DNA of 64,000 nucleotides from the NCBI RefSeq assembly GCF_000293865.2, contig NZ_ALKN02000006.1, positions 1-64,000 on the forward strand. The letters are read 5' to 3'. The notes under the pieces were generated by a model. That model searched no databases, was not told the DNA's origin, and worked only from the letters and a program-made list of their open reading frames with translations. Within the stretch, counting starts at the first letter, position 1, and every line of letters starts with the position of its first letter. Below are positions 1 to 64,000 of the stretch, one piece after another. Made by a program: the position numbers and the translations under genes. The stretch is from Limnohabitans sp. Rim28 (GTDB taxonomy: Bacteria; Pseudomonadota; Gammaproteobacteria; Burkholderiales; Burkholderiaceae_C).

Positions 1-58
1 GGTGTCGGCGGGTGACGATTTGGGCGTACCCCCGCCGTATGAGGAACCCGCCGACACC
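1..58 (+). repeat. Palindromic element, copy A (in-frame in uvrA)
   Basis: Perfect 13-bp inverted arms at 1-13 and 46-58 (GGTGTCGGCGGGT and its complement) enclose a 32-nt loop at 14-45. The loop matches the loop of the element at 1680-1763 at 29 of 32 positions when that copy is read on the minus strand. The arms may continue beyond the window start. In the uvrA frame it is open and encodes a Gly/Ser/Pro-rich stretch in the linker after the first UvrA half. Confidence 0.8.
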
Positions 59-3000
59 GCAGCCTCGCCCCCATAGAAACCCAAACGCTCAGCCACACCA
101 TGCACCTCACCCATGGACTCAGCGTATTCCCGCAGCGCCAGCCCCGTGTGCGATGTCGCGTGTTGGCGCACATCTTCGGGCGTGCCCTCGGCCACGACCA
201 AGCCCCCGGCATAGCCGCCCTCTGGGCCCAAGTCGATCAGCCAATCGCTGGCCCGGATCACATCCAGGTTGTGCTCGATGACGATGAGCGAATGCCCCGC
301 TTCGAGCAGCTTGCGCAATGCGCGCATGAGCTTGGCGATGTCGTCAAAATGCAGACCGGTGGTTGGCTCGTCAAACAAAAACAGCGTGCCCTTGCGCGCC
401 AGGCTCTGGCGACTCTTGGACGCACTTTTGGCCGCCTCGGCCAAAAAGCCAGCCAACTTGAGGCGCTGTGCCTCACCGCCCGACAAGGTGGGCACGGGCT
501 GGCCCAGGCGCACGTATTCCAAGCCCACATCCACAATCGGTTGCAGGGCGCGGATGACTTCGCGGTCTTGCGCAAACAATGCCGCCGCTTCGCTCACGGT
601 CAGCTGCAAAATGTCGGCCACATGGAGGTGCCGCACCGCGCCGCCGATGGCCTGGCGCTCAATGGTGATCTCCAGAATTTCGGGGCGGTAACGCTTACCG
701 TCGCAATCGGGGCAGCGCAAATACACGTCGCTCAAAAACTGCATCTCGACGTGCTCGAAACCCGAGCCGCCGCAGGTTGGGCAGCGGCCATCGCCACCGT
801 TGAAGCTGAACTTGCTGGCGGTGTAGCCGCGCTGACGTGACAGCGGCGCGGTGGCAAAAATCTCGCGGATCGCGTCCCACGCGCCCACATAGCTCACCGG
901 GTTGGATCGTGCGGTTTTGCCGATGGGTGACTGGTCCACAAACACCACATCGCTCAGGTGGTCTGCGCCCAGCAGGCGGTCGTGCGCGCCGGGTGTTTCG
1001 GTGGCTTTGCCAAAGTGGCGCATCAGCGCCGGGGCCAGTACGTCCTGAATCAAACTCGACTTGCCCGAGCCGCTGACGCCGGTGATGGTGACCAAGCGCT
1101 GCAGCGGAAAGTCCACGCTGATGTTTTGCAAGTTGTGCTCGCGTGCGCCTTCCAAAATCAAACGCGGCGTGCTGTCAGACACCATGCGTTTGAAGCCCAA
1201 GCCCACTTGCTTGCGGCCGCCCAGGTAGGCACCTGTGAGCGTGTCGGCCTTGCGCAGGTCGGCGGTGGTGCCGTCAAACACGATTTGCCCGCCGCGCTCG
1301 CCAGGCCCGGGGCCCATGTCGATCATGCGGTCGGCGGCCATCATCACCGCCGGGTCGTGCTCGACCACGACCAGGGTGTTGCCCGCGTCGCGCAGGCGGT
1401 GCATGGCCTGTGTGATGCGGTGCATGTCACGCGGGTGCAGGCCAATGCTGGGCTCGTCCAGCACAAACAAGGTGTTGACCAAGCTGGTGCCCAGGGCGGT
1501 GGTGAGGTTGATGCGTTGCACTTCACCGCCGCTCAATGTGCGGCTTTGGCGGTCGAGGGTAAGGTAGCCAATGCCCACATCGCACAGGTATTTGAGGCGG
1601 GTGGTGATTTCTTCGAGCAGCAGCTGCAGGGCTTTTTGTTCGGCGCTGGGGCCTCGGCTCGTGGGTTCTGCTGAGAGTCGGTCTGCATCAGCGCGGGGGG
1701 CGGGCTCCTCATGAGGCGGGGGTACGCCAAAATCGTCGCCCGCCCCCCGCTCTGACGCAGACCTTGTGGTGGATCGAACGTCAGAAGCCGACACCCGGTC
1801 AAAGAACAAACGCAAGCGGTCCAGCGGCATGATCATCATGTCGTGCAGACTCAAACCCGGCAGCGCCTCCAATTGCGCCCGCGTCCACTTCACGCCCGCA
1901 GGCATGAAGCGCTTTTCTACGGGCAGAACCCCGTCGGCGTCCGAATGGCTGCCAATGCGCCAGAGCAAACTCTCGGTCTTCAAACGCGCCCCGTGGCAGG
2001 TCGGACACTCGGTGTAACTGCGGTACTTGGACAAGAGCACCCGGATGTGCATCTTGTAGGCCTTGCTCTCGAGGTAATCGAAAAAGCGCTTCACGCCGTA
2101 CCACTGGTGGTTCCAGCGGCCCTTCCATTCGGGCGAACCGTGGATCACCCAGTCTTGCTGTGCCTGGGTCAACTTGTCCCAGGCGGTGTCGCGCGGAATG
2201 CCTGCGGCCTCGGCGTGGCGCATCAGGTCGTCCTGGTTCTCTTGCCAGGCGGGTGTTTGCAGTGTCTTGATGGCCCCGGCCCGCAAAGTGAGCTTGGGGT
2301 TGGGAATGACCAGGCCGTAATCGACCCCAATCACCCGGCCAAACCCCCGGCAGGTCTCGCACGCGCCCACGGCCGAGTTGAAGGAGAACATCGATGGGAT
2401 CGGGTCGGTGTAACGTTGGTCGCTGTCGGGGCAATGCAGGCCTGTCGAAAAGCGCCAGATGTCAAAGGCAGGCTCAGGGGAGGAAGAAGCGGAGAAATTG
2501 GGGTCAGACCCCAATTGATCGGCATACACATTCAAGCGGCCACCGCGCTTCAGGGCCACTTCGATGGCTTCAACCACACGGGCTTTTTCGGCATTGCCGA
2601 TGCGAAAGCGGTCGGCGATCACGTCCAGCACCTTGCGCGGGCCGGTGGGTGTGGCCACTTCGCGTTCAGCCTGCACTTTGGTGAAGCCGCTGGCCGAGAG
2701 CCACTGCGCCACTTGCTCAGCGCTGGTGTTGGCGGGCAGCTCGACCGGGAAGGTCAGGTACAAGCGCGGGTCGCCCGCTTGGGCGGCACGCTGGGCCAGT
2801 TCGGCGTAAATCGTGTCGGGGTTGTCGTGGCGCACCGGCTGCGCGGTGTCCTTGTCGAACAACTGACCCAGACGGGCGAACAACAATTTCAGGTGGTCGT
2901 TCAGCTCGGTCATGGTGCCCACGGTAGAGCGTGAGCTGCGCACCGGGTTGGTCTGATCGATCGCAATCGCCGGGGGCACGCCTTCAACTTTGTCCACCGC

Positions 3001-3219
3001 CGGTTTGTCCATGCGGTCCAAAAACTGCCGGGCGTAGGCGCTGAAGGTCTCCACATAGCGGCGCTGGCCTTCGGCGTACAGCGTGTCGAACACCAGGCTC
3101 GACTTGCCCGAACCGCTGGGGCCGGTGACCACCGTGAGTTCACCGGTGCGGATGTCCAAGTCGAGGTTTTTGAGGTTGTGCTGACGGGCACCACGGATGC
3201 GAATGAGACCTTGGGACAT
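1..3219 (-). CDS. uvrA: Excinuclease ABC subunit UvrA, giant two-half form (3' end beyond window)
   Basis: DNA damage recognition ATPase of nucleotide excision repair. It dimerises, loads UvrB at lesions and acts in the cytoplasm. 1073 codons are open from ATG 3219 to the window edge with no stop, already longer than a standard UvrA of about 940-1000 residues. First Walker A GPSGSGKSS at residues 33-41; second-domain Walker A GVSGSGKSS; ABC signatures LSGGEVQR and LSGGEAQR; zinc-binding Cys pairs CETC, CPTC and CPDC. The reading continues past the usual UvrA C-terminus (SHTG) into a linker, as in the roughly 1900-residue Burkholderiales UvrA that carries a second UvrA-like half. The frame contains three in-frame palindromic inserts, at about residues 235-241, 486-514 and 1054-1073. 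The gene is divergent from the DUF294 gene. I saw no CTGT-N8-ACAG LexA box upstream. Confidence 0.93.
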   Translation of the reverse strand, partial: MSQGLIRIRGARQHNLKNLDLDIRTGELTVVTGPSGSGKSSLVFDTLYAEGQRRYVETFSAYARQFLDRMDKPAVDKVEGVPPAIAIDQTNPVRSSRSTVGTMTELNDHLKLLFARLGQLFDKDTAQPVRHDNPDTIYAELAQRAAQAGDPRLYLTFPVELPANTSAEQVAQWLSASGFTKVQAEREVATPTGPRKVLDVIADRFRIGNAEKARVVEAIEVALKRGGRLNVYADQLGSDPNFSASSSPEPAFDIWRFSTGLHCPDSDQRYTDPIPSMFSFNSAVGACETCRGFGRVIGVDYGLVIPNPKLTLRAGAIKTLQTPAWQENQDDLMRHAEAAGIPRDTAWDKLTQAQQDWVIHGSPEWKGRWNHQWYGVKRFFDYLESKAYKMHIRVLLSKYRSYTECPTCHGARLKTESLLWRIGSHSDADGVLPVEKRFMPAGVKWTRAQLEALPGLSLHDMMIMPLDRLRLFFDRVSASDVRSTTRSASERGAGDDFGVPPPHEEPAPRADADRLSAEPTSRGPSAEQKALQLLLEEITTRLKYLCDVGIGYLTLDRQSRTLSGGEVQRINLTTALGTSLVNTLFVLDEPSIGLHPRDMHRITQAMHRLRDAGNTLVVVEHDPAVMMAADRMIDMGPGPGERGGQIVFDGTTADLRKADTLTGAYLGGRKQVGLGFKRMVSDSTPRLILEGAREHNLQNISVDFPLQRLVTITGVSGSGKSSLIQDVLAPALMRHFGKATETPGAHDRLLGADHLSDVVFVDQSPIGKTARSNPVSYVGAWDAIREIFATAPLSRQRGYTASKFSFNGGDGRCPTCGGSGFEHVEMQFLSDVYLRCPDCDGKRYRPEILEITIERQAIGGAVRHLHVADILQLTVSEAAALFAQDREVIRALQPIVDVGLEYVRLGQPVPTLSGGEAQRLKLAGFLAEAAKSASKSRQSLARKGTLFLFDEPTTGLHFDDIAKLMRALRKLLEAGHSLIVIEHNLDVIRASDWLIDLGPEGGYAGGLVVAEGTPEDVRQHATSHTGLALREYAESMGEVHGVAERLGFYGGEAAVSAGSSYGGGTPKSSPADT
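1680..1763 (-). repeat. Palindromic element, copy B (in-frame in uvrA)
   Basis: Inverted arms of 26 bp at 1680-1705 and 1738-1763 (24 of 26 positions pair) enclose a 32-nt loop at 1706-1737. Read on the minus strand the loop is nearly identical to that of copy A, although the arms differ in sequence and length. It lies in the uvrA coding sense, encodes residues such as GDDFGVPPPHEEP, and sits in the variable segment between FFDRV and the helix ending LLEEITTRLKYL. UvrA proteins usually have a short loop there. Confidence 0.85.
2496..2516. repeat. Short GGGGTC-type palindrome within uvrA
   Basis: Ten-base arms AATTGGGGTC and GACCCCAATT flank a single central A. It is read in frame in uvrA as LGSDPNF, between LNVYADQ and AFDIWRF, a loop region. 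It is unrelated in sequence to the two longer elements in the same gene. A one-base variant of the core occurs at 45554-45570. Confidence 0.75.
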
Positions 3220-3400
3220 GCTGGGCTTTGTGGGGTGGAGGCCAAACATTCTAGGGCCGCGCCCCATGCACCTTGAACAAGTCACGTTTGTCCCTTTTTC
3301 TTGACCGGGATCATGAAAACAGACGACTTTTCAGCCGCACAAACCTGGCAAATGACAAAATGAAATCACCGTGTTCACCCAAAAAGAGCGAGGCCAGAAC

Positions 3401-4669
3401 ATGTCCATGGTGAGCACCGATCACGCCGCAGCACCCAAGGCCATCGCCTTGCCCGATTCAGCCCAAGAACGTGCTGAAAACGCAAGCTTGTTCGGCATGC
3501 CACTGCAAGCCTTGGTTCAGCGCAACCCCCTCACCTTGCCATTGAATGCCAGCGTGCTCGAAGTGGCCCGCACCCTGCGCTGGATGGGCATGGTCAGCGC
3601 ATCCGACCTGATGCGCCAGCAAAGCACAGCGCCGGTGCACTTGGCGCGCGACATCCACCGACAAACCACGCTCGAAGGGCTGGTGGGCATCGGTCAACGG
3701 GTCAAGGCCCTGCAAAACCATTTGAGTGCAGCCAACGCCAGCGCCTACCAAACCGGTCACATCATCACGGCCATCACCGATGCTTTGACCTGTCGCCTGA
3801 TTGCGCTGACCGAGTCGGCATTGGGACCACCGCCTGTGCCCTATGTGTGGGTGGCGGCGGGTTCGCAAGGGCGTTGCGAACAAACCGCCAAATCGGACCA
3901 AGACAACTGCATGATTTTGGACGATGCGTATGAGCCAAACTTGCATGGCGACTATTTCAAGACCTTGGCTCGCCAGGTCTGTGACGGCTTGGCCGCCTGC
4001 GGCTACATCCACTGTCCGGGTGAGATGATGGCCATGACCGACACATGGCGACAACCCTTGCACGTTTGGCGTCGGTATTTTCAACGCTGGACAGAAAATC
4101 CTGAGCCCAAGGCTTTGATGCTGATCACGGTCTTTTTTGATCTGCGGGCGGTTCACGGCCAACTCGAATTGCTTCAGGCATTGCGCCAAGACGTGCTGGC
4201 GCATACGCCCCAAAAAAGCCTGTTTTTGGCGCATGTGGTGAACAATGCACAACGGCAACGCCCGCCACTGAACTTGTTTGGCCAAATCGCCAGCAGCCAC
4301 AGCGGCGCGCACGCCGGGACGGTCGACCTGAAAAACCATGCCATCACCCCCATCGTGGATTTGGCCCGCATCTGCGCCTTGGAGTCCGGCTTGCTCGAAG
4401 TCAACACCCGTGACCGCATCGAAAAAGCCTCGAAACGGGGTGAATTGTCTGAGTCCAGTTCGCACGACTTGCGGGACGCTTTCGAGTTCGTGTCCCGACT
4501 GCGCATCGCCCACCAAACCTTTTGCATGCGGCGTGGCCTGGAGCCTGACAACCACCTGCATTTGCAAGAACTGTCGAATTTCGAACGCGGTCATCTGCGC
4601 GACGCCTTGTTGGTCATTCAATCGCTGCAAGATGTCTGGGCCCAGCGCTACCCCTCAGGCTTGCTTTGA
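3401..4669 (+). CDS. DUF294 nucleotidyltransferase-like protein with collapsed CBS pair
   Basis: 422 residues from ATG 3401, chosen because AGCGAGG lies 7 nt upstream; a GTG at 3371 is also open. The GlnD-like nucleotidyltransferase core is visible: VAAGSQGRCEQTAKSDQDN has the GS and DxD-type residues, followed by the C-terminal helical DUF294_C part (LSNFERGHLRDAL). Family members normally run about 600 residues, with an N-terminal cyclic-nucleotide domain and two CBS domains. Here only the start of the first CBS (RNPLTLPLNASVLEVARTL) joins directly to the end of the second (GMVSASDLM), so roughly 80-90 residues appear deleted in frame. Homologues often lie next to the DUF4212/sodium-solute symporter genes, as here, suggesting a regulatory link. 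The substrate is unknown. Confidence 0.8.
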   Translation: MSMVSTDHAAAPKAIALPDSAQERAENASLFGMPLQALVQRNPLTLPLNASVLEVARTLRWMGMVSASDLMRQQSTAPVHLARDIHRQTTLEGLVGIGQRVKALQNHLSAANASAYQTGHIITAITDALTCRLIALTESALGPPPVPYVWVAAGSQGRCEQTAKSDQDNCMILDDAYEPNLHGDYFKTLARQVCDGLAACGYIHCPGEMMAMTDTWRQPLHVWRRYFQRWTENPEPKALMLITVFFDLRAVHGQLELLQALRQDVLAHTPQKSLFLAHVVNNAQRQRPPLNLFGQIASSHSGAHAGTVDLKNHAITPIVDLARICALESGLLEVNTRDRIEKASKRGELSESSSHDLRDAFEFVSRLRIAHQTFCMRRGLEPDNHLHLQELSNFERGHLRDALLVIQSLQDVWAQRYPSGLL

Positions 4670-4723
4670 AACTTTGGGCGCTCTGCAGTGCTTGCCATGC
4701 ACCCGCTTTACATGCAAGGGTAA

Positions 4724-4740
4724 ACACCGAATATCGGTGT
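4724..4740. other. Small inverted repeat before DUF4212 gene
   Basis: Seven-base arms ACACCGA and TCGGTGT around ATA, in the 116-bp gap between the DUF294 and first DUF4212 genes. It could be an operator or a weak hairpin. There is no T-tract, so it is not a convincing terminator. Confidence 0.35.
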
Positions 4741-4785
4741 GGCATTGCGCCAACAAGCGCCATGGGTTTTTGCGTATCCTTGCGC

Positions 4786-5088
4786 ATGCCTGAAATTCAC
4801 ACGCCATCTGCCGCGCTGAAAAAACGTCAAAACCGTTTGAAGTGGGGCTTGTTGTCGGTTTGGCTGTTGACCAGTTTTGGGCCTGGTTTTTTTGCTCGCG
4901 ATTTGGCCATCGAAATCAATGGTTGGCCTCTTTATTTTTGGATGGCCGCACAAGGCTCTTTGCTGATTTTCATGGCCATCGTGGTGCTTTATGCATGGCT
5001 CATGAACCGCTGGGAGGCCGAAGAAGTTGCCCAACTCAGCGCGGCATCCCATCGTTCTTCTCTCTCAGACCCGCACGCATCTGACTGA
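4786..5088 (+). CDS. DUF4212 small membrane protein, first (orphan) copy
   Basis: 100 residues with two transmembrane helices (about residues 18-40 and 54-76). The motif region FFARDLAIEINGWPLYFWMAAQGS closely parallels FSRDLTFSFFGWPFSFWVAAQGA in the second copy at 9030-9293. This family is the small subunit encoded next to a VC_2705-type sodium/solute symporter. This copy has no symporter partner, because the next gene is an MFS transporter 367 bp away. Start at ATG 4786 gives the family's N-terminal length; an in-frame ATG at 4762 is also possible. The C-terminus carries an extra polar tail of about 20 residues. Confidence 0.85.
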   Translation: MPEIHTPSAALKKRQNRLKWGLLSVWLLTSFGPGFFARDLAIEINGWPLYFWMAAQGSLLIFMAIVVLYAWLMNRWEAEEVAQLSAASHRSSLSDPHASD

Positions 5089-5455
5089 TTGTGCGTTCAG
5101 CGCACCCCCACACCAGGCCCGTGTGAGGCGCGTGCCATCTTATTCAGCATTCGCACGGCCTTCAACAGATCTTCGCCCGTTGATCTGGGTCAAAACAAGA
5201 TGTGGCGCCATCGCTATGGTTCAACCTGAACACGCGCATGCTGCCAATTGATCTGCAGGCAAATCAAGTGCCCGCCGCCTCAATTTAAGTGTTTACCCTA
5301 GGATTGGCGGCATCTTATAGCCGATGAAATCTCCGAGTAAGTTAACAAGCCTAAATTTATAAGGTAATTATGTGGCAGGCACTCCACCCGCCCATCAGTA
5401 CAGGATTTACCTAAACCGCCGGGCTTTGAAACCCGACATCCCTTGAGGAAACGAC
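5089..5455. other. Intergenic region with candidate promoter for the MFS gene
   Basis: 367 bp with no credible ORF or RNA gene. The 3' half turns AT-rich. TTAACA at 5342-5347 and AATTAT at 5366-5371, 18 bp apart, are a plausible sigma-70 promoter. A GAGG ribosome site precedes ATG 5456. The first half holds short imperfect inverted repeats, such as CAGATC/GATCTG around 5170-5190, with no clear role. Confidence 0.4.
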
Positions 5456-7261
5456 ATGTCAACAACAGAACAGTCAACCAACGTGCGGGAACGCTCCCGT
5501 CCGATGACGCCGGAGGAGAAGAAGGTCATCATGGCTTCTTCAGCCGGCACCATTTTTGAGTGGTACGACTTTTACCTTTACGGCGCACTGGCCGCCATCA
5601 TTGGTGCGCAATTCTTCACCGCCTTCCCAGAAAACACCCGCAACGTTTTTGCCCTGCTCGCTTTTGCCGCGGGCTTCATCGTGCGCCCCTTCGGCGCGCT
5701 GGTCTTCGGCATGTTGGGCGACATGATTGGTCGCAAGCACACCTTCTTGATGACCATCGTCATCATGGGCGTCTCCACTTTCCTGGTGGGCGTGCTGCCC
5801 AACTACGAAAGCTGGGGCGTTGCTGCGCCCATCATCCTGATCCTTTTGCGCATGGCCCAAGGCCTGGCTCTGGGCGGTGAATACGGTGGTGCGGCCATCT
5901 ATGTGGCCGAACACGCGCCTGCCAATCAGCGCGGCTACTTCACGGCGTTCATTCAGACCACGGCCACTTTGGGCCTGCTGCTCTCGCTGATCGTCATTTT
6001 GTCGGTGCAAGGCTATGTCAACGGCAACTACCCCGACGTGCCCTTGATGAAAGACGGCGTGGCCGTGCTCATGGCCGACGGCAACCCCACCATGGTCAAG
6101 GCATTCAATGCCTGGGGCTGGCGTGTTCCTTTCATTGGCTCCATCTTCTTGCTGGCGATTTCGCTGTACATCCGCTTGCAGATGAACGAAAGCCCTGCCT
6201 TCAAGAAAATGAAGGAAGAAGGCCGCACCTCCAAGGCGCCTTTGAGTGAGGCCTTTGGCAACTGGAAAAACGGCAAGATCGCCCTGATCGCTTTGCTGGG
6301 TCTGGTGGCGGGTCAAGCTGTGGTTTGGTACACCGGCCAGTTCTACGCTTTGTTCTTCATGCAGAACGTCATCAAGATCGACAGCTTCACGGCCAACGTG
6401 ATGGTGGCTTGGTCGCTGATCTTGGGTACAGGCGGCTTCTTGTTCTTCGGCTCTTTGTCGGACCGCATTGGTCGCAAGCCGATCATTTTGGCCGGCTGCG
6501 CCTTGGCTGCGGCGACCTTCTTGCCCGTGTTCAGCTTTTTGACTGAAACGGCCAACCCCGCCATTTACCAAGCACACAAGACGCCCGTTTCCGTCAAGGT
6601 TTCGGCTGAAGATTGCTCTTTCCAGTTCAACCCCACGGGCACTGTGAAATTCACCTCGTCTTGCGACATTGCCAAGGCTCAACTGGCACGTTCTTCGGTG
6701 AACTACACCACCGAAGAAGGCGCTGCCCCTGGCACACTGACCATCGTGAAGGTGGGCGAAACAGCCATCGAGTCTTATGACGCAGGCAAGCTGACTGGCG
6801 ATGATCTGAAAAAGGCCAAAGCCGCTTTCGACAGCAGCCTGAACGCAGCCCTCAAACAAGCGGGTTACCCCCTGGTGCCTGCTGACAACAAAACCATTGC
6901 CAAGGCCAGCAGTTTTATGGACATCTTCACGGCACAGAAGATGACCATCATTGTGATCTTGACCTACTTGGTCCTGCTCGTGACCATGGTCTATGGCCCC
7001 ATCGCCGCCATGCTGGTTGAAATGTTCCCCACACGCATCCGTTACTCGGGCCTGTCTTTGCCGTACCACATCGGCAACGGCTGGTTCGGTGGCTTGATGC
7101 CGGCCACAGCGTTTGCGATCTCTGCGCAGACCGGCAACATCTACTCCGGCCTCTGGTATGCCATCGTGATTGCGGTCATGACGGTGGTGATCGGTACCTT
7201 GTTTGTGCCAGGCGGCACGCACAAAAAGGACATCTTCGCCGGCGACCGCGACGCCCGATAA
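5456..7261 (+). CDS. MFS transporter, metabolite:H+ symporter (MHS) family
   Basis: 601-residue inner-membrane transporter. N-terminal FEWYDFYLYG, GRKHTFLMT and LRMAQGLALGGEYGGAA match the MHS branch (KgtP/ProP/ShiA-like) that carries organic acids, betaines or shikimate. SDRIGRKP marks the repeat of the MFS signature in the second half. MHS proteins normally have about 430-450 residues. Here about 125 extra polar residues (about 362-486) lie between helices of the C-terminal half and include two cysteines (about 387 and 403). The substrate cannot be told from sequence. It is monocistronic as far as visible. Other MHS subfamilies are possible. Confidence 0.88.
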   Translation: MSTTEQSTNVRERSRPMTPEEKKVIMASSAGTIFEWYDFYLYGALAAIIGAQFFTAFPENTRNVFALLAFAAGFIVRPFGALVFGMLGDMIGRKHTFLMTIVIMGVSTFLVGVLPNYESWGVAAPIILILLRMAQGLALGGEYGGAAIYVAEHAPANQRGYFTAFIQTTATLGLLLSLIVILSVQGYVNGNYPDVPLMKDGVAVLMADGNPTMVKAFNAWGWRVPFIGSIFLLAISLYIRLQMNESPAFKKMKEEGRTSKAPLSEAFGNWKNGKIALIALLGLVAGQAVVWYTGQFYALFFMQNVIKIDSFTANVMVAWSLILGTGGFLFFGSLSDRIGRKPIILAGCALAAATFLPVFSFLTETANPAIYQAHKTPVSVKVSAEDCSFQFNPTGTVKFTSSCDIAKAQLARSSVNYTTEEGAAPGTLTIVKVGETAIESYDAGKLTGDDLKKAKAAFDSSLNAALKQAGYPLVPADNKTIAKASSFMDIFTAQKMTIIVILTYLVLLVTMVYGPIAAMLVEMFPTRIRYSGLSLPYHIGNGWFGGLMPATAFAISAQTGNIYSGLWYAIVIAVMTVVIGTLFVPGGTHKKDIFAGDRDAR

Positions 7262-7359
7262 GTTCAACGTCGACCCGACTCGGTTGCAAACAACCGAGCT
7301 CGGGCCTCACGGCTGCGTTGCCCCTGACAAGGCAACGGGCCGGTTGGCTTCTTCCAAAT

Positions 7360-7391
7360 CGGGTTGGTCCAACCCAGCCCGATTTGCAAGG
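7360..7391. other. Stem-loop in the MFS/small-protein gap
   Basis: CAAATCGGG and CCCGATTTG arms bracket an inner TTGG/CCAA pair, giving an interrupted stem-loop downstream of the MFS gene. It lacks a T-run, so it is either a weak terminator or a stabilising 3' hairpin. The rest of the 181-bp gap shows nothing else I can support. Confidence 0.35.
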
Positions 7392-7442
7392 CGCAGACCA
7401 TGGCAAACTTCATGCTCGTTGCTCGGAAAAGGAAATGACACT

Positions 7443-7715
7443 GTGATTGAGCTTGTGTTGTCGCAATTGAGCGACGTGTTTCGCATTGGTCTGATCATTG
7501 CCTTGGTGGTCACCATGCTCAGAACATCCTCGGTGACAGGGCGCGTGCTGCCCTTGATCGCGGGCGTGGTGTTCGTGGCCGTGATCGTGCCGAGCACCCT
7601 GTCTGGCGGCACGGAGTCGCTCAGCCAAGCAATCGCCGCCGGCCTGATCTCCAACCTGATCATTTTGGCCCCTGTACTGCTGCTGGCGCAACTGATTGCT
7701 CGCTTGCGCCGCTGA
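7443..7715 (+). CDS. Small integral membrane protein, unknown function
   Basis: 90 residues starting at GTG 7443, because the ATGs just upstream (7398 and 7434) run into stops in another frame and a GGAAAAGG ribosome site lies about 10 nt upstream. Three hydrophobic segments (about residues 12-28, 32-50 and 62-84) leave almost no soluble part; the C-terminus is basic (LIARLRR). I do not recognise the family. It stands alone between the MFS gene and a 330-bp gap. Codon use resembles its neighbours. Confidence 0.6.
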   Translation: MIELVLSQLSDVFRIGLIIALVVTMLRTSSVTGRVLPLIAGVVFVAVIVPSTLSGGTESLSQAIAAGLISNLIILAPVLLLAQLIARLRR

Positions 7716-8045
7716 CGCTGCACTTCTGCGTCCCATCCGATGGGCGCCCCATGACGGCCAACAGAGCAGGCCACAGCCTGCGTTTGCGCTGTGAATCGGC
7801 GCAATTTGCCTAAGTGTTTTCCCTCGAACCCACATCGCCCAGTCTGTAAGCCTTCGGACAGCAATTTGTCAGGCATTTGTCAGCTTGGCAATTTCCCCGA
7901 GTGAGGCCACCGAATAGACATCAAAAAAAAAGGTTTTTCAACCGCTGCGGTCAGGTTTTGAATGGGGCTCGCTGGGTTTGGACGATTGCAAACTTGCCCC
8001 TAGAATCCAAAAAAATTGATCCGGTCGCCCCAAAAATGGAACCTT
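7716..8045. promoter_or_regulatory. Intergenic region with candidate promoter
   Basis: 330 bp without a supported gene. TTGGAC at 7978-7983 and TAGAAT at 8001-8006 are exactly 17 bp apart and lie about 40 bp before the ATG at 8046, fitting a sigma-70 promoter for the next gene pair. A poly-A tract lies at 7923-7930. Nothing else stands out. Confidence 0.5.
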
Positions 8046-8342
8046 ATGCTGCTCGCTGTCGTCATCGCCAAGAGTCTGATTGAACTTTCTTTGATGTTCA
8101 TCATTGGGCGTTTCTTGCTGGGATTGCTGGCGGGCGCCAAACGCGACACCAATGTTTTTTACCAGCTGCTCGACGTGGCCTCCAAGCCCGCGCTTTGGCT
8201 CACACGCAAGATCAGCCCCAAATTGATCCTCGACCAGCACATCCCCTTGGCCACCAGCAGCTGGTTGCTCATCGCTTGGGTGCTGGTGTTGCAATTGAAA
8301 ATTGACCTCTGCCTCGAGCTGGGAATCGCCACATGTCAGTGA
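8046..8342 (+). CDS. Conserved-looking hypothetical membrane protein
   Basis: 98 residues from ATG 8046 (GGAACC upstream), with an N-terminal hydrophobic helix (MLLAVVIAKSLIELSLMFIIG), a central polar region (KRDTNVFYQLLDVASKPALWLTRKI) and a second C-terminal helix (SSWLLIAWVLVLQLKI). I do not recognise a named family; the layout resembles small proteins with YggT-like hydrophobicity, but that is only an impression. Its end overlaps the TPR gene by 10 nt, implying translational coupling. Confidence 0.65.
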   Translation: MLLAVVIAKSLIELSLMFIIGRFLLGLLAGAKRDTNVFYQLLDVASKPALWLTRKISPKLILDQHIPLATSSWLLIAWVLVLQLKIDLCLELGIATCQ

Positions 8343-8950
8343 AAACCCATCTCTCGCCCACCGGCGTCAACACCTCCAATCGCGGCAAGTGTTTTTGGCT
8401 GCGCCTGCAGGCCAAAGCTTTTTTGGTGCTGGGCATGCGCAGCAAAGCCCATGCGGTGTTTCAAGAGATCCTGGACCTCAATCCCCAGGACGTCTTGGCT
8501 CTGAACAGCCTGGGCTTCAATGAATTGAACGATCGGCGCTTGCTTCAGGCTTTGGGCTTTTTCGAGCGCGCGTTGGCGCTCACCCCGGCCAACGCCAATT
8601 CGCACTTCAACGTGGGGTTTGTCTGCGAAGAATTAGGGCGCAGCCAAGAAGCAGAACACGCGTTCAGGGCCGCCCTCCAAATAGACGAAAAAATGGACCG
8701 CGCTTGGTATGGCCTGGGCTTGGTGCTGGTGCGTCAACGGCGTTTTGAAGAATCTTTGGTGGCCTTTGAGCGCAACACCAAGTTGCAATCGATGAGCCCC
8801 TACGCCTGGTACCAAATGGCCCGCGTGCACATGGAGATGCATGCCCCCGAAAAGGCGCTGGAAGTCATGCGCCACCTGAACGGTTTCGAGCCCAAGGTCG
8901 CCGCACAACTCGAGCGAGAAACCGGGCTCAAGTTGAACACGCTCATGTGA
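8333..8950 (+). CDS. Tetratricopeptide repeat protein
   Basis: 205 residues with about four TPR units, for example NELNDRRLLQALGFFERALALTPANAN, FNVGFVCEELGRSQEAEHAFRAALQID and WYGLGLVLVRQRRFEESLVAFERN. No signal peptide is evident, so it is probably a cytoplasmic scaffold. It overlaps the small membrane protein gene upstream, which suggests the two act together, perhaps with the membrane protein as anchor. The partner is unknown. Confidence 0.8.
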   Translation: MSVKTHLSPTGVNTSNRGKCFWLRLQAKAFLVLGMRSKAHAVFQEILDLNPQDVLALNSLGFNELNDRRLLQALGFFERALALTPANANSHFNVGFVCEELGRSQEAEHAFRAALQIDEKMDRAWYGLGLVLVRQRRFEESLVAFERNTKLQSMSPYAWYQMARVHMEMHAPEKALEVMRHLNGFEPKVAAQLERETGLKLNTLM

Positions 8951-9029
8951 GTCCCTGCCCTCTGATTGGGGGCAAGAAATTCAAATGTGACAGTTGGTAG
9001 TTTGATTTTTTAACGAGAAGGAGAAGACA

Positions 9030-9293
9030 ATGCAGCTCACTGCAAGGCACCAGGAATACTGGAGCAAAAACTTAAGGATCACGGGGCTCTTGCTGGCCCT
9101 GTGGTTCTTTGTCACGTTCGTACTTTTGTACTTTTCGCGTGATTTGACGTTCAGCTTTTTTGGCTGGCCGTTCTCGTTTTGGGTTGCAGCCCAAGGCGCA
9201 TTGATCGTGTACTGCCTGATCATTTGGTACTACGCCCGCTACATGAACAACCTTGACAAGGAATATGGCGTGGCAGAAGGAGAAGAGTCATGA
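9030..9293 (+). CDS. DUF4212 protein, small subunit of sodium/solute symporter
   Basis: 87 residues with two transmembrane helices. Start at ATG 9030 behind a strong AAGGAG site. The ATGA overlap with the next gene couples its translation to the large symporter subunit, the standard arrangement for this family (TIGR Na_symport_sm type). It shares the FFGWPFSFWVAAQG core with the orphan copy at 4786-5088. Role: assembly or activity partner of the symporter. Confidence 0.9.
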   Translation: MQLTARHQEYWSKNLRITGLLLALWFFVTFVLLYFSRDLTFSFFGWPFSFWVAAQGALIVYCLIIWYYARYMNNLDKEYGVAEGEES

Positions 9294-11404
9294 GCGTATT
9301 TGACGGAGTGGGGCAAACCCAAAGCCAGTTTCAGAAATCTCTGAACAAGGTCTTCCTTTTCTACGGCGGTGGCTTTGCGGCCTTCGTCATCGTGCTCGCC
9401 ATCCTTGAGCAAATGGGCATGCCCAAAGAGTACATCGGTTACGCCTTCTTGGCCGCCACCGTGCTCTTGTACGGCGGCATTGGTGTGATCAGTCGCACCA
9501 ACGATGCGGCCGAGTACTATGTGGCGGGCCGACGCGTGCCGGCCATTTACAACGGCATGGCCACCGGCTCTGACTGGATGTCGGCGGCTTCCTTCATCGG
9601 TATGGCCGGTACGCTTTACCTGACAGGTTACGGCGGTTTGGCCTTCATCTTGGGCTGGACTGGCGGTTACTGTTTGGTGGCTTTGTTCTTGGCGCCTTAC
9701 CTGCGTAAGTTTGGCCAGTTCACCATCCCTGACTTTTTGGGCGCACGCTACGGCGGCAACATGGCGCGTCTTATTGGCGTGTTTGCGGCCATCTTGGTGT
9801 CCTTCGTGTACGTGGTGGCGCAGATTTTCGGCGTGGGCCTGATCACAGCCCGTCTGACAGGTCTCTCCTTCGACGTGGGCGTGTATGTCGGCTTGGCCGG
9901 TATCTTGGTGTGCTCGTTCTTGGGCGGTATGCGCGCTGTGACCTGGACCCAGGTGGCCCAATACCTGATCCTGATCGTGGCTTACATGATCCCCGTGGTT
10001 TGGTTGTCGGTGAAACACACCAGCAATCCTCTGCCGCAAGTCTCTTATGGCTATTTGCTTGAAAAAGTGACCGCCAAAGAAGAGCAACTGCTGAAAGACC
10101 CCAAAGAACTCGAAGTTCGCGGTATCTTCAAAGCACGTGCCGATGCAGCCGCTGAAAAGCTGAAAGACGTGCCAGCAGCCATGGCCGCTGACAAAGAAGC
10201 AGCCACCAAAAAGCTGGAAGACCTGAAGGCCGCCAACGCACCGGCAGCTGACATCCAGGCCGCTGAAAAGGCTTTGGCTGGTTTGCCCAAAGACGAAGCG
10301 GCTGCCAAAGCGGCCTACACCGCTGCGCGCGCTGCCAATGCACCCCGTGCCAACCCACCCCTGCGCCATGCTGAGCCCTTCCCAGGCAAAGACGACGCTG
10401 CCCGGGATGTGGCCCGTAAGAACTTCTTGGCGCTGGTGTTCTGTTTGATGATCGGTACGGCTGCTTTGCCACACATCCTGATGCGCTTTTACACCGTGCC
10501 TTCGGTGCGTGAAGCGCGTGAGTCGGTGGCTTGGTCGCTGTTCTTCATCTCTTTGCTGTACTTCACGGCGCCTGCTTTGGCGGTGCTGGTCAAGTTCGAC
10601 ATCTACACGATCCTGGTCGGCACACCGTTTGACCAGTTGCCGGGATGGATTGCCCGCTGGAACGTGGTCGACCCCACACTGATGGCAGTTTCTGACATCA
10701 ACAAAGATGGCATCTTGCAGTTGGCAGAGATCCGCTTGGGCGGTGACATCGTGGTCTTGGCCACACCTGAAATCGGCGGCTTGCCGTTCGTGATTTCGGG
10801 TCTGGTGGCAGCCGGTGGTTTGGCCGCGGCCTTGTCCACAGCCGATGGCTTGTTGCTGACCATTGCCAACGCCTTGTCGCACGACGTGTACTACAAAGTG
10901 ATCGACCCCAACGCCTCGGCCAACCGCCGTGTCGCGATCTCCAAAGCCATTTTGGTGTTTGTGGCCTTGGCGGCGGCTTATGTCGCATCCCTGCGCATGG
11001 CGGACATTTTGTTCCTCGTGTCTGCGGCCTTCTCGTTCGCTGCGGCAGCCTTCTTCCCTGCGTTGACCCTGGGCATCTTCTGGAAGCGTGCCAACAAATG
11101 GGGCGCTTCGCTGGGCATGTTGGCTGGTTTGGGCATCTCGTTCTACTACATGACCAAGACCCATCCTTGGATGTACGGCTTGTTCCATGAGGGTTCGTTG
11201 ACGCCTGAAATCCTGAAGGCCAACACCTGGTGGGACATCGCCCCCATCTCGGCTGGTATCTTCGGCGTGCCATTGGGCTTCGCGGTGATCATCATCGTGT
11301 CGCTGCTGACCAAGGCACCGGACCAAGAAGTGCAGGAAATGGTCGAGAACGTTCGTTTCCCCAGCTTTGACGGCACCACCTCACAAGGGTCTGCTGCTCA
11401 CTAA
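9290..11404 (+). CDS. Sodium/solute symporter, VC_2705 (ActP-like) family
   Basis: 704-residue SSS-family inner-membrane symporter, longer than the usual 550-600. The sodium-symporter core is clear (GRRVPAIYNGMATGSDWMSAASF, GGLAAALSTADGLLLTIANALSHDVY). Two additions stand out. Residues about 256-378 are an Ala/Lys/Glu-rich, coiled-coil-like insertion. Residues 469-480 (DINKDGILQLAE) fit the EF-hand calcium loop pattern DxNxDG-x5-E. By family it probably imports acetate or another short carboxylate with sodium, but the substrate is not proven. Encoded in an operon with DUF4212 and followed by a strong terminator. Confidence 0.88.
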   Translation: MSVFDGVGQTQSQFQKSLNKVFLFYGGGFAAFVIVLAILEQMGMPKEYIGYAFLAATVLLYGGIGVISRTNDAAEYYVAGRRVPAIYNGMATGSDWMSAASFIGMAGTLYLTGYGGLAFILGWTGGYCLVALFLAPYLRKFGQFTIPDFLGARYGGNMARLIGVFAAILVSFVYVVAQIFGVGLITARLTGLSFDVGVYVGLAGILVCSFLGGMRAVTWTQVAQYLILIVAYMIPVVWLSVKHTSNPLPQVSYGYLLEKVTAKEEQLLKDPKELEVRGIFKARADAAAEKLKDVPAAMAADKEAATKKLEDLKAANAPAADIQAAEKALAGLPKDEAAAKAAYTAARAANAPRANPPLRHAEPFPGKDDAARDVARKNFLALVFCLMIGTAALPHILMRFYTVPSVREARESVAWSLFFISLLYFTAPALAVLVKFDIYTILVGTPFDQLPGWIARWNVVDPTLMAVSDINKDGILQLAEIRLGGDIVVLATPEIGGLPFVISGLVAAGGLAAALSTADGLLLTIANALSHDVYYKVIDPNASANRRVAISKAILVFVALAAAYVASLRMADILFLVSAAFSFAAAAFFPALTLGIFWKRANKWGASLGMLAGLGISFYYMTKTHPWMYGLFHEGSLTPEILKANTWWDIAPISAGIFGVPLGFAVIIIVSLLTKAPDQEVQEMVENVRFPSFDGTTSQGSAAH

Positions 11405-11414
11405 AAGGTCGATG

Positions 11415-11436
11415 TTGGCAAGACCTGTCTTGCCAA
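11415..11436. other. Hairpin 3' of the symporter gene
   Basis: TTGGCAAG and CTTGCCAA around ACCTGT, just after the symporter stop and before the main terminator. Probably a transcript-end stabiliser; it has no T-tract. Confidence 0.5.
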
Positions 11437-11452
11437 CCTGAACCCTTCTCAT

Positions 11453-11490
11453 AAAAAACCCCGATCGCATTCAGCGATCGGGGTTTTTTT
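11453..11490. terminator. Bidirectional rho-independent terminator
   Basis: Stem CCCCGATCGC/GCGATCGGGG with loop ATTCA, preceded by an A-run and followed by seven Ts, between the convergent symporter and DsbA-fold isomerase genes. It works in both directions. Confidence 0.9.
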
Positions 11491-11516
11491 ATGGCGCTTG
11501 TGCGTGGCCCGTCAAA

Positions 11517-12155
11517 TCATAAACGCCGCACCCCGACACCACACAAGGACGGCGCTTGCCAGTCCGGGCCATCGAACCAAGGGTCGCCTTGCAGATAGGC
11601 CCGCAGCATGGGCAAGGCGTCTTGCCCCCAAAAGTGACGGCCATCCACCACCCAGGTCGGCACGCCAAAGATGCCTTGCGCCACAGCGCTTTCGGTCTGT
11701 GCTTGCAAGGCTTGCTTGACCGCTGGGCTGCTCGGATCCAAAACAGGTTGGAGCTCTGCCGTGAGCTGTTGCAATCTTTCCGCATCGGCGGCATCGCCAC
11801 CGGCACACCACACATGGCGGAAAATTTTCTCGCACACCCAGCGGCTGGGCTCGCCGCCCACATCGCTGGCGGTGGCCAAGCGCAACAAGCCCAAGGGGTT
11901 GAACGGGTGCATGGCAGGCAGCTGCAAGGGCGTGCCTTGTTGCCGTGCTTGCCACAGCACTTGGCGGTAAGTCCAATCGCGCTTGGCAGGAATCTCGGCC
12001 GGCCCCAGTTGCCCATGGTGCTTGAGCAGCGCAGCAAACAAAATCGGCTTGTGCACCACCCGGTGGCTGATGCCTTGCAAGGCTTGGGGCAAGGCATCAA
12101 AACCCAACCAGGCATAGGGCGAGATGAAATCAAAATAAAAAGCAATGGTTTTCAT
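11517..12155 (-). CDS. 2-hydroxychromene-2-carboxylate isomerase / DsbA-fold oxidoreductase family
   Basis: 212 residues in the kappa-GST/HCCA isomerase branch of the thioredoxin fold: N-terminal FYFDFISPYAWLGFDAL with the conserved Ser-Pro-Tyr, a central alpha-helical insert, and C-terminal GIFGVPTWVVDGRHFWGQDAL. These enzymes use glutathione to isomerise chromene carboxylates in naphthalene-type degradation, but many family members sit outside such pathways, as here, so the substrate is open. Start at ATG 12155 places the fold's first strand at the N-terminus. Confidence 0.82.
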   Translation of the reverse strand: MKTIAFYFDFISPYAWLGFDALPQALQGISHRVVHKPILFAALLKHHGQLGPAEIPAKRDWTYRQVLWQARQQGTPLQLPAMHPFNPLGLLRLATASDVGGEPSRWVCEKIFRHVWCAGGDAADAERLQQLTAELQPVLDPSSPAVKQALQAQTESAVAQGIFGVPTWVVDGRHFWGQDALPMLRAYLQGDPWFDGPDWQAPSLCGVGVRRL

Positions 12156-12325
12156 GGCAACTCTCAATGAATGGAATCTGTCAATCGGTTCAGTCACACC
12201 GTGCACGCCCTAGGGTCAACACCAGCTTGCGCATCCGGGCGTTGCAGCCCATGATTTTGTCATTCAACCCCAACCGTGCGATGCCCCACAGCATCACAGC
12301 TTTTCAGTCGTTCAAAGAGGCGCAC

Positions 12326-12769
12326 ATGTACCAACACATCATCTTGGCTTATGACGGATCGGTCTCGGGCCAAAAGGCCTTGATTGAACTGAAAGAACTG
12401 GCCCACTGGGGCCAACCACAATTGACGCTGGTGGCCGTGGCCCCCAACCCCTTGGATGTGGGGTCTATGGAAATGGGTTACTACACCTCGGTGGACCCGG
12501 AACCTCTTCAAGAAACACTCCAAGAGCAACTGGCTCAGGGGGTGAACACCCTGCAAGCCATGGGTTTTGCGGCGAAAGGGGAGATCCTGAAAGGGGAGAT
12601 CATCCACGAGCTGACGCAATTTGCAGAGCGCGCCCAAGCCGACCTGATCGTGGTGGGCCACAAGCACGAAAAGAACATTTTGCGCCGCTGGTGGAGTGGC
12701 TCGACGGCCAAATCACTGGTCGAAGAGTCACCCTGCAACGTGTTGATCGTGGTGGCGCGTGACCGTTGA
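12326..12769 (+). CDS. Universal stress protein (UspA family)
   Basis: 147 residues: N-terminal HIILAYDGSVSGQKAL and C-terminal ADLIVVGHKHEKNILRRWWSGSTAKSLVEESPCNVLIVV carry the ATP-binding GxxG-x9-G(S/T) arrangement of UspA domains. Cytoplasmic nucleotide-binding stress protein. The start at ATG 12326 follows an AAAGAGG ribosome site. Divergent from the isomerase gene; the 170-bp gap between them holds both promoters, which I could not locate confidently. Confidence 0.92.
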   Translation: MYQHIILAYDGSVSGQKALIELKELAHWGQPQLTLVAVAPNPLDVGSMEMGYYTSVDPEPLQETLQEQLAQGVNTLQAMGFAAKGEILKGEIIHELTQFAERAQADLIVVGHKHEKNILRRWWSGSTAKSLVEESPCNVLIVVARDR

Positions 12770-12790
12770 CCCCATCAGACCCGCGCGATT

Positions 12791-13027
12791 TCAGCCCTCT
12801 GAGGCCAAAACCAGGCGCTGCTGAATGTTGCGCCACACCAAACGCTTGGCCTCATCCGACATGCGGCCCCAGTTGCCAATCTCGGGCAGGGTTCTCAAAC
12901 ACCCCTCACAGTGCCCGCCCTCGGGGTGCATCAGGCACACCGACACGCAGGGCGATGGCACATGGGGCTCTTCAAATGCCAGCACCTGACTGGCACGCTG
13001 CGCCAACAATTTGAAGTGCGGCTTCAT
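12791..13027 (-). CDS. DUF1289 domain protein
   Basis: 78-residue small protein with the DUF1289 cysteine pattern: SPCVSVCLM...GHCEGCLRTLPEIGNW. Four cysteines suggest metal binding, perhaps an iron-sulfur or zinc site. Only 3 bp behind the HMG-CoA lyase gene, so it is the last gene of the leucine operon. Function unknown. Confidence 0.88.
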   Translation of the reverse strand: MKPHFKLLAQRASQVLAFEEPHVPSPCVSVCLMHPEGGHCEGCLRTLPEIGNWGRMSDEAKRLVWRNIQQRLVLASEG

Positions 13028-13030
13028 GGC

Positions 13031-13939
13031 TCAGCCCGCCCGCTTGTTGAGGATGGCCTTGGCCACATTCGAGTTGGGTTGGCGGCCTAAAAATTGGCTG
13101 ATGAAAGCGCCTGCATCCACCAGTTTGTCCAAGTCAATACCGGTCGTGATGCCCATGCCATTGAGCATGTACACCACATCTTCGGTGGCCACATTGCCCG
13201 TGGCCCCTTTGGCATAAGGGCAGCCGCCCAGACCCGCCACCGAGGACTGGAAGTTCCATACCCCCATCTGCAGCGAAGCCAAGGTGTTGGCCAGTGCCTG
13301 GCCATAGGTGTCGTGAAAATGGCCGCAGATGTGGTCGATGTCGAAATGCTTTTGCGTGGCTTCAATGGCTTTTTGAACCTTGAGCGGTGTGCCGGTACCG
13401 ATGGTGTCTGCCACATCCACGCGCTGCACGCCGATCTGTTTCATCAAACCCGCCAGATGGGCCACGCTGGCTGGCGAGACCTCGCCTTCGTAAGGACAGC
13501 CCACCGTGCAGCTCATGGCCCCGCGCACCGCCATGCCTGCCGCCAGTGCGGCTTGCACCACCGGCGCAAAGCGTTCCATGCTGTCTTCAATCGAGCAGTT
13601 GATGTTCTTTTGGCTGAAGGCCTGGCTGGCGGCACCAAAGACCACAATCTCGTCGGGGCGCGAGGCCACCGCCGCTTGGTAACCCACCATGTTGGGCGTG
13701 AGCACCGAGTAGCGCACACCCGCTTGGCGCTGGATACCTGCCATCACGACCGCGTTGTCGGCCATCTGCGGCACCCACTTCGGGGACACAAAACTGGTGA
13801 CCTCGATCTCGGTCAGGCCTGCGGCCTGCAGGCGGTGCACCAGTTCGATCTTGACCTCTGCAGGCACGGTTTGTTTTTCGTTTTGCAAACCGTCGCGGGG
13901 GCCGACGTCGATGAGTTGAACGCGAGAAGGAAGGTTCAT
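13031..13939 (-). CDS. liuE: Hydroxymethylglutaryl-CoA lyase
   Basis: 302 residues. Cleaves HMG-CoA to acetyl-CoA and acetoacetate, the last step of leucine degradation. The TIM-barrel HMGL-like fold shows VGPRDGLQNEK at the N-terminus (catalytic Arg-Asp), the metal-binding HFHDTYGQALAN, and the signature GLGGCPYAKGATGNVATEDVVY with the active-site Cys. Start at ATG 13939 gives the family N-terminus. Sixteen bp behind the GhrA-like gene, in one operon with liuB, liuC and liuD. Confidence 0.95.
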   Translation of the reverse strand: MNLPSRVQLIDVGPRDGLQNEKQTVPAEVKIELVHRLQAAGLTEIEVTSFVSPKWVPQMADNAVVMAGIQRQAGVRYSVLTPNMVGYQAAVASRPDEIVVFGAASQAFSQKNINCSIEDSMERFAPVVQAALAAGMAVRGAMSCTVGCPYEGEVSPASVAHLAGLMKQIGVQRVDVADTIGTGTPLKVQKAIEATQKHFDIDHICGHFHDTYGQALANTLASLQMGVWNFQSSVAGLGGCPYAKGATGNVATEDVVYMLNGMGITTGIDLDKLVDAGAFISQFLGRQPNSNVAKAILNKRAG

Positions 13940-13955
13940 GGTGCTCTCTGAGTAT

Positions 13956-14876
13956 TCAATAACCGCGCAGGGCGTCCACCACACCGTTGATCGATTCACC
14001 GCGCTGCAAAGCCTGCATTTTGCCCACGATCTGGGCGATGCTCTCTTCACGCAACGTGCGGGCCGAGGTGTGGGGCGTGACGGTGATTTTCGGGTGTTGC
14101 CAAAACACATGGCCAGCGGGCAATGGTTCGGTACGGAACACATCGAGCGTGGCGCCGGCGAGATGCCCGCTGTCCATCAGGGCCAGAAGGTCCTCGTCCA
14201 CCAGGTGCTTGCCGCGCGCCACATTGATGACATAGCCACCCTTTTGCAGCTGCGAAAGGGTGGCGTGGTTCAGGATGTTTTCGGTGTCGGGCGTGAGCGG
14301 CAACAGGTTGACCAACACGCGCGTGGCGGCCAAAAAGTCGGGCAAGGCCTGCGCCCCGCTGAAGCAGCGGATACCGGGCAAGTCTTTGGGGCTGCGGCTG
14401 TAACCGTTGACCGGAAAATCAAACACCTGCAGCGCTTTGGCCACGCGCTCGCCCAGCACACCCAGGCCCATCACGCCGACGGCAAAGTCGGCGCGGTTAC
14501 GGGGTTTGCGGTACGACCATTTGCCCGCTTGGGTGTCGGCGTCGTAGCCATCGAACTCCCGGAAATGCCGGATCACCGCATGGCACACGAACTCGGCCAT
14601 TTGCACCGACATGCCCGCGTCGTCCAGCCGCACCACTTTCAGGCTGGGCGGCAATTTCAGCTGGAGCAAGGCATCCACGCCCGCGCCGATGTTGAACAAG
14701 GTCTGCAGACCCGGCTGCTCGTCGATGAACTGCTGGGGCGGGGCCCAGACGATGGCCTGCTGGGCAGGCGGTGCGCCAGGCGCCCAAGCAGAGACGGTGG
14801 CCTCGGGGAAAGCCTTTTGCAAGCCCTGCACCCAGGGCGCAGGGTCGAGCTTGTCAAAACAGATGGTGATGTTCAT
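13956..14876 (-). CDS. ghrA: Glyoxylate/hydroxypyruvate reductase A-like 2-hydroxyacid dehydrogenase
   Basis: 306 residues of the D-2-hydroxyacid dehydrogenase family. NAD(P)-binding GVMGLGVLGERVAKAL, conserved NVARGKHLVDEDLL and the catalytic His in VTPHTSA are visible. The N-terminus (ITICFDKLDPAPWVQGL) matches the GhrA branch that reduces glyoxylate and hydroxypyruvate. Its place inside the leucine operon (12 bp after liuD, 16 bp before liuE) has no obvious pathway logic and could indicate a different 2-oxoacid substrate. Confidence 0.85.
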   Translation of the reverse strand: MNITICFDKLDPAPWVQGLQKAFPEATVSAWAPGAPPAQQAIVWAPPQQFIDEQPGLQTLFNIGAGVDALLQLKLPPSLKVVRLDDAGMSVQMAEFVCHAVIRHFREFDGYDADTQAGKWSYRKPRNRADFAVGVMGLGVLGERVAKALQVFDFPVNGYSRSPKDLPGIRCFSGAQALPDFLAATRVLVNLLPLTPDTENILNHATLSQLQKGGYVINVARGKHLVDEDLLALMDSGHLAGATLDVFRTEPLPAGHVFWQHPKITVTPHTSARTLREESIAQIVGKMQALQRGESINGVVDALRGY

Positions 14877-14888
14877 GAGCCGATTTTG

Positions 14889-16895
14889 TCAGCCCAGCTT
14901 GAGGAGCTCTGCCCCATCGGCGACTTGGTCGCCCGGTGCGTAGAGCAGCTCGACCACGGTCCCGTCTTGGGGTGCGCTGATGGTGTGCTCCATCTTCATG
15001 GCTTCCATCACCGCCAAGGGCTGACCGGCTTTGACTTTGTCGCCCGCCTTGACGGCAAAGGACACGACCTTGCCCGGCATGGGGGCCGTCAGACGCCCAC
15101 CTTCTTGCGCCGCCTCGCCAGCGTGCGCCAACGGGTCGAGCGCGGTGATGCGGGTCGCGCCCTGGGGCGTGAAAATGTGCGCGGTTTCGCCTTGCCAATC
15201 GATCTGGCTGAAGCACCGTGCACCGCCCCACTGCACCCACAGGCCTGAGCCTTCGGGCGCAAAGCGCAAGGTGCCCGACACAGCCTCTTCGCCGTCGAGC
15301 GACAGGCTCAAAGCGCCATCGTGCAAATAGCTCAGGCGGGCCGAGCGGGGCTGGTCTTGCCAGACGAATTCAAAGCGCCGCTGAGCCACCCCGTGCGACT
15401 GCCAGCCATCGCGGCGGCTGAACGGGTCTGGCCCCTGCAAAGCTTTGTCGGCTTGCAGTCTGTGCGCCACCACGGCGGCCACCGCGGCAGGCAAGCCCAC
15501 CTTGTCTTGCTTGAACAAGACAGCGGCTTCACGCGGGATGAGGGCCGTGTCGAGCTTGGCCGTGGCAAACGCATCGCTGCACACCACATGGCGCAAAAAC
15601 TGCACATTGGTGTTCAGGCCCACGATGTGGGTTTGGGCCAGCGCCGTGTCCAAACGGGCCAGCGCTTGCTCGCGGGTGTCGCCGTGCACGATGAGCTTGG
15701 CCACCATCGAATCGTAAAACGGGCTGATGGTGTCGCCCTCGCGCACGCCGTCGTCGATGCGGAGGGTGCCACGCTCGAAGCTGGCCGCTTGAGGCTTGCG
15801 GTAGACCTGCAGGGTGCCGGTGGCGGGCAAAAAGTTGTTGTCGGGGTTTTCGGCGCAGATGCGCGCCTCTATCGCATGGCCCTGGATGCGCAACTGGTCT
15901 TGGCGCAAGGGCAGCGGCTCGCCGCTGGCCACACGCAGTTGCCACTCGACCAGATCGAGGCCCGTGATGGCCTCGGTCACAGGATGCTCCACCTGCAGGC
16001 GCGTGTTCATCTCCATGAAGAAAAAGCGCATGGATTCGGGTTGGTCGTAGGCGGTTTGCTCGACGATGAATTCCACCGTGCCCGCGCCCACATAGTTGAC
16101 GGCTTTGGCCGCCGCCACAGCCGCTGCGCCCATCTGCGCACGCAGTGTTTCGGTCATGCCGGGGGCCGGTGCTTCTTCCAAAACCTTTTGGTGGCGGCGT
16201 TGCACCGAGCAATCGCGCTCGAACAGGTACACGCAGTTGCCGTGGGTGTCGCCAAACACCTGGATCTCGATGTGGCGCGGGCGTTGCACGTACTTTTCGA
16301 TCAGCACCGCATCGCTGCCAAAGCTGTTGATGGCTTCGCGCTGGCATGAAGCCAACGCAGCCGCAAAGTCTTCCGATTTTTCGACCACGCGCATGCCTTT
16401 GCCGCCACCGCCAGCGCTGGCCTTGATCAGGGCCGGATAACCGATGCGGTCGGCTTCGCGCTGCAGCAGCGCAGGGTCCTGGTCGGCCCCGTGGTAGCCG
16501 GGCACCAGGGGCACACCGGCTGCTTCCATCAAGCGCTTGGATTCGGCTTTGAGGCCCATCGCCAAAATGGCCGAAGCGGGTGGGCCAATGAACACCAAAC
16601 CCGCAGCGGCACAAGCCTTGGCAAAGTCTTCGTTCTCACTCAAAAAGCCGTAGCCGGGGTGCACCGCTTCGGCGCCCGTGTCTTTGGCCGCTTGCAAAAT
16701 GCGCTCCCAACGCAGGTAGCTGTCTTTGGGTGCACTGCCGCCCACATGCACGGCTTCGTCGCAGGCTTGCACATGCTTGGCCCCAGCGTCAGCGTCCGAA
16801 TACACGGCCACCGTCTGGATGCCCATTCGGCGGGCAGTGGCCGCCACGCGGCAGGCGATTTCGCCACGGTTGGCGATCAGTATTTTTTTGAACAT
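14889..16895 (-). CDS. liuD: 3-methylcrotonyl-CoA carboxylase, biotin-containing alpha subunit
   Basis: 668 residues with biotin carboxylase (N-terminal IANRGEIACRV; ATP-grasp KASAGGGGKGMRVV; EMNTRLQVEHPVTE), a linker, and a C-terminal biotinyl domain with the modified Lys (about 634) in EAMKMEH. With LiuB it carboxylates 3-methylcrotonyl-CoA to 3-methylglutaconyl-CoA using bicarbonate and ATP. Assignment over acetyl- or propionyl-CoA carboxylase rests on the surrounding liuB, liuC and liuE. It begins 1 bp after the secreted hydrolase gene. Confidence 0.94.
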   Translation of the reverse strand: MFKKILIANRGEIACRVAATARRMGIQTVAVYSDADAGAKHVQACDEAVHVGGSAPKDSYLRWERILQAAKDTGAEAVHPGYGFLSENEDFAKACAAAGLVFIGPPASAILAMGLKAESKRLMEAAGVPLVPGYHGADQDPALLQREADRIGYPALIKASAGGGGKGMRVVEKSEDFAAALASCQREAINSFGSDAVLIEKYVQRPRHIEIQVFGDTHGNCVYLFERDCSVQRRHQKVLEEAPAPGMTETLRAQMGAAAVAAAKAVNYVGAGTVEFIVEQTAYDQPESMRFFFMEMNTRLQVEHPVTEAITGLDLVEWQLRVASGEPLPLRQDQLRIQGHAIEARICAENPDNNFLPATGTLQVYRKPQAASFERGTLRIDDGVREGDTISPFYDSMVAKLIVHGDTREQALARLDTALAQTHIVGLNTNVQFLRHVVCSDAFATAKLDTALIPREAAVLFKQDKVGLPAAVAAVVAHRLQADKALQGPDPFSRRDGWQSHGVAQRRFEFVWQDQPRSARLSYLHDGALSLSLDGEEAVSGTLRFAPEGSGLWVQWGGARCFSQIDWQGETAHIFTPQGATRITALDPLAHAGEAAQEGGRLTAPMPGKVVSFAVKAGDKVKAGQPLAVMEAMKMEHTISAPQDGTVVELLYAPGDQVADGAELLKLG

Positions 16896-16896
16896 C

Positions 16897-18054
16897 TCAA
16901 TTTCTCCAAACCACTTGGTGATCTACGGCGTACAACTTGCAGGTGATGCCTCGGCGTGCCTGGCAAAAACCCAGGGCGCGCCCCACAGCCCAATCGCCCG
17001 TGGCAAAGCCGGCGCCACCCGGTCCGATGGCAAAAGCGCGGGGCAATGGGCTGGCCAGAAAACGGCTGTACAGGTTTTGCCGGGTCTCTGGCCCAACAGG
17101 CACTTTGTCGACCTCGTCGATCCGGGCAAAGTCGCTGGGCGCAGGCAGGGGCGGCAAGGCCGGCTGGGTGTAACCCGCCTTGGCCAGAAAAGCATCGACC
17201 AATGGCACCCAACGGTCCATGTCGATGCTGAATCCTGAGTGCCCATCCGGGCCTATGGCAGCAAGCTGGTGGAACTCGGCTTGTCCGCCGCCCTCAACCC
17301 AAGCCCGATGCCAGTCCCGGGGCGCCTGGGCACCCCAAAACAAATCGTTTTCCCAATACAACCAAAGCATGGGCGCCTTGGCCTGAGCCGCTCGGTTTTT
17401 CCACAAACGGCCAATTTCCGTCACGGCACAAGAGCGGCCTGGGCGTCCCACAGGGTCACCGCCAGTTCCGCCAGCAAAATTGACGGCCCCTTGCAAACCC
17501 GGTGGATTGCGCCAAACGGTGGCCACCGTGGTCAAGCCACCAACCGATTGGCCCATGACCCACCAGCGCGACGCATCGACAAAGGGCAGGCTGCGTGCAA
17601 ATTCGGCCACCGCCAGCACCTGGTCCGATGCCGCCAAGCTCATGGGTTCGATGCGGGGCTGGCTGCAGCCGCCATTGGTTTCCGGGTCAAAACCATCAAA
17701 GGTTTCGCCATAGCCCACCCGGGTGGGCACCATGACCACAAAGCCTTTGCCCACGAAATAGCGGGCCTGCTGTTCAAATCGAAAACGCGCAGGTTGGGCC
17801 ATTTTTTCAGCGCTGGTGGCACGGCCATGGTTGAGCACCACCATCGGAAATGGGCCATCCCCTGCGGGCTTGAACACCGTGACCGGAATCTGTCGCTGCT
17901 CGCGGCGGCCGTAAAGGTCTTGTACCGAAACCGGAACACGGTGAACGACTTCATGCAGATCTTTGGCGACCGGCAATTCGCCAGGGGCCTGCGCGTGCGC
18001 CATCACCGCCCACCAGCAGCAGCCCAAGCCCAGCAGACGAAGCAAAATTTTCAT
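16897..18054 (-). CDS. Secreted alpha/beta hydrolase
   Basis: 385 residues with an N-terminal signal peptide (LLRLLGLGCCWWAVMAHAQA). The alpha/beta hydrolase core has strand motif FPMVVLNHGRA, the nucleophile elbow GQSVGG, and a late His region (GPDGHSGF). It resembles dienelactone-hydrolase-like periplasmic esterases; the substrate is unknown. It sits inside the leucine operon, 10 bp after liuC and 1 bp before liuD, odd for an exported enzyme. It might release an ester or thioester precursor outside the cytoplasm, but that is speculation. Confidence 0.75.
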   Translation of the reverse strand: MKILLRLLGLGCCWWAVMAHAQAPGELPVAKDLHEVVHRVPVSVQDLYGRREQRQIPVTVFKPAGDGPFPMVVLNHGRATSAEKMAQPARFRFEQQARYFVGKGFVVMVPTRVGYGETFDGFDPETNGGCSQPRIEPMSLAASDQVLAVAEFARSLPFVDASRWWVMGQSVGGLTTVATVWRNPPGLQGAVNFAGGTGGDPVGRPGRSCAVTEIGRLWKNRAAQAKAPMLWLYWENDLFWGAQAPRDWHRAWVEGGGQAEFHQLAAIGPDGHSGFSIDMDRWVPLVDAFLAKAGYTQPALPPLPAPSDFARIDEVDKVPVGPETRQNLYSRFLASPLPRAFAIGPGGAGFATGDWAVGRALGFCQARRGITCKLYAVDHQVVWRN

Positions 18055-18064
18055 ATCGGCTCGC

Positions 18065-18850
18065 TCAAGGCATCAACCAATTCGGTTTGCGCTTTTGCAA
18101 GAAGGACTGCACACCTTCTTTGCCCTGCTCGCTGGCGCGGATGTCGGCAATCCCCGCCACCGTCTGCGCCACCAGCGCATCGTTGATCTCGCGCTCGGCC
18201 ACGTCCTGCACCAGTTTTTTGCAGGCCCGCACGGCATGGGGGCTGGCGTTCACCAGGGCCTGTGTCAGCTCTGCCACTTTGGCGTCCAGCGCACCGGCCG
18301 TCACCACCTCGTGCACCAGACCCATGCGGTGCGCCTCGGCCGCGCCAAAACGTTCGGCCGTCAAGAAATAGCGGTGCGCCGCACGCGCGCCCATGGCGCG
18401 GATCACATAGGGGCTGATGGTGGCGGGGATCAGGCCCAGCTTGACCTCGCTCAGGCAGTAATGGGCCGTGTCCACACTGACGGCCATGTCACACGCCGCC
18501 ACCAAGCCCATGCCGCCCGCATACACATCGCCTTGCACACGGGCGATGGTGGGCTGGGGGCACTCATAAATGGCGCGCAACATGGCGGCCAACTCGCCCG
18601 CATCGGCCAGGTTTTCATCGCGGGTGTAGTCGGCCATGCGGCGCATCCAATTCAGGTCAGCACCCGCACAAAATGCAGGCCCCTCGGCGGCCAACACCAC
18701 ACAGCGCACAGCAGCATCTTGGGCCACCGCCAGAAACGCGTTTTTCAGATCGGCAATGACGTCGTCGTTGAAGGCGTTGCGCACATCGGGGCGCGACAGC
18801 GTGATGGTGTGCACGCCAGCCAGGGTGGAAAATTTCAGGGCTGTGCTCAT
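18065..18850 (-). CDS. liuC: Methylglutaconyl-CoA hydratase (enoyl-CoA hydratase family)
   Basis: 261-residue crotonase-fold enzyme. Oxyanion-hole motifs CAGADLNWM and GDVYAGGMGLVAACD, and the downstream LSEVKLGLIPATISPYV with its Glu, are typical of the LiuC branch. It hydrates 3-methylglutaconyl-CoA to HMG-CoA. Start at ATG 18850 overlaps the stop of the DinB-like gene (ATGA), so translation is coupled. Operon context with the carboxylase and lyase supports the name. Confidence 0.92.
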   Translation of the reverse strand: MSTALKFSTLAGVHTITLSRPDVRNAFNDDVIADLKNAFLAVAQDAAVRCVVLAAEGPAFCAGADLNWMRRMADYTRDENLADAGELAAMLRAIYECPQPTIARVQGDVYAGGMGLVAACDMAVSVDTAHYCLSEVKLGLIPATISPYVIRAMGARAAHRYFLTAERFGAAEAHRMGLVHEVVTAGALDAKVAELTQALVNASPHAVRACKKLVQDVAEREINDALVAQTVAGIADIRASEQGKEGVQSFLQKRKPNWLMP

Positions 18851-19383
18851 GTTTTGGACGCCTGTTCTGTTTGAAGGAAGTCCACCATGTCCAGCGCCGG
18901 GCAAGGCTGGCCCATGGCCGTCAAGGCCGCCGTGATCTGCCCGCGGTGGTGGGTGGCGTGGTTGAACACATGCGCCAAGGTGGCCGCAAACGGCAAGGAC
19001 AGGGGGGCGCCTTGGCTGGTCTGGTAGTCCAGATGGCCATCAAAACGCTCGGCACTCCAGCTGGCGATCAGTGGCGTCCAGTTGGCCGATCCGCCCTTGA
19101 TCGCCTGCGCCAGGCGTTCGCGATCGGGTTCAATTTCACTGTTCAGCGCCAACACGGGCGATTTGCCTTTGGCAAAACGCGCATACCAAAGCAGGTGCTC
19201 GGCCACCAGCATGTGGTTCAACGTGCCGTGGACGCTTTTGAAGAACAGACCCACGTCGCGTTGGTAGTCTTCGCCTGGCAGGCGCGAGACCGCCTCCAGC
19301 AGGCGGTGCGTGGCCCACACGTGGTAGGGCGCCTGGGTGTTGAAGTGGCGGTGCCAAGTGGATGCGTTGTTCAGTGTGTCCAT
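18847..19383 (-). CDS. DinB-family protein
   Basis: 178 residues forming the DinB/YfiT-like four-helix bundle. His residues in HGTLNHMLVAEHLLW and in HVFNHATHHRGQITAAL supply the usual metal-binding triad. Members are metal-dependent thiol transferases or of unknown role. Located between liuB (45 bp) and liuC (overlap) inside the leucine operon, so a thiol-related detoxification role during acyl-CoA catabolism is conceivable but unproven. Confidence 0.85.
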   Translation of the reverse strand: MDTLNNASTWHRHFNTQAPYHVWATHRLLEAVSRLPGEDYQRDVGLFFKSVHGTLNHMLVAEHLLWYARFAKGKSPVLALNSEIEPDRERLAQAIKGGSANWTPLIASWSAERFDGHLDYQTSQGAPLSLPFAATLAHVFNHATHHRGQITAALTAMGQPCPALDMVDFLQTEQASKT

Positions 19384-19428
19384 GTGTCCAGCCCAGTCAG
19401 AGGGAATGAATTTGAAGAGTCATACCCA

Positions 19429-21036
19429 TCACATGCGGAAAAGTCCAAATTTCGTCTCGGGAATCGGGGCGTTCAGCGATGCACTCAATCCCAGCGCCAA
19501 CACGCGGCGGGTGTCCGCCGGGTCAATGATGCCGTCGTCCCAGATGCGGGCGGTGGCGTAATACGGGTGGCCTTGGTCCTCATATTGCTGCTTGATCGGG
19601 GCTTTAAAGGCCTCTTCTTCTTCCGTGCTCCACTGACCGCCCTTGCCCTCAATACCGTCGCGCTTGACAGTGGCCAAGACGCTCGCGGCTTGCTCGCCGC
19701 CCATGACAGAGATGCGGGCGTTGGGCCACATCCACAAAAATCGTGGCGCAAATGCACGGCCGCACATGCCATAGTTGCCGGCGCCAAAGCTGCCGCCGAT
19801 GATGATGGTGAATTTGGGCACCGCAGCGGTGGCCACGGCCGTAACCATCTTGGCGCCATTGCGGGCGATGCCTTCGTTCTCGTATTTGCGCCCGACCATG
19901 AAGCCGGTGATGTTCTGCAAGAAGACCAGTGGGATCTTGCGCTGGCAGCACAGCTCGATGAAGTGCGCACCTTTGAGCGCCGACTCACTGAACAAGATAC
20001 CGTTGTTGGCGATGATGCCCACCGGCATGCCTTCGATGCGGGCAAAGCCGCAAATCAGGGTGGTGCCAAAACGAGATTTGAATTCATCAAACTCCGAACC
20101 GTCCACGATGCGGGCAATGATTTCGCGCACATCAAAGGGCTTGCGCGTGTCCGTGGGAATCACGCCGTACAACTCTTGCGCATCCAACAGCGGCGGCACG
20201 GGTGCGTGCGTGGCGATGTTGGGGGCCTTTTGCGCGTTCAGGTTTTTCACAGCCTGCCGGGCCAGCGCCAGCGCATGCACATCGTTTTGCGCCAAATGGT
20301 CGGCTACACCCGACAGGCGGGTGTGCACATCGCCACCGCCCAAATCTTCGGCGCTCACCACCTCGCCGGTAGCGGCTTTGACCAGCGGCGGGCCGCCCAA
20401 GAAGATGGTGCCCTGGTTCTTGACGATGATGGTCTCGTCGCTCATGGCGGGCACATACGCGCCACCCGCCGTGCAACTGCCCATGACCACGGCGATTTGC
20501 GCAATGCCCAACGCACTCATGTTCGCTTGGTTGAAGAAAATGCGGCCGAAGTGGTCGCGGTCGGGAAAGACCTCGTCCTGATTGGGCAAGTTGGCCCCCC
20601 CGGAATCGACCAAATAGATGCAAGGCAAGTGGTTTTGCTGCGCGATCTCTTGCGCCCGCAAATGCTTTTTCACCGTGAGGGGGTAGTAGGTCCCGCCCTT
20701 CACTGTGGCGTCGTTGCACACGATCATGCAGTCCACGCCGCTCACGCGGCCAATGCCCACGATCACGCCCGAGCTGGGCGCATCGTTGTTGTACATGTTG
20801 AGTGCGGCCAGCGGTGCGACTTCGAGAAAAGGCGTGCCGGGGTCCAGCAGCATTTGCACGCGGTCACGCGGCAGCAACTTACCCCGGGCGATGTGCTTGG
20901 CGCGGGGGGCGTCACCGCCACCCAAAGCCACGCGCTCCAAGTGCGCATGCAGGTCATCCACCAGGCTGCGCATGGCTGCGGCGTTGTGCTGGAAATCGGC
21001 AGAACGTGGGTTCAGTTGTGAGTGCAAAACAGTCAT
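19429..21036 (-). CDS. liuB: 3-methylcrotonyl-CoA carboxylase, carboxyltransferase beta subunit
   Basis: 535 residues with two crotonase-like carboxyltransferase halves: [29 protein letters not shown] and [12 protein letters not shown] in the first; [17 protein letters not shown] and [16 protein letters not shown] in the second. It transfers the carboxyl group from biotin on LiuD to 3-methylcrotonyl-CoA. First gene of the leucine operon, start ATG 21036, divergent from the AraC regulator across 131 bp. Length and motifs match MccB/LiuB better than propionyl-CoA carboxylase beta. Confidence 0.95.
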
Positions 21037-21167
21037 GTGTCTTCCTTGGCTGTGGCCCGTGCACAGGGCAAACACCGCGCCTGTGGGCAATACCTGCCAG
21101 CTTAAGACCTGCGCCCGGTGGGGAGGGCGTCAAATAGGTTGCAAATCGTGCCACAATTTCAAGACCC

Positions 21168-22211
21168 ATGAACCCACACTTGCCCGATCCACCTCACCCG
21201 ATCCACACCGCCCGTGCTGAGACACCCATAGCCTTTGTAAAAGCCATTGCACAGGCCTACACCCAGCGCGGCATGGACCCACTGCCCGCCCTGGTCGAGG
21301 CACAAATTACGCCAAATTTATTGAGCCAAAAGGATGCACGCATCACCGCGCTGCAAATGGAGTGGCTATCAGCCACCGCCATGCGGGCGCTGGACGATGA
21401 GGCCCTGGGCTGGTTCAGCCGCCGCCTCCCTTGGGGCAGCTACGGCATGCTGGTGCGCGCCTCACTGACCGCCCCCACTTTGGGCGTGGCGCTGGCCCGC
21501 TGGTGCCGCCACCACGGTCTGCTGACCGACGACATTCGTTTGCAAGTCAGCACTGAGGCGGGCGTGGCGCATCTGCAATTGCATGAAAACTGCCCACGGG
21601 GCGCTTTGCAGGAATTTGCCGTGGTGTCGGTGCTGCGCAATGCTTTGGGCGTGGCCTGCTGGCTGACCGACTCGCGCATTCCGCTGCTGCAAACCACTGT
21701 GCGCTTTGCACCACCGCACCATGCCGACAGTTACCGTGTGCTGTTTGACGGCCCCACACAATTCAACGCGCCCGCGCACAGCCTGCAATTTGACGCAGGT
21801 TATCTGAGCCTGCCGGTGCGCCGCGACGAAGCTGCCTTGCAACGCATGCTGCAACGCGCCTTGCTGCTCACCGTCCGCCCTTACCGGCGCGACCGCTTGT
21901 TGGTGGAGAAAGTGCGCCAGACCCTGGCCGAACACCCTGAGCACAGCCGCAATGCCGATGACCTGGCGGCCTGGCTGAACCTGTCGGCCCGCACCTTGCA
22001 CCGGCAACTCAAAGAGGAAGGCGCCAGCCTGCAACAACTCAAAGACGCGGTGCGCCGCGACCTGGCCACCGACCTGCTGCTGCGCACGCAGCGCCCCATC
22101 AAACAGATCGCCGCCGAGGTGGGGTTTCAGAACGAGAAGAGTTTCATGCGCGCCTTCAAAGGCTGGACGGGGCAAACGCCTGAAGAATTCAGACTGGCCA
22201 AGGTCCCTTGA
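21168..22211 (+). CDS. AraC-family transcriptional regulator
   Basis: 347 residues. An N-terminal arabinose-binding-like domain of the type found in OruR/ArgR-like regulators (residues about 20-220) precedes two helix-turn-helix motifs (ADDLAAWLNLSARTLHRQLKEEG and IKQIAAEVGFQNEKSFMRAFKGWTGQTPEEFR). Divergent from liuB, which makes it the obvious candidate to control the leucine operon. The gap has none of the 22-bp LiuR-type sites found near liuR. The effector is unknown. Confidence 0.9.
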   Translation: MNPHLPDPPHPIHTARAETPIAFVKAIAQAYTQRGMDPLPALVEAQITPNLLSQKDARITALQMEWLSATAMRALDDEALGWFSRRLPWGSYGMLVRASLTAPTLGVALARWCRHHGLLTDDIRLQVSTEAGVAHLQLHENCPRGALQEFAVVSVLRNALGVACWLTDSRIPLLQTTVRFAPPHHADSYRVLFDGPTQFNAPAHSLQFDAGYLSLPVRRDEAALQRMLQRALLLTVRPYRRDRLLVEKVRQTLAEHPEHSRNADDLAAWLNLSARTLHRQLKEEGASLQQLKDAVRRDLATDLLLRTQRPIKQIAAEVGFQNEKSFMRAFKGWTGQTPEEFRLAKVP

Positions 22212-22233
22212 GAGGCACTGACCTGTGCCGGAC

Positions 22234-22881
22234 TCAAGCCAGACGCAGCTCGTGCATGCCAGTGAACACCCGCTGCGCGCCCGCCTGCAAGAGCGGCGCG
22301 TGTTCGGCGGGTGACGCGGCATAGGCCCACACCGTCGCACCAGCAGCCACACCGGCCGTGATGCCCACGGTGGTGTCTTCCACCACCAAGCAACGTGCCG
22401 GGTCCATCTGCAAATGGGCCGCAGCGGCCAAATACACATCAGGGTGCGGTTTGCTGCGGGGCATTTCGTGGCCACTGAAAATACGGCCTTCAAAAAAGTG
22501 CATGAGGCCCACTTGCTTGAGCATCATCTCGACCTTGAAGCGGTCAGCGCCGGAGGCCACAGCGATGCGACCTTGGCAATGGTCATGCAGATGCGCCACC
22601 GCCTCGTGCACGCCTTCAATGGCGGTGATGCTTTGCGTCAAACGCTCATTGCGAAGTGCAAAAAACTGCGCCAGCCATTCGTCGGTGAGCGGCTGACCGG
22701 TGTGCGCCTCGATGGTGGTGCGCTGGCTTTTGACGGTATGACCCACAAAGCGCTGCATGCACTCGGCCAGCGTCATGCGCCAGCCTTGCGCTTCAAACAT
22801 GTCGCGCAGCACGCCGCAGGTGATGGCCTCGCTGTCCACCAGCACACCGTCGCAGTCAAACAAAATGGCTTCAAAGTTCAT
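22234..22881 (-). CDS. HAD-superfamily phosphatase (beta-phosphoglucomutase-like)
   Basis: 215 residues, HAD subfamily IA. Motif I FDCDGVLVDSEA, motif II VASGADR, motif III Lys in PRSKPHPDVYLAAA, motif IV VVEDTTVGITAG. Likely dephosphorylates a small phosphosugar such as a phosphoglycolate- or sugar-phosphate-type substrate. Start ATG 22881 puts motif I at the N-terminus; an upstream ATG at 22902 is open. Convergent with the AraC gene. Confidence 0.88.
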   Translation of the reverse strand: MNFEAILFDCDGVLVDSEAITCGVLRDMFEAQGWRMTLAECMQRFVGHTVKSQRTTIEAHTGQPLTDEWLAQFFALRNERLTQSITAIEGVHEAVAHLHDHCQGRIAVASGADRFKVEMMLKQVGLMHFFEGRIFSGHEMPRSKPHPDVYLAAAAHLQMDPARCLVVEDTTVGITAGVAAGATVWAYAASPAEHAPLLQAGAQRVFTGMHELRLA

Positions 22882-22926
22882 GGGTGAGATGATAGGGGGC
22901 ATTGTGCAGATGCTCTGAGTCAAGCC

Positions 22927-23331
22927 TTAAAGCGCATCGCCGTCCACATAAAACCAGCGATCGCCATCTGCGGCGGGTTCGCGCACAAAGCGGCTGCGCT
23001 CATGTTGGCGAACGGCTTTGCCGCCGACCCGAAAGCGCGCGACAAACTCCACCTCGGCGGTATCTGTCCCTGTAACGCGGTGATGCTTGATCTCCAAGCC
23101 CAACCATTTGCCGCCAGCTTCGAGCGTCAGCTCAGCAGGGCGTTGGCTGCTGTGCCAAGTCGCCAACAAATACGGCACGTCACCCTGCACAAAGGCGCTG
23201 TAACGTGAGCGCATGAGGCGTTCAGCATCAGGGGCTGGCTGACCTGCGTGCAGTGGGCCGCAGCAGTCAGTCAAAGCGAGTGGCTGGCCTTTGGCACTTG
23301 TGCGGCCGCAGGGGCATGGCACCGCCATCAA
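22927..23331 (-). CDS. YchJ-family protein (SEC-C type zinc ligands)
   Basis: 134 residues, UPF0225/YchJ family. N-terminal CPCG...CCGPLHAG supplies zinc-binding cysteines, then [21 protein letters not shown] and a beta-rich NTF2-like body ending RWFYVDGDA. Function unknown. The start overlaps the end of the rhodanese gene (ATGA), so the two form an operon. Confidence 0.9.
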
Positions 23332-23759
23332 GCGCCTTTGCGCGCCGCGCTTTCAGCTTTGTGCTGTTCCATCGTGACGACAGGGCCTCCGACTTTTTTC
23401 CAGGCGGCAAAACCACCGTCGATGTGGGCCACATTGGTCATGCCCATGTCTTGCAGGGTTTTGGTGGCCAGGGCGCTGCGCCAGCCTGCGCCGCAAAACA
23501 AGATGAATTGTTTGCTCTCGTCGGCGAACACGGGCTTGAAGTAGGGCGAGGCCGGGTCCACCCAAAATTCCAACATGCCCCGAGGCGCGAGCAATGCGCC
23601 CGGGACTGTGCCGTCGCGCTCCAACTCACGCGGGTCGCGGATGTCGACGATCTGCACGCTGGGGTCGCTCATGCGGGCGCGAACCGTTTCCACGCTGTGC
23701 GTCGTGACCTGGGCCATGGCTTGGTCAACAAGCACTTGAAAACCTTGGGTGATGGGCAT
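23328..23759 (-). CDS. Rhodanese-like sulfurtransferase
   Basis: 143-residue single-domain rhodanese. [21 protein letters not shown] forms the first motif, and the catalytic loop [13 protein letters not shown] has the active Cys. Transfers sulfane sulfur or acts in redox handling. AAGGAG lies 7-8 nt before ATG 23759. Coupled to the YchJ-like gene downstream. Confidence 0.92.
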
Positions 23760-23795
23760 GTGTTTCTCCTTGAATAGACGGCAAAACTGCCGACT

Positions 23796-25259
23796 TTATT
23801 TGCGCCAAAAATGTGAACTGAACAACACCAGGACCGACAGCAACTCCAGTCGGCCCAGCAGCATGGCAAAACTCAGGACACTCAGCTGAAAAGGGTTGAG
23901 GTTGCCATAGTTGCCCGATGGCCCGACCTCGCCCAGACCGGGTCCGATGTTGTTGACCGTGGCGATCACAGCCGAAAACGCGGTGACGATGTCCAAGCCG
24001 CTGAGCAAGAGCAACATGCTCAAGCTCATGGTGGCTCCGCCATAAATGAGCATGAAGCCCAGCACCGCCGTCATGACCGACATGGGAATCACCGAGCCGC
24101 CCAGCGTCACCGGGTTGATGACGCGCGGATGAATGATGCGCACCAACTCACGACGTGCCTGCTTGACCAACAAAATCATGCGCACCAGCTTGATACCGCC
24201 GCCCGTAGACCCCGCACACGACACAAAGCAACCCAAGAACATCAGCAAAATCGGTGCGAACACGGGCCATTGCGCGTAATCGGTGGCGGCATAACCCGTG
24301 GTGGTGGCCAAAGACACCACATGAAAGGCGCTGATGCGCAAGGCCTCCAACGCGTCGTTGTAAACACCATGCACCAAGAGCAAGGCCATGACCAACAAAG
24401 TGGCAAGCACCAGCACGGCCAAATAGGTGCGGATTTCGCGATCCTTGCTGATGGGCGAAAAGGAGCGGCTGCGCAAGACCACAAAGTAGCGCACAAAGCT
24501 GATGCCGGCCAGGGTCATGAACACGATGGCGACCCACTCGATCATGGGCGAATTGAAGTGCCCAAAACTGGCGTCATAAGAAGAAAAGCCCCCCAGACCC
24601 ATGGTGGTGCACATGTGCATGAAGGCGTCGGCCCAACTCATGCCCGCCCAGCGGTAAGCCAGCAAGCAAGCGGCCGAAAACAAAAAGTAAACGCCCCACA
24701 AACCCCGCGCGGTCTCGGCAATTCGGGGCGTGAACTTGGTGTCTTTCATGGGGCCAGGGGTTTCGGTCTTGTAGAGCTGCATCCCACCCAGACCCAACAT
24801 GGGCAAGACCGCCACCACCAACAGCATGATGCCCAAGCCGCCCATCAACTGCAAAAAGCAGCGCCAAATGTTGACCGATACCGGCAAGTGCTCAAGCCCC
24901 GACAACGCGGTGGCCCCGGTGGCCGTGAGCGCGCTCATGGCCTCAAAGTAAGCTTTGAACCAAGTGATCTCGGGCACCAAAAACATGAGGGGCAAGGCCG
25001 AATAGGCCGGCAAGACCAGCCACACCATGTTGACCAACAAGAAGCCGTCTTTGGTCTTCAACTCACGCCGATGCTTGTGCGTGACCCATGCCAACACCAG
25101 ACCACTGCAGACGGTCAAGCCAAAGCCAGCGAGCCAAATCCATTGCAAGTCGTGGTGGTCTTCAAACCAGGCCCAGATGCCGGGCACCAAAAACGTGACC
25201 GAAAACGCGATCAAAATGCGCGCCATCAAGGCCAAGACTGGCGAGAAGAAGGTGAGCAT
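23796..25259 (-). CDS. trkH: Trk potassium uptake protein TrkH
   Basis: 487-residue inner-membrane channel-like subunit of the Trk potassium system. Repeated pore-helix/filter segments such as SALTATGATAL, TTMGLGGFSSYDASF, TTTGYAATDYAQW and TVNNIGPGLGEVGPSGNY are visible. Its start overlaps the trkA stop by one base (TGATG), so TrkA and TrkH are co-translated. Confidence 0.95.
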   Translation of the reverse strand: MLTFFSPVLALMARILIAFSVTFLVPGIWAWFEDHHDLQWIWLAGFGLTVCSGLVLAWVTHKHRRELKTKDGFLLVNMVWLVLPAYSALPLMFLVPEITWFKAYFEAMSALTATGATALSGLEHLPVSVNIWRCFLQLMGGLGIMLLVVAVLPMLGLGGMQLYKTETPGPMKDTKFTPRIAETARGLWGVYFLFSAACLLAYRWAGMSWADAFMHMCTTMGLGGFSSYDASFGHFNSPMIEWVAIVFMTLAGISFVRYFVVLRSRSFSPISKDREIRTYLAVLVLATLLVMALLLVHGVYNDALEALRISAFHVVSLATTTGYAATDYAQWPVFAPILLMFLGCFVSCAGSTGGGIKLVRMILLVKQARRELVRIIHPRVINPVTLGGSVIPMSVMTAVLGFMLIYGGATMSLSMLLLLSGLDIVTAFSAVIATVNNIGPGLGEVGPSGNYGNLNPFQLSVLSFAMLLGRLELLSVLVLFSSHFWRK

Positions 25260-26650
25260 CAGCCAAAGAAGGTCGCGCTGACCTGAAAAAGTTTTTCCAC
25301 CGCACGCACATCCTGTTTATTGGGAATGAACAAGACGATGTGGTCATTGGCTTCGATCAAGGTGTCATGGTGTGGCATCAGCACCTCGGAGTTTTTGCCC
25401 TCGCCACGCACAATGGCGCCCATGCTCACCCCCTTGGGCAGCTGGATGTCTTCGACACGCCGACCCACCAACTTCGAGGTTTTGAGGTCGCCCCGCGCAA
25501 TGCCCTCCAAGGCCTCGGCCGCACCCCGACGCAGGCTGTGCACCGCCGCCACATCGCCCCGACGCAGGTGCGCCAGCAGCTCACCGATCACGGTTTGCGC
25601 GGGAGAAATGGCGATGTCGATGGTGCTGCCTTGCATCATGTCGGCATAGGCGCGGCGGTTGATCAAGGCCATCACACGCCCGGCCCCCATGCGCTTGGCC
25701 AACATGGCCGACATGATGTTGTCTTCGTCGTCGCTGGTCAGCGCCAAAAACAAGTCCATCTCGCCCACATTTTCTTCGTGAAGCAGGTCCTCGTCAGCGC
25801 CGTCACCATTCAGGATGAGCATGCTGGAGGGCAACTGACTGGCCAGGTACTCGCAACGCTTTTTGTCCCGCTCGATCAGCTTCACGTCGTACTGGTCCGC
25901 CAAAATGCGCGCCAAACGCAAGCCCACCTTGCCGCCCCCGGCCAGCATGAGGCGCCGAACGGGTTGGTCGGTTTTATGGATACCGGACAACACCACGGGG
26001 ATCTTGCGGGTGTCGGCCAGCACAAACACCTCGTCGCCCGGCAAGATGCAGGTCTCGGGCAGCGCGTCCACTTGCGTGTCTTGCCGGTACAGCGCCACCA
26101 CGCGCATCTCGGCATCCGGTAAGCGGTCACGAAACTCGGCGATGGTGTGGTTCACCAACAGGCTGTCGGCCGCTGCGCGCACCACGATCAGGCTCACACG
26201 GCCCTCGGCAAATTCGAGCACCTGCAAGGCCTCGGGGTACTGGATCAGCTGCTGGATGTAGCGCATCACCGACTCTTCGGGGCAGATCACATGGTCCACC
26301 GCAAAACCGGATTTACCCAACAAGGCGTCACCCTCGTTGAATTCGGGCGAACGCAGCCGTGCGATGGTGGTGGGCACGTTGAAGACGTCGTGGGCGATTT
26401 TGCAAACCACCAAATTCGACTCGTCGGCTGCCGCGCAGGCAATCAGCATGTCGGCGTCCTGGGCCCCGGCCTCGCGCAGGACCGAAGGCTGGATGCCGTT
26501 GCCCACCACACCACGCAGGTCCAAACGCTCTTCCAACAAGCGCAGACGTGCCGGGTCTTGGTCGATGACGGTGATGTCGTTTTGCTCGGAAACCAGGCTT
26601 TCAGCGACGCTTTCGCGCACTCGGCCGGCACCCAGGATGATGATGTTCAT
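25259..26650 (-). CDS. trkA: Trk system potassium regulator TrkA
   Basis: 463 residues arranged as two RCK units, each with a Rossmann NAD-binding domain and a TrkA_C domain. It gates TrkH in response to nucleotides at the inner face of the membrane. The second nucleotide motif is intact (LAGGGKVGLRLARIL). The first reads LGAGRVRESVAESL, with Arg where the third glycine of GxGxxG is expected, a single-base Gly-to-Arg change. Start ATG 26650 fits this family; upstream extension is not supported. Confidence 0.94.
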   Translation of the reverse strand: MNIIILGAGRVRESVAESLVSEQNDITVIDQDPARLRLLEERLDLRGVVGNGIQPSVLREAGAQDADMLIACAAADESNLVVCKIAHDVFNVPTTIARLRSPEFNEGDALLGKSGFAVDHVICPEESVMRYIQQLIQYPEALQVLEFAEGRVSLIVVRAAADSLLVNHTIAEFRDRLPDAEMRVVALYRQDTQVDALPETCILPGDEVFVLADTRKIPVVLSGIHKTDQPVRRLMLAGGGKVGLRLARILADQYDVKLIERDKKRCEYLASQLPSSMLILNGDGADEDLLHEENVGEMDLFLALTSDDEDNIMSAMLAKRMGAGRVMALINRRAYADMMQGSTIDIAISPAQTVIGELLAHLRRGDVAAVHSLRRGAAEALEGIARGDLKTSKLVGRRVEDIQLPKGVSMGAIVRGEGKNSEVLMPHHDTLIEANDHIVLFIPNKQDVRAVEKLFQVSATFFG

Positions 26651-26699
26651 GAGGCCTGATGATACGGGAGCCCACCCCTGGAACCGCCCGCCTTGTCCC

Positions 26700-27827
26700 T
26701 CAAAGCGCCCGCTGGATGATGATTTTTTGCACGTCGCTGGTGCCTTCGTAGATTTGGCACACGCGCACATCGCGGTAGATGCGCTCGACCGGGAAGTCGC
26801 TCACATAGCCGTAACCGCCCAGGGTCTGGATGGCCGCAGAGCACACCATTTCAGCCGCCTCGCTGGCAAACAGCTTGGCCATGGCCGCTTCTTTCAGGCA
26901 GGGGCGACCGGCATCGCGCAGGCTGGCCGCGTGCCAAATGAGTTGGCGAGCCGCTTCGAGTTGCGTGGCGCAATCGGCCAAACGGAAACCCACCGCCTGG
27001 TGGTTGAAGATGGCGGTGCCAAAACTTTCGCGCTGCTTGGCGTAGTCGATGGCCACATCGAGCGCGCTGCGCGCCATGCCCAAACTTTGCGCGGCAATGC
27101 CGATGCGACCACCCTCGAGCGAGGACAGGGCAATCTTGTAGCCCTCGCCTTCCTGGCCGATCAGGTTTTCGGCGGGGATGCGGCAATTGTCGAAATTGAT
27201 CTGCGCGGTGTCGCTGCTGTGCTGGCCCAGTTTGTCTTCCAGGCGCGCCACCGTGTAGCCGGGCGTTCGGGTGGGCACGATGAAGGCGCTCAGGCCTTTT
27301 TTGCCTGCGCCCTTGTCGGTCACGGCAATCACCACCGCCACGTCGCCGTTCTGGCCGCTGGTGATGAACTGCTTGACGCCGTTGATCACGTAGCCCTCGC
27401 CGTCTTTCACGGCCGTGGTGCGCAGCGCAGAAGCGTCCGAGCCCACATGCGGCTCGGTCAGGCAAAACGCGCCCAGCATCTGGCCTTGGGCCAAGGGCGT
27501 GAGCCACTGTGCTTTTTGCGCGGCATTGCCGTACATCATGAGGATGGCGTTCACCGGGCAGTTGGTCACGCTGATGGTGGTGCTGACGCCGCCGTCACCG
27601 GCGGCGATCTCTTCGAGCACCAGCGCCAGTGTCACATAGTCCAGGCCCGCACCACCCAACTCTTCGGGCACGCAAATGCCATACGCGCCCAACTCGGCCA
27701 GGCCCTTGTGCGCTGCTTTGGGAAAATGGTGTTTTTTGTCCCACTCGGCGGCGTGGGGCCACAACTCGCGCTGCGCAAAGTCGCGCACGGCCTCACGGAT
27801 CATTTCCTGGTCAGGGGTCAGCAGCAT
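26700..27827 (-). CDS. Acyl-CoA dehydrogenase
   Basis: 375 residues, complete FAD-dependent acyl-CoA dehydrogenase: FCLTEPHVGSDASALRT and FITSGQNGD line the flavin site, and the catalytic Glu is in QIYEGTSDVQKI. It resembles short/branched-chain acyl-CoA dehydrogenases (butyryl or 2-methylbutyryl type). Last gene of the block from the thioesterase to here, 20 bp after the SDR gene. The substrate is inferred from context with thiolase and liuA only. Confidence 0.92.
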   Translation of the reverse strand: MLLTPDQEMIREAVRDFAQRELWPHAAEWDKKHHFPKAAHKGLAELGAYGICVPEELGGAGLDYVTLALVLEEIAAGDGGVSTTISVTNCPVNAILMMYGNAAQKAQWLTPLAQGQMLGAFCLTEPHVGSDASALRTTAVKDGEGYVINGVKQFITSGQNGDVAVVIAVTDKGAGKKGLSAFIVPTRTPGYTVARLEDKLGQHSSDTAQINFDNCRIPAENLIGQEGEGYKIALSSLEGGRIGIAAQSLGMARSALDVAIDYAKQRESFGTAIFNHQAVGFRLADCATQLEAARQLIWHAASLRDAGRPCLKEAAMAKLFASEAAEMVCSAAIQTLGGYGYVSDFPVERIYRDVRVCQIYEGTSDVQKIIIQRAL

Positions 27828-27847
27828 GTCGGTCTTTCTTTACGGGG

Positions 27848-28525
27848 TCACCACGGCAGGGTCTGGCCGTCGTGGTTCAAAAATGCGCCGCGGTGCTTCG
27901 GGTCGCGTTGTTCAAGGATGCGATTCAATGTCTGGCGCAGGCTGCTGGCGCTTTGCTCGGGCGTGAGAGGGGCGGCCGCGCCACCCATATCGGTCTGCAC
28001 CCATCCAGGGTGAATGGCCAGTACGGTCACATCGGGCTGCTCGGCTTGGGTACAGCGCACGACCATGTTGAGGGCGGCCTTGCTCACGCGGTACAGCGCG
28101 GCGTTGCCGCTGGTGGTTTCTTGCTGGCTGCCCATGATGGAGCTGATGCAGGCGATCACGCCTTTTGTCTCTTGCACCATGGGCACGATCTGCGGGATGA
28201 CCTGCATCGCCCCCATCACATTGGTGTGCATGACGGCGTCAAAGCGGTCGCGGGTGGGCGGATTGCTGGCGCTGTTGCGGTCCACCACGCCCGCCACATA
28301 AATGGCCAGGTCGATTTTTTCGCCGTCGAGCTGCCAAGACAGCCCAGAGTTGCTGGCCGGGTTGGCCACATCCAGGCGCAGGGTTTGCGCGCCCAAGGCC
28401 TTCAGGCGTTCAAGCCCCTCATCGCTGCGGGCTGTCGCGATGACACGCCAGCCCTCTTGGATGTACTGGCGTGCCAGTTCAAAACCAATGCCGCGGGACG
28501 CGCCCATGAGCAGGACCGTCGGCAT
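27848..28525 (-). CDS. Short-chain dehydrogenase/reductase
   Basis: 225 residues. N-terminal GASRGIGFELA nucleotide motif, YVAGV in the place of NNAG, catalytic Ser in ISSIMG and YRVSK (YxxxK). It resembles C-factor/sepiapterin-like SDRs. 3 bp behind the thiolase gene and 20 bp before the acyl-CoA dehydrogenase, so it could reduce a ketone or oxidise a hydroxyacyl intermediate; the substrate is unknown. Confidence 0.88.
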   Translation of the reverse strand: MPTVLLMGASRGIGFELARQYIQEGWRVIATARSDEGLERLKALGAQTLRLDVANPASNSGLSWQLDGEKIDLAIYVAGVVDRNSASNPPTRDRFDAVMHTNVMGAMQVIPQIVPMVQETKGVIACISSIMGSQQETTSGNAALYRVSKAALNMVVRCTQAEQPDVTVLAIHPGWVQTDMGGAAAPLTPEQSASSLRQTLNRILEQRDPKHRGAFLNHDGQTLPW

Positions 28526-28528
28526 CTG

Positions 28529-29713
28529 TCAGACCAGTTCCAACGCCACCGCCGTGCCTTCGCCGCCGCCGATGCACAGCGTGGCCAGGCCCTTCTTGAG
28601 GCCACGGGCCTTGAGGGCGTGGATCAGGGTGACCATGATGCGCGCACCGGATGCGCCAATGGGGTGACCCAAGGCGCAGGCGCCACCGTTCACGTTGACC
28701 TTGTCGTGCGGCACGTTCAGCTCTTTCATGAGGGCCATGGGCACCACGGCAAAGGCTTCGTTGACTTCCCACAGGTCCACGTCTTGCACCGTCCAACCCG
28801 CTTTGGCCAAGGCCTTTTGCGTCGCGCCCACCGGGGCGGTGGCAAACCACTCGGGCTCTTGCGCGTGGGTGGCGTGGCTGACGATGCGGGCCAGCGGTTT
28901 GCAACCGAGCTTGGCGGCGGTGCTTTCGCGCATCAGCACCATGGCGGCCGCGCCGTCGTTGATGGAGGAGCTGCTGGCGGCGGTGATGGTGCCGTCTTTC
29001 TTGAAAGCGGGCTTGAGGCTGGTGATCTTGTCGAGCTTGACTTTGCCGGGGCCTTCGTCGATGGACACCACGCGCTCGCCGCTGCGGTCCTTGACAGTGA
29101 CAGGCGTGATCTCGGCGGCAAACGCGCCCGACGCGGTGGCGGCCTTGGCGCGCTGCACGCTGGTGGTGGCAAAGTGGTCTTGCTCGGCGCGGGTGAAGCT
29201 GTACTTGGCGGCGCAGTCTTCGCCAAAGGTGCCCATGCTGCGGCCGGCTTCATACGCGTCTTCCAGGCCGTCGAGCATCATGTGGTCGTAAATCTTGTCG
29301 TGGCCCATGCGGTAACCGCCACGGCCCTTGAGCATGAGGTAAGGCGCGTTGGTCATGCTTTCCATGCCGCCGGCCACCAGCACATCGTGCGTGCCGGCCA
29401 CCAGCATGTCGTGCGCGAACATGGCCGCGCGCATGCCCGAGCCGCACATTTTGGACAGGGTGACGGCGCCGGCGCTCTTGGGCAAACCGCCCTTGAAACC
29501 GGCCTGACGGGCCGGGGCCTGGCCTTGGCCTGCCATCAGGCAGTTGCCAAACAGCACTTCGGTGACGAGTTCGGGGCTGATGCCCGCACGCGCCACAGCG
29601 GCCTGGATGGCGGCGCCGCCCAGGTCGTGGGCGGCCAACGCGGAAAAGTCGCCCTGGAAGCTGCCCATGGGGGTGCGGGCGGCGCTGACGATGACGATGG
29701 GGTCATGAGACAT
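28529..29713 (-). CDS. Acetyl-CoA C-acetyltransferase (thiolase)
   Basis: 394 residues of the biosynthetic-type thiolase family. Nucleophilic Cys in LSKMCGSGMRA, NEAFAVV, GGACALGHPIGASGAR with the catalytic His, and CIGGGEGTA with the second Cys. It splits acetoacetyl-CoA (or 2-methylacetoacetyl-CoA) to acetyl-CoA, completing branched-chain catabolism. Start ATG 29713 follows a GAAGG-like site. In one run with liuA and the carbonic anhydrase. Confidence 0.94.
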   Translation of the reverse strand: MSHDPIVIVSAARTPMGSFQGDFSALAAHDLGGAAIQAAVARAGISPELVTEVLFGNCLMAGQGQAPARQAGFKGGLPKSAGAVTLSKMCGSGMRAAMFAHDMLVAGTHDVLVAGGMESMTNAPYLMLKGRGGYRMGHDKIYDHMMLDGLEDAYEAGRSMGTFGEDCAAKYSFTRAEQDHFATTSVQRAKAATASGAFAAEITPVTVKDRSGERVVSIDEGPGKVKLDKITSLKPAFKKDGTITAASSSSINDGAAAMVLMRESTAAKLGCKPLARIVSHATHAQEPEWFATAPVGATQKALAKAGWTVQDVDLWEVNEAFAVVPMALMKELNVPHDKVNVNGGACALGHPIGASGARIMVTLIHALKARGLKKGLATLCIGGGEGTAVALELV

Positions 29714-29724
29714 GGTGAAGCCTT

Positions 29725-30237
29725 TCAAGTGTTTGTGTCTTTGTGGATGTCGGCAATGATGAGGTGTTCGCCAGTTTCTTCTTCGGCGATGTGGCGGATG
29801 TAGGCCACGAAATCGGGGTCTTCGCCGCGCAGCAAGAGGGGCAAGGATTGGCGGAAATCGTCCCGACGGCACCACTCGCGCATGTAGTCGTCCCAAGAGT
29901 TCCAACGGCGCTGTTCGGTGACGCTCATCTTCTCTCGGAACGCGATCAGGAAGGCGCGCTCAAACAGCGCAATGAGCATGTCGAAGATGATCAACATGCG
30001 TTCTCTTTGCTCAGGCGTTGGTTCAGGCAGCGCTGGGTTGGTGCGCAGTTGTAAATCGGCGTGGTCCAGCACCACTTTCAAAAAGTCGTTGTAGGCATCT
30101 GACAGGTGCTGGTAGGCCTCTTCTTCTTCGTTTTCGCGCTCCTTGCGCTGCTCCACCCAAAACACCCATGCGGCATACGGCAAGCCGAACACGGTCACCG
30201 CATAACTGCCCATCTCCAGAAGTTCTGCCAAGCTCAT
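29725..30237 (-). CDS. Membrane-anchored hypothetical protein
   Basis: 170 residues. One N-terminal transmembrane helix (GSYAVTVFGLPYAAWVFWVEQ) is followed by a charged Glu-rich segment (KERENEEEEAYQHL) and a helical cytoplasmic body rich in Trp and Arg (RRWNSWDDYMREWCRRDDFR). I do not recognise a family. It sits between carbonic anhydrase (13 bp) and thiolase (11 bp) in one transcript. Start ATG 30237 puts the helix at the N-terminus. Confidence 0.7.
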   Translation of the reverse strand: MSLAELLEMGSYAVTVFGLPYAAWVFWVEQRKERENEEEEAYQHLSDAYNDFLKVVLDHADLQLRTNPALPEPTPEQRERMLIIFDMLIALFERAFLIAFREKMSVTEQRRWNSWDDYMREWCRRDDFRQSLPLLLRGEDPDFVAYIRHIAEEETGEHLIIADIHKDTNT

Positions 30238-30250
30238 GGGCACACGGCGC

Positions 30251-30892
30251 TCAGCCGCCTCTCGGATAGCGCTTGAGCGCACTGCGAAACACACTGAGCA
30301 CCTCACCGGGATGGGTCATGCTCACCCCCAGGTCTTTGGCCAGGCCATCCTTGATGCCGTAACACCAACCATGCACGCTGAGTTTCTGGCCACGGGCCCA
30401 GGCGTCTTGCACCACATTGGTCAGCGCCACATTGCCCACTTGCTCGATCACATTCATCTCGCACAAGGCATCCTCTTGCTCGGGCACCGTGAGGTGATCG
30501 AGGCGGCGACGGTGGCGCACTTTGACGTCGTGCACATGGCGCAACCAGTTGTCAACCAGCCCGACGCGCAAGCCACGCAAGGTGGCCAGCACGCCACCAC
30601 AACCGTAATGGCCCACCACCATGATCTGCTCGACCTTCAGGACATCCACCGCGTACTGAATCACCGACAAAGCGTTCAAGTCAGAGTGCACGACCAAGTT
30701 GGCCACATTGCGGTGCACAAACACTTCGCCCGGATCCAGCCCGGTGATCTGGTTGGCAGGCACCCGACTGTCCGAACAACCGATCCACAAAAATTTCGGG
30801 TTTTGTTGGTTGGCCAAACGGGTGAAAAACTCGGGGTCTTCGCGCTTCATGCGCGCAGCCCATTCGCGGTTATTGGCAAGCAGTGTTTGCAT
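30251..30892 (-). CDS. can: Beta-type carbonic anhydrase
   Basis: 213 residues interconverting CO2 and bicarbonate. Zinc ligands Cys in WIGCSDSRVPA, and His and Cys in VVGHYGCGGV; the Asp-Arg dyad is in CSDSR. Start set at ATG 30892 (MQTLLANNREWA), the usual Can N-terminus; an ATG at 30928 would overlap liuA. It lies 10 bp downstream of liuA, which fits bicarbonate supply to methylcrotonyl-CoA carboxylase. Confidence 0.93.
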   Translation of the reverse strand: MQTLLANNREWAARMKREDPEFFTRLANQQNPKFLWIGCSDSRVPANQITGLDPGEVFVHRNVANLVVHSDLNALSVIQYAVDVLKVEQIMVVGHYGCGGVLATLRGLRVGLVDNWLRHVHDVKVRHRRRLDHLTVPEQEDALCEMNVIEQVGNVALTNVVQDAWARGQKLSVHGWCYGIKDGLAKDLGVSMTHPGEVLSVFRSALKRYPRGG

Positions 30893-30902
30893 CTGGCTGG
30901 GC

Positions 30903-32084
30903 TCAACAGGTTTCGGCAAACAACTCACGGCCGATCAGCATGCGGCGAATCTCGCTCGTGCCCGCGCCAATTTCGTACAACTTGGCGTCGCGCCACAAGC
31001 GGCCCAGGGGGTACTCGTTGATGTAGCCATTGCCGCCGAAAATTTGCACCCCTTCACCGGCCATCCAGGTGGCTTTCTCGGCCGTCCACAAAATGACGCT
31101 GGCGCAGTCCTTGCGCACCTGACGCACATGCTCGGCACCCAACAAGTCGAGGTTCTTGGCCACGGTGTAAGCGAACGAGCGTCCGGCCTGCAGCACGGTG
31201 TACATGTCGGCCACTTTGCCCTGAATCAGCTGGAACTCGCCAATGCTTTGGCCAAACTGCTTGCGGTCGTGGATGTAGGGGATCACGTTGTCCATGACGG
31301 CTTGCATGATGCCCAAGGGGCCACCCGTGAGCACAGCGCGCTCGTAGTCCAGGCCGCTCATCAGCACTTTGGCGCCATTGTTCAGGCCACCCAGAATGTT
31401 CTCAGCGGGCACTTCAACGTTGTTGAACACCAGCTCGCCCGTGTGGCTGCCGCGCATGCCCAGCTTGTCGAGCTTTTGGGCGATGGAAAAGCCCTTCATG
31501 CCCTTCTCAATCAGAAAGGCCGTCACGCCGCGTGCGCCCAACTCGGGCTCGCTCTTGGCATACACCACCAGGGTGTCGGCGTCGGGGCCGTTGGTGATCC
31601 ACATCTTGGAGCCATTGAGCAGGTAATAACCGCCCTTGTCTTCGGCCTTGAGCTTCATGCTCAGCACGTCCGAACCTGCGCCGGGTTCGGACATCGCCAG
31701 TGCGCCCACATGCTCACCGCTGATGAGCTTGGGCAGGTACTTGGCGCGCTGCTCGGGCGTGCCGTTGCGCTTGATCTGGTTGACACACAGGTTGGAATGC
31801 GCGCCGTAGCTCAGTCCGACAGAGGCGCTGGCACGGGAAATCTCTTCCATCGCGATCATGTGCGCCAAATAGCCCATGTTGGCGCCGCCGTATTCCTCGC
31901 CCACGGTGATGCCCAGAACACCCAGGTCGCCCATCTTGCGCCACAGGTCCATCGGGAACTGGTCGCTCTGGTCAATCTCGGCGGCGCGGGGGGCGATTTC
32001 GGCTTGGGCGAAGTCGCGCACGGCGTCGCGCAGGGCGTCGATGTCTTCACCGAGTTGAAAGTTCAGGCCGGGCAAGTTGTTCAT
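30903..32084 (-). CDS. liuA: Isovaleryl-CoA dehydrogenase
   Basis: 393 residues. Oxidises isovaleryl-CoA to 3-methylcrotonyl-CoA, passing electrons to ETF. N-terminal [26 protein letters not shown], flavin-site [13 protein letters not shown] and [16 protein letters not shown], and C-terminal [21 protein letters not shown] are typical of LiuA/IVD (catalytic Glu located elsewhere than in other acyl-CoA dehydrogenases). 45 bp after the PaaI-like thioesterase and likely under the operator at 32602-32623. Confidence 0.95.
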
Positions 32085-32129
32085 GGGGTCTCCGTTAGGG
32101 GGGGTGCGTGGGGTGCCGAACACCCAAGG

Positions 32130-32564
32130 TCAATAAGTTTTAGTCACTGGCACGAGGGTTTGCTGCATCAGGGCACAGTCCGATCGTTTGCCGCTGTCAT
32201 CGATGTGCACCAACTCGGCCGTGGTCACGATGATGCGTTTGCCCGCCTTGGTGACGCGGCCAATGGCGCGAATCTCTCCACCTTGAAAGCTGGCGAGAAA
32301 GTTGATTTTGTACTCCACTGTGGTGACCTCCATGCCTGCGGGTGCAACCGTCAAGGCGGCGTAACCGCCCGCGATGTCGGCCAATGCGCCCATGGCCCCG
32401 CCATGAAAGCCGCCCTGTTGCTGGGTCACCTTGTCGCTGTAGGGCAAAGCCAACTCGACCTGGCCCTCGGTGGCCGACAACAGGCGCACGCCCAAGTGGT
32501 TCATCATGCCTTGTCGCGCCAGGCTTTGGGCAACGCGCTCGTGGGCAGAAATGGCAGAAGTCAC
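32130..32564 (-). CDS. PaaI-family hotdog thioesterase
   Basis: 144-residue hotdog-fold thioesterase: QQQGGFHGGAMGALADIAGGYAA is the helix with the catalytic segment, then VEYKINFLASFQGGEIRAIGRV. Hydrolyses acyl-CoA, perhaps relieving CoA sequestration during branched-chain catabolism. First gene of the liuA transcript, with a palindromic LiuR-type site 38 bp before its ATG. Confidence 0.88.
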   Translation of the reverse strand: MTSAISAHERVAQSLARQGMMNHLGVRLLSATEGQVELALPYSDKVTQQQGGFHGGAMGALADIAGGYAALTVAPAGMEVTTVEYKINFLASFQGGEIRAIGRVTKAGKRIIVTTAELVHIDDSGKRSDCALMQQTLVPVTKTY

Positions 32565-32601
32565 ATCACATCCAAGGTTGAATCACAGACCACCACTGTA
32601 A

Positions 32602-32623
32602 TTGACGTTTACGTCAACGTCAA
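32602..32623. promoter_or_regulatory. LiuR-type operator, site 1
   Basis: Inverted arms TTGACGTT and AACGTCAA around TACGTC, 38 bp upstream of the thioesterase-liuA operon. It differs from site 2 (33131-33152) at one of 22 positions. The ACGT-rich palindrome matches the kind of motif described for MerR-type LiuR regulators in proteobacteria. Placement predicts control of the liuA transcript. Confidence 0.85.
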
Positions 32624-32653
32624 TCCAAAAACCACCACCATCCCACGACAGCC

Positions 32654-33058
32654 TCAGGCCGATTTGCCGCTTTTAGTGGCTTTGACCAGCAAATTACGGG
32701 TCTCTTTTTCGTGGGTTTTGACCTCGTCCAGGGTCGCCTCCAGGTCAGACAACTGAGACTCCAGCTGTTGCCGGTGTTCCGCCAAGACCACCAAAAACTT
32801 TTTGAGCTGAGGCACCGTGTCGCGCGGGCTGTCGTACATGTCGATCAGGTCTTTGGCCTCGTTCAGTGACAGCCCCAGGCGTTTTGCCCGCAAAGTCAGT
32901 TTGAGCCGGGTGCGGTCTCGGGCGGAATACACACGGTTGCGCCCGCCCGGCCCAGAGCGCTCAGGCTCAAGCAAGCCCATGTCCTCGTAAAAGCGGATGG
33001 CGCGGGTGGTCAGGTCAAATTCCTGAGCCAAATCACTGATCGTGTACGTGTTCGCCAT
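32654..33058 (-). CDS. liuR: MerR-family regulator of branched-chain catabolism (LiuR-like)
   Basis: 134 residues. N-terminal MerR winged helix (YTISDLAQEFDLTTRAIRFYEDMGLLEPERSG) followed by a long dimerisation coiled coil (LEATLDEVKTHEKETRNLL). No cysteines for metals, which fits an acyl-CoA-responsive type such as LiuR. Located directly upstream of the liuA operon, with one operator on each side of the gene. Start ATG 33058, since the upstream extension is not MerR-like. Confidence 0.9.
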   Translation of the reverse strand: MANTYTISDLAQEFDLTTRAIRFYEDMGLLEPERSGPGGRNRVYSARDRTRLKLTLRAKRLGLSLNEAKDLIDMYDSPRDTVPQLKKFLVVLAEHRQQLESQLSDLEATLDEVKTHEKETRNLLVKATKSGKSA

Positions 33059-33130
33059 GGCATGGGTCCCCTGAGCTTGCGCAAGAGGGACAGGCCCATC
33101 CAATGCCGCCCCCTAGAATGAAATGCATGT

Positions 33131-33152
33131 TTGACGTTAACGTCAACGTCAA
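33131..33152. promoter_or_regulatory. LiuR-type operator, site 2
   Basis: Inverted arms TTGACGTT and AACGTCAA around AACGTC; the first 16 bases alone form a perfect palindrome. It lies 72 bp upstream of liuR and 31 bp upstream of ATG 33184 of the divergent hydrolase gene, so it could autoregulate liuR and control the hydrolase. Confidence 0.85.
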
Positions 33153-33183
33153 AGCCCGAATGCTAACCCAAACCCCTGCCGCC

Positions 33184-34347
33184 ATGACCCCATCGCCCTC
33201 CGAAGCTCTGGCCCACAAGGTCGATGCCCCAACGACGGGGCGCTCGCCCCCATCCGACTTGAATTACCCGCTGCAAGAACAACTACCGGGTCTGGGTGCC
33301 GCCCTGGAAGTGGCACCTGGCGTGTTTTGGATGCGCATGAGCCTGCCCTTTGCTTTGAACCACATCAACCTCTGGTTGCTCCGTGATCGACTGCCCCACC
33401 CCAGCCAATCCGGCGTGTGGCAAGAAGGCTGGACGGCCGTCGATTGTGGTGTTGACAACCCCGCCACTCGAGAAGCTTGGCTGCAAGTCGAAGCCCAAGT
33501 GTTGCAAGGCCTGCCCATCTTGCGCGTGCTGGCCACGCACATGCACCCCGATCACATGGGCTTGGCCCACTGGCTTTGCGAACGCTGGCAAGCCCCCCTG
33601 TGGATGAGCACCAGCGAATACCAATCGGCCCTGCTGGCGTGCCATGGCTTGTCTAACTTTGGGGGTGACCCGACGGTGCGGTTTTTCAACGCCCATGGCT
33701 GGAACAAAGCCGAAGATCTGGCGGTGGTGCAGTCGCGCATGGGTTATTACCCCAGCATGGTGCCCAGGGTGCCGGGTTCTTATGTGCGCCTGATGTCGGG
33801 CATGCAGGTCCGCATCGGCGACCGCCTCTGGCAGTGCATCAGTGGCTACGGCCACTCTCCCGAACACATGGCCTTGCTCGATGACACCCAGCAACTGATG
33901 ATCAGCGGCGACATGCTGTTGCCGTCCATTTCGACCAATGTCAGTGTTTATGCGATGGAGCCCGATGGCAACCCTTTGCAGCATTTTTTAGACTCCTTGG
34001 ACAAGATGCAGCACCTTCATGACGACACCTTGGTCTTGCCCTCGCACGGCCGCCCCTTTCAAGGTGCGGCCGCCCGCATCGCCCAACTGCGCAGCCACCA
34101 CGCTGAACGTTTGGAAGAATTGCTGATCGCTTGCACCAAGCAGGCCTTGTGCGCCCACGATGTTTTGCCTTTGATCTTCAAACGCGCACTGGACGTGCAC
34201 CAAACCACCTTTGCCATGGGTGAAGCCGTGGCCCATCTGAACCTGCTGTGGCTGGACGGGCGCCTCTCACGCGAACAAGATGCCGCGGGCATTTACCGGT
34301 TCAAGACCCTCGCACCTCAGTCGTCGGCCAAACCCACCGGGGATTGA
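33184..34347 (+). CDS. MBL-fold metallo-hydrolase
   Basis: 387 residues from ATG 33184, chosen because the operator at 33131-33152 leaves room for a short leader; ATG 33160 is also in frame. Metallo-beta-lactamase metal motif THMHPDHMG, later His/Asp ligands in GYGHSPEHM and ISGDMLLP, and C-terminal SHGRPF. A C-terminal helical domain resembles the winged-helix end of LACTB2-like hydrolases. It may hydrolyse thioesters; its link to LiuR suggests acyl-CoA metabolism. The substrate is unproven. The 3' end overlaps the convergent peptidase gene by 31 bp. Confidence 0.85.
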   Translation: MTPSPSEALAHKVDAPTTGRSPPSDLNYPLQEQLPGLGAALEVAPGVFWMRMSLPFALNHINLWLLRDRLPHPSQSGVWQEGWTAVDCGVDNPATREAWLQVEAQVLQGLPILRVLATHMHPDHMGLAHWLCERWQAPLWMSTSEYQSALLACHGLSNFGGDPTVRFFNAHGWNKAEDLAVVQSRMGYYPSMVPRVPGSYVRLMSGMQVRIGDRLWQCISGYGHSPEHMALLDDTQQLMISGDMLLPSISTNVSVYAMEPDGNPLQHFLDSLDKMQHLHDDTLVLPSHGRPFQGAAARIAQLRSHHAERLEELLIACTKQALCAHDVLPLIFKRALDVHQTTFAMGEAVAHLNLLWLDGRLSREQDAAGIYRFKTLAPQSSAKPTGD

Positions 34348-35237
34348 CGCAAAGCTTTGCGCCGCTGCGCGTAGTCGGGCATGACCTCGCCCACGGTCTC
34401 CCAAAAGCGGGGGCTGTGGTTCATCTCGCGCAGGTGGGCCAGCTCGTGCACCACCACATAGTCGATTTGGCTGATGGGCAGATGGATCAAACGCCAGTTC
34501 AGCCGGATGTGGCCATCGTTGCGGGCGCTGCCCCAACGCGTGCTGGCGCTGGACAAACTGAGTTTTTGCCAACGCACCCCCAGCAGCGGCGCGAAATGGT
34601 GCAAGCGCTCTTCAAACAAACGCTTGGCTTGCTTTTTGAGCCAAACCTGCGCGGCATCGCGCACCTGCGTGACCGAGGCATCGGGCGGTACTGTGACCGG
34701 CAGCACTTGGTCAGGCGAGAGGTCGTGCCCCAGCACGCGGCCCACGCCACGCTCCAGCACACACAGCTGCACCGTACGCCCCAAAAAAGGCACCTCGGCG
34801 CCATGTCGCCACTCAATGGCTTTTTGAAACTGCTCGGTTTGCCGTTCTCTGAATTGCTGCAGCTTGGCCACAATCCAAGCGCTTTTTTCTTGCACAGCGG
34901 CATCCACCTCGCGCAGCGTCACCCAATTGGGGGCGCGCACCACCAAGCCATCGGCCCCGACCAAAAAGCCAATGCTTTTGCGGCGCGAACGCTCGAACCG
35001 AAACGACACCAACACGCCTTGCAGCTGGGCATGCCGGTTCGCGGCTGGATGGACAAAGCCCGTGGCGGGGGGCTGCGCGGCATCTGGGGCCACGGTGGGC
35101 GCACGGGCAGTGGCATCAGCCGCCGGTAGCGGGGCCGGTGAAGGGTTTGAGGCTTGCGTCGGTGAAGGCACCGTGGTGGGCACCACCGGGTCTCCCCCGG
35201 TGAAGAAATCGAGCACAAATTGCAAAGGCGCTCGCAT
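34317..35237 (-). CDS. YgjP-like zinc metallopeptidase (DUF45/SprT-like)
   Basis: 306 residues. C-terminal zinc site VVHELAHLREMNHSPRFW (HExxH plus downstream His) and KLSLSSASTRWGSARNDGHIRLNWRLI typify the YgjP/DUF45 metallopeptidases. The first 70 residues are a low-complexity Pro/Ala-rich tail, unlike most family members of about 230-260 residues. In the plsC-gmhB-glyS-glyQ run, 18 bp after plsC. Function poorly known. Confidence 0.87.
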   Translation of the reverse strand: MRAPLQFVLDFFTGGDPVVPTTVPSPTQASNPSPAPLPAADATARAPTVAPDAAQPPATGFVHPAANRHAQLQGVLVSFRFERSRRKSIGFLVGADGLVVRAPNWVTLREVDAAVQEKSAWIVAKLQQFRERQTEQFQKAIEWRHGAEVPFLGRTVQLCVLERGVGRVLGHDLSPDQVLPVTVPPDASVTQVRDAAQVWLKKQAKRLFEERLHHFAPLLGVRWQKLSLSSASTRWGSARNDGHIRLNWRLIHLPISQIDYVVVHELAHLREMNHSPRFWETVGEVMPDYAQRRKALRQSPVGLADD

Positions 35238-35255
35238 GACTTGCCTCTTTAGGGG

Positions 35256-36005
35256 TCAGTTCCCGGCCACCGCCGGGTAGGCCTCAGGGTCGAGCCGGTG
35301 CATCTCGGACTCGATCCAAGACTCCACTTCGAGCATCAACTCGTCGGCGCTGCGGCCTTCGCTGGAAATGGCGCGACCGATCGAAATGTCGACGACCCCC
35401 GGTGTTTTCACAAACGCTTTGGTGGGCCAGCAGCGCGCCGAAGTGACCGCAATCGGGATGACGGGGACGCCCGCTGCAATGGCCAGACGCGCACCACCGC
35501 TTTTGTATTCGCCTTTTTGACCGCGCGGGATGCGGGTGCCTTCAGGAAACATGATGACCCACACGCCGTCAGCCATGAGGCGGCGGCCTTGCTGCACCAC
35601 CTTGGCAAAGGCACGCGAGCGCTGCTTGCGGTCGATGTGGATCATGTCCAAACGGCCCATGGCCCAGCCAAAAAAAGGCACGCTGAGCAACTCTTTCTTG
35701 AACACATAAGCCAAAGGGTGCGGCATGATCGCAGGCATCACAAAGGTTTCCCAGGTGGACTGGTGCTTGACCAACAAAACCGCAGGGTCCTTGGTGCCCA
35801 AAGGCAAGTTTTCCATGCCCTGGATGCGGTTTTCAATGCCTAAGATCCAGGTGCCACTGTTCACCGCCAGGCGCAGCCAAGCAGCACAAATCCAGTACAG
35901 GCGCGTGCTGCTGACAAAGTAAGAGACCACCACCACAAACAGCGCCCAAGGCACCACCGTGATGGCCATCCAAAGCACATGGGCAAGCGAGCGAATAAAG
36001 TTCAT
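35256..36005 (-). CDS. plsC: 1-acyl-sn-glycerol-3-phosphate acyltransferase
   Basis: 249 residues. Makes phosphatidic acid from lysophosphatidic acid at the inner membrane. One N-terminal transmembrane helix, then the acyltransferase motif I VKHQSTWETF (H-x4-E in place of the usual H-x4-D) and motif III MFPEGTRIPRGQ. Start ATG 36005. 22 bp after gmhB, within the glyQ-glyS-gmhB-plsC run common in betaproteobacteria. Confidence 0.92.
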   Translation of the reverse strand: MNFIRSLAHVLWMAITVVPWALFVVVVSYFVSSTRLYWICAAWLRLAVNSGTWILGIENRIQGMENLPLGTKDPAVLLVKHQSTWETFVMPAIMPHPLAYVFKKELLSVPFFGWAMGRLDMIHIDRKQRSRAFAKVVQQGRRLMADGVWVIMFPEGTRIPRGQKGEYKSGGARLAIAAGVPVIPIAVTSARCWPTKAFVKTPGVVDISIGRAISSEGRSADELMLEVESWIESEMHRLDPEAYPAVAGN

Positions 36006-36027
36006 GCAGAAGTTGGTCAGGTGGGTT

Positions 36028-36621
36028 TCAAGGACTGACCGTCGGGGCCATGCCGTGCTGCGGGGTGGCAGCGTTGCCCAAGAAATGGTCGACAAAGGCC
36101 GCCAAATCGGCATGGACTTGGGTGTCGGGCGGGAACCCTGCCGGCAAACTGTTGACATCCCCTCGGGCATGGCGTCCGCTCAACACCCAATGCGGCGCAC
36201 AACCGGCGGCCTGTGCCGCCTGCATGTCACGCAGCCTGTCGCCCACATAAGGCACGCCCTTCAGGGCAATGCCATAGCGCTCTTCAATTTGGTGCAGCAA
36301 ACCTGGCGCAGGCTTGCGGCAGTTGCAGCCTTCGTCTGCCGCGTGGGGACAATAAAAAATCGCATCAATCCGCCCCCCCAAAGCGGCCAGAGACTTGAGC
36401 ATGAAGGCGTGCACCGCATTGAGCGCGGCCATGTCAAAAAGCCCACGTCCCAAGCCCGACTGGTTGGTGGCCAACACCACATGGAACCCAGCGTGGTTCA
36501 GGCGGCTGATGGCCTCCAAAGCGCCGGGCAGGGGGTGCCACTCCTCGGGCGATGTGACGAACTCTTCACTGGCCCGGTTGATGGTGCCATCGCGGTCCAA
36601 AATGACGAGCTTGGTGTGCAT
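36028..36621 (-). CDS. gmhB: D-glycero-beta-D-manno-heptose 1,7-bisphosphate 7-phosphatase
   Basis: 197 residues, HAD superfamily. Motif I ILDRDGTIN, ATNQSGLGRG, zinc-binding CPHAADEGCNCRKPAPG and VGDRLRDMQAA are diagnostic of GmhB. It removes the 7-phosphate during ADP-heptose synthesis for the LPS core. Start ATG 36621, 13 bp after glyS. Co-transcribed with glyQ/glyS and plsC. Confidence 0.94.
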   Translation of the reverse strand: MHTKLVILDRDGTINRASEEFVTSPEEWHPLPGALEAISRLNHAGFHVVLATNQSGLGRGLFDMAALNAVHAFMLKSLAALGGRIDAIFYCPHAADEGCNCRKPAPGLLHQIEERYGIALKGVPYVGDRLRDMQAAQAAGCAPHWVLSGRHARGDVNSLPAGFPPDTQVHADLAAFVDHFLGNAATPQHGMAPTVSP

Positions 36622-36634
36622 GGGCGCTTTCCGT

Positions 36635-38767
36635 TCAGGTCGCCAAGCGCGACAAATCGGCCACACGGTTCATGGCCACATGCAGCGATTTGAGCAGGCC
36701 CTGGCGGTTCAGGCGCAGGTCCATTTCTTCGGCGTTGACCATCACGTCGTCAAAGAATGCATCCACCGGGGCGCGCAGCGCAGCCAAGGTTTGCAGGCTG
36801 GCGGTGTAGTCGCCCGCCAAGAACAGCGCCTCGGATTCGGGCAACAACTTTTGCATGGCGGCGTGCAGGCTTTTTTCGGCGTCTTCTTGCAGCAGCGCGG
36901 GGTTGACGTGGGCATCCACCTCACCGGCTTTCTTGAGGATGTTGCCAATGCGCTTATTGGCTGCGGCCAAGGCCGGGCTTTCGGGCAAGGCGGCAAAGGC
37001 GCGCACGGCTGCCAAGAACAAGTTGACCTGACCCAGACGGGCGGGGCGCAGGGCCATGACGGCATCGACCTCTTGCGCGCTGAAGCCATGCTCGCGCAGG
37101 CTGCCAGACAGGCGGTCGTAGAAAAAATCGATCAGCGCTTCAGGATGGCCTGAAATCTTGTCGCCAAACACGGGCACAGACAAAGCCAACAATTCGGGCA
37201 AACCCAAGGCCATGTCTTTTTCGGTCAGCATGCGGATCACACCCAAAGCGTGGCGGCGCAGCGCAAACGGGTCTTTGTCGCCCGTGGGCACGTTGCCAAT
37301 GCCAAACATGCCCACCAAAGTTTCGAGCTTGTCGGCCAGTGCCACCACCAAGCCCACCTTGTTGCGCGGCAACTCATCACCCGCAAAACGGGGTTTGTAA
37401 TGGTCTTCAATCGCCTCGGCCACTTCATTTGAAAGACCATCGTGGCGGGCGTAGTAAGCCCCCATGGTGCCCTGCAACTCAGGGAACTCGCCCACCATGT
37501 CGGTCAAAAGATCCGTCTTGGCCAGGCGTGCAGCCTGTTCGGCTTGCTTGGCCAGCAGTTCACCACCCAGTTGCTGGCCGATGGCTTTGGCGATGGCGCA
37601 GACACGCGCCATGCGTTCGCCTTGCGTGCCCAGCTTGTTGTGGTAAACCACTTTGGACAGACCCTCGACACGCGACTCCAGCGTTTTCTTGCGGTCTTGG
37701 TCAAAGAAAAATTTGGCATCGGCCAGGCGCGGGCGCACCACGCGCTCGTTGCCGCCGATCACGAACGAAGCGTCATCGGGGGTGATGTTGCTGACCACCA
37801 AAAAACGGTTCGTCAGCTTGCCCGATGCGTCGAGCAAGGGAAAGTATTTTTGGTTGGCCTTCATGGTGAGGATCAGGCACTCTTGCGGCACGCCCAAGAA
37901 CTCCTGCTCAAACTGGCAAGTCAACACATTGGGCCGCTCCACCAGCGCGGTCACTTCGTCGAGCAGGGCGTCGTCCTCAATCGGCTGGCAACCGCCACCG
38001 ACTTGGGCTGCAGCGGCTTGCAACTGGCGCACGATCTCGGCGCGACGCTCGGCAAAGCTGGCGATGACTGCGCCATCGCGCTTGAGCAGGTTGTCGTATT
38101 GGTCTGCATGCGGCAGCACCACGGGCGAGACCTTGGCCTCAAAACGATGGCCCTGCGTGCTGTTGCCCGCTGTCAGGCCCAGCGCTTTGACAGGCACCAC
38201 GGTGCTGCCATGCAAAGCGATCAGGCTGTGCGCAGGGCGCACAAAGTTCACACTGCTCCAGCCTGGCAGTTCGCAATCGGTCTCCAGCTGGTACTGCATG
38301 ACTTTGGGAATCGGCAACTTGGCCAGCGCTTCTTCCAAGGCCTTTTGCAAACCGGTTTGCAGCGATGCGCCTTGGACCACGCTGTCATAAAACAAGGCTT
38401 CGGCTTTGCCGTCAGGGGCACGCTTGAGCGCGGCCACAGCGGCAGCCGGGTCGCTCACGTCGGCGCCCAGGGCTTGCAGTTTTTTCAGCAAGGCGGGTGT
38501 GGCGCTGCCGTTGGCATCCAAGCCCACGGCCACCGGCATGAGTTTTTGTTGCACGGCTTTGTCGACCGCTTGTGCGGACACGCCAGTCACATGCGCCGCC
38601 AAACGGCGGGGCGAGGCAAAAGCAGTCACCACCGCATCGGCGGCGGCCAGACCCTGAGCCTTGAGTTGTTCGGCCAGCACGCCTGAGAAGGCAGCGCCCA
38701 ATTTGTTGAGCGCCTTGGGCGGCAGCTCTTCCACAAACAGTTCCACCAGCAGATTTTGTGTCGTCAT
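36635..38767 (-). CDS. glyS: Glycyl-tRNA synthetase beta subunit
   Basis: 710 residues, the usual size. N-terminal NLLVELFVEELPPKAL, central HD-like region, and C-terminal anticodon-binding DALR-like domain (NRQGLLKSLHVAMNRVADLSRLA). With GlyQ it forms the bacterial alpha2beta2 glycyl-tRNA synthetase. 11 bp after glyQ. Confidence 0.97.
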   Translation of the reverse strand: MTTQNLLVELFVEELPPKALNKLGAAFSGVLAEQLKAQGLAAADAVVTAFASPRRLAAHVTGVSAQAVDKAVQQKLMPVAVGLDANGSATPALLKKLQALGADVSDPAAAVAALKRAPDGKAEALFYDSVVQGASLQTGLQKALEEALAKLPIPKVMQYQLETDCELPGWSSVNFVRPAHSLIALHGSTVVPVKALGLTAGNSTQGHRFEAKVSPVVLPHADQYDNLLKRDGAVIASFAERRAEIVRQLQAAAAQVGGGCQPIEDDALLDEVTALVERPNVLTCQFEQEFLGVPQECLILTMKANQKYFPLLDASGKLTNRFLVVSNITPDDASFVIGGNERVVRPRLADAKFFFDQDRKKTLESRVEGLSKVVYHNKLGTQGERMARVCAIAKAIGQQLGGELLAKQAEQAARLAKTDLLTDMVGEFPELQGTMGAYYARHDGLSNEVAEAIEDHYKPRFAGDELPRNKVGLVVALADKLETLVGMFGIGNVPTGDKDPFALRRHALGVIRMLTEKDMALGLPELLALSVPVFGDKISGHPEALIDFFYDRLSGSLREHGFSAQEVDAVMALRPARLGQVNLFLAAVRAFAALPESPALAAANKRIGNILKKAGEVDAHVNPALLQEDAEKSLHAAMQKLLPESEALFLAGDYTASLQTLAALRAPVDAFFDDVMVNAEEMDLRLNRQGLLKSLHVAMNRVADLSRLAT

Positions 38768-38778
38768 GTTGTGCTCCC

Positions 38779-39684
38779 TCAGGCGGCTTTCTTGGGCATT
38801 TGCGCAACCCATTCACGCGGGGCCATCGGGAAGTCCAGACGTTCGCGGCTTTCGTAATAACTCTGGGCCACGCTGCGCGCCAGATTGCGGATGCGGCCGA
38901 TGTAAGCGGCGCGCTCGGTCACGCTGATCGCGCCGCGCGCGTCCAGCAGGTTGAAGGTGTGCGCGGCCTTGAGCACTTGCTCATAGGCGGGCAGCGCCAA
39001 TTGCTGCACGATCAGGTTTTGCGCCTGTTTTTCGTGCGCACCAAAGGCCGTGAACAAGAATTCAGCATCGCTGTGCTCGAAGTTGTAGGTCGACTGCTCC
39101 ACCTCGTTTTGGTGGTACACGTCGCCATAACTCAGGGTATCGGTCCACTTCAGGTTGTAGACGTTGTCCACCCCCTGCAAATACATGGCCAAGCGCTCCA
39201 AGCCGTAGGTGATCTCGCCCGTGATCGGCTTGCAGTCGATACCGCCCACTTGCTGAAAATAGGTGAACTGCGTGACTTCCATACCGTTCAACCAAACTTC
39301 CCAGCCCAGCCCCCAAGCGCCCAGGGTGGGGTTTTCCCAATCGTCTTCGACGAAGCGGATGTCGTTTTTCTTCAGGTCAAAACCCAGTGCCTCCAAGCTG
39401 CCCAAATACAGCGCCAAGATGTTGCTGGGCGCGGGCTTCAAAACCACTTGGTACTGGTAGTAATGCTGCAAGCGGTTGGGGTTGTTGCCATAGCGGCCGT
39501 CCTTGGGGCGGCGGCTGGGCTGCACGTAGGCCGCCTTCCACGGCTCAGGGCCAATGGCGCGCAAAAACGTGGCGGTGTGGCTGGTACCCGCGCCGACTTC
39601 CATGTCGTAGGGCTGGAGCAAGGCGCAGCCCTGGGCGTCCCAGTACTGCTGCAATTTGAGAATGATCTGTTGGAAGGTCAACAT
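38779..39684 (-). CDS. glyQ: Glycyl-tRNA synthetase alpha subunit
   Basis: 301 residues: [36 protein letters not shown] at the start and the class II catalytic core ([25 protein letters not shown]) are textbook GlyQ. It carries the aminoacylation site, charging tRNA-Gly with glycine. First gene of the operon glyQ-glyS-gmhB-plsC-peptidase; a short hairpin lies in its leader at 39696-39714. Confidence 0.97.
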
Positions 39685-39695
39685 GGCCTGAACGA

Positions 39696-39714
39696 GGCCA
39701 GCAGCGAGCTGGCC
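39696..39714 (-). promoter_or_regulatory. Leader hairpin upstream of glyQ
   Basis: Seven-base arms GGCCAGC and GCTGGCC around AGCGA, ending 12 nt before the glyQ ATG and so overlapping the ribosome-binding region. It could modulate initiation. There is no T-box element: the leader is too short and has no T-box sequence. Confidence 0.35.
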
Positions 39715-39831
39715 AGAGTGAAATGGGCGCAAACTTTGCGCGAACCTTTGATTTTACGGGCTTTGGACCTTGGCCACGCCTGACAAAAGACATCGGCGTG
39801 TGCACCGCCTGTGCCGCGCCAGCCTGTGCCG

Positions 39832-40800
39832 CTAAGCCTTGAAAAAATCCACCGCCCCAGAGAAAGTCACAAACGCTGCCACCGTGGTCACCAGGATGAT
39901 GCGGGCAATGCGCCCGTTGTCGGCGCCCAAGCGCTCGGCCAACAGCGACACATTGCTGGCACTGGGCAAGGCGGCCACCAAGACCATGACCTGCAAGGCA
40001 AAGGGCTCGAGCGGCACACCCCACTGCACCGCGGTCAGGCCCACCAACAAGACCAGTACAGGGTGAACGACCAGTTTGATCACAGCAATCGGCAGGTAAT
40101 CGACCGCACGCAATGGGCCGTCTTCTCGTTCATGTGCCAACATGGCCGAGCGGGCCAAAACCGCCCCGATCGTGAACAAGGCCACAGGTGAAGCGGCATC
40201 GGCCAACAATCCTGCGGTTTTACCCACCGGACCGATCAGCTCCAGGTTCCAGTAGGAAAACGCAGCCCCCGCACTGATGGCCCAAGGCATCGGGTTGCGC
40301 AACACCCCCACCAAGGCCTTGCGCGCCGCAACGGCCGCGCCGTGCTGGCCTGCCGCATCCATGCGAGACAAGGCGACACACAAAGAAGACGTGATGACCA
40401 GGTCGACCACAATGGTCACGATCGCCGGCCCCACAGCTTGGGTGCCCAACAAAGCGACCAACAAAGGCACGCCCATGAAACCGGTATTGGGAAAAGCCGC
40501 CACCAAAGCCCCTAAGGACGCATCGTTCCAGCGCACTCGGCGGTTCAAGCTGATGCCGATGCTCAATGCCACGATCACCAAAGCGCAGAACAAGTAGGTG
40601 AAAAACACCCCGGCATCCAGCAACTGCGCAATGGGCGTGTCAGATCCAAACCGGAACAACATGCATGGCAGCGCAAAAAACAACACAAAGCCATTCAGGC
40701 CGGGGATGGCCTCCAAGGGCAACATGCGCAAGCGGGCGGCAGCGTAGCCGCACAAAACCAGCGCAAAAAACGGAAAAGTGACACGGAAAATTTCTAACAT
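39832..40800 (-). CDS. AEC (auxin efflux carrier) family transporter
   Basis: 322 residues with about ten transmembrane helices in two inverted halves (FFALVLCGYAAARLRMLP..., FPNTGFMGVPLLVALLG, VLVAALPSASNVSLLAERLG). Family members export or import small carboxylates such as malate. Start ATG 40800. Separated by 147 bp from glyQ and divergent from the helicase gene. Substrate unknown. Confidence 0.9.
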   Translation of the reverse strand: MLEIFRVTFPFFALVLCGYAAARLRMLPLEAIPGLNGFVLFFALPCMLFRFGSDTPIAQLLDAGVFFTYLFCALVIVALSIGISLNRRVRWNDASLGALVAAFPNTGFMGVPLLVALLGTQAVGPAIVTIVVDLVITSSLCVALSRMDAAGQHGAAVAARKALVGVLRNPMPWAISAGAAFSYWNLELIGPVGKTAGLLADAASPVALFTIGAVLARSAMLAHEREDGPLRAVDYLPIAVIKLVVHPVLVLLVGLTAVQWGVPLEPFALQVMVLVAALPSASNVSLLAERLGADNGRIARIILVTTVAAFVTFSGAVDFFKA

Positions 40801-40946
40801 GCCCCGATTGTCGGGGTAAACCAGTACGGCCTCCGGCAAAGACCGTCGCACTGCAGACAAGCTTGTTCAGCAACCATCTGGCCTGTGTTCGCCAAGGCTC
40901 AGTCCCGCTATGATGACCCGCTTTGCCCCGATCGCCCACCTCCCCC

Positions 40947-43022
40947 ATGTCAGCCGGACTCAACAACGCCCAACTCGAAGCCGTGAACTTTGTCTCCGGC
41001 CCTTGCCTGGTGTTGGCCGGGGCGGGTTCGGGCAAGACGCGGGTGATCACACACAAGATTGGACGCCTGATCGAAGCCGGGCTGGAGCCCCAACGCATCG
41101 CGGCCATCACCTTCACCAACAAGGCCGCCGCCGAGATGCGCGAGCGGGCCAAGGACCTGATCGGCAAAGCGTCCAAAAATGTGCTGATTTGCACCTTCCA
41201 CGCGCTGGGCGTGCGCATCATGCGCGAGGACGGCGCGGTGCTGGGCCTCAAACCCCAGTTCAGCATCATGGACGCCGACGATGTGACCAGCATCCTGAAA
41301 GACTGCGGCGGCACCACCGACGCGGCCACCGCCCGCCAGTGGCAATGGACCATCAGCCTCTGGAAAAACATGGGGCTGAACGCCGAGCAGGCTGCAGCGC
41401 AAGCACCCGACGACAACGCCCGGGTGATCGCCCGCATCATGGCGCTTTACCAAGAACGCTTGACGGCTTACCAGAGCGTGGACTTTGACGACCTGATCGG
41501 CATGCCCCTGAAGCTGCTGGCCGAGTTTCCTGAGGTGCGTGAGCGCTGGCAAGCCAAAATGGGCCATGTGCTGGTGGATGAATACCAGGACACGAACGCC
41601 ACCCAATACGAGGTGCTGAAGCACTTGGTGGGCGAGCGGGCGCGGTTCACAGCAGTGGGCGACGACGACCAGTCGATTTACGGCTGGCGCGGCGCGACGC
41701 TGGACAACCTCAAACGCCTGCCAGTGGATTTTCCGAAGCTCAAAGTCATCAAGCTGGAGCAAAACTACCGCTCCACCAGCGCCATCTTGCGCGCCGCCAA
41801 CCATGTGATCGAGCCCAACCCCAAGCTCTACCCCAAAACCCTGTTTTCTGAATTGGGCGAGGGCGAGCCGGTGCGCGTGGTCGACGCGGTGAATGAAGAG
41901 CACGAGGCCGACCGGGCCGTGGCCCGCATCCAGTCGATCCGCAGCGGGCATTCACTCGAATCCAAGCACCGCGAGTTCAAGGACTTTGCTGTTCTGTACC
42001 GGGCCAACCACATGGCGCGGCCATTTGAGCAAGCTTTGCGTCGCGCCAACATCCCCTACAAAGTGTCCGGCGGGCAAAGCTTTTTTGACAAGGCCGAGAT
42101 CAAGGACTTGTGCGCCTGGTTCCGCTTGTGGATCAACAACGACGACGACCCGGCATTTTTGCGCGCCATCACCAGCCCCAAACGCGGCATTGGCCACCAG
42201 ACGCTGGGCCAGCTGGGCAGCTTTGCCACGCAATACAAATTGAGTCTGTTTGAAGCCCTCTTTGCGGGCAGCTTGCCCAGCGCGGTCAATGCCCGTGCGG
42301 TCGCGGGCCTGCACGAGTTTGGCCGCTACATCAATGACCTCGAATTCCGCGCCCGCCAGACCTTGGGGAAAACCGATGCGCTGGCTTTCCTGCTGGAGTG
42401 GCTGAAAGAGATCGGCTACGAGTCGCACCTGTACGACGGCGAAGACAACGAAAAAGTGGCTTCAGCCCGCTGGACCAACGTGCTGGAGTTTTGCGACTGG
42501 ATGGCCGGGCGCTGCGGCGGCGAGATCGAAGATGCCACCGGTGCCCAAGCCACTGAGACCAAAAACCTGCTGGACGTGGCACAGACCATCTCGCTGATTT
42601 CCACCCTGAGCGAGCGCGAGAAAGACCAAAACGTGGTGACCCTGTCGACCTTGCACGCCTCCAAGGGTTTGGAGTGGCCCCATGTGATGCTGGTGGGCGT
42701 GAACGAGGGGCTGATGCCCTTCAAGCTGGGCGACGACAACACGACCGAAGGCGCCAGCCAAGAGGGCATTTTGTTGCGGCTGCAGGAAGAACGCCGCCTG
42801 ATGTATGTGGGCATCACCCGCGCCCAGCGCAGCTTGGCCGTGAGCTGGACGAAACGCCGCAAAAAAGGCCGTGAAACCGTGGCCGCCCTGCCGAGCCGAT
42901 TCATTGCCGAGATGCGGCTGGACGAAAACACCACCAAAGAAGACCCGCGCGAAAAGCTCAAGGCGCTGCGCGCCGAATTTGCACAACGCGCCGCCACCGC
43001 TGCAGCTGAGGCCAAACCATGA
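40947..43022 (+). CDS. rep: Rep/UvrD-type ATP-dependent DNA helicase
   Basis: 691 residues, superfamily 1A helicase. Walker A AGAGSGKTRVITHKI, motif II VDEYQDTN, motif III GDDDQSIYGWRGA, motif V TLHASKGLEWPHVMLVG, motif VI YVGITRAQRSLAVSW. The length and start (LNNAQLEAVNFVSGPCLVLAGAG) resemble Rep more than UvrD. It unwinds DNA 3' to 5' at blocked forks. Start ATG 40947. Its stop overlaps the lipoprotein gene (ATGA). Confidence 0.93.
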   Translation: MSAGLNNAQLEAVNFVSGPCLVLAGAGSGKTRVITHKIGRLIEAGLEPQRIAAITFTNKAAAEMRERAKDLIGKASKNVLICTFHALGVRIMREDGAVLGLKPQFSIMDADDVTSILKDCGGTTDAATARQWQWTISLWKNMGLNAEQAAAQAPDDNARVIARIMALYQERLTAYQSVDFDDLIGMPLKLLAEFPEVRERWQAKMGHVLVDEYQDTNATQYEVLKHLVGERARFTAVGDDDQSIYGWRGATLDNLKRLPVDFPKLKVIKLEQNYRSTSAILRAANHVIEPNPKLYPKTLFSELGEGEPVRVVDAVNEEHEADRAVARIQSIRSGHSLESKHREFKDFAVLYRANHMARPFEQALRRANIPYKVSGGQSFFDKAEIKDLCAWFRLWINNDDDPAFLRAITSPKRGIGHQTLGQLGSFATQYKLSLFEALFAGSLPSAVNARAVAGLHEFGRYINDLEFRARQTLGKTDALAFLLEWLKEIGYESHLYDGEDNEKVASARWTNVLEFCDWMAGRCGGEIEDATGAQATETKNLLDVAQTISLISTLSEREKDQNVVTLSTLHASKGLEWPHVMLVGVNEGLMPFKLGDDNTTEGASQEGILLRLQEERRLMYVGITRAQRSLAVSWTKRRKKGRETVAALPSRFIAEMRLDENTTKEDPREKLKALRAEFAQRAATAAAEAKP

Positions 43023-43453
43023 TGAAACCTTTGATCAAGCCCTTTGGCCGCAGACCCGCCATGCTGCTCCTTTCCCTGGCATTGACCGGATGCAACCTGG
43101 CCCTGAGCCCGCCTGACTGTCCGCCAGGCCAGTTGCTTGGGGCCGACAAGCTGCTGGGCCACTGGACTGTGCAATTGGCAGGTGCAGCCCAACCCTGGGC
43201 CTTGAGCTTGTCCCCACACCCAGAGCACCAGGGCAGCCTGCGCGGCGAACTGCGACAAGGCGACCAGCGCTACCCGGTGGTGGCCGATCTGGAGGGTCGC
43301 GAGTTCACGATGGAGGAATCACACGACGGGCAACGCATAGCCGCCACATGGTTGGGCACTGCGGTGCACGGCCATTGTGGTCGCTGGGTGCAGGGTGAGC
43401 GAGTGGTCACAAACCAAGCTGCTGAGGGCTTTTCCATGAGGCGCGCCCCGTGA
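43019..43453 (+). CDS. Putative lipoprotein
   Basis: 144 residues. Signal peptide with lipobox LALTGC (Cys about 25), then a small beta-rich body starting LLGHWTVQL and carrying a second half with CGRW. The pattern vaguely recalls AprI/Omp19-type protease-inhibitor barrels, but I cannot confirm it. Coupled by ATGA to the helicase gene and about 90 bp before tonB. Confidence 0.65.
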   Translation: MMKPLIKPFGRRPAMLLLSLALTGCNLALSPPDCPPGQLLGADKLLGHWTVQLAGAAQPWALSLSPHPEHQGSLRGELRQGDQRYPVVADLEGREFTMEESHDGQRIAATWLGTAVHGHCGRWVQGERVVTNQAAEGFSMRRAP

Positions 43454-43544
43454 CAAAGTCTGGGTCAGTGTCTTTGCAAGCCGTGGGGTCAAAGACCGTG
43501 CTTTTCACGCAAAATACAGCCGAACTCAGCCTTTGCCATCCTTC

Positions 43545-44258
43545 ATGCAGTCCGCCTCTTTCCAACTGACCCGCCCCAAGCGCCCACTGGCCGGTTGGGC
43601 TTGGGTGCTTGTTCTGCATGCCCTGCTGTTTTGGGCTGTGCATGTGGGCTTGACGCGCGACGTGGTGCAAAAAATGCCGACGGTGGTTCAAGCGCTGTTG
43701 CTCAGCGACACCCGACCAGCAACCCCGCCGCCGGCGGCACCACCGCCCCCAACGCCCTCACCGCCGCCGCCCACACCCCAGCCTGTCAAGCCGGCCCCGA
43801 CACCAGCGCCTGTTGCACCTCCTGTGACACCCGCGCCGGCCGCCGAGTTACCGGCCATCAGCACACCCGCCCCGACCCCAACGGGCTTGACCGCGTCAGC
43901 CCCTGCGGCGCCCCCAGCTGCACCGCCTGTCGCCCCCCCCGTGACGGCAGCACCCACCCGCGCCACATCACCCGCCCCTGCGCGCACAGCTGCAGGTGTG
44001 AATGTCAACCAATGCGAAAAGCCGGAGTATCCGAGTGCGTCCCGCCGCCTTGAAGAGGAGGGCACTGTTGCATTGCGCTTCTTGGTGGGTGTGGATGGCA
44101 AAGTGCTTCAATCCGAGATCGAAAAAAGCTCTGGCTTCAAGCGGCTCGATGAAGCCGCCAGATTGGGTTTGTCCAAATGCCAATTCCGTCCCGCTTTGCT
44201 CGATGGCAAACCCGAGCAAGCCTGGGCCAGCATGAAATACACCTGGCGCCTCGAATGA
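43545..44258 (+). CDS. tonB: TonB energy-transducing protein
   Basis: 237 residues. An N-terminal transmembrane anchor (WAWVLVLHALLFWAVHVGL), a long Pro/Ala/Thr-rich periplasm-spanning segment (about residues 55-150) and a C-terminal TonB domain (CEKPEYPSASRRLEEEGTVALRFLVGVDGKVLQSEIEKSSG). Transmits proton-motive force to outer-membrane receptors with ExbB/ExbD encoded downstream. ATG 43545 preferred to an in-frame TTG at 43533. Confidence 0.92.
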   Translation: MQSASFQLTRPKRPLAGWAWVLVLHALLFWAVHVGLTRDVVQKMPTVVQALLLSDTRPATPPPAAPPPPTPSPPPPTPQPVKPAPTPAPVAPPVTPAPAAELPAISTPAPTPTGLTASAPAAPPAAPPVAPPVTAAPTRATSPAPARTAAGVNVNQCEKPEYPSASRRLEEEGTVALRFLVGVDGKVLQSEIEKSSGFKRLDEAARLGLSKCQFRPALLDGKPEQAWASMKYTWRLE

Positions 44259-44329
44259 ACCCGTACGCTTCCACAACCCCACACACGTCCACCCCACACC
44301 CCATGTCAAAGCCACAAGGACCCGCTCGC

Positions 44330-45103
44330 ATGCTCACCCATTTCAGAACCGCTCTGGCCCACCTGCTGCTTGGTTTGGGCATGCTGATGACCCACAACAG
44401 CTGGGCATCCACACCCACACCCGCCACCTTGACGCCCTCTGCCACGCCAGAAAACCCCTATGGCCTGGGCGCCTTGTGGGCACAAGGGGACGCAGTGGCC
44501 AAGATCACCTTGCTGATTTTGGTGCTGATGAGCATGGGCAGCTGGTTTGTGATCGCGACCAAATACCTCGAGCAATCCAAGCTGCTGAAATTGGCAGCGG
44601 CCACACAGGCCAGCTTCAAGCAAGCGGCATCGGTGCGACAAGCGGCTGATGCCCTCGACACCACCAGCCCGTTTCGCTTCATTGCAGAAAAAGGCCTTGA
44701 AGGCGCTGCCCAACACCCGGGCCTGCACGACACCGTGGACTTCAATGCCTGGGTGGTGATGAGCCTGCAACGCGCGATGACCACCGTGCAAAGCCGCTTG
44801 CAAGACGGGTTGGCTGTGTTGGCCACTGTGGGCTCCACCGCGCCCTTTGTCGGTTTGTTCGGCACGGTGTGGGGCATCTACCATGCGCTGGTCAAAATCG
44901 GCATGTCTGGTCAAGCCAGCATCGACAAAGTCGCGGGTCCCGTCGGAGAGGCGCTCATCATGACGGCCATTGGTTTGGCCGTGGCCGTGCCTGCGGTGTT
45001 GGGCTACAACTGGTTGGTGCGTCGCAACAAGGCTGTGATGGAAGAAATCAACGCCTTTGGTGCCGATGTGCACGCGGCCCTGCTCGCTTCGGCCAAACGC
45101 TGA
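44330..45103 (+). CDS. exbB: ExbB/TolQ/MotA proton channel protein
   Basis: 257 residues. Start ATG 44330 follows AAGGA at 44316-44320, the best ribosome site; earlier in-frame ATGs are 44255 (overlapping the tonB stop) and 44303. A signal-like N-terminus (LLLGLGMLMTHNSWA) precedes three helices, with TVGSTAPFVGLFGTVWGIYHALVKIG typical of ExbB. With ExbD it forms the proton channel powering TonB. Overlaps exbD1 by one base. Confidence 0.92.
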   Translation: MLTHFRTALAHLLLGLGMLMTHNSWASTPTPATLTPSATPENPYGLGALWAQGDAVAKITLLILVLMSMGSWFVIATKYLEQSKLLKLAAATQASFKQAASVRQAADALDTTSPFRFIAEKGLEGAAQHPGLHDTVDFNAWVVMSLQRAMTTVQSRLQDGLAVLATVGSTAPFVGLFGTVWGIYHALVKIGMSGQASIDKVAGPVGEALIMTAIGLAVAVPAVLGYNWLVRRNKAVMEEINAFGADVHAALLASAKR

Positions 45104-45531
45104 TGGCCATGCAAATCGGCCCCGGCGTGGGCATTGGCCCCGACGACGAGGTGATGGGCACCATCAACACCACGCCCTTGGTGGACGTGATGCTGGTGTT
45201 GCTCATCATTTTCTTGATCACGATACCCGTGGTCACCACGTCGATTCAACTCGACCTGCCCAAAGAGCGCCACGAAGTGCGTCAAGCACGGCCTGAGACC
45301 GTGATCCTTTCGGTGAACAAGGCCGGTCAGGTTTTTGTGTACGACACCCCCATCCAAAACCAGGCTGACCTGCAAGAGCGGCTGAAGAAAATCGCCGCCA
45401 TGAAACCCCAGCCTGACGTTCAAATCCGGGGCGATGCGCAAAGCGCCTTTGAATCGGTGGGCCGCGTCATGCATGCCCTGCAGCTGGCAGGCATCGCCCA
45501 AGTGGGCTTTGTCACCGACCCCGCACCCTGA
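45103..45531 (+). CDS. exbD: ExbD biopolymer transport protein, first copy
   Basis: 142 residues. One transmembrane helix with the conserved proton-carrying Asp in NTTPLVDVMLVLLIIFLITIP, then a periplasmic ExbD domain. Coupled to exbB by a TGATG overlap. A second, divergent exbD lies 10 bp downstream. Confidence 0.94.
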   Translation: MAMQIGPGVGIGPDDEVMGTINTTPLVDVMLVLLIIFLITIPVVTTSIQLDLPKERHEVRQARPETVILSVNKAGQVFVYDTPIQNQADLQERLKKIAAMKPQPDVQIRGDAQSAFESVGRVMHALQLAGIAQVGFVTDPAP

Positions 45532-45541
45532 AGGAAGACGC

Positions 45542-45967
45542 ATGGCCATCCATTTGGGGACAGACCCCAACGACGACGACGGTTTGATGATGGACATCAA
45601 CACCACGCCCTTGATTGACGTGATGCTGGTTCTGATCATCATGCTCATCATCACCATCCCGGCGCAATTGCATGCGGTCAATCTGGACATGCCCACGGCA
45701 AGCACCGCTGCGCCCCAAGAACCGGTGGTGGTTCGCATCGACATCAATGCGCAATCACAGTGGAGCTGGAACGGCAAGGCTCTGGGTAACCGCGAAGAGC
45801 TCGAAGCGCAGCTCACACTGGCTGCTGCCCAGCAGCCTCAGCCCGAGCTGCACATCCGTGCGCATGGCCAAGCCCGCTACGAAGCGGCCGTCACCGTATT
45901 GACCACTGCACAACGTGTGGGCTTGACCAAACTGGGCATGGTGGGCACTGAACAATTCGTCAACTGA
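45542..45967 (+). CDS. ExbD biopolymer transport protein, second copy
   Basis: 141 residues, paralogue of the preceding gene: same NTTPLIDVMLVLIIMLIITIP helix with Asp but a different periplasmic part. ExbB-ExbD1-ExbD2 sets are known in Xanthomonas, where ExbD2 has a specialised role. Its N-terminus is encoded over a GGGG/CCCC palindrome at 45554-45570. Confidence 0.92.
   Translation: MAIHLGTDPNDDDGLMMDINTTPLIDVMLVLIIMLIITIPAQLHAVNLDMPTASTAAPQEPVVVRIDINAQSQWSWNGKALGNREELEAQLTLAAAQQPQPELHIRAHGQARYEAAVTVLTTAQRVGLTKLGMVGTEQFVN
45554..45570. repeat. GGGGACAGACCCC-type palindrome at start of second exbD
   Basis: TTGGGG and CCCCAA around ACAGA, differing by one base from the core of the palindrome inside uvrA (2496-2516). 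It is in frame in the N-terminal coding sequence (LGTDPN). Confidence 0.55.
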
Positions 45968-45982
45968 GTTCTGTCAGACGAA

Positions 45983-46009
45983 AAAAAGCCGCTCTGTGAG
46001 CGGCTTTTT
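45983..46009. terminator. Bidirectional rho-independent terminator
   Basis: GCCGCTC and GAGCGGC with loop TGT, flanked by an A-run and a T-run, between the end of the tonB-exb operon and the convergent Bug-family gene. Confidence 0.9.
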
Positions 46010-46027
46010 CTTGGAGCAAGACCCGTA

Positions 46028-47014
46028 TCAGTCGGCGTACTTGCCAGCCGCATCCACAGCGGCCTTGATTTTGACCATCTCGGCGGCCACGAACTTCTTG
46101 TGCTCTTCGGGCTCAACGCGCTTGTCGTTGACCACCAAAGCGCCCAAGGCTTCGTTCTTCTTGATGAAATCTGGGTCCTTCAAGGACTTCTTGAGCGCAT
46201 CGTTCAACATTTTGGTGATGGCGGGTGGCGTGCCTTTGGGGGCATACAAACCGTGCCAGATGGTCAGGTTGAAGCCCTTCATGCCCATCTCTTGCAAGCT
46301 GGGGTAGTGCTTCAACACAGGGTGACCGCTCAGAGGCTGGGCCGTCGTGACCGCAAACGCCTTGATGCGGCCGCCTTCGATCTGGGCTGTGGTGTTGGTG
46401 GTTTGGTCGCACATCATGTCAACCTGACCGCCGATCAAGGCCGTCATGGCAGGCGCAGTGCCGCCAAACGGGATGGTGGTCATGGCTTCTTTGGTCTTCA
46501 TGTTGGTCTGCCAGAGCAAGCCGCAAATGTGCGAGGCAGAACCCAAGCCCGCGTGCGCAATGTTCAGCTTGCCTGCATTGGCGCGGATGTAGTTTTCAAA
46601 ATCGCGGTAGGTGTTGGCTGGCAGTTGTGGCTTGCCCACCAAGGTCATGGGCACATCATTGACCATGCCCAAAAACTCGAAATCCTCGAGGGGTTTGTAG
46701 CCCAGTTTGCGGTACAGGGCCGGTGTCGCGGCCATGCCGATGTGGAACAACAACAAAGAATGGCCGTCCGGTGCAGCCTTGGCCACTTTGGTGGCGCCGA
46801 TGGTGCCACCAGCCCCTGCAGCGTTTTCCACAACGAAATTGCTGCCTGGAATGTGCTTGCGCATCACTTCGGCCAAGTCACGCGCCACGCGGTCGGTGGG
46901 GCCGCCTGCGGCGAAGGGCACGACGATCGAAATGGGCTTGCTACCCGGGAAGGCTTGGGCGTAAGAGCCCATCGAGAGAGTGGCCAAAGCGGCCAAGGCG
47001 ATCCATTGCTTCAT
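46028..47014 (-). CDS. Bug-family (TctC-type) solute-binding protein
   Basis: 328 residues: signal peptide (IALAALATLSMGSYA), then PISIVVPFAAGGPTDRVARDLAE and a two-lobed periplasmic-binding fold ending WHGLYAPKGTPPAITKMLNDAL, typical of the very large Bug family in Bordetella and Comamonadaceae. Binds a carboxylate, possibly for a TctAB transporter, but no TctA/B genes are in the window. AGGAG precedes the ATG. Confidence 0.93.
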   Translation of the reverse strand: MKQWIALAALATLSMGSYAQAFPGSKPISIVVPFAAGGPTDRVARDLAEVMRKHIPGSNFVVENAAGAGGTIGATKVAKAAPDGHSLLLFHIGMAATPALYRKLGYKPLEDFEFLGMVNDVPMTLVGKPQLPANTYRDFENYIRANAGKLNIAHAGLGSASHICGLLWQTNMKTKEAMTTIPFGGTAPAMTALIGGQVDMMCDQTTNTTAQIEGGRIKAFAVTTAQPLSGHPVLKHYPSLQEMGMKGFNLTIWHGLYAPKGTPPAITKMLNDALKKSLKDPDFIKKNEALGALVVNDKRVEPEEHKKFVAAEMVKIKAAVDAAGKYAD

Positions 47015-47152
47015 GACAAACTCCTAGTTGGTGGCGGATTGTAAAACCCTGCATTGTGATGAAAACAAGGAAACTACTTAGCCACTCGACTTGAATTGGC
47101 CTTGGTTCAATTGAGGAATCTGAAACCTCAGGCGTGGCCAACCACCGCCAAC

Positions 47153-48415
47153 TCACTGGTAACTGCGGGCATCCTCAATGACTTTACCGTCATTGGCCAG
47201 TGTGCCTTGCGCCACCAAATGCACCTCACCGCGCAGTTTCGTGACATCACGCACCGCCTCAGACACCCGGCCTTTGAGCCCTTCGTCAGTCAGTTGCGCT
47301 GTTTCGACGTGCAAGGCCATTTGGTCATTGGCCATCTCACCGGTGACCACCAAGCGGGCCTTGGTCAACTCCGGGAAGCGTTTGACAATCTCGGCCACTT
47401 GACCGGGGTGCACAAACATGCCCCGGATCTTGGTGGTCTGGTCGGCGCGGCCCATCCAGCCCTTGATGCGCTGCCCGGTGCGGCCCGTGGGGCATGTGCC
47501 GGGCAGAATGGCCGACAAATCGCCCGTGCCGAAACGAATCAGCGGGTAGTCGGGGTTGAGCACTGTGACCACCACCTCGCCGACCTCGCCGTCTGCCACC
47601 GGGTCACCGGTGCCGGGACGCACGATCTCGACGATCACGCCCTCGTCGATCACCAAACCTTCCCGCGCGGCAGTTTCATAGGCAATCAAGCCCACATCGG
47701 CGGTGGCATAGCACTGGTAAGCCGCCACGCCCTGCTGTGTGAACCAGTCGCGCAAGGATGGCGGGCAGGCTTCGCCCGACACCAGGGCTTTGGTGATCGA
47801 CAACTTTTGACCGGCCTCGGTGGCTTTTTCAATCAGGATCTTCAGGAAGCTGGGCGTGCCCGAATAAGCCACGGGGCGCAAGTCGGCGACTGCTGCCAAT
47901 TGCTGTTCGGTGTTGCCCACGCCACCGGGAATCACCGCACAGCCCAGCGCATGGGCACCGCTTTCCATGATCCAGGCACCGGGTGTCAGGTGGTAACTGA
48001 AGCAGTTGTGGACCAGGTCGCCGGCCTCAAACCCGGCAGCCGCCATCGCGCGGGCTGCACGCCAATAGTCGGGGGCATGGCCCTCAGGTTCATAGATCGG
48101 GCCGGGTGACTGGTACACGCGGCGCACACCGGCAGAGCGGACCATGCCCTTCCAACCAATGGCTGAAAAACCGCCAAAGGGGTCTTGCGCCCGCAGGGCT
48201 TGCTGACGCGCCAGCAACTCGTACTTGCGCGTGACCGGCAGTTGGGCCAAAGCGGCACGGCTCGTCACTTGGGCTGCATCGATGCCCTTGAGGATCTCCG
48301 CCAAAGCGGCGCTGTTTTTCTGGGCATGCGCAATTTGCGAAGGCAAGGCCGCCATCAGCGCTGCTTCTCGGACTTCAGGTGCGCGGGTTTCCAACGCATC
48401 GAGGTGATGGGCCAT
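47153..48415 (-). CDS. Phenylacetate-CoA ligase-like (PaaK family) adenylate-forming enzyme
   Basis: 420 residues of the PaaK-type AMP-binding family. SAGVRRVYQSPGP near the N-terminus, YSGTPSFL, a QCYATADVGLIAYE adenylation motif and FGTGDLSAI, WMGRADQTTKIRGMFVHPGQV at the C-terminus. Activates an aryl- or acyl-carboxylate to its CoA thioester. Last gene of the Liv-type cluster (54 bp after livF), suggesting it activates the imported substrate. Which acid is unknown. Confidence 0.87.
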   Translation of the reverse strand: MAHHLDALETRAPEVREAALMAALPSQIAHAQKNSAALAEILKGIDAAQVTSRAALAQLPVTRKYELLARQQALRAQDPFGGFSAIGWKGMVRSAGVRRVYQSPGPIYEPEGHAPDYWRAARAMAAAGFEAGDLVHNCFSYHLTPGAWIMESGAHALGCAVIPGGVGNTEQQLAAVADLRPVAYSGTPSFLKILIEKATEAGQKLSITKALVSGEACPPSLRDWFTQQGVAAYQCYATADVGLIAYETAAREGLVIDEGVIVEIVRPGTGDPVADGEVGEVVVTVLNPDYPLIRFGTGDLSAILPGTCPTGRTGQRIKGWMGRADQTTKIRGMFVHPGQVAEIVKRFPELTKARLVVTGEMANDQMALHVETAQLTDEGLKGRVSEAVRDVTKLRGEVHLVAQGTLANDGKVIEDARSYQ

Positions 48416-48469
48416 GGGATTCTTTCAGGACACTGGCGATGAAGGGTGACTCAATGGATGCGCAAGGCA

Positions 48470-49279
48470 TCAGGCCAGCCAGCGCTTGCGGCGCTTGTAG
48501 CTCTTGACGTCTTTGAAGCTCTTGCGCTCACCACCACCCATGCCCAAGTAAAACTCTTTCACATCTTCGTTGGTGCGAAGGTCTGTAGCCTCACCGTCCA
48601 TCACGATGCGACCCGACTCCATGATGTAGCCATAGTCAGAGTACTTGAGCGCCATGTTGGTGTTTTGCTCGGCGATCAAGAAAGTGACCTTTTCTTTCTC
48701 GTTCAAGTCTTTGACGATGTTGAACACCTCTTCCACGATCTGTGGCGCCAGACCCATCGAGGGCTCGTCCAGCAACATGACACTGGGGTTGGTCATCAAG
48801 GCGCGGCCAATCGCGCACATTTGCTGCTCACCGCCCGAGGTGTAAGCGGCTTGTGATGTGCGGCGTGTTTTAAGACGCGGGAAATAGGTGTAAACCTTGT
48901 CCAGGTTGGCGGCGATTTCGCCCTTGTCGGTGCGGGTGTAGCTGCCGGTCAACAGGTTGTCTTCGATCGACAAGTGGGCAAAGCAATGCCGCCCTTCCAT
49001 GACCTGCACCACACCCCGGTTGACCAAGTCAGCAGGTGTGAGGTTTTCAATGCGCTCGCCGCGCAGCTCAATGCTGCCCTTGGTCACGTCACCGCGCTCG
49101 CCCTTGAGCAAGTTGGAAATGGCGCGCAAGGTGGTGGTCTTGCCGGCGCCGTTGCCACCCAGCAGAGACACGATGCCTTGCTCGGGCACCTGCAAGGACA
49201 CGCCCTTGAGCACCAAGATGACGTGGTTGTAAATGACTTCGATGCCGTTGACGTTCAGAACAATGTTTTTGTCGCTCAT
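48470..49279 (-). CDS. livF: Branched-chain-type ABC transporter ATP-binding protein LivF
   Basis: 269 residues. Walker A LLGGNGAGKTT, signature TSGGEQQM (variant of LSGGQ), Walker B VMLLDEPSMGLAP. The C-terminus has an extra basic tail (KSFKDVKSYKRRKRWLA). Hydrolyses ATP for uptake with LivG, H and M. It follows the binding-protein gene after a 150-bp gap with two hairpins. Confidence 0.93.
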   Translation of the reverse strand: MSDKNIVLNVNGIEVIYNHVILVLKGVSLQVPEQGIVSLLGGNGAGKTTTLRAISNLLKGERGDVTKGSIELRGERIENLTPADLVNRGVVQVMEGRHCFAHLSIEDNLLTGSYTRTDKGEIAANLDKVYTYFPRLKTRRTSQAAYTSGGEQQMCAIGRALMTNPSVMLLDEPSMGLAPQIVEEVFNIVKDLNEKEKVTFLIAEQNTNMALKYSDYGYIMESGRIVMDGEATDLRTNEDVKEFYLGMGGGERKSFKDVKSYKRRKRWLA

Positions 49280-49313
49280 GGACTGTGCCTTTTCTAACTT
49301 TGGAGGTTCAAGC

Positions 49314-49347
49314 CAAATGAAACCGCTGCACGCAAAGGTTTCATTTG
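49314..49347. other. Perfect 11-bp stem-loop between binding-protein gene and livF
   Basis: CAAATGAAACC and GGTTTCATTTG with a 12-nt loop, nearer livF (ATG 49279, minus strand). Possible regulatory or mRNA-stability element. Confidence 0.6.
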
Positions 49348-49396
49348 ATCTCTCCCGTACGGCAGCTGCGGGCCAGCACAAGCTGGCTGCAGCTGA

Positions 49397-49422
49397 CCAG
49401 CTGCCGCTTGCGCGGCAGCTGG
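49397..49422. other. Perfect 11-bp GC-rich hairpin after the binding-protein stop
   Basis: CCAGCTGCCGC and GCGGCAGCTGG with a TTGC loop, starting 8 nt after the binding-protein stop on the minus strand. Typical of an intercistronic hairpin that protects the abundant binding-protein mRNA and lowers downstream expression. There is no T-run. Confidence 0.65.
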
Positions 49423-49429
49423 ACTCCGA

Positions 49430-50767
49430 TCAAGACTGGCAATCCGCAGGGGTGCGGCGTGTGATCTTTTTCTCGGCAGCGTACTTGTCAGCAGCGGCCT
49501 TGACCATGGGCTTGATGATTTGCTCATCGGCCTGCATCCAGTCGCTGCTGAATTGCCACTTGGTGCCGTCCCATGTGTGGATACGGGCCCAGTTGGCACC
49601 CATGTGGTCGGCGCACGAAGTGGAGATAGGACGCAGCACGCCCTTGAAGCCCAAGGCATCCAGTTTGGGCTGAGTCAGGTTCAGGTTTTCATAACCCCAG
49701 CGTGCTTGCTCGCCGGACATGACTTTGCCCTTGCCGTATTTCTCTTGCGCTTGACGCACACCTTCCACCGCAAACATGGCGCTGAACAGGCCGCGCATGT
49801 ACAAGACTTCGCCCACTTCATCACGAGGACCGGTGCCTTGGTTCTTGGCATGCAGTTTCTCCAGCACCTCTTTCACGACAGCAGAGCCTTTTTCAGCGCC
49901 ATGCTGCATGGTGATGGCGTTGTAGCCCTTGGCACCCATGCCAATGTCTTTCACATCGGGTTCGGCACCCGCCCACCACACGCCCCAGATGTTTTCACGG
50001 GGATAGCCAGTGGCTTGTGCTTCTTTGAGCAAGGTGGAGTTCATCACGCCCCAGCCCCAGTTGACCACGTAGTCAGGGCGGTCGCGGCGAATTTGCAGCC
50101 AGGTGGACTTTTGCTCGACGCCAGGGTGGGTCACAGGCAACAAGCTCAGCTTGAAACCGTGCATCGCTGCGCGCTCTTGCAAGATGGGAATGGCTTCTTT
50201 GCCAAATGGGCTGTCGTGGTAGACCAAGGCGATGTGCTTGCCCTTGAGTTTGTCAGCGCCGCCAGCCTTCTTGGCGATGTCCTGGATGATGACGTCGCCA
50301 GCCACCCAGTAAGTGCCTGCGAGCGGGAAGTTCCACTTGAACACGCCGCCGTCAGCCGATTCGCTGCGGCCGTAACCGGCCGTGATCAAGGGGATCTTGT
50401 CGATCGGGGCTTTTTCGGTCAAAGCGAAGGTGATGCCGGTGGACAGTGGCTGGAACACGGTCGCGCCGCCGTTTTTGCCTTTCAGGCGCTCATAGCATTC
50501 CACGCCACGGTCTGTGGCATAGCCTGTTTCGCACTCTTCAAAGCTGACCTTCACGCCGTTGATGCCGCCGCGCGCATTGACCAGCTTGAGGTAGTCCACG
50601 TAGCCGTTGGCAAAGGGCACGCCGTTGGGCGCGTAGGCGCCGGTGCGGTAAACCAGCACTGGGAAAAATTGCTCTTTGGTTTGAGCCGTTGCGACCGTGC
50701 TGACCAGCGCACTGGCAAGTCCGGCAGCGGCCACAGTGGTGGCCAGGACGAGTTGACGAAGCTTCAT
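49430..50767 (-). CDS. ABC transporter substrate-binding protein (Liv type)
   Basis: 445 residues. Signal peptide (LVLATTVAAAGLASALVSTVATAQ) and a type-I periplasmic-binding fold. It is larger than LivJ/LivK (about 370), a trait of binding proteins for aromatic or fatty acids in this family, with ligand-cleft motifs such as LVYRTGAYAPNGVPFANGYVDY. Strong GGAGAC before ATG 50767. The ligand is inferred only from the neighbouring CoA ligases. Confidence 0.9.
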   Translation of the reverse strand: MKLRQLVLATTVAAAGLASALVSTVATAQTKEQFFPVLVYRTGAYAPNGVPFANGYVDYLKLVNARGGINGVKVSFEECETGYATDRGVECYERLKGKNGGATVFQPLSTGITFALTEKAPIDKIPLITAGYGRSESADGGVFKWNFPLAGTYWVAGDVIIQDIAKKAGGADKLKGKHIALVYHDSPFGKEAIPILQERAAMHGFKLSLLPVTHPGVEQKSTWLQIRRDRPDYVVNWGWGVMNSTLLKEAQATGYPRENIWGVWWAGAEPDVKDIGMGAKGYNAITMQHGAEKGSAVVKEVLEKLHAKNQGTGPRDEVGEVLYMRGLFSAMFAVEGVRQAQEKYGKGKVMSGEQARWGYENLNLTQPKLDALGFKGVLRPISTSCADHMGANWARIHTWDGTKWQFSSDWMQADEQIIKPMVKAAADKYAAEKKITRRTPADCQS

Positions 50768-50823
50768 GGTTTGTCTCCTGTTAAAAAAAGGTGGAAGCAC
50801 TTGGGGAAAAATCGAGGTAAAAA

Positions 50824-51900
50824 TCAGTGAGGGAAAGGCCAGAGGCGGAGCTTTTGCTTGGCAATCGACCACAGCTTGGCCAGGCCATGCGGTTCGACGA
50901 TCAAGAACCAAACGATCAGGGCGCCAAAGATCATGAATTCGGCATGCGACACCAAGGCCGTCGAGATGGTGACCCCCACCAGACCGCCCATCCAAGGCAA
51001 AAACTGGTTGAGGAAGATCGGCAAAATCACGATGAAGGCCGCACCAAAAAAGCTGCCCATGATGGAGCCCATGCCACCGATGATGACCATGAACAACAAC
51101 TGGAACGAACGGTCAATCGAGAAAGCCGCAGGCTCCCAGGATCCGAGGTGGACAAAGCCCCACAAGCCACCGGCTACGCCGATGATGAAAGAGCTGACGG
51201 CAAAAGCACTGAGCTTGGCGTACACAGGCCGAATGCCAATCACTGCGGCGGCCACGTCCATGTCGCGGATCGCCATCCATTCCCGGCCAATGGCCGAGCG
51301 CACCAAATTTTTGGCCAGCAAGCCAAACACCACCAAAAAGGCCAAGCAAAAGAGGTATTTTTCAACGGGCGCGTTGATCGTCCAGCCCATCAAGCTCAGG
51401 TTGGACACCGAGACTGAGCCCGAAGCCGAGTTGTTGGTGAACCAGCCCACACGCAAGAATGCCCAATCGCAAAAAAACTGCGCAGCCAGCGTGGCCACCG
51501 CCAAATACAGGCCTTTGACCCGCAAGCTGGGGATGCCAAAAAACATGCCCACCACCGTGGCAAAAAAGCCGCCGGCCAACAAAGCCACGATCAAGGGCAT
51601 GCCATCAATGCGCACATAGGTGTTGTAGGCCATGTAGGCGCCCACCGCCATGAAGGCCCCCGAACCCAAGGAAATTTGTCCGCAATAACCCACCAAGATG
51701 TTGACCCCCAATGCGGCCAAAGCCAGGATCAGGAAGGGAATCAGGATGGCGCGGAACATGTACTCGTCGGCCAACATGGGCACGCCCACGAACGCGAAGG
51801 CAATCAATGCCCACACAGCCCATCGGTCTTGCGAGATGGCAAAAATCTGTTGGTCGCTGCGGTAAGAGGTCTTGAACTGACCGTTTTCTCTGTAAAACAT
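50824..51900 (-). CDS. livM: Branched-chain-type ABC permease LivM
   Basis: 358 residues, polytopic. GYCGQISLGSGAFMAVGAYMAY and SFFGAAFIVILPIFL motifs are typical of LivM. An N-terminal polar extension (about 30 residues) precedes the first helix. AGGAGAG precedes the ATG. In the order livG, livH, livM. Confidence 0.94.
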   Translation of the reverse strand: MFYRENGQFKTSYRSDQQIFAISQDRWAVWALIAFAFVGVPMLADEYMFRAILIPFLILALAALGVNILVGYCGQISLGSGAFMAVGAYMAYNTYVRIDGMPLIVALLAGGFFATVVGMFFGIPSLRVKGLYLAVATLAAQFFCDWAFLRVGWFTNNSASGSVSVSNLSLMGWTINAPVEKYLFCLAFLVVFGLLAKNLVRSAIGREWMAIRDMDVAAAVIGIRPVYAKLSAFAVSSFIIGVAGGLWGFVHLGSWEPAAFSIDRSFQLLFMVIIGGMGSIMGSFFGAAFIVILPIFLNQFLPWMGGLVGVTISTALVSHAEFMIFGALIVWFLIVEPHGLAKLWSIAKQKLRLWPFPH

Positions 51901-51912
51901 GTTTTTCTCTCC

Positions 51913-52842
51913 TTACACGCGGTCGATGATTTTTTCGCCGAACAAGCCTTGCGGACGGAACAGCAAGAACACCAGCGCCAGCACATAAGCAAACCAAATT
52001 TCAATGCCACCGCCCACGAAGGGGCCCAGGTAAACCTCGGACAACTTCTCACCCACACCGATGATCAGACCACCAATGATGGCCCCCGGCACCGAGGTCA
52101 AGCCGCCCAAAATGATCACCGGCAATGCACGCAAAGCCACCGTGGTCAATGAAAACTGCACACCCATCTTGGAGCCCCAAATGATGCCGGCGACCAAGGC
52201 GGTGATGCCGGCCACAAACCACACAATGACCCAAATGCGGTTCAGCGGAATGCCAATCGACTGGGCGGCTTGGTGGTCATCGGCGACCGCACGAAGGGCA
52301 CGGCCTGTACCGGTTTTTTGGAAGAACAAAGACAAGACCACCACCATCAATGCGGCAATGCAGGCGGCATAGACGTCTTCCAAGTTGACGAGCACACCGC
52401 CAGGGAAGACCGAGTCAAACAAGAAGACAGGGTCCTTGGGCATGCCCACATCGATCTTGTAGATGTCACTGCCAAAAATCGTCTGACCCAAGCCATCCAA
52501 AAAGTAGGTGATGCCCAAGGTGGCCATCAGCAAGGTCACGCCTTCTTGGTTGACCAAGTGACGCAGCACCAAGCGTTCAATCAGCCACGCCAACATGAAC
52601 ATGATGGCTGCCGCCAACACAAAGGCGATCAGGTTGCCCATGAACTTGTCTTCAATGCCCAGCCAACCTGGGATCCACTCCGAAAAACGGGCCATGGCCA
52701 AAGCGGCAAACAACACCATGGCGCCTTGGGCGAAATTGAAAACACCCGAGGCTTTGAAAATCAAAACAAAACCGAGCGCCACCAAGGAATAAAGCATGCC
52801 GGCCATGAGGCCGCCAAAAAGGGCTTCCAGAAAAAATGCCAT
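51913..52842 (-). CDS. livH: Branched-chain-type ABC permease LivH
   Basis: 309 residues with about eight helices. ALGFVLIFKASGVFNFAQGAMVLFAA is the LivH signature, and ILGGLTSVPGAIIGGLIIGVGEKLS the inner-loop coupling region. AAGGAG precedes the ATG. Forms the channel with LivM. Confidence 0.95.
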   Translation of the reverse strand: MAFFLEALFGGLMAGMLYSLVALGFVLIFKASGVFNFAQGAMVLFAALAMARFSEWIPGWLGIEDKFMGNLIAFVLAAAIMFMLAWLIERLVLRHLVNQEGVTLLMATLGITYFLDGLGQTIFGSDIYKIDVGMPKDPVFLFDSVFPGGVLVNLEDVYAACIAALMVVVLSLFFQKTGTGRALRAVADDHQAAQSIGIPLNRIWVIVWFVAGITALVAGIIWGSKMGVQFSLTTVALRALPVIILGGLTSVPGAIIGGLIIGVGEKLSEVYLGPFVGGGIEIWFAYVLALVFLLFRPQGLFGEKIIDRV

Positions 52843-52854
52843 GTCTTGTTCTCC

Positions 52855-53637
52855 TTAGTGGCTGGTGCCCAGATAGGCACTGATCACGTCTTCGTTGTTG
52901 CGCACTTCTTCGGGTGTACCGTCGCCGATTTTTTTGCCGTAATCGAGCACCACCACGCGGTCCGAAATGTCCATCACCACACCCATGTCGTGCTCGATCA
53001 GCACGATGGTGGTCCCAAACTCGTCGTTCACATCCAGAATGAAGCGGCACATGTCCTGCTTTTCTTCCATGTTCATGCCGGCCATGGGCTCGTCGAGCAA
53101 GAGCACCTTGGGCTCCATGGCCAAAGCGCGGCCCAAATCGACCCGCTTTTGCAAGCCATAAGGCAACTGGCCCACAGGCGTCTTGCGAAAGGCTTGGATC
53201 TCCAAGAAGTCAATGATGTGTTCAACAAACTCGCGGTGCCTTTCCTCTTCGCGCTGAGCAGGCCCGATGCGCAAGGCCTGCATGAAGAGATTGCTCTTGA
53301 TGTGCAGGTTGCGGCCGGTCATGATGTTGTCAATCACGCTCATGCCCTTGAACAAAGCCAAGTTTTGGAAGGTGCGGGCAATGCCCATCTCGGCCACTTG
53401 GCGGCTGTTCATGTGGTCGAACTTTTGACCACTGAACGTGATGCTGCCTTCTTGCGGTGTGTAAACCCCGTTGATGCAATTGAGCATCGAACTTTTGCCC
53501 GCACCGTTGGGGCCGATGATCGCGCGCACTTCGTGCTCACGCACGTTGAAAGAGATGTCGGTCAGCGCCTTCACGCCACCGAAACGCAAACTGATGTTGT
53601 TGACGTCCAAAATGACGTCGCCGATTTTCTTGGTCAT
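52855..53637 (-). CDS. livG: Branched-chain-type ABC ATP-binding protein LivG
   Basis: 260 residues. Walker A IIGPNGAGKSSM, Q-loop, signature LPYGLQKRVDLGRAL (variant) and Walker B VLLLDEPMAGMN. ATGA overlap with the end of the acyl-CoA ligase gene, so it is translationally coupled to that gene. Confidence 0.95.
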   Translation of the reverse strand: MTKKIGDVILDVNNISLRFGGVKALTDISFNVREHEVRAIIGPNGAGKSSMLNCINGVYTPQEGSITFSGQKFDHMNSRQVAEMGIARTFQNLALFKGMSVIDNIMTGRNLHIKSNLFMQALRIGPAQREEERHREFVEHIIDFLEIQAFRKTPVGQLPYGLQKRVDLGRALAMEPKVLLLDEPMAGMNMEEKQDMCRFILDVNDEFGTTIVLIEHDMGVVMDISDRVVVLDYGKKIGDGTPEEVRNNEDVISAYLGTSH

Positions 53638-55579
53638 GCTGCTGCCTTCACGGGTGTGAATGTTTTGGCGTCTGAAATCTTGAGCGTGGCGCTGACGCTG
53701 CCGGTGCGGCCATCTTCAAACTTGACCACCGTCTCGATGAACTGCTCGGCTTTGCCCTCGTACAGGCCATCCACCAAAGGCTTGTATTTGTCGGCAATGA
53801 AGCCGCGGCGGACTTTGTTGGTGCGGGTCAACTCGCCGTCGTCGGCGTCCAACTCTTTGTGCAAGACCAAAAAGCGCGAGACCTGGCTGCCTGCCAGCAA
53901 AGCATCTTCGGCCAAATCGGCGTTGACCTTTTCCACGCACTCCTGGATGAGCTGATACACCTCGGGCTTTTGCGCCAGATCGGTGTATCCCGCGTAAGAC
54001 AGGTTGCGGCGCTCGGCCCAGTTGCCCACGGCATCAAAGTCGATGTTGAGCATGACGCAGACTTTTTCGCGCTGGTCACCGTATGCCACAACCTCTTTGA
54101 TGAAGGGGAAAAACTTGAGTTTGTTCTCAACGTATTTGGGCGCAAACATTGCGCCGTCGTTGGCGCCGCCCTGGATGCGGCCCACGTCTTTGACGCGGTC
54201 GATGATTTTCAGGTGACCGTGGCTGTCGATGAAACCCGCATCGCTGGTGTGGTACCAGCCATCGGCGGTCAACACTTCATCGGTAGCCTTTTGGTTTTTG
54301 TAGTAACCCTTGAGCAAGCCGGGCGACTTGACCAGGATTTCGCCGTTCTCAGCGACCTTGATCTCAACACCTTTGCAGGGCACGCCGACGGTGTCGGCAC
54401 GCGCTTCGTTGTCAGGCTGCAGGCACACAAACACGGCGGTCTCGGTGGAGCCATACAACTGCTTGATGTTCACACCGATCGAACGGAAAAAAGTGAACAA
54501 GTCAGGGCCAATGGCTTCGCCCGCGGTGTAGGCCACGCGCACGCGACTGAAACCCATGTTGTTGCGCAAAGGGCCATACACCATGAGGTTGCCCAAGCCA
54601 TAGACCATGCGGTCCATGAAACCCACCGACTGGCCATCCATCAAAGCGGGGCCGACTTTTTTGGCCACATTCATGAAGTATGAAAACAGCTGGCGCTTGA
54701 AGTTGCCCGCGTCTTCCATGCGGATCATCACGCTGGTCAGCATGCCCTCAAACACGCGGGGCGGTGCGAAGTAATACGTGGGGCCAATCTCTTTCAGGTC
54801 GATGGTCACGGTGGCTGTCGACTCGGGGCAGTTGACCACATAGCCACACACCAACCACTGGGCGTAACTGAAGATGTTTTGTCCAATCCAGGCGGGCGGC
54901 ATGTAGGCCAGCACGTCTTCTGAGTGGGTCAGCTTGTCGAACTCGGCACCCGCATCAGCGCGGTCGATCAAGGAGCCGTGCGTGTGCACCACGCCCTTGG
55001 GGTTGCCGGTGGTGCCCGAAGTGAAAAACATGGCCGCCACATCATCAGTGTTGGCTTTGTCCGCCTCTTCGGCAAAGAACTGGGGGTGCTGCTGGGCAAA
55101 CACCGCCCCTGCAGCCATCAGCTCTTCCAATGAACCGAGACCGTCTTCGGTGTATTTGCGCAAACCACGGGGTTGTCATAAAAAATGTGCGTCAACTGCG
55201 GGCACTGTTCGCGCACCTCCAGCATCTTGTCGACCTGCTCTTGGTCTTCCACCACCGCAAAGCGCACCTCGGCATTGGTGATGGGGAACACGCATTCGGC
55301 AGCCGCAGCATCTTGGTACAAAGGCACAGGAATCGCGCCGAGAGACTGTGCGGCCAGCATCGTGGCGTACAGGCGCGGGCGGTTAGAGCCCACCACAATC
55401 AGGTGCTCGCCCCGCTGTAGACCGGCTTGGTGCAAACCACAGGCCATTGACTGAACCAGCTTGGCCAAGTCAGACCAAGTGATGGTCTGCCAAATGCCAT
55501 ATTCTTTTTCGCGCAAAGCCGGTGCCAAGGGGCGCTCGGCAGCATGCTTGAGCATCAAACGGGTGAACGTTGTTTGCAT
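53634..55579 (-). pseudogene. Long-chain-type acyl-CoA ligase, frameshifted
   Basis: AMP-forming acyl-CoA synthetase. The N-terminal part (ATG 55579, TTFTRLMLKHAAERPLAP) stops at 55118, and the C-terminal part (MFFTSGTTGNPKGVVHTHGS, YGSTETAVFVC, YHTSDAGFIDSHGHLKIIDR) is open in another frame. The break is at a run of four Gs on the plus strand (55169-55172). One more base would join HIFYDNP to RGLRKYTEDGLGS and give about 648 residues. All motifs are otherwise intact, so a recent mutation, a sequencing error or a -1 slip are all possible. First gene of the Liv-type cluster, divergent from the Crp/Fnr gene. Confidence 0.88.
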
Positions 55580-55734
55580 GACCTGACCTGTCTCCATAAC
55601 GGTGCGTTGGGTGCAGAGCGACCCAAACTTGGCCGGATCGTAGGCGCTCATTTGACGCCAAGTTGTCGTTTGGACGACAATTCAGGGAAGACCCTTATCA
55701 CATCTGTCTGCAAACTGACAATTCGGATTTTCAA

Positions 55735-56442
55735 ATGGTTCAAGAAAGTTCTGTCCACCAACGCCGCCGGCCTTTGACTTTGGCCGAATTGAATGACATT
55801 CCTTGGCTTCGCCTGCTGCAAGCCGATGAACGGCAACGGATCGCGCCGCAATTGGTGGTCAGTGACTTGCTGCCTGGCGAACATGTTTGCCGAATCGGCA
55901 AACCGGTGACGTATTGGTTTGGCGTGCTCTCGGGTTTGTTGAAAATGAGCACCGACAACGAAAGCGGCCAAACCATGACCTTCACGGGCATCCCCCCCGG
56001 TGGATGGTTTGGCGAAGGCACGGCGATCAAGCGCGAGATTTACCGCTACAACATCCAAGCTCTGCGGCCCAGCTTGGTCGCTGGCATGCCCGTCGACACC
56101 TTTCACTGGCTGATCGATCACTCGTTGGGTTTCAACCGTTTCATCATGCAGCAACTCAATGAACGCTTGGGCCAGTTCATTGCAGCGCGAGAAATGGACC
56201 GCATGACCAACCCCGAGCTGCGCCTAGCCCGGCACTTGGCTGCTCTGTTCAACCCCGTGCTGTTTTCGGGTGTGGGCGAAGTGCTGCGCATCACCCAGCA
56301 AGAATTGGCTTATTTGGTGGGTCTTTCAAGACAGCGCGTGAATGAGGCACTCCGTGTGCTGGAAGACAACCAGCTGATTCGCATCGAATACGGCGGCTTG
56401 CGCATCCTCGATTTGCACGGGCTAAGGACCCGACAGTTTTAG
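55735..56442 (+). CDS. Crp/Fnr-family transcriptional regulator
   Basis: 235 residues. N-terminal cyclic-nucleotide-binding-like beta barrel (DLLPGEHVCRIGKPVTYWFGVLSGLLKM) and C-terminal winged helix (ITQQELAYLVGLSRQRVNEALRVLEDNQLI). The FNR iron-sulfur cysteines are absent. Divergent from the Liv/ligase operon across 155 bp, so it probably controls that cluster. Effector unknown. Confidence 0.9.
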   Translation: MVQESSVHQRRRPLTLAELNDIPWLRLLQADERQRIAPQLVVSDLLPGEHVCRIGKPVTYWFGVLSGLLKMSTDNESGQTMTFTGIPPGGWFGEGTAIKREIYRYNIQALRPSLVAGMPVDTFHWLIDHSLGFNRFIMQQLNERLGQFIAAREMDRMTNPELRLARHLAALFNPVLFSGVGEVLRITQQELAYLVGLSRQRVNEALRVLEDNQLIRIEYGGLRILDLHGLRTRQF

Positions 56443-56605
56443 CCCCACCCTTGTATTCAAAAGGCCGCATAAAGCCTGCACCCAGCAGGCGCCAGTCATG
56501 TGGGTGACCGTAAACAGATACCGGCTGGGGGTAACCCTATGTCTCCTTAATTTTTGTGGGGATAAGCTCCAAAATCTTTTTCGCTTCACCCACAGGAGAC
56601 CATTG

Positions 56606-57820
56606 ATGTTCAAAAAAATTGCAACTTGCGCAGCTGTCCTGACCCTCAGCATGGGTTATGCCGTTGCCCAAGCCCCCGCCGCCGCGCCTGCGCCCCCACC
56701 CGCCTGGAAACAAGGCATGGGCGCCGACATGGCCAACTCCACATTGGCACCTTTGGCCGGCAAACTGACCGTCACACCGGCAGCCGACATCCCATTGAAC
56801 AAGCTCAAACTGCCACCAGGCTTCAAGATTGAAATCTGGTCCACCGGCACCCCTGGCGTCAGAGCCATGAGCCGCGGCGAGAGCGGCAAAATCTATGCAG
56901 GCACACGCGGTCTGGGCCGTGTTTATGAAATCAGCGACAACGGCAAAGAGCGCAGCAGCCGCGTGCTGGTGGACAAGCTGAACCAACCCGCGGTCACCAT
57001 GCACAAAGGTTCTTTGTATGTCATGGCCATCGACAAAGTGTTGCGTTACGACGGCATCGAAGCCAACCCCAATGCCCAGCCCGTGGACATGACCGCCGCC
57101 TTCAAGCTGCCCCCCCTGCAGCACCACAACTGGAAGTACCTGAGCTTCGGCCCAGACGGCAAGCTGTATGTGCCTTTCGGTGCACCGTGCAACATCTGCG
57201 AGCCTGGCGCTGAATACGCTCAAATCCGCCGCTACAACGCCGATGGCTCTGGCATGGAAGTGATCGCCACCGGCGTTCGCAACACCGTGGGTTTTGACTG
57301 GCACCCCGTCACCAAAGAGTTGTGGTTCAGCGACCACGGCCGTGATTGGATGGGCGACGACACCCCCGATGACGAACTCAACCGCATGTCCAAAACGGGC
57401 TTGAATTTCGGCTTCCCCTACTGCCACGCCAGCGGTGTGGTCGACCGGGACATCAAGAAAGACAAGCCCTGCGATGGCGTGACCTTGCCAGTCACCAACA
57501 TGGGCCCTCACGCGGCTGTGATGGGTGTGACCTTCTACACCGGCAACATGTTCCCTGCCGAATACAAGAACGCACTTTTTGTGGCCCGCAAAGGCTCTTG
57601 GAACCGCACCAAGAAGTTGGGTTTTGACGTGGTGGCCGTCAACACCGATGCCGAAGGCAAAAACGCCAAAGTCTCGCCCTTCCTGACCGGCTTCAAGGAC
57701 GACGCGGACAACAGCTTCTGGGGTCGCCCAGCCTACATGCTGCAAATGCCCGATGGTTCCATGCTGGTCTCTGACGAGCAACTGGGTGCCATCTACCGCA
57801 TCTCGTATGCCAAGCCCTGA
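56606..57820 (+). CDS. PQQ-dependent sugar dehydrogenase (sorbosone dehydrogenase family)
   Basis: 404 residues. Signal peptide (TCAAVLTLSMGYAVAQ) and a beta-propeller: LQHHNWKYLSFGPDGKLYVPFGAPCNIC, GVRNTVGFDWHPVTKELWFSDHGRDWMGDD, LNFGFPYCHASG. Soluble periplasmic quinoprotein oxidising an aldose or sugar-like alcohol. AGGAGA lies 7 nt before ATG 56606. Overlaps the cytochrome c gene by 14 nt, its likely electron acceptor. Confidence 0.92.
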   Translation: MFKKIATCAAVLTLSMGYAVAQAPAAAPAPPPAWKQGMGADMANSTLAPLAGKLTVTPAADIPLNKLKLPPGFKIEIWSTGTPGVRAMSRGESGKIYAGTRGLGRVYEISDNGKERSSRVLVDKLNQPAVTMHKGSLYVMAIDKVLRYDGIEANPNAQPVDMTAAFKLPPLQHHNWKYLSFGPDGKLYVPFGAPCNICEPGAEYAQIRRYNADGSGMEVIATGVRNTVGFDWHPVTKELWFSDHGRDWMGDDTPDDELNRMSKTGLNFGFPYCHASGVVDRDIKKDKPCDGVTLPVTNMGPHAAVMGVTFYTGNMFPAEYKNALFVARKGSWNRTKKLGFDVVAVNTDAEGKNAKVSPFLTGFKDDADNSFWGRPAYMLQMPDGSMLVSDEQLGAIYRISYAKP

Positions 57821-58445
57821 TGGCTGGAGTCTGAGAGCAGGTATTGGGGCGGCCCTGATCGGGGCCTGTGTCTGGACCACGCCACAAGCGCTGGCCCAGA
57901 CCGCCTTCAAAGGCACGGCCCAAGTCAATGCCAGCATCCCAGCCCCTGAACGGGCCGCGCAGTGCGTGGCCTGTCACGGCGCCCAAGGTGTGTCTCAAAT
58001 TCCCAGCATCCCTTCGCTGGCGGCGCAACCCAAAACCTTCATCGAAAACCAATTGGTCTTGATTCGGGAAGGCTTGCGGGATGTGCCCGCCATGAAAGGC
58101 TCGCTCGACGGGGTCTCGGATGCCGAACTGGTGGCTTTGGCCACCTATTTTTCGGCACAGGCAGCGCCCCCTGCGGCCAAAGGCCGTATGGACAAGGCCA
58201 GCCTGGAGCGTGGCAGAGAACTGGCCAAGGCCGCGTTGTGTGGCACTTGCCATTTGCCGCAGTACCAAGGCCGTGACCAAGTTCCCCGATTGGCCAGCCA
58301 ACAAGAACAGTTTTTGTTGGACGTGATGAAGGAATACCGTGACAAACCCGGCCCAGGCCGCGACACGGTGATGGCTGCGGCCTTGTATGGCATCAACGAT
58401 GCGCAGCTCAAAGACTTGGCTCACTTTTTCGCACACACACGCTGA
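57807..58445 (+). CDS. Di-heme cytochrome c
   Basis: 212 residues. Signal peptide and two CxxCH heme sites (CVACHGAQG and CGTCHLPQY) each in a cytochrome c fold, cytochrome c4/c553-like. Accepts electrons from the overlapping quinoprotein dehydrogenase and passes them to the respiratory chain. Start ATG 57807 lies inside the upstream gene. Confidence 0.92.
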
Positions 58446-58513
58446 ATCGGTGGCAGCAAAAAAAGGGACAATGGGCAGCCTTGCCCATTCGTCCCATTTT
58501 TTTCTGCACACCC

Positions 58514-59422
58514 ATGAACCAGCCGCCGGCATTCAAACGCGCCCCCCGACCTGAAGGCAAAGGCGAAGCCGCTGCGCCCAGTGGCACTTCGCGCCTGAAC
58601 AAGCGCATGGCCGAGCTGCGGATGTGTTCGCGCCGCGAAGCCGACGCCTGGATCGAACAAGGCTGGGTCCAAGTCAACGGTCTGCCCGCCAGCATGGGCC
58701 AACAAGTCACGCTGTCGGACCGCATCACCATCGACAAAGCGGCCGAGCAGCAGCAAGACCGCCAAGTGACTATTCTTTTGCACAAGCCCATGGGCTATGT
58801 GAGCGGCCAAGCCGAAGACGGACACGAGCCCGCCATCACCCTGATCAACCCACGCAGCCATTGGGGCGGTGACCCTTCCAAACTGCGCTTCACCCCGCCC
58901 CACCTGCGCGGCTTGGCGCCGGCTGGGCGCCTGGACATTGACTCCACCGGTTTGCTGGTGCTGACCCAAGACGGCCGGGTGGCGCGTCAGCTGATCGGTG
59001 AAGACTCGGAAATGGAAAAGGAATACCTGGTGCGCGTGGCCTACACCGGCCACGAGAACACCGCGGCGGCCGCGGCCGCCTCAGCCACTTATGGCGGCAA
59101 GGCCAATCAGCTCACCGCGATTGGCGATTTCGACCGCGTCAGCGCCAACGTGCAAGGCGTCTTCCCGGCCGCCCAACTGCAACGCCTGCGCCATGGCCTG
59201 AGCTTGGACGGCAAGCCCCTCAAGCCCGCCAAGGTCGACTGGCAAAATCCCGAGCAGCTGCGCTTTGTGCTGACCGAAGGCAAAAAACGCCAGATCCGCC
59301 GCATGTGCGAGCAAGTCGGCCTGAAAGTGGTCGGCCTCAAACGCATCCGCATGGGCGGTGTGCAGCTGGGGCAGATGCCTGCAGGGACGTGGCGCTACTT
59401 GGGCCCGAACGAATCTTTTTGA
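58514..59422 (+). CDS. rluF: RluF-like pseudouridine synthase
   Basis: 302 residues. N-terminal S4 RNA-binding domain ([29 protein letters not shown]), then the RsuA/RluF catalytic motif [20 protein letters not shown] with the Asp, and C-terminal [27 protein letters not shown]. Modifies a single uridine in 23S rRNA (position 2604 in RluF). A shorter N-terminal extension is present. Followed by a terminator. Confidence 0.9.
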
Positions 59423-59441
59423 CCTCTTGAAATTCACACAC

Positions 59442-59472
59442 AACGCCCCAAGCTGTGGGGCGTTCTTGTTTT
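59442..59472 (+). terminator. Rho-independent terminator of the pseudouridine synthase gene
   Basis: AACGCCCCA and TGGGGCGTT with loop AGCTG, followed by CTTGTTTT, 20 bp after the stop and before htpG. Confidence 0.82.
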
Positions 59473-59498
59473 CCGATCTTTTTAACTGTTGAACCGCT

Positions 59499-61466
59499 AT
59501 GAGCAAACAAACCCATGCCTTTCAGGCCGAAGTCGCGCAACTGCTGCACCTGGTCACCCATTCGCTGTATTCCAACCAAGAGATTTTCCTGCGCGAGCTG
59601 ATCTCCAACGCGTCTGACGCTTGCGACAAGCTGCGCTTTGAAGCGCTGAACAACAACGCCCTGTACGAAGATGCGCCCGAGTTGCAAGTGCGCTTGTCGT
59701 TCGACAAAGCGGCCAAAACCTTGACCATCACCGACAACGGCATCGGCATGACGGCGCAAGAAGCCATTGACCACCTGGGCACGATTGCCAAGAGCGGCAC
59801 CAAGGATTTCATGAGCAAGCTCAGCGGCGACCAGAAGTCGGACGCGCAGCTGATCGGCCAGTTCGGCGTCGGCTTTTATTCGGGCTTCATCGTGGCCGAC
59901 AAAATCACTGTCGAAACCCGCCGCGCTGGCGCTGCAGCCGCCGAAGGCGTGCGCTGGATCAGCGGCGGCACGGGCGACTTTGAGGTCGAGACCCTCACCC
60001 GCGCCGAACGCGGCACCAGCGTGGTCTTGCACCTGCGCGAAGAAGCGCTGGACTACGCCAACACCTGGAAGTTGAAAGAAATCGTCGGCAAATACTCCGA
60101 CCACATCAGCCTGCCCATCTTGATGGAAAAGGAAGAGTGGAAAGACGGCGAGCTGATCGAGCCCAACAACGAAGAAGGCGGTCGCCAACCCGGCGGCATG
60201 GTCAAGACCGGCGAATGGGAAACCATCAACAAAGCCAGCGCCTTGTGGACCCGCCCCAAGAAAGACATCACCGACGAGCAGTACGCTGATTTTTACAAGC
60301 AGATCAGCCGCGACTTTGACGCCCCGCTGACCTGGACCCACAACCGCGTGGAAGGCAGCACCGAGTACACCCAGCTGCTCTACATCCCCGCCAAGGCCCC
60401 GCAAGACCTGTGGAACCGCGACAAGAAGGCGGGCATCAAGCTGTACGTCAAGCGTGTGTTCATCATGGACGAAGCCGAAGCGCTGATGCCCAGCTACCTG
60501 CGTTTTGTGAAAGGCGTGGTGGACTCGGCCGACCTGCCGCTGAATGTGAGCCGTGAACTGCTGCAAGAAAGCCGCGATGTCAAAGCCATCCGTGAAGGCT
60601 GCACCAAGCGCGTGCTGTCGATGCTGGAAGATCTGGCCAAGCACGACAAGGCGCCTGAGAGCACGGACGGTGTGACGGACGTCCTGAGTGACGAGGACAA
60701 ATCCAAACTGGGCCAGTACACCCGGTTCTACGGCGAGTTTGGTGCGGTGCTGAAAGAAGGCCTGGGCGAAGACTTCAGCAACAAGGACCGCTTGTCCAAG
60801 CTGCTGCGTTTTGCGTCATCGACCCATGACAGCGTGAGCGTGAGCTTTGCCGACTACAAAGCCCGCATGAAGGACGGCCAGGACGCGATTTACTACATCA
60901 CCGCCGACACCCTGGCCGCCGCCAAGAACAGTCCACAGCTCGAAGTCTTCAAGAAAAAAGGCATCGAAGTGCTGCTGATGACCGACCGTGTGGACGAGTG
61001 GGCGCTGAACTTTGTGCACGAATTTGACGGCACGCCGCTGCAAAGCGTGGCCAAGGGCGCGTTTGACCTGGGCAAGCTCCAAGACGAAGAAGAAAAGAAA
61101 GCCGCCGAAGACGCCGCCGAAACCTTCAAGCCCGTGTTGGCCAAGCTGAAAGAAGCACTCAAGGACAAAGCCGAAGACGTGCGTGTGACCAGCCGCCTGG
61201 TGGACAGCCCCGCCTGCCTGGTGGTGACCGACGACGGCATGAGCATGCAACTGGCCCGCATGCTCAAACAAGCCGGGCAGCAAGCGCCTGAAGTCAAGCC
61301 CGTGCTCGAAGTCAACCCCGAGCATGCGCTGGTCAAAAAACTCGACGGCTCGGTCCACTTCCACGACCTGGCCCACATCCTGTTTGACCAGGCCCTGCTG
61401 GCCGAAGGCGGCCTGCCCGCTGACCCTGCGGCTTATGTGAAGCGGGTGAATGCGCTGCTGAGCTGA
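59499..61466 (+). CDS. htpG: Molecular chaperone HtpG (Hsp90)
   Basis: 655 residues, slightly longer than the E. coli protein. N-terminal GHKL ATPase: [54 protein letters not shown]. Middle domain with [38 protein letters not shown]. Cytoplasmic ATP-driven folding helper. Confidence 0.98.
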
Positions 61467-61487
61467 TCGTTTTTTGCGCAACGAAAC

Positions 61488-61521
61488 GCCCTGCCAGACA
61501 GCTGTCTGGCGGGGCTTTTTT
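61488..61521 (+). terminator. Rho-independent terminator of htpG
   Basis: Long palindrome GCCCTGCCAGACAG / CTGTCTGGCGGGGC with no explicit loop (one G-T pair), followed by six Ts, 21 bp after the htpG stop. Confidence 0.88.
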
Positions 61522-61564
61522 GTGGGTCATGCGACGGTTACAGCAATGGCCTGGCCGAGAGCTT

Positions 61565-62584
61565 TCACGCCATCAAAGGCGCATCCTGCATTTGCTCCAC
61601 CTGCTCTTGCAGCATCAACACCTGCCCGCGCCAATAGTCGGGCGTGCCAAACCACGGAAAGTTGACCGGGAATATCGGGTCTTCCCAGCGCCGGGCCAGC
61701 CAGGCGCTGTAATGGATCAGGCGCAGCGTGCGCAGCGGCTCGATCAGGTTCAACTCGGCCCGGTCAAAGTCGCGCACCTGCTCATAACCGTCGAGCAAAG
61801 CCGACAGCTGCTGCGTGCGCTGGGCCCGATCGCCAGACAGCAGCATCCACAGATCTTGCACGGCCGGGCCCATGCGGGCGTCGTCCAGGTCCACAAAGTG
61901 CGGGCCACCGCCGGGCAGCTCGGCAGGTGTCCACAAGATATTGCCCGGGTGGCAGTCGCCATGCAGGCGGATCAAGCGGCGTTCTGACGCAGCTTCTGCC
62001 ATTTTTTCTTGCACCAAGGCCAGCGCCGCAGCAAAGGCCTCGCGCCATTCACGCTCGACCTCCAGCGGAATCATTTGGTGAGTTTGCAACCACTCGGCGG
62101 GCTCCTGCGCAAAGCTTGGCACATCGAGTGTGGGCCGGTGCACAAAAGGCCGGGCTGCGCCCACGGTGTGGATGCGGGCCAGAAAACGGCCAATCCACTC
62201 CAGCACCTCAAAATCATCCAGCTCAGGCGTGCGGCCGCCGCGCAGGGGGCTGACCGAAAAATCAAACCCGGCACTTTGGTGCAGGGTCTGACCGTTGAGC
62301 ACCATCGGTGGCACCACAGGCACTTCGGCCGCCAGCAGCTCGGCGGCAAAGTCGTGTTCTTCCTGAATTTGTGCTCGGCGCCAACGGCCTGGCCGGTAGA
62401 ACTTGAGCACCACCGCAGCACTGCCTTGCACCGGCTCGTCCAAGTGAGCGCGGTAGACGCGGTTTTCATAAGAGCTGAGCGCCAGCAAGCGGCCATCGGG
62501 CCACAGGCCCAGTTCCTGCAGGGCGTCCATCACCCGGTCGGGGGTGAGTTCGGCGTAGGGGTGGAGTGCGTTCGAATCGGTCAT
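61565..62584 (-). CDS. srkA: Stress response kinase SrkA/YihE-like
   Basis: 339 residues of the aminoglycoside-phosphotransferase-like kinase fold. SSYENRVYRAHL in the nucleotide lobe, catalytic LHGDCHPGNIL and the metal-binding Asp in FVDLDDARMG. SrkA counters stress-induced death in E. coli. Start ATG 62584. Convergent with htpG. Confidence 0.9.
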   Translation of the reverse strand: MTDSNALHPYAELTPDRVMDALQELGLWPDGRLLALSSYENRVYRAHLDEPVQGSAAVVLKFYRPGRWRRAQIQEEHDFAAELLAAEVPVVPPMVLNGQTLHQSAGFDFSVSPLRGGRTPELDDFEVLEWIGRFLARIHTVGAARPFVHRPTLDVPSFAQEPAEWLQTHQMIPLEVEREWREAFAAALALVQEKMAEAASERRLIRLHGDCHPGNILWTPAELPGGGPHFVDLDDARMGPAVQDLWMLLSGDRAQRTQQLSALLDGYEQVRDFDRAELNLIEPLRTLRLIHYSAWLARRWEDPIFPVNFPWFGTPDYWRGQVLMLQEQVEQMQDAPLMA

Positions 62585-62623
62585 GCGCCGATTGTGGGGC
62601 CACCAGATGGGTGAAAATGCCAT

Positions 62624-63076
62624 ATGCCTCAGCCACCACGCCGCTTCCATCGCCTGATCCGCCAAGGTCTGATCTACTCCCTGTTGCTGGCGTTGGCCAT
62701 TCTGGGGCTGGGTGGTCTGGGCTTTTGGCTGATTGACCCGAGTATCCAGAGCTTCGCTGACGGACTGTGGTTGGCCTTCACCACCGCAGCCACCGTTGGC
62801 TTTGGCGACGTGGTGCCTTCCACCCAAGCCTCACGCGCCTTTTCAGTGGTCGTGGTGCTGCTGGGGCTGGCCGTGCTGTCGCTCGTCACGGCCTCACTGT
62901 CGGCCATCTTTGTCGAAAAGGAAGTGGAAGACGAAGGGCGCCAAATCGAAAAAGACTTGATGCAGGAAATCGGTCTGCTGCGTCAAGAAGTGGCCGAATT
63001 GCGCCGTGAGATTCAAGCCCGTGACACTTCGCAACAGGCCCCCACGCCGAGTGGGTTGAACATCACTGGCCCGTGA
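62624..63076 (+). CDS. Small two-helix potassium channel-like protein
   Basis: 150 residues. Two transmembrane helices flank a pore loop with the filter TVGFGDVVPST, close to the TVGYGD potassium filter. There is no RCK domain; the C-terminus is a short acidic coiled coil (VEDEGRQIEKDLMQEIGLLRQEVAELRREI) that may tetramerise. Its 3' end overlaps the convergent enoyl-CoA hydratase gene by 14 bp. Confidence 0.88.
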   Translation: MPQPPRRFHRLIRQGLIYSLLLALAILGLGGLGFWLIDPSIQSFADGLWLAFTTAATVGFGDVVPSTQASRAFSVVVVLLGLAVLSLVTASLSAIFVEKEVEDEGRQIEKDLMQEIGLLRQEVAELRREIQARDTSQQAPTPSGLNITGP

Positions 63077-63869
63077 ATCGGGCGGCGCGTTTTTCCACAA
63101 ATGAGCGCACGCCTTCGGCCGCGTCTTCGCTGCGCGACAAGCGCTGCTGCACGGACAAAAAGTCTTGCATCGCCACCACTGGGCCGTGCTCCACCGCTTT
63201 GAGCACGTTCTGCCGCGTGGCCACCACCGCCAGCGGGGCTTGCGCGGCAATCAACTCGGCAATGCGCATGGCCTCGTCCAACAGCCCCGCGGCAGGCAGC
63301 ACTTTTTGCACAAAGTTCAGGCGCAAGGCTTCGGCACTGTCAAAGACATCGGCCGTGAGCAAATGCAAGAGCGCATTGCCCGAACCCGCGCGCTCGGCCA
63401 TGCGCAGCGTGGCGCCGCCCGTGGCCATGATGCCGCGCTGCACCTCCAGCTGCGAAAACCGGCAGTCGTCGGCCGCCACCACAATATCGGCCGCCAACAT
63501 CAGCTCAATGCCCAGCGTGTAAGTGATGCCCTGCACCGCCACCACCATCGGCTTGACGCGGCGGCGGTAGCCCTCCATGCCCAAATTCAGTGGATCGACC
63601 AAGCCCAGCGGCACGGCCTTTTCGCCACGCTGCATCAGGGGCGCGATGGTGGGCAAATCCAGCCCGGCGGTGAAATGGTCGCCCGCCGCCCACAACACCC
63701 CCACGCGCAGCGCCGGGTCGTCGTCGAGCCGGGTGTACGCCTCGCCCAACTCGCGGAACATCTTGGGCGTGAAGCCATTGCGCTTGGCCGGGCGGTTGAT
63801 GCCAATTTGCAGGACTGCACCGTGCACGGTGCAATCGATCTGGCCTTCGGGGTGGGGCGTGGTTTGCAT
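63063..63869 (-). CDS. Enoyl-CoA hydratase/isomerase family protein
   Basis: 268-residue crotonase-fold protein: FTAGLDLPTIAPL, GITYTLGIELMLAADIVVA and QLEVQRGIMATGGATLRM are the oxyanion-hole and active-site segments. It hydrates or isomerises an enoyl-CoA; the substrate is not clear. Three bp separate its start codon from the end of the next gene, so they form an operon with the hydroxyacyl-CoA dehydrogenase. Confidence 0.88.
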   Translation of the reverse strand: MQTTPHPEGQIDCTVHGAVLQIGINRPAKRNGFTPKMFRELGEAYTRLDDDPALRVGVLWAAGDHFTAGLDLPTIAPLMQRGEKAVPLGLVDPLNLGMEGYRRRVKPMVVAVQGITYTLGIELMLAADIVVAADDCRFSQLEVQRGIMATGGATLRMAERAGSGNALLHLLTADVFDSAEALRLNFVQKVLPAAGLLDEAMRIAELIAAQAPLAVVATRQNVLKAVEHGPVVAMQDFLSVQQRLSRSEDAAEGVRSFVEKRAARFTGQ

Positions 63870-63870
63870 C

Positions 63871-64000
63871 TCAGTACGTGTAAACGCCCTGGCCGGTCTT
63901 GCGGCCCAAGCGACCTGCAGCCACCATTTCTTTGAGCAGCGGGCTGGGGCGGTATTTGCTGTCGCCAAATTCCTTGAGGTAGACCTCCATCACAGCCAGG
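63871..64000 (-). CDS. 3-hydroxyacyl-CoA dehydrogenase, C-terminal fragment (5' end beyond window)
   Basis: About 42 codons to the stop at 63871-63873, encoding [21 protein letters not shown] and then [14 protein letters not shown], the conserved C-terminal signature of NAD-dependent 3-hydroxyacyl-/3-hydroxybutyryl-CoA dehydrogenases. The remainder lies outside the window. Adjacent to an enoyl-CoA hydratase, as in beta-oxidation gene pairs. Confidence 0.85.

Follow-up and report, generated by a model that had tools for sequence, protein, structure and literature searches.

Palindromic hairpins with a conserved apex and freely varying, self-complementary stems in uvrA and elsewhere in Limnohabitans genomes

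How can two stem-loops in a single gene share a nearly invariant loop and stand on arms that differ in sequence, with each pair of arms remaining self-complementary? The question is raised by the beginning of a 64,000-nucleotide stretch of Limnohabitans sp. Rim28 (contig NZ_ALKN02000006.1, positions 1 to 64,000; the whole stretch is called the window below). It opens within uvrA, the gene for excinuclease subunit A, which occupies positions 1-3285 of the minus strand, continues past the window start, and was recognized by its open reading frame and by a match to NCBIfam TIGR00630 (918.8 bits against a cut-off of 729.8). Element A (1-68, plus strand, antisense to uvrA) consists of a 5' arm at 1-13, a core at 14-45 and a 3' arm at 46-68; the conserved columns of its core read GAC-GATTT, a small inner hairpin (23-26 with 33-36) and ATGA-GGA. 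Element B (1680-1763, minus strand, sense to uvrA) has 26-bp arms at 1680-1705 and 1738-1763, complementary at 24 of 26 positions (92%), around the conserved core at 1706-1737 on the same strand. A sequence-only reading of this DNA had noticed that 29 of 32 loop positions are identical between the two (14-45 on the plus strand against 1706-1737 on the minus strand), that the pair adjacent to the loop is T-A in one element and C-G in the other, and that both elements lie in one gene. These observations hold, as does the complementarity of the arms, and the single reading frame of uvrA passes through both A and B in frame. The contrast in arm length that it had drawn (13 versus 26 bp) is, however, an artefact: the 13-bp arm of A arises because the window begins at a contig end. 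Position 1 is the start of contig C6, whose first 55 nt are identical to the end of contig C5; the latter extends beyond this overlap and adds 10 nt to the left arm of A, so that the full stem of A measures 23 bp once the two contigs are joined. In DNA folding against 200 shuffles on both strands, B gave z-scores of -8.05 and -7.17 and A of -4.92 and -4.26; a pattern covering both loops had 0 matches in 100 shuffles.

To find relatives we used the pattern GACGATTT-N6..20-ATGAGGA, with the reversed pattern as a control. The apex was found in 84 of 90 Limnohabitans genomes and in 5 of 59 others, the latter figure being, by our estimate, about what chance would give; the reversed control had no match in the 149 genomes. 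The matches listed for a named genome collection include other Comamonadaceae, Malikia, Curvibacter and Mitsuaria. Four matches in viral contigs, none of which had at least 15 of 24 arm pairs, were taken as chance. The pattern also turned up at three loci (L092, L100 and L135) on contigs titled Akkermansia muciniphila (MAG), a label or binning that looks wrong.

The unit that emerges is a conserved apex, GATTT-small hairpin-ATGA, usually set within GAC/GGA, on top of a long stem. The arms measure 23-26 bp in 189 of 247 copies, with exactly 25 bp in 88. Across 270 copies, Watson-Crick pairing counted outward from GATTT is at least 84% at positions 4-27 and drops to 74% at position 28, then to 35% at position 29; the stem ends about 28 bp from GATTT. 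The base preceding GATTT is C in all 270 copies, and GAC/GGA is swapped for GCC/GGC in 17 and for ACC/GGT in 9 of them, as if two G.A-type pairs had been turned into ordinary ones. The inner hairpin of the core covaries too. At loci L404-L409 (genome G450) the cores have ACC/GGG in place of GAC/GGA, and the elements occur as pairs and singles, with ACTACCGGTAG-type inverted repeats in the spacer.

The arms obtained a covariation score of 0.991 over 47 elements, compared with 0.210 after shuffling and 0.112-0.164 when the partners were slid by 1-3 columns. The 47 were picked from 65 cluster representatives that paired well to begin with, and their 98.1% pairing is thus partly a matter of choice; it is the shuffle and slide controls that carry the evidence. 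A covariance model (R1) built from these elements gives 74.4 bits to element B and 52.4 bits to element A, whose 5' end is cut off. It detects the family in 35 of 200 genomes of the bacterial family, in 30 of 141 genera and with up to 23 copies per genome, and in 3 of 300 genomes searched order-wide, both counts being lower bounds owing to strict filters. The sequence of the stem is free, while its pairing and its length of about 28 bp from GATTT are kept. The sequence-only reading had named many copies with covarying arms, in this genome and its relatives, as support for a mobile family, and such copies were found. The usual rule for bacterial palindromic repeats, in which the stem is conserved and the loop variable, is inverted here.

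Bacterial stem-loop families have reportedly been the subject of earlier work. Neither Rfam, nor the literature, nor the features of REP and RPE elements considered further below gave a match to a named family, in agreement with the earlier statement that none could be assigned. Nothing in the window scored at or above the gathering threshold of an Rfam family; in five related loci tRNA alone exceeded its threshold, and almost all hits below threshold were to miRNA models of long hairpins. A literature search with four core strings returned no match, and one on palindromic sequences in Limnohabitans returned nothing related, judged by title.

Which strand of the hairpin is constrained can be read from its substitutions. 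Because a G.T mismatch appears as A.C when the complementary strand is read, the type of mismatch reveals the strand whose fold is under constraint. In 26 clusters of related elements (225 of the 270), one-sided transitions on the core strand comprised 103 of the G.T type versus 18 of the A.C type, with an excess in the same direction for all four parent pairs. Two-sided changes ending in standard pairs numbered 149. Counts among related sequences do not amount to independent events, and as the clusters carry no phylogeny correction, p-values are rough. Damage by C-to-T change on one strand was ruled out as the source of the bias, as A-T and T-A pairs are biased too. Inside genes the ratio of G.T to A.C was 18:1 for sense and 43:3 for antisense elements; between codirectional genes it was 33:3 and 49:11, respectively, and in other contexts 41:6. 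Irrespective of host-gene orientation, then, the bias attaches to the core strand and not to the host transcript, which rules out a function in host mRNA. The constrained form is the core strand itself, either as single-stranded DNA or as an RNA of its own.

The latter option amounts to an explanation in its own right, namely that transcription of the core strand yields a structured RNA, whose G-U pairing is what the wobble bias reflects. The dominance of G.T-type changes would then follow, and by predicted energy the core strand is the better folder in 64 of 65 elements as RNA and in 50 of 65 as DNA. However, with the bias on the core strand even in elements antisense to a gene, transcripts of the elements' own would be needed in place of host mRNA; moreover, elements occur in both orientations within one gene, and the Rfam results given above offer no RNA family. 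On balance we regard an RNA element as unlikely.

Elements occupy gaps between gene pairs of every relative orientation (convergent, divergent and codirectional); of the 295, 68 fall within called genes. Among single elements, antisense orientation outnumbers sense (29:9 within genes and 23:8 between codirectional genes, with few independent sites behind these counts). Where two elements are neighbours within 420 nt (65 pairs), the arrangement is inverted, minus then plus, in 52 cases and direct in 13; the spacing is mostly 107-246 nt in the inverted pairs, three of which are wider, and 141-159 nt in the direct ones. Several sites recur across species, among them uvrA, the box genes, rhlE-ybeY and recQ-queC (all gene names except uvrA were assigned by eye from translations). 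Such recurrence is what would be expected if the elements were functional sites of the chromosome, passed on by vertical descent, with only a superficial likeness to mobile elements. Against this stand the patchy spread over genera noted above, itself a lower bound, the dispersal of one class of copies, described below, over many places of four genomes, and the finding that uvrA of L143 has neither of the two copies in its site-B stretch; we therefore consider inheritance of fixed sites improbable. In a box-gene array compared over seven loci the hairpins align without gaps and the spacers do not, which suggests that these hairpins have a function beyond parasitism. No clean empty site with a target duplication was found; one hairpin of a pair differs in presence between species, and deletion could give the same picture.

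Further observations concern uvrA and the surroundings of the elements. The uvrA reading frames of L069, L070, L072 and L073 span 2,108-2,177 codons, about twice the 924-residue NCBIfam model, and carry elements at several points along their length. A Curvibacter uvrA (L133, near position 3168) contains a 27-bp palindrome around a different core (GACTT...TGA), possibly a variant subfamily. Tandem partial copies of an arm with its flank lie after the right hairpin in L067 and L261 and beside a type-2 hairpin in L197 and L207, as if one half-element had been copied repeatedly. Finally, L072, L155 and L237 hold, together with the elements, hairpins with GTAGGAGC at the foot, which seem to resemble ordinary GTAG REPs.

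A candidate for a mobilizing enzyme exists in the form of a Y1 transposase. PF01797 exceeded its cut-off in all eight genomes searched, with one or two hits each (two of the genomes have a second, weaker one), and a homologue of the Y1 protein of G001 occurs in 81 of 90 genomes of the genus, mostly once each. This protein scores 78.4 bits against NCBIfam NF047646 ("REP-associated tyrosine transposase"), just under the cut-off of 80; among solved structures, sequence comparison turned up TnpArep 4er8 as the sole relative, a weak match (E 0.0018). The ~3.3-kb loci of ten Y1-family hits in the eight genomes contained no core pattern beside the gene. The sequence-only reading had suggested looking for a linked RAYT-like transposase: a Y1 gene is present, but it is not adjacent to the elements, and the link runs instead through terminal repeats, in one clade. 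An exact inverted 11-mer, TTGGGGTCAGA, in two copies about 0.8 kb apart flanks the Y1 gene in 14 of the 15 genomes whose locus was fetched, the locus of G020 lacking an exact right-end repeat; literature matches listed for this string are animal or plant work by title. Further inward the terminal repeat varies between clades, as seen in nine loci. In the Limnohabitans clade in which it continues as ..GATCAACATTAATTT, the copies bearing that repeat have the stem and core of the family at their centre, forming MITE-like units of about 160 nt. The full repeat of the gene and hairpin copies with the matching inner repeat were found together in G001, G055, G076 and G082 (for G006 and G031 the comparison covers the 11-mer at the Y1 gene, and G077 contributes copies without its gene locus). 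The terminal repeats of the MITE-type hairpin are those of that clade's REP-type (HUH/Y1) transposase gene.

In these four genomes, MITE-type copies with near-identical terminal repeats occupy many places, and both terminal repeats are present in 52 of the 60 copies sampled from them. The shared repeats suggest that the family is, or has been, mobile, and to this extent they support the earlier reading of the elements as a mobile palindromic family whose structure is kept. Repeat-like sequence lies within 350 nt of only 30 of 295 elements. The other 265, including all loci of the window's own genome (A and B among them), have no transposase repeat within that distance. These could be either old insertions whose repeats have been lost, copies that came by another route, or elements with a host function, and the better conservation of hairpins than of spacers in the box-gene array would fit the last option. 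Elements A and B are site-bound members of the family. The presence of the Y1 gene as a predictor of elements was ruled out, for it occurs in 30 of 32 tested family genomes with elements and in 25 of 25 without a model-found element; the transposase is rather available nearly everywhere and not diagnostic. Within uvrA, and separate from A and B, the window also holds a short palindrome, AATTGGGGTC-A-GACCCCAATT, at 2496-2516. Its motif is shared with the terminal repeats that flank the Y1 transposase gene in this genus, and the palindrome is possibly a trace of that transposase system. The same motif is present in several related loci that hold uvrA.

MITE-type and site-bound copies of one hairpin provide a natural contrast by which concerted can be separated from stepwise evolution of the arms. 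The terms "mobile" and "site-bound" are readings of anatomy, and the two sets differ in age: MITE-type copies are probably the younger ones, which by itself would leave them with fewer one-sided changes. No mismatch over 26 bp is seen in 39 of 60 MITE-type copies. When such copies from the same genome are compared (270 pairs with exact repeats), an average of 6.0 of 28 stem columns differ, 5.4 of them on both sides, with a further 1.8 indel columns. The two terminal repeats together differ by 1.67 of 52 nt (355 within-genome pairs, unfiltered), a value that we prefer to the 0.68 of 44 nt biased by an exact-match filter. Spanning trees linking nearest copies yielded 98 two-sided versus 8 one-sided changes among 55 MITE-type copies (links of up to 6 changes; 86 versus 8 at up to 5) and 137 versus 252 among 270 site-bound elements (links of up to 5). 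The site-bound set includes about a dozen repeat-flanked copies, and leaving out the loci that hold them gives 126 two-sided and 246 one-sided changes in 258 elements; the contrast between the two sets is unchanged across tree variants. The two-sided share was 0.927 and 0.960, as against 0.380 and 0.352 after the 3' letters were shuffled.

The simplest account of these concerted arms would be copying or exchange from arm to arm while the element is a single-stranded hairpin. The main rival holds that selection alone suffices, in that only well-folded copies move or work, and two-sided changes accumulate as successive compensatory mutations in long-lived sources, with no arm copying. Site-bound copies do compensate stepwise via G.T intermediates, as the one-sided majority in their trees attests, and one-sided hybrids such as L314 exist among the MITE-type copies. 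Selection alone accounts less readily for within-genome pairs that differ at a single column, 6 of 8 of which are two-sided, for the equal lengths of G-runs and C-runs in 57 of 59 copies, and for the finding of the loop in both orientations. The last refers to three same-genome pairs (L309/L310, L314/L315 and L330/L335) in which the inner 24 nt of the 5' arm are common and the core lies in opposite orientation to the asymmetric outer joint; two same-genome trios with a common inner arm show no orientation difference. Of 52 copies, 46 have an asymmetric outer joint; with the core as reference, the asymmetry runs one way in 32 of them and the opposite way in 14. We take selection alone to be a serious possibility, though not the one that we would back.

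The account that we favour instead, at a probability of roughly 0.6, joins these elements: a palindromic hairpin family whose core-strand fold is kept, which is moved as single-stranded DNA by a Y1 enzyme, whose arms are re-templated on the way, and which drifts once bound to a site. The working form would be a folded single DNA strand moved in trans by the Y1 enzyme. During the single-stranded passage, one arm would serve as the template for the other, which would erase mismatches between them; in mobile copies the two arms would thus change in concert, and the loop would sometimes be inverted. Immobile copies, such as those in uvrA, would drift stepwise via G.T intermediates, with their fold still partly constrained. 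In a bolder form, which we hold tentatively and at slightly less than even odds, the family would be a hairpin transposon that rewrites its own stem, one arm being re-made at each passage, so that information would reside solely in the apex and terminal repeats, and stepwise compensation would set in once the element is immobile. If so, the sequence of the stem would drift freely between copies while its pairing stays perfect. Concerted arm change in copies that look recently spread makes the upkeep of a hairpin testable, and REP-type transposases and the in-gene palindromes of repair genes are joined in one testable system.

Among known systems, integron attC sites are folded single strands that are recognized by structure while their sequence varies. 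The present family would resemble them in being a structure-read single strand of variable sequence and appears to differ in how the conserved parts are arranged. With GTAG REPs and REPINs and their RAYT enzymes it shares palindromic hairpins, inverted pairs and insertions in repair genes. GTAG REPs, however, conserve the stem (5-13 bp) and an unpaired foot tag and flank the transposase gene, whereas in this family conservation is confined to the apex of a freely varying stem of mostly 23-28 bp, no GTAG-type foot tag was seen by eye in A, B or the copies listed, and no element was seen beside the Y1 gene. CGTC REPs, including RPE-4 and RPE-6 of Rickettsia, are similar in their in-frame gene insertions and in having no adjacent transposase gene; according to Table 1 of PMC3733652 they have a stem of 8-9 bp with CGTC at one end. 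The family described here has a stem of 23-28 bp with GACG/CGTC at its apical end, and the combination of an end CGTC, an 8-9 bp stem and a CCA-like tail does not occur. In-frame copies in uvrA and inverted dimers have their likes in the REP sections of PMC3733652, which is what speaks for assigning the family to a known REP class (GTAG, CGTC or Rickettsia RPE); given the differences in tag, in stem length and in the part that is conserved, we consider such an assignment very improbable. The family is set apart from REP and RPE elements by the features tested, and it looks and probably works like a mobile palindrome.

The closest likeness is to TIRYT, in which, as described in Di Nocera et al. 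2013 (PMC3733652), a RAYT-like Y1 gene lies between inverted repeats with the motif GGGGWSAS, and non-coding copies of the repeats occur elsewhere. Here, too, a RAYT-related Y1 (HUH) transposase gene is flanked by terminal inverted repeats, in which GGGGTCAG fits GGGGWSAS, in the 14 of 15 genomes mentioned above, and non-coding copies of the gene's repeats are found elsewhere in the genome. The present copies differ in holding a conserved apical core on a variable, complementary stem, a core that is absent from the TIRYT sections of that paper. Ends formed by the transposase repeats are a property of the MITE-type copies, in the proportion given above, and not of A, B or most site-bound elements. 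Taken together, the MITE-type copies and the Y1 gene appear, by analogy with those sections of PMC3733652, to fit the TIRYT/TIR-repeat class.
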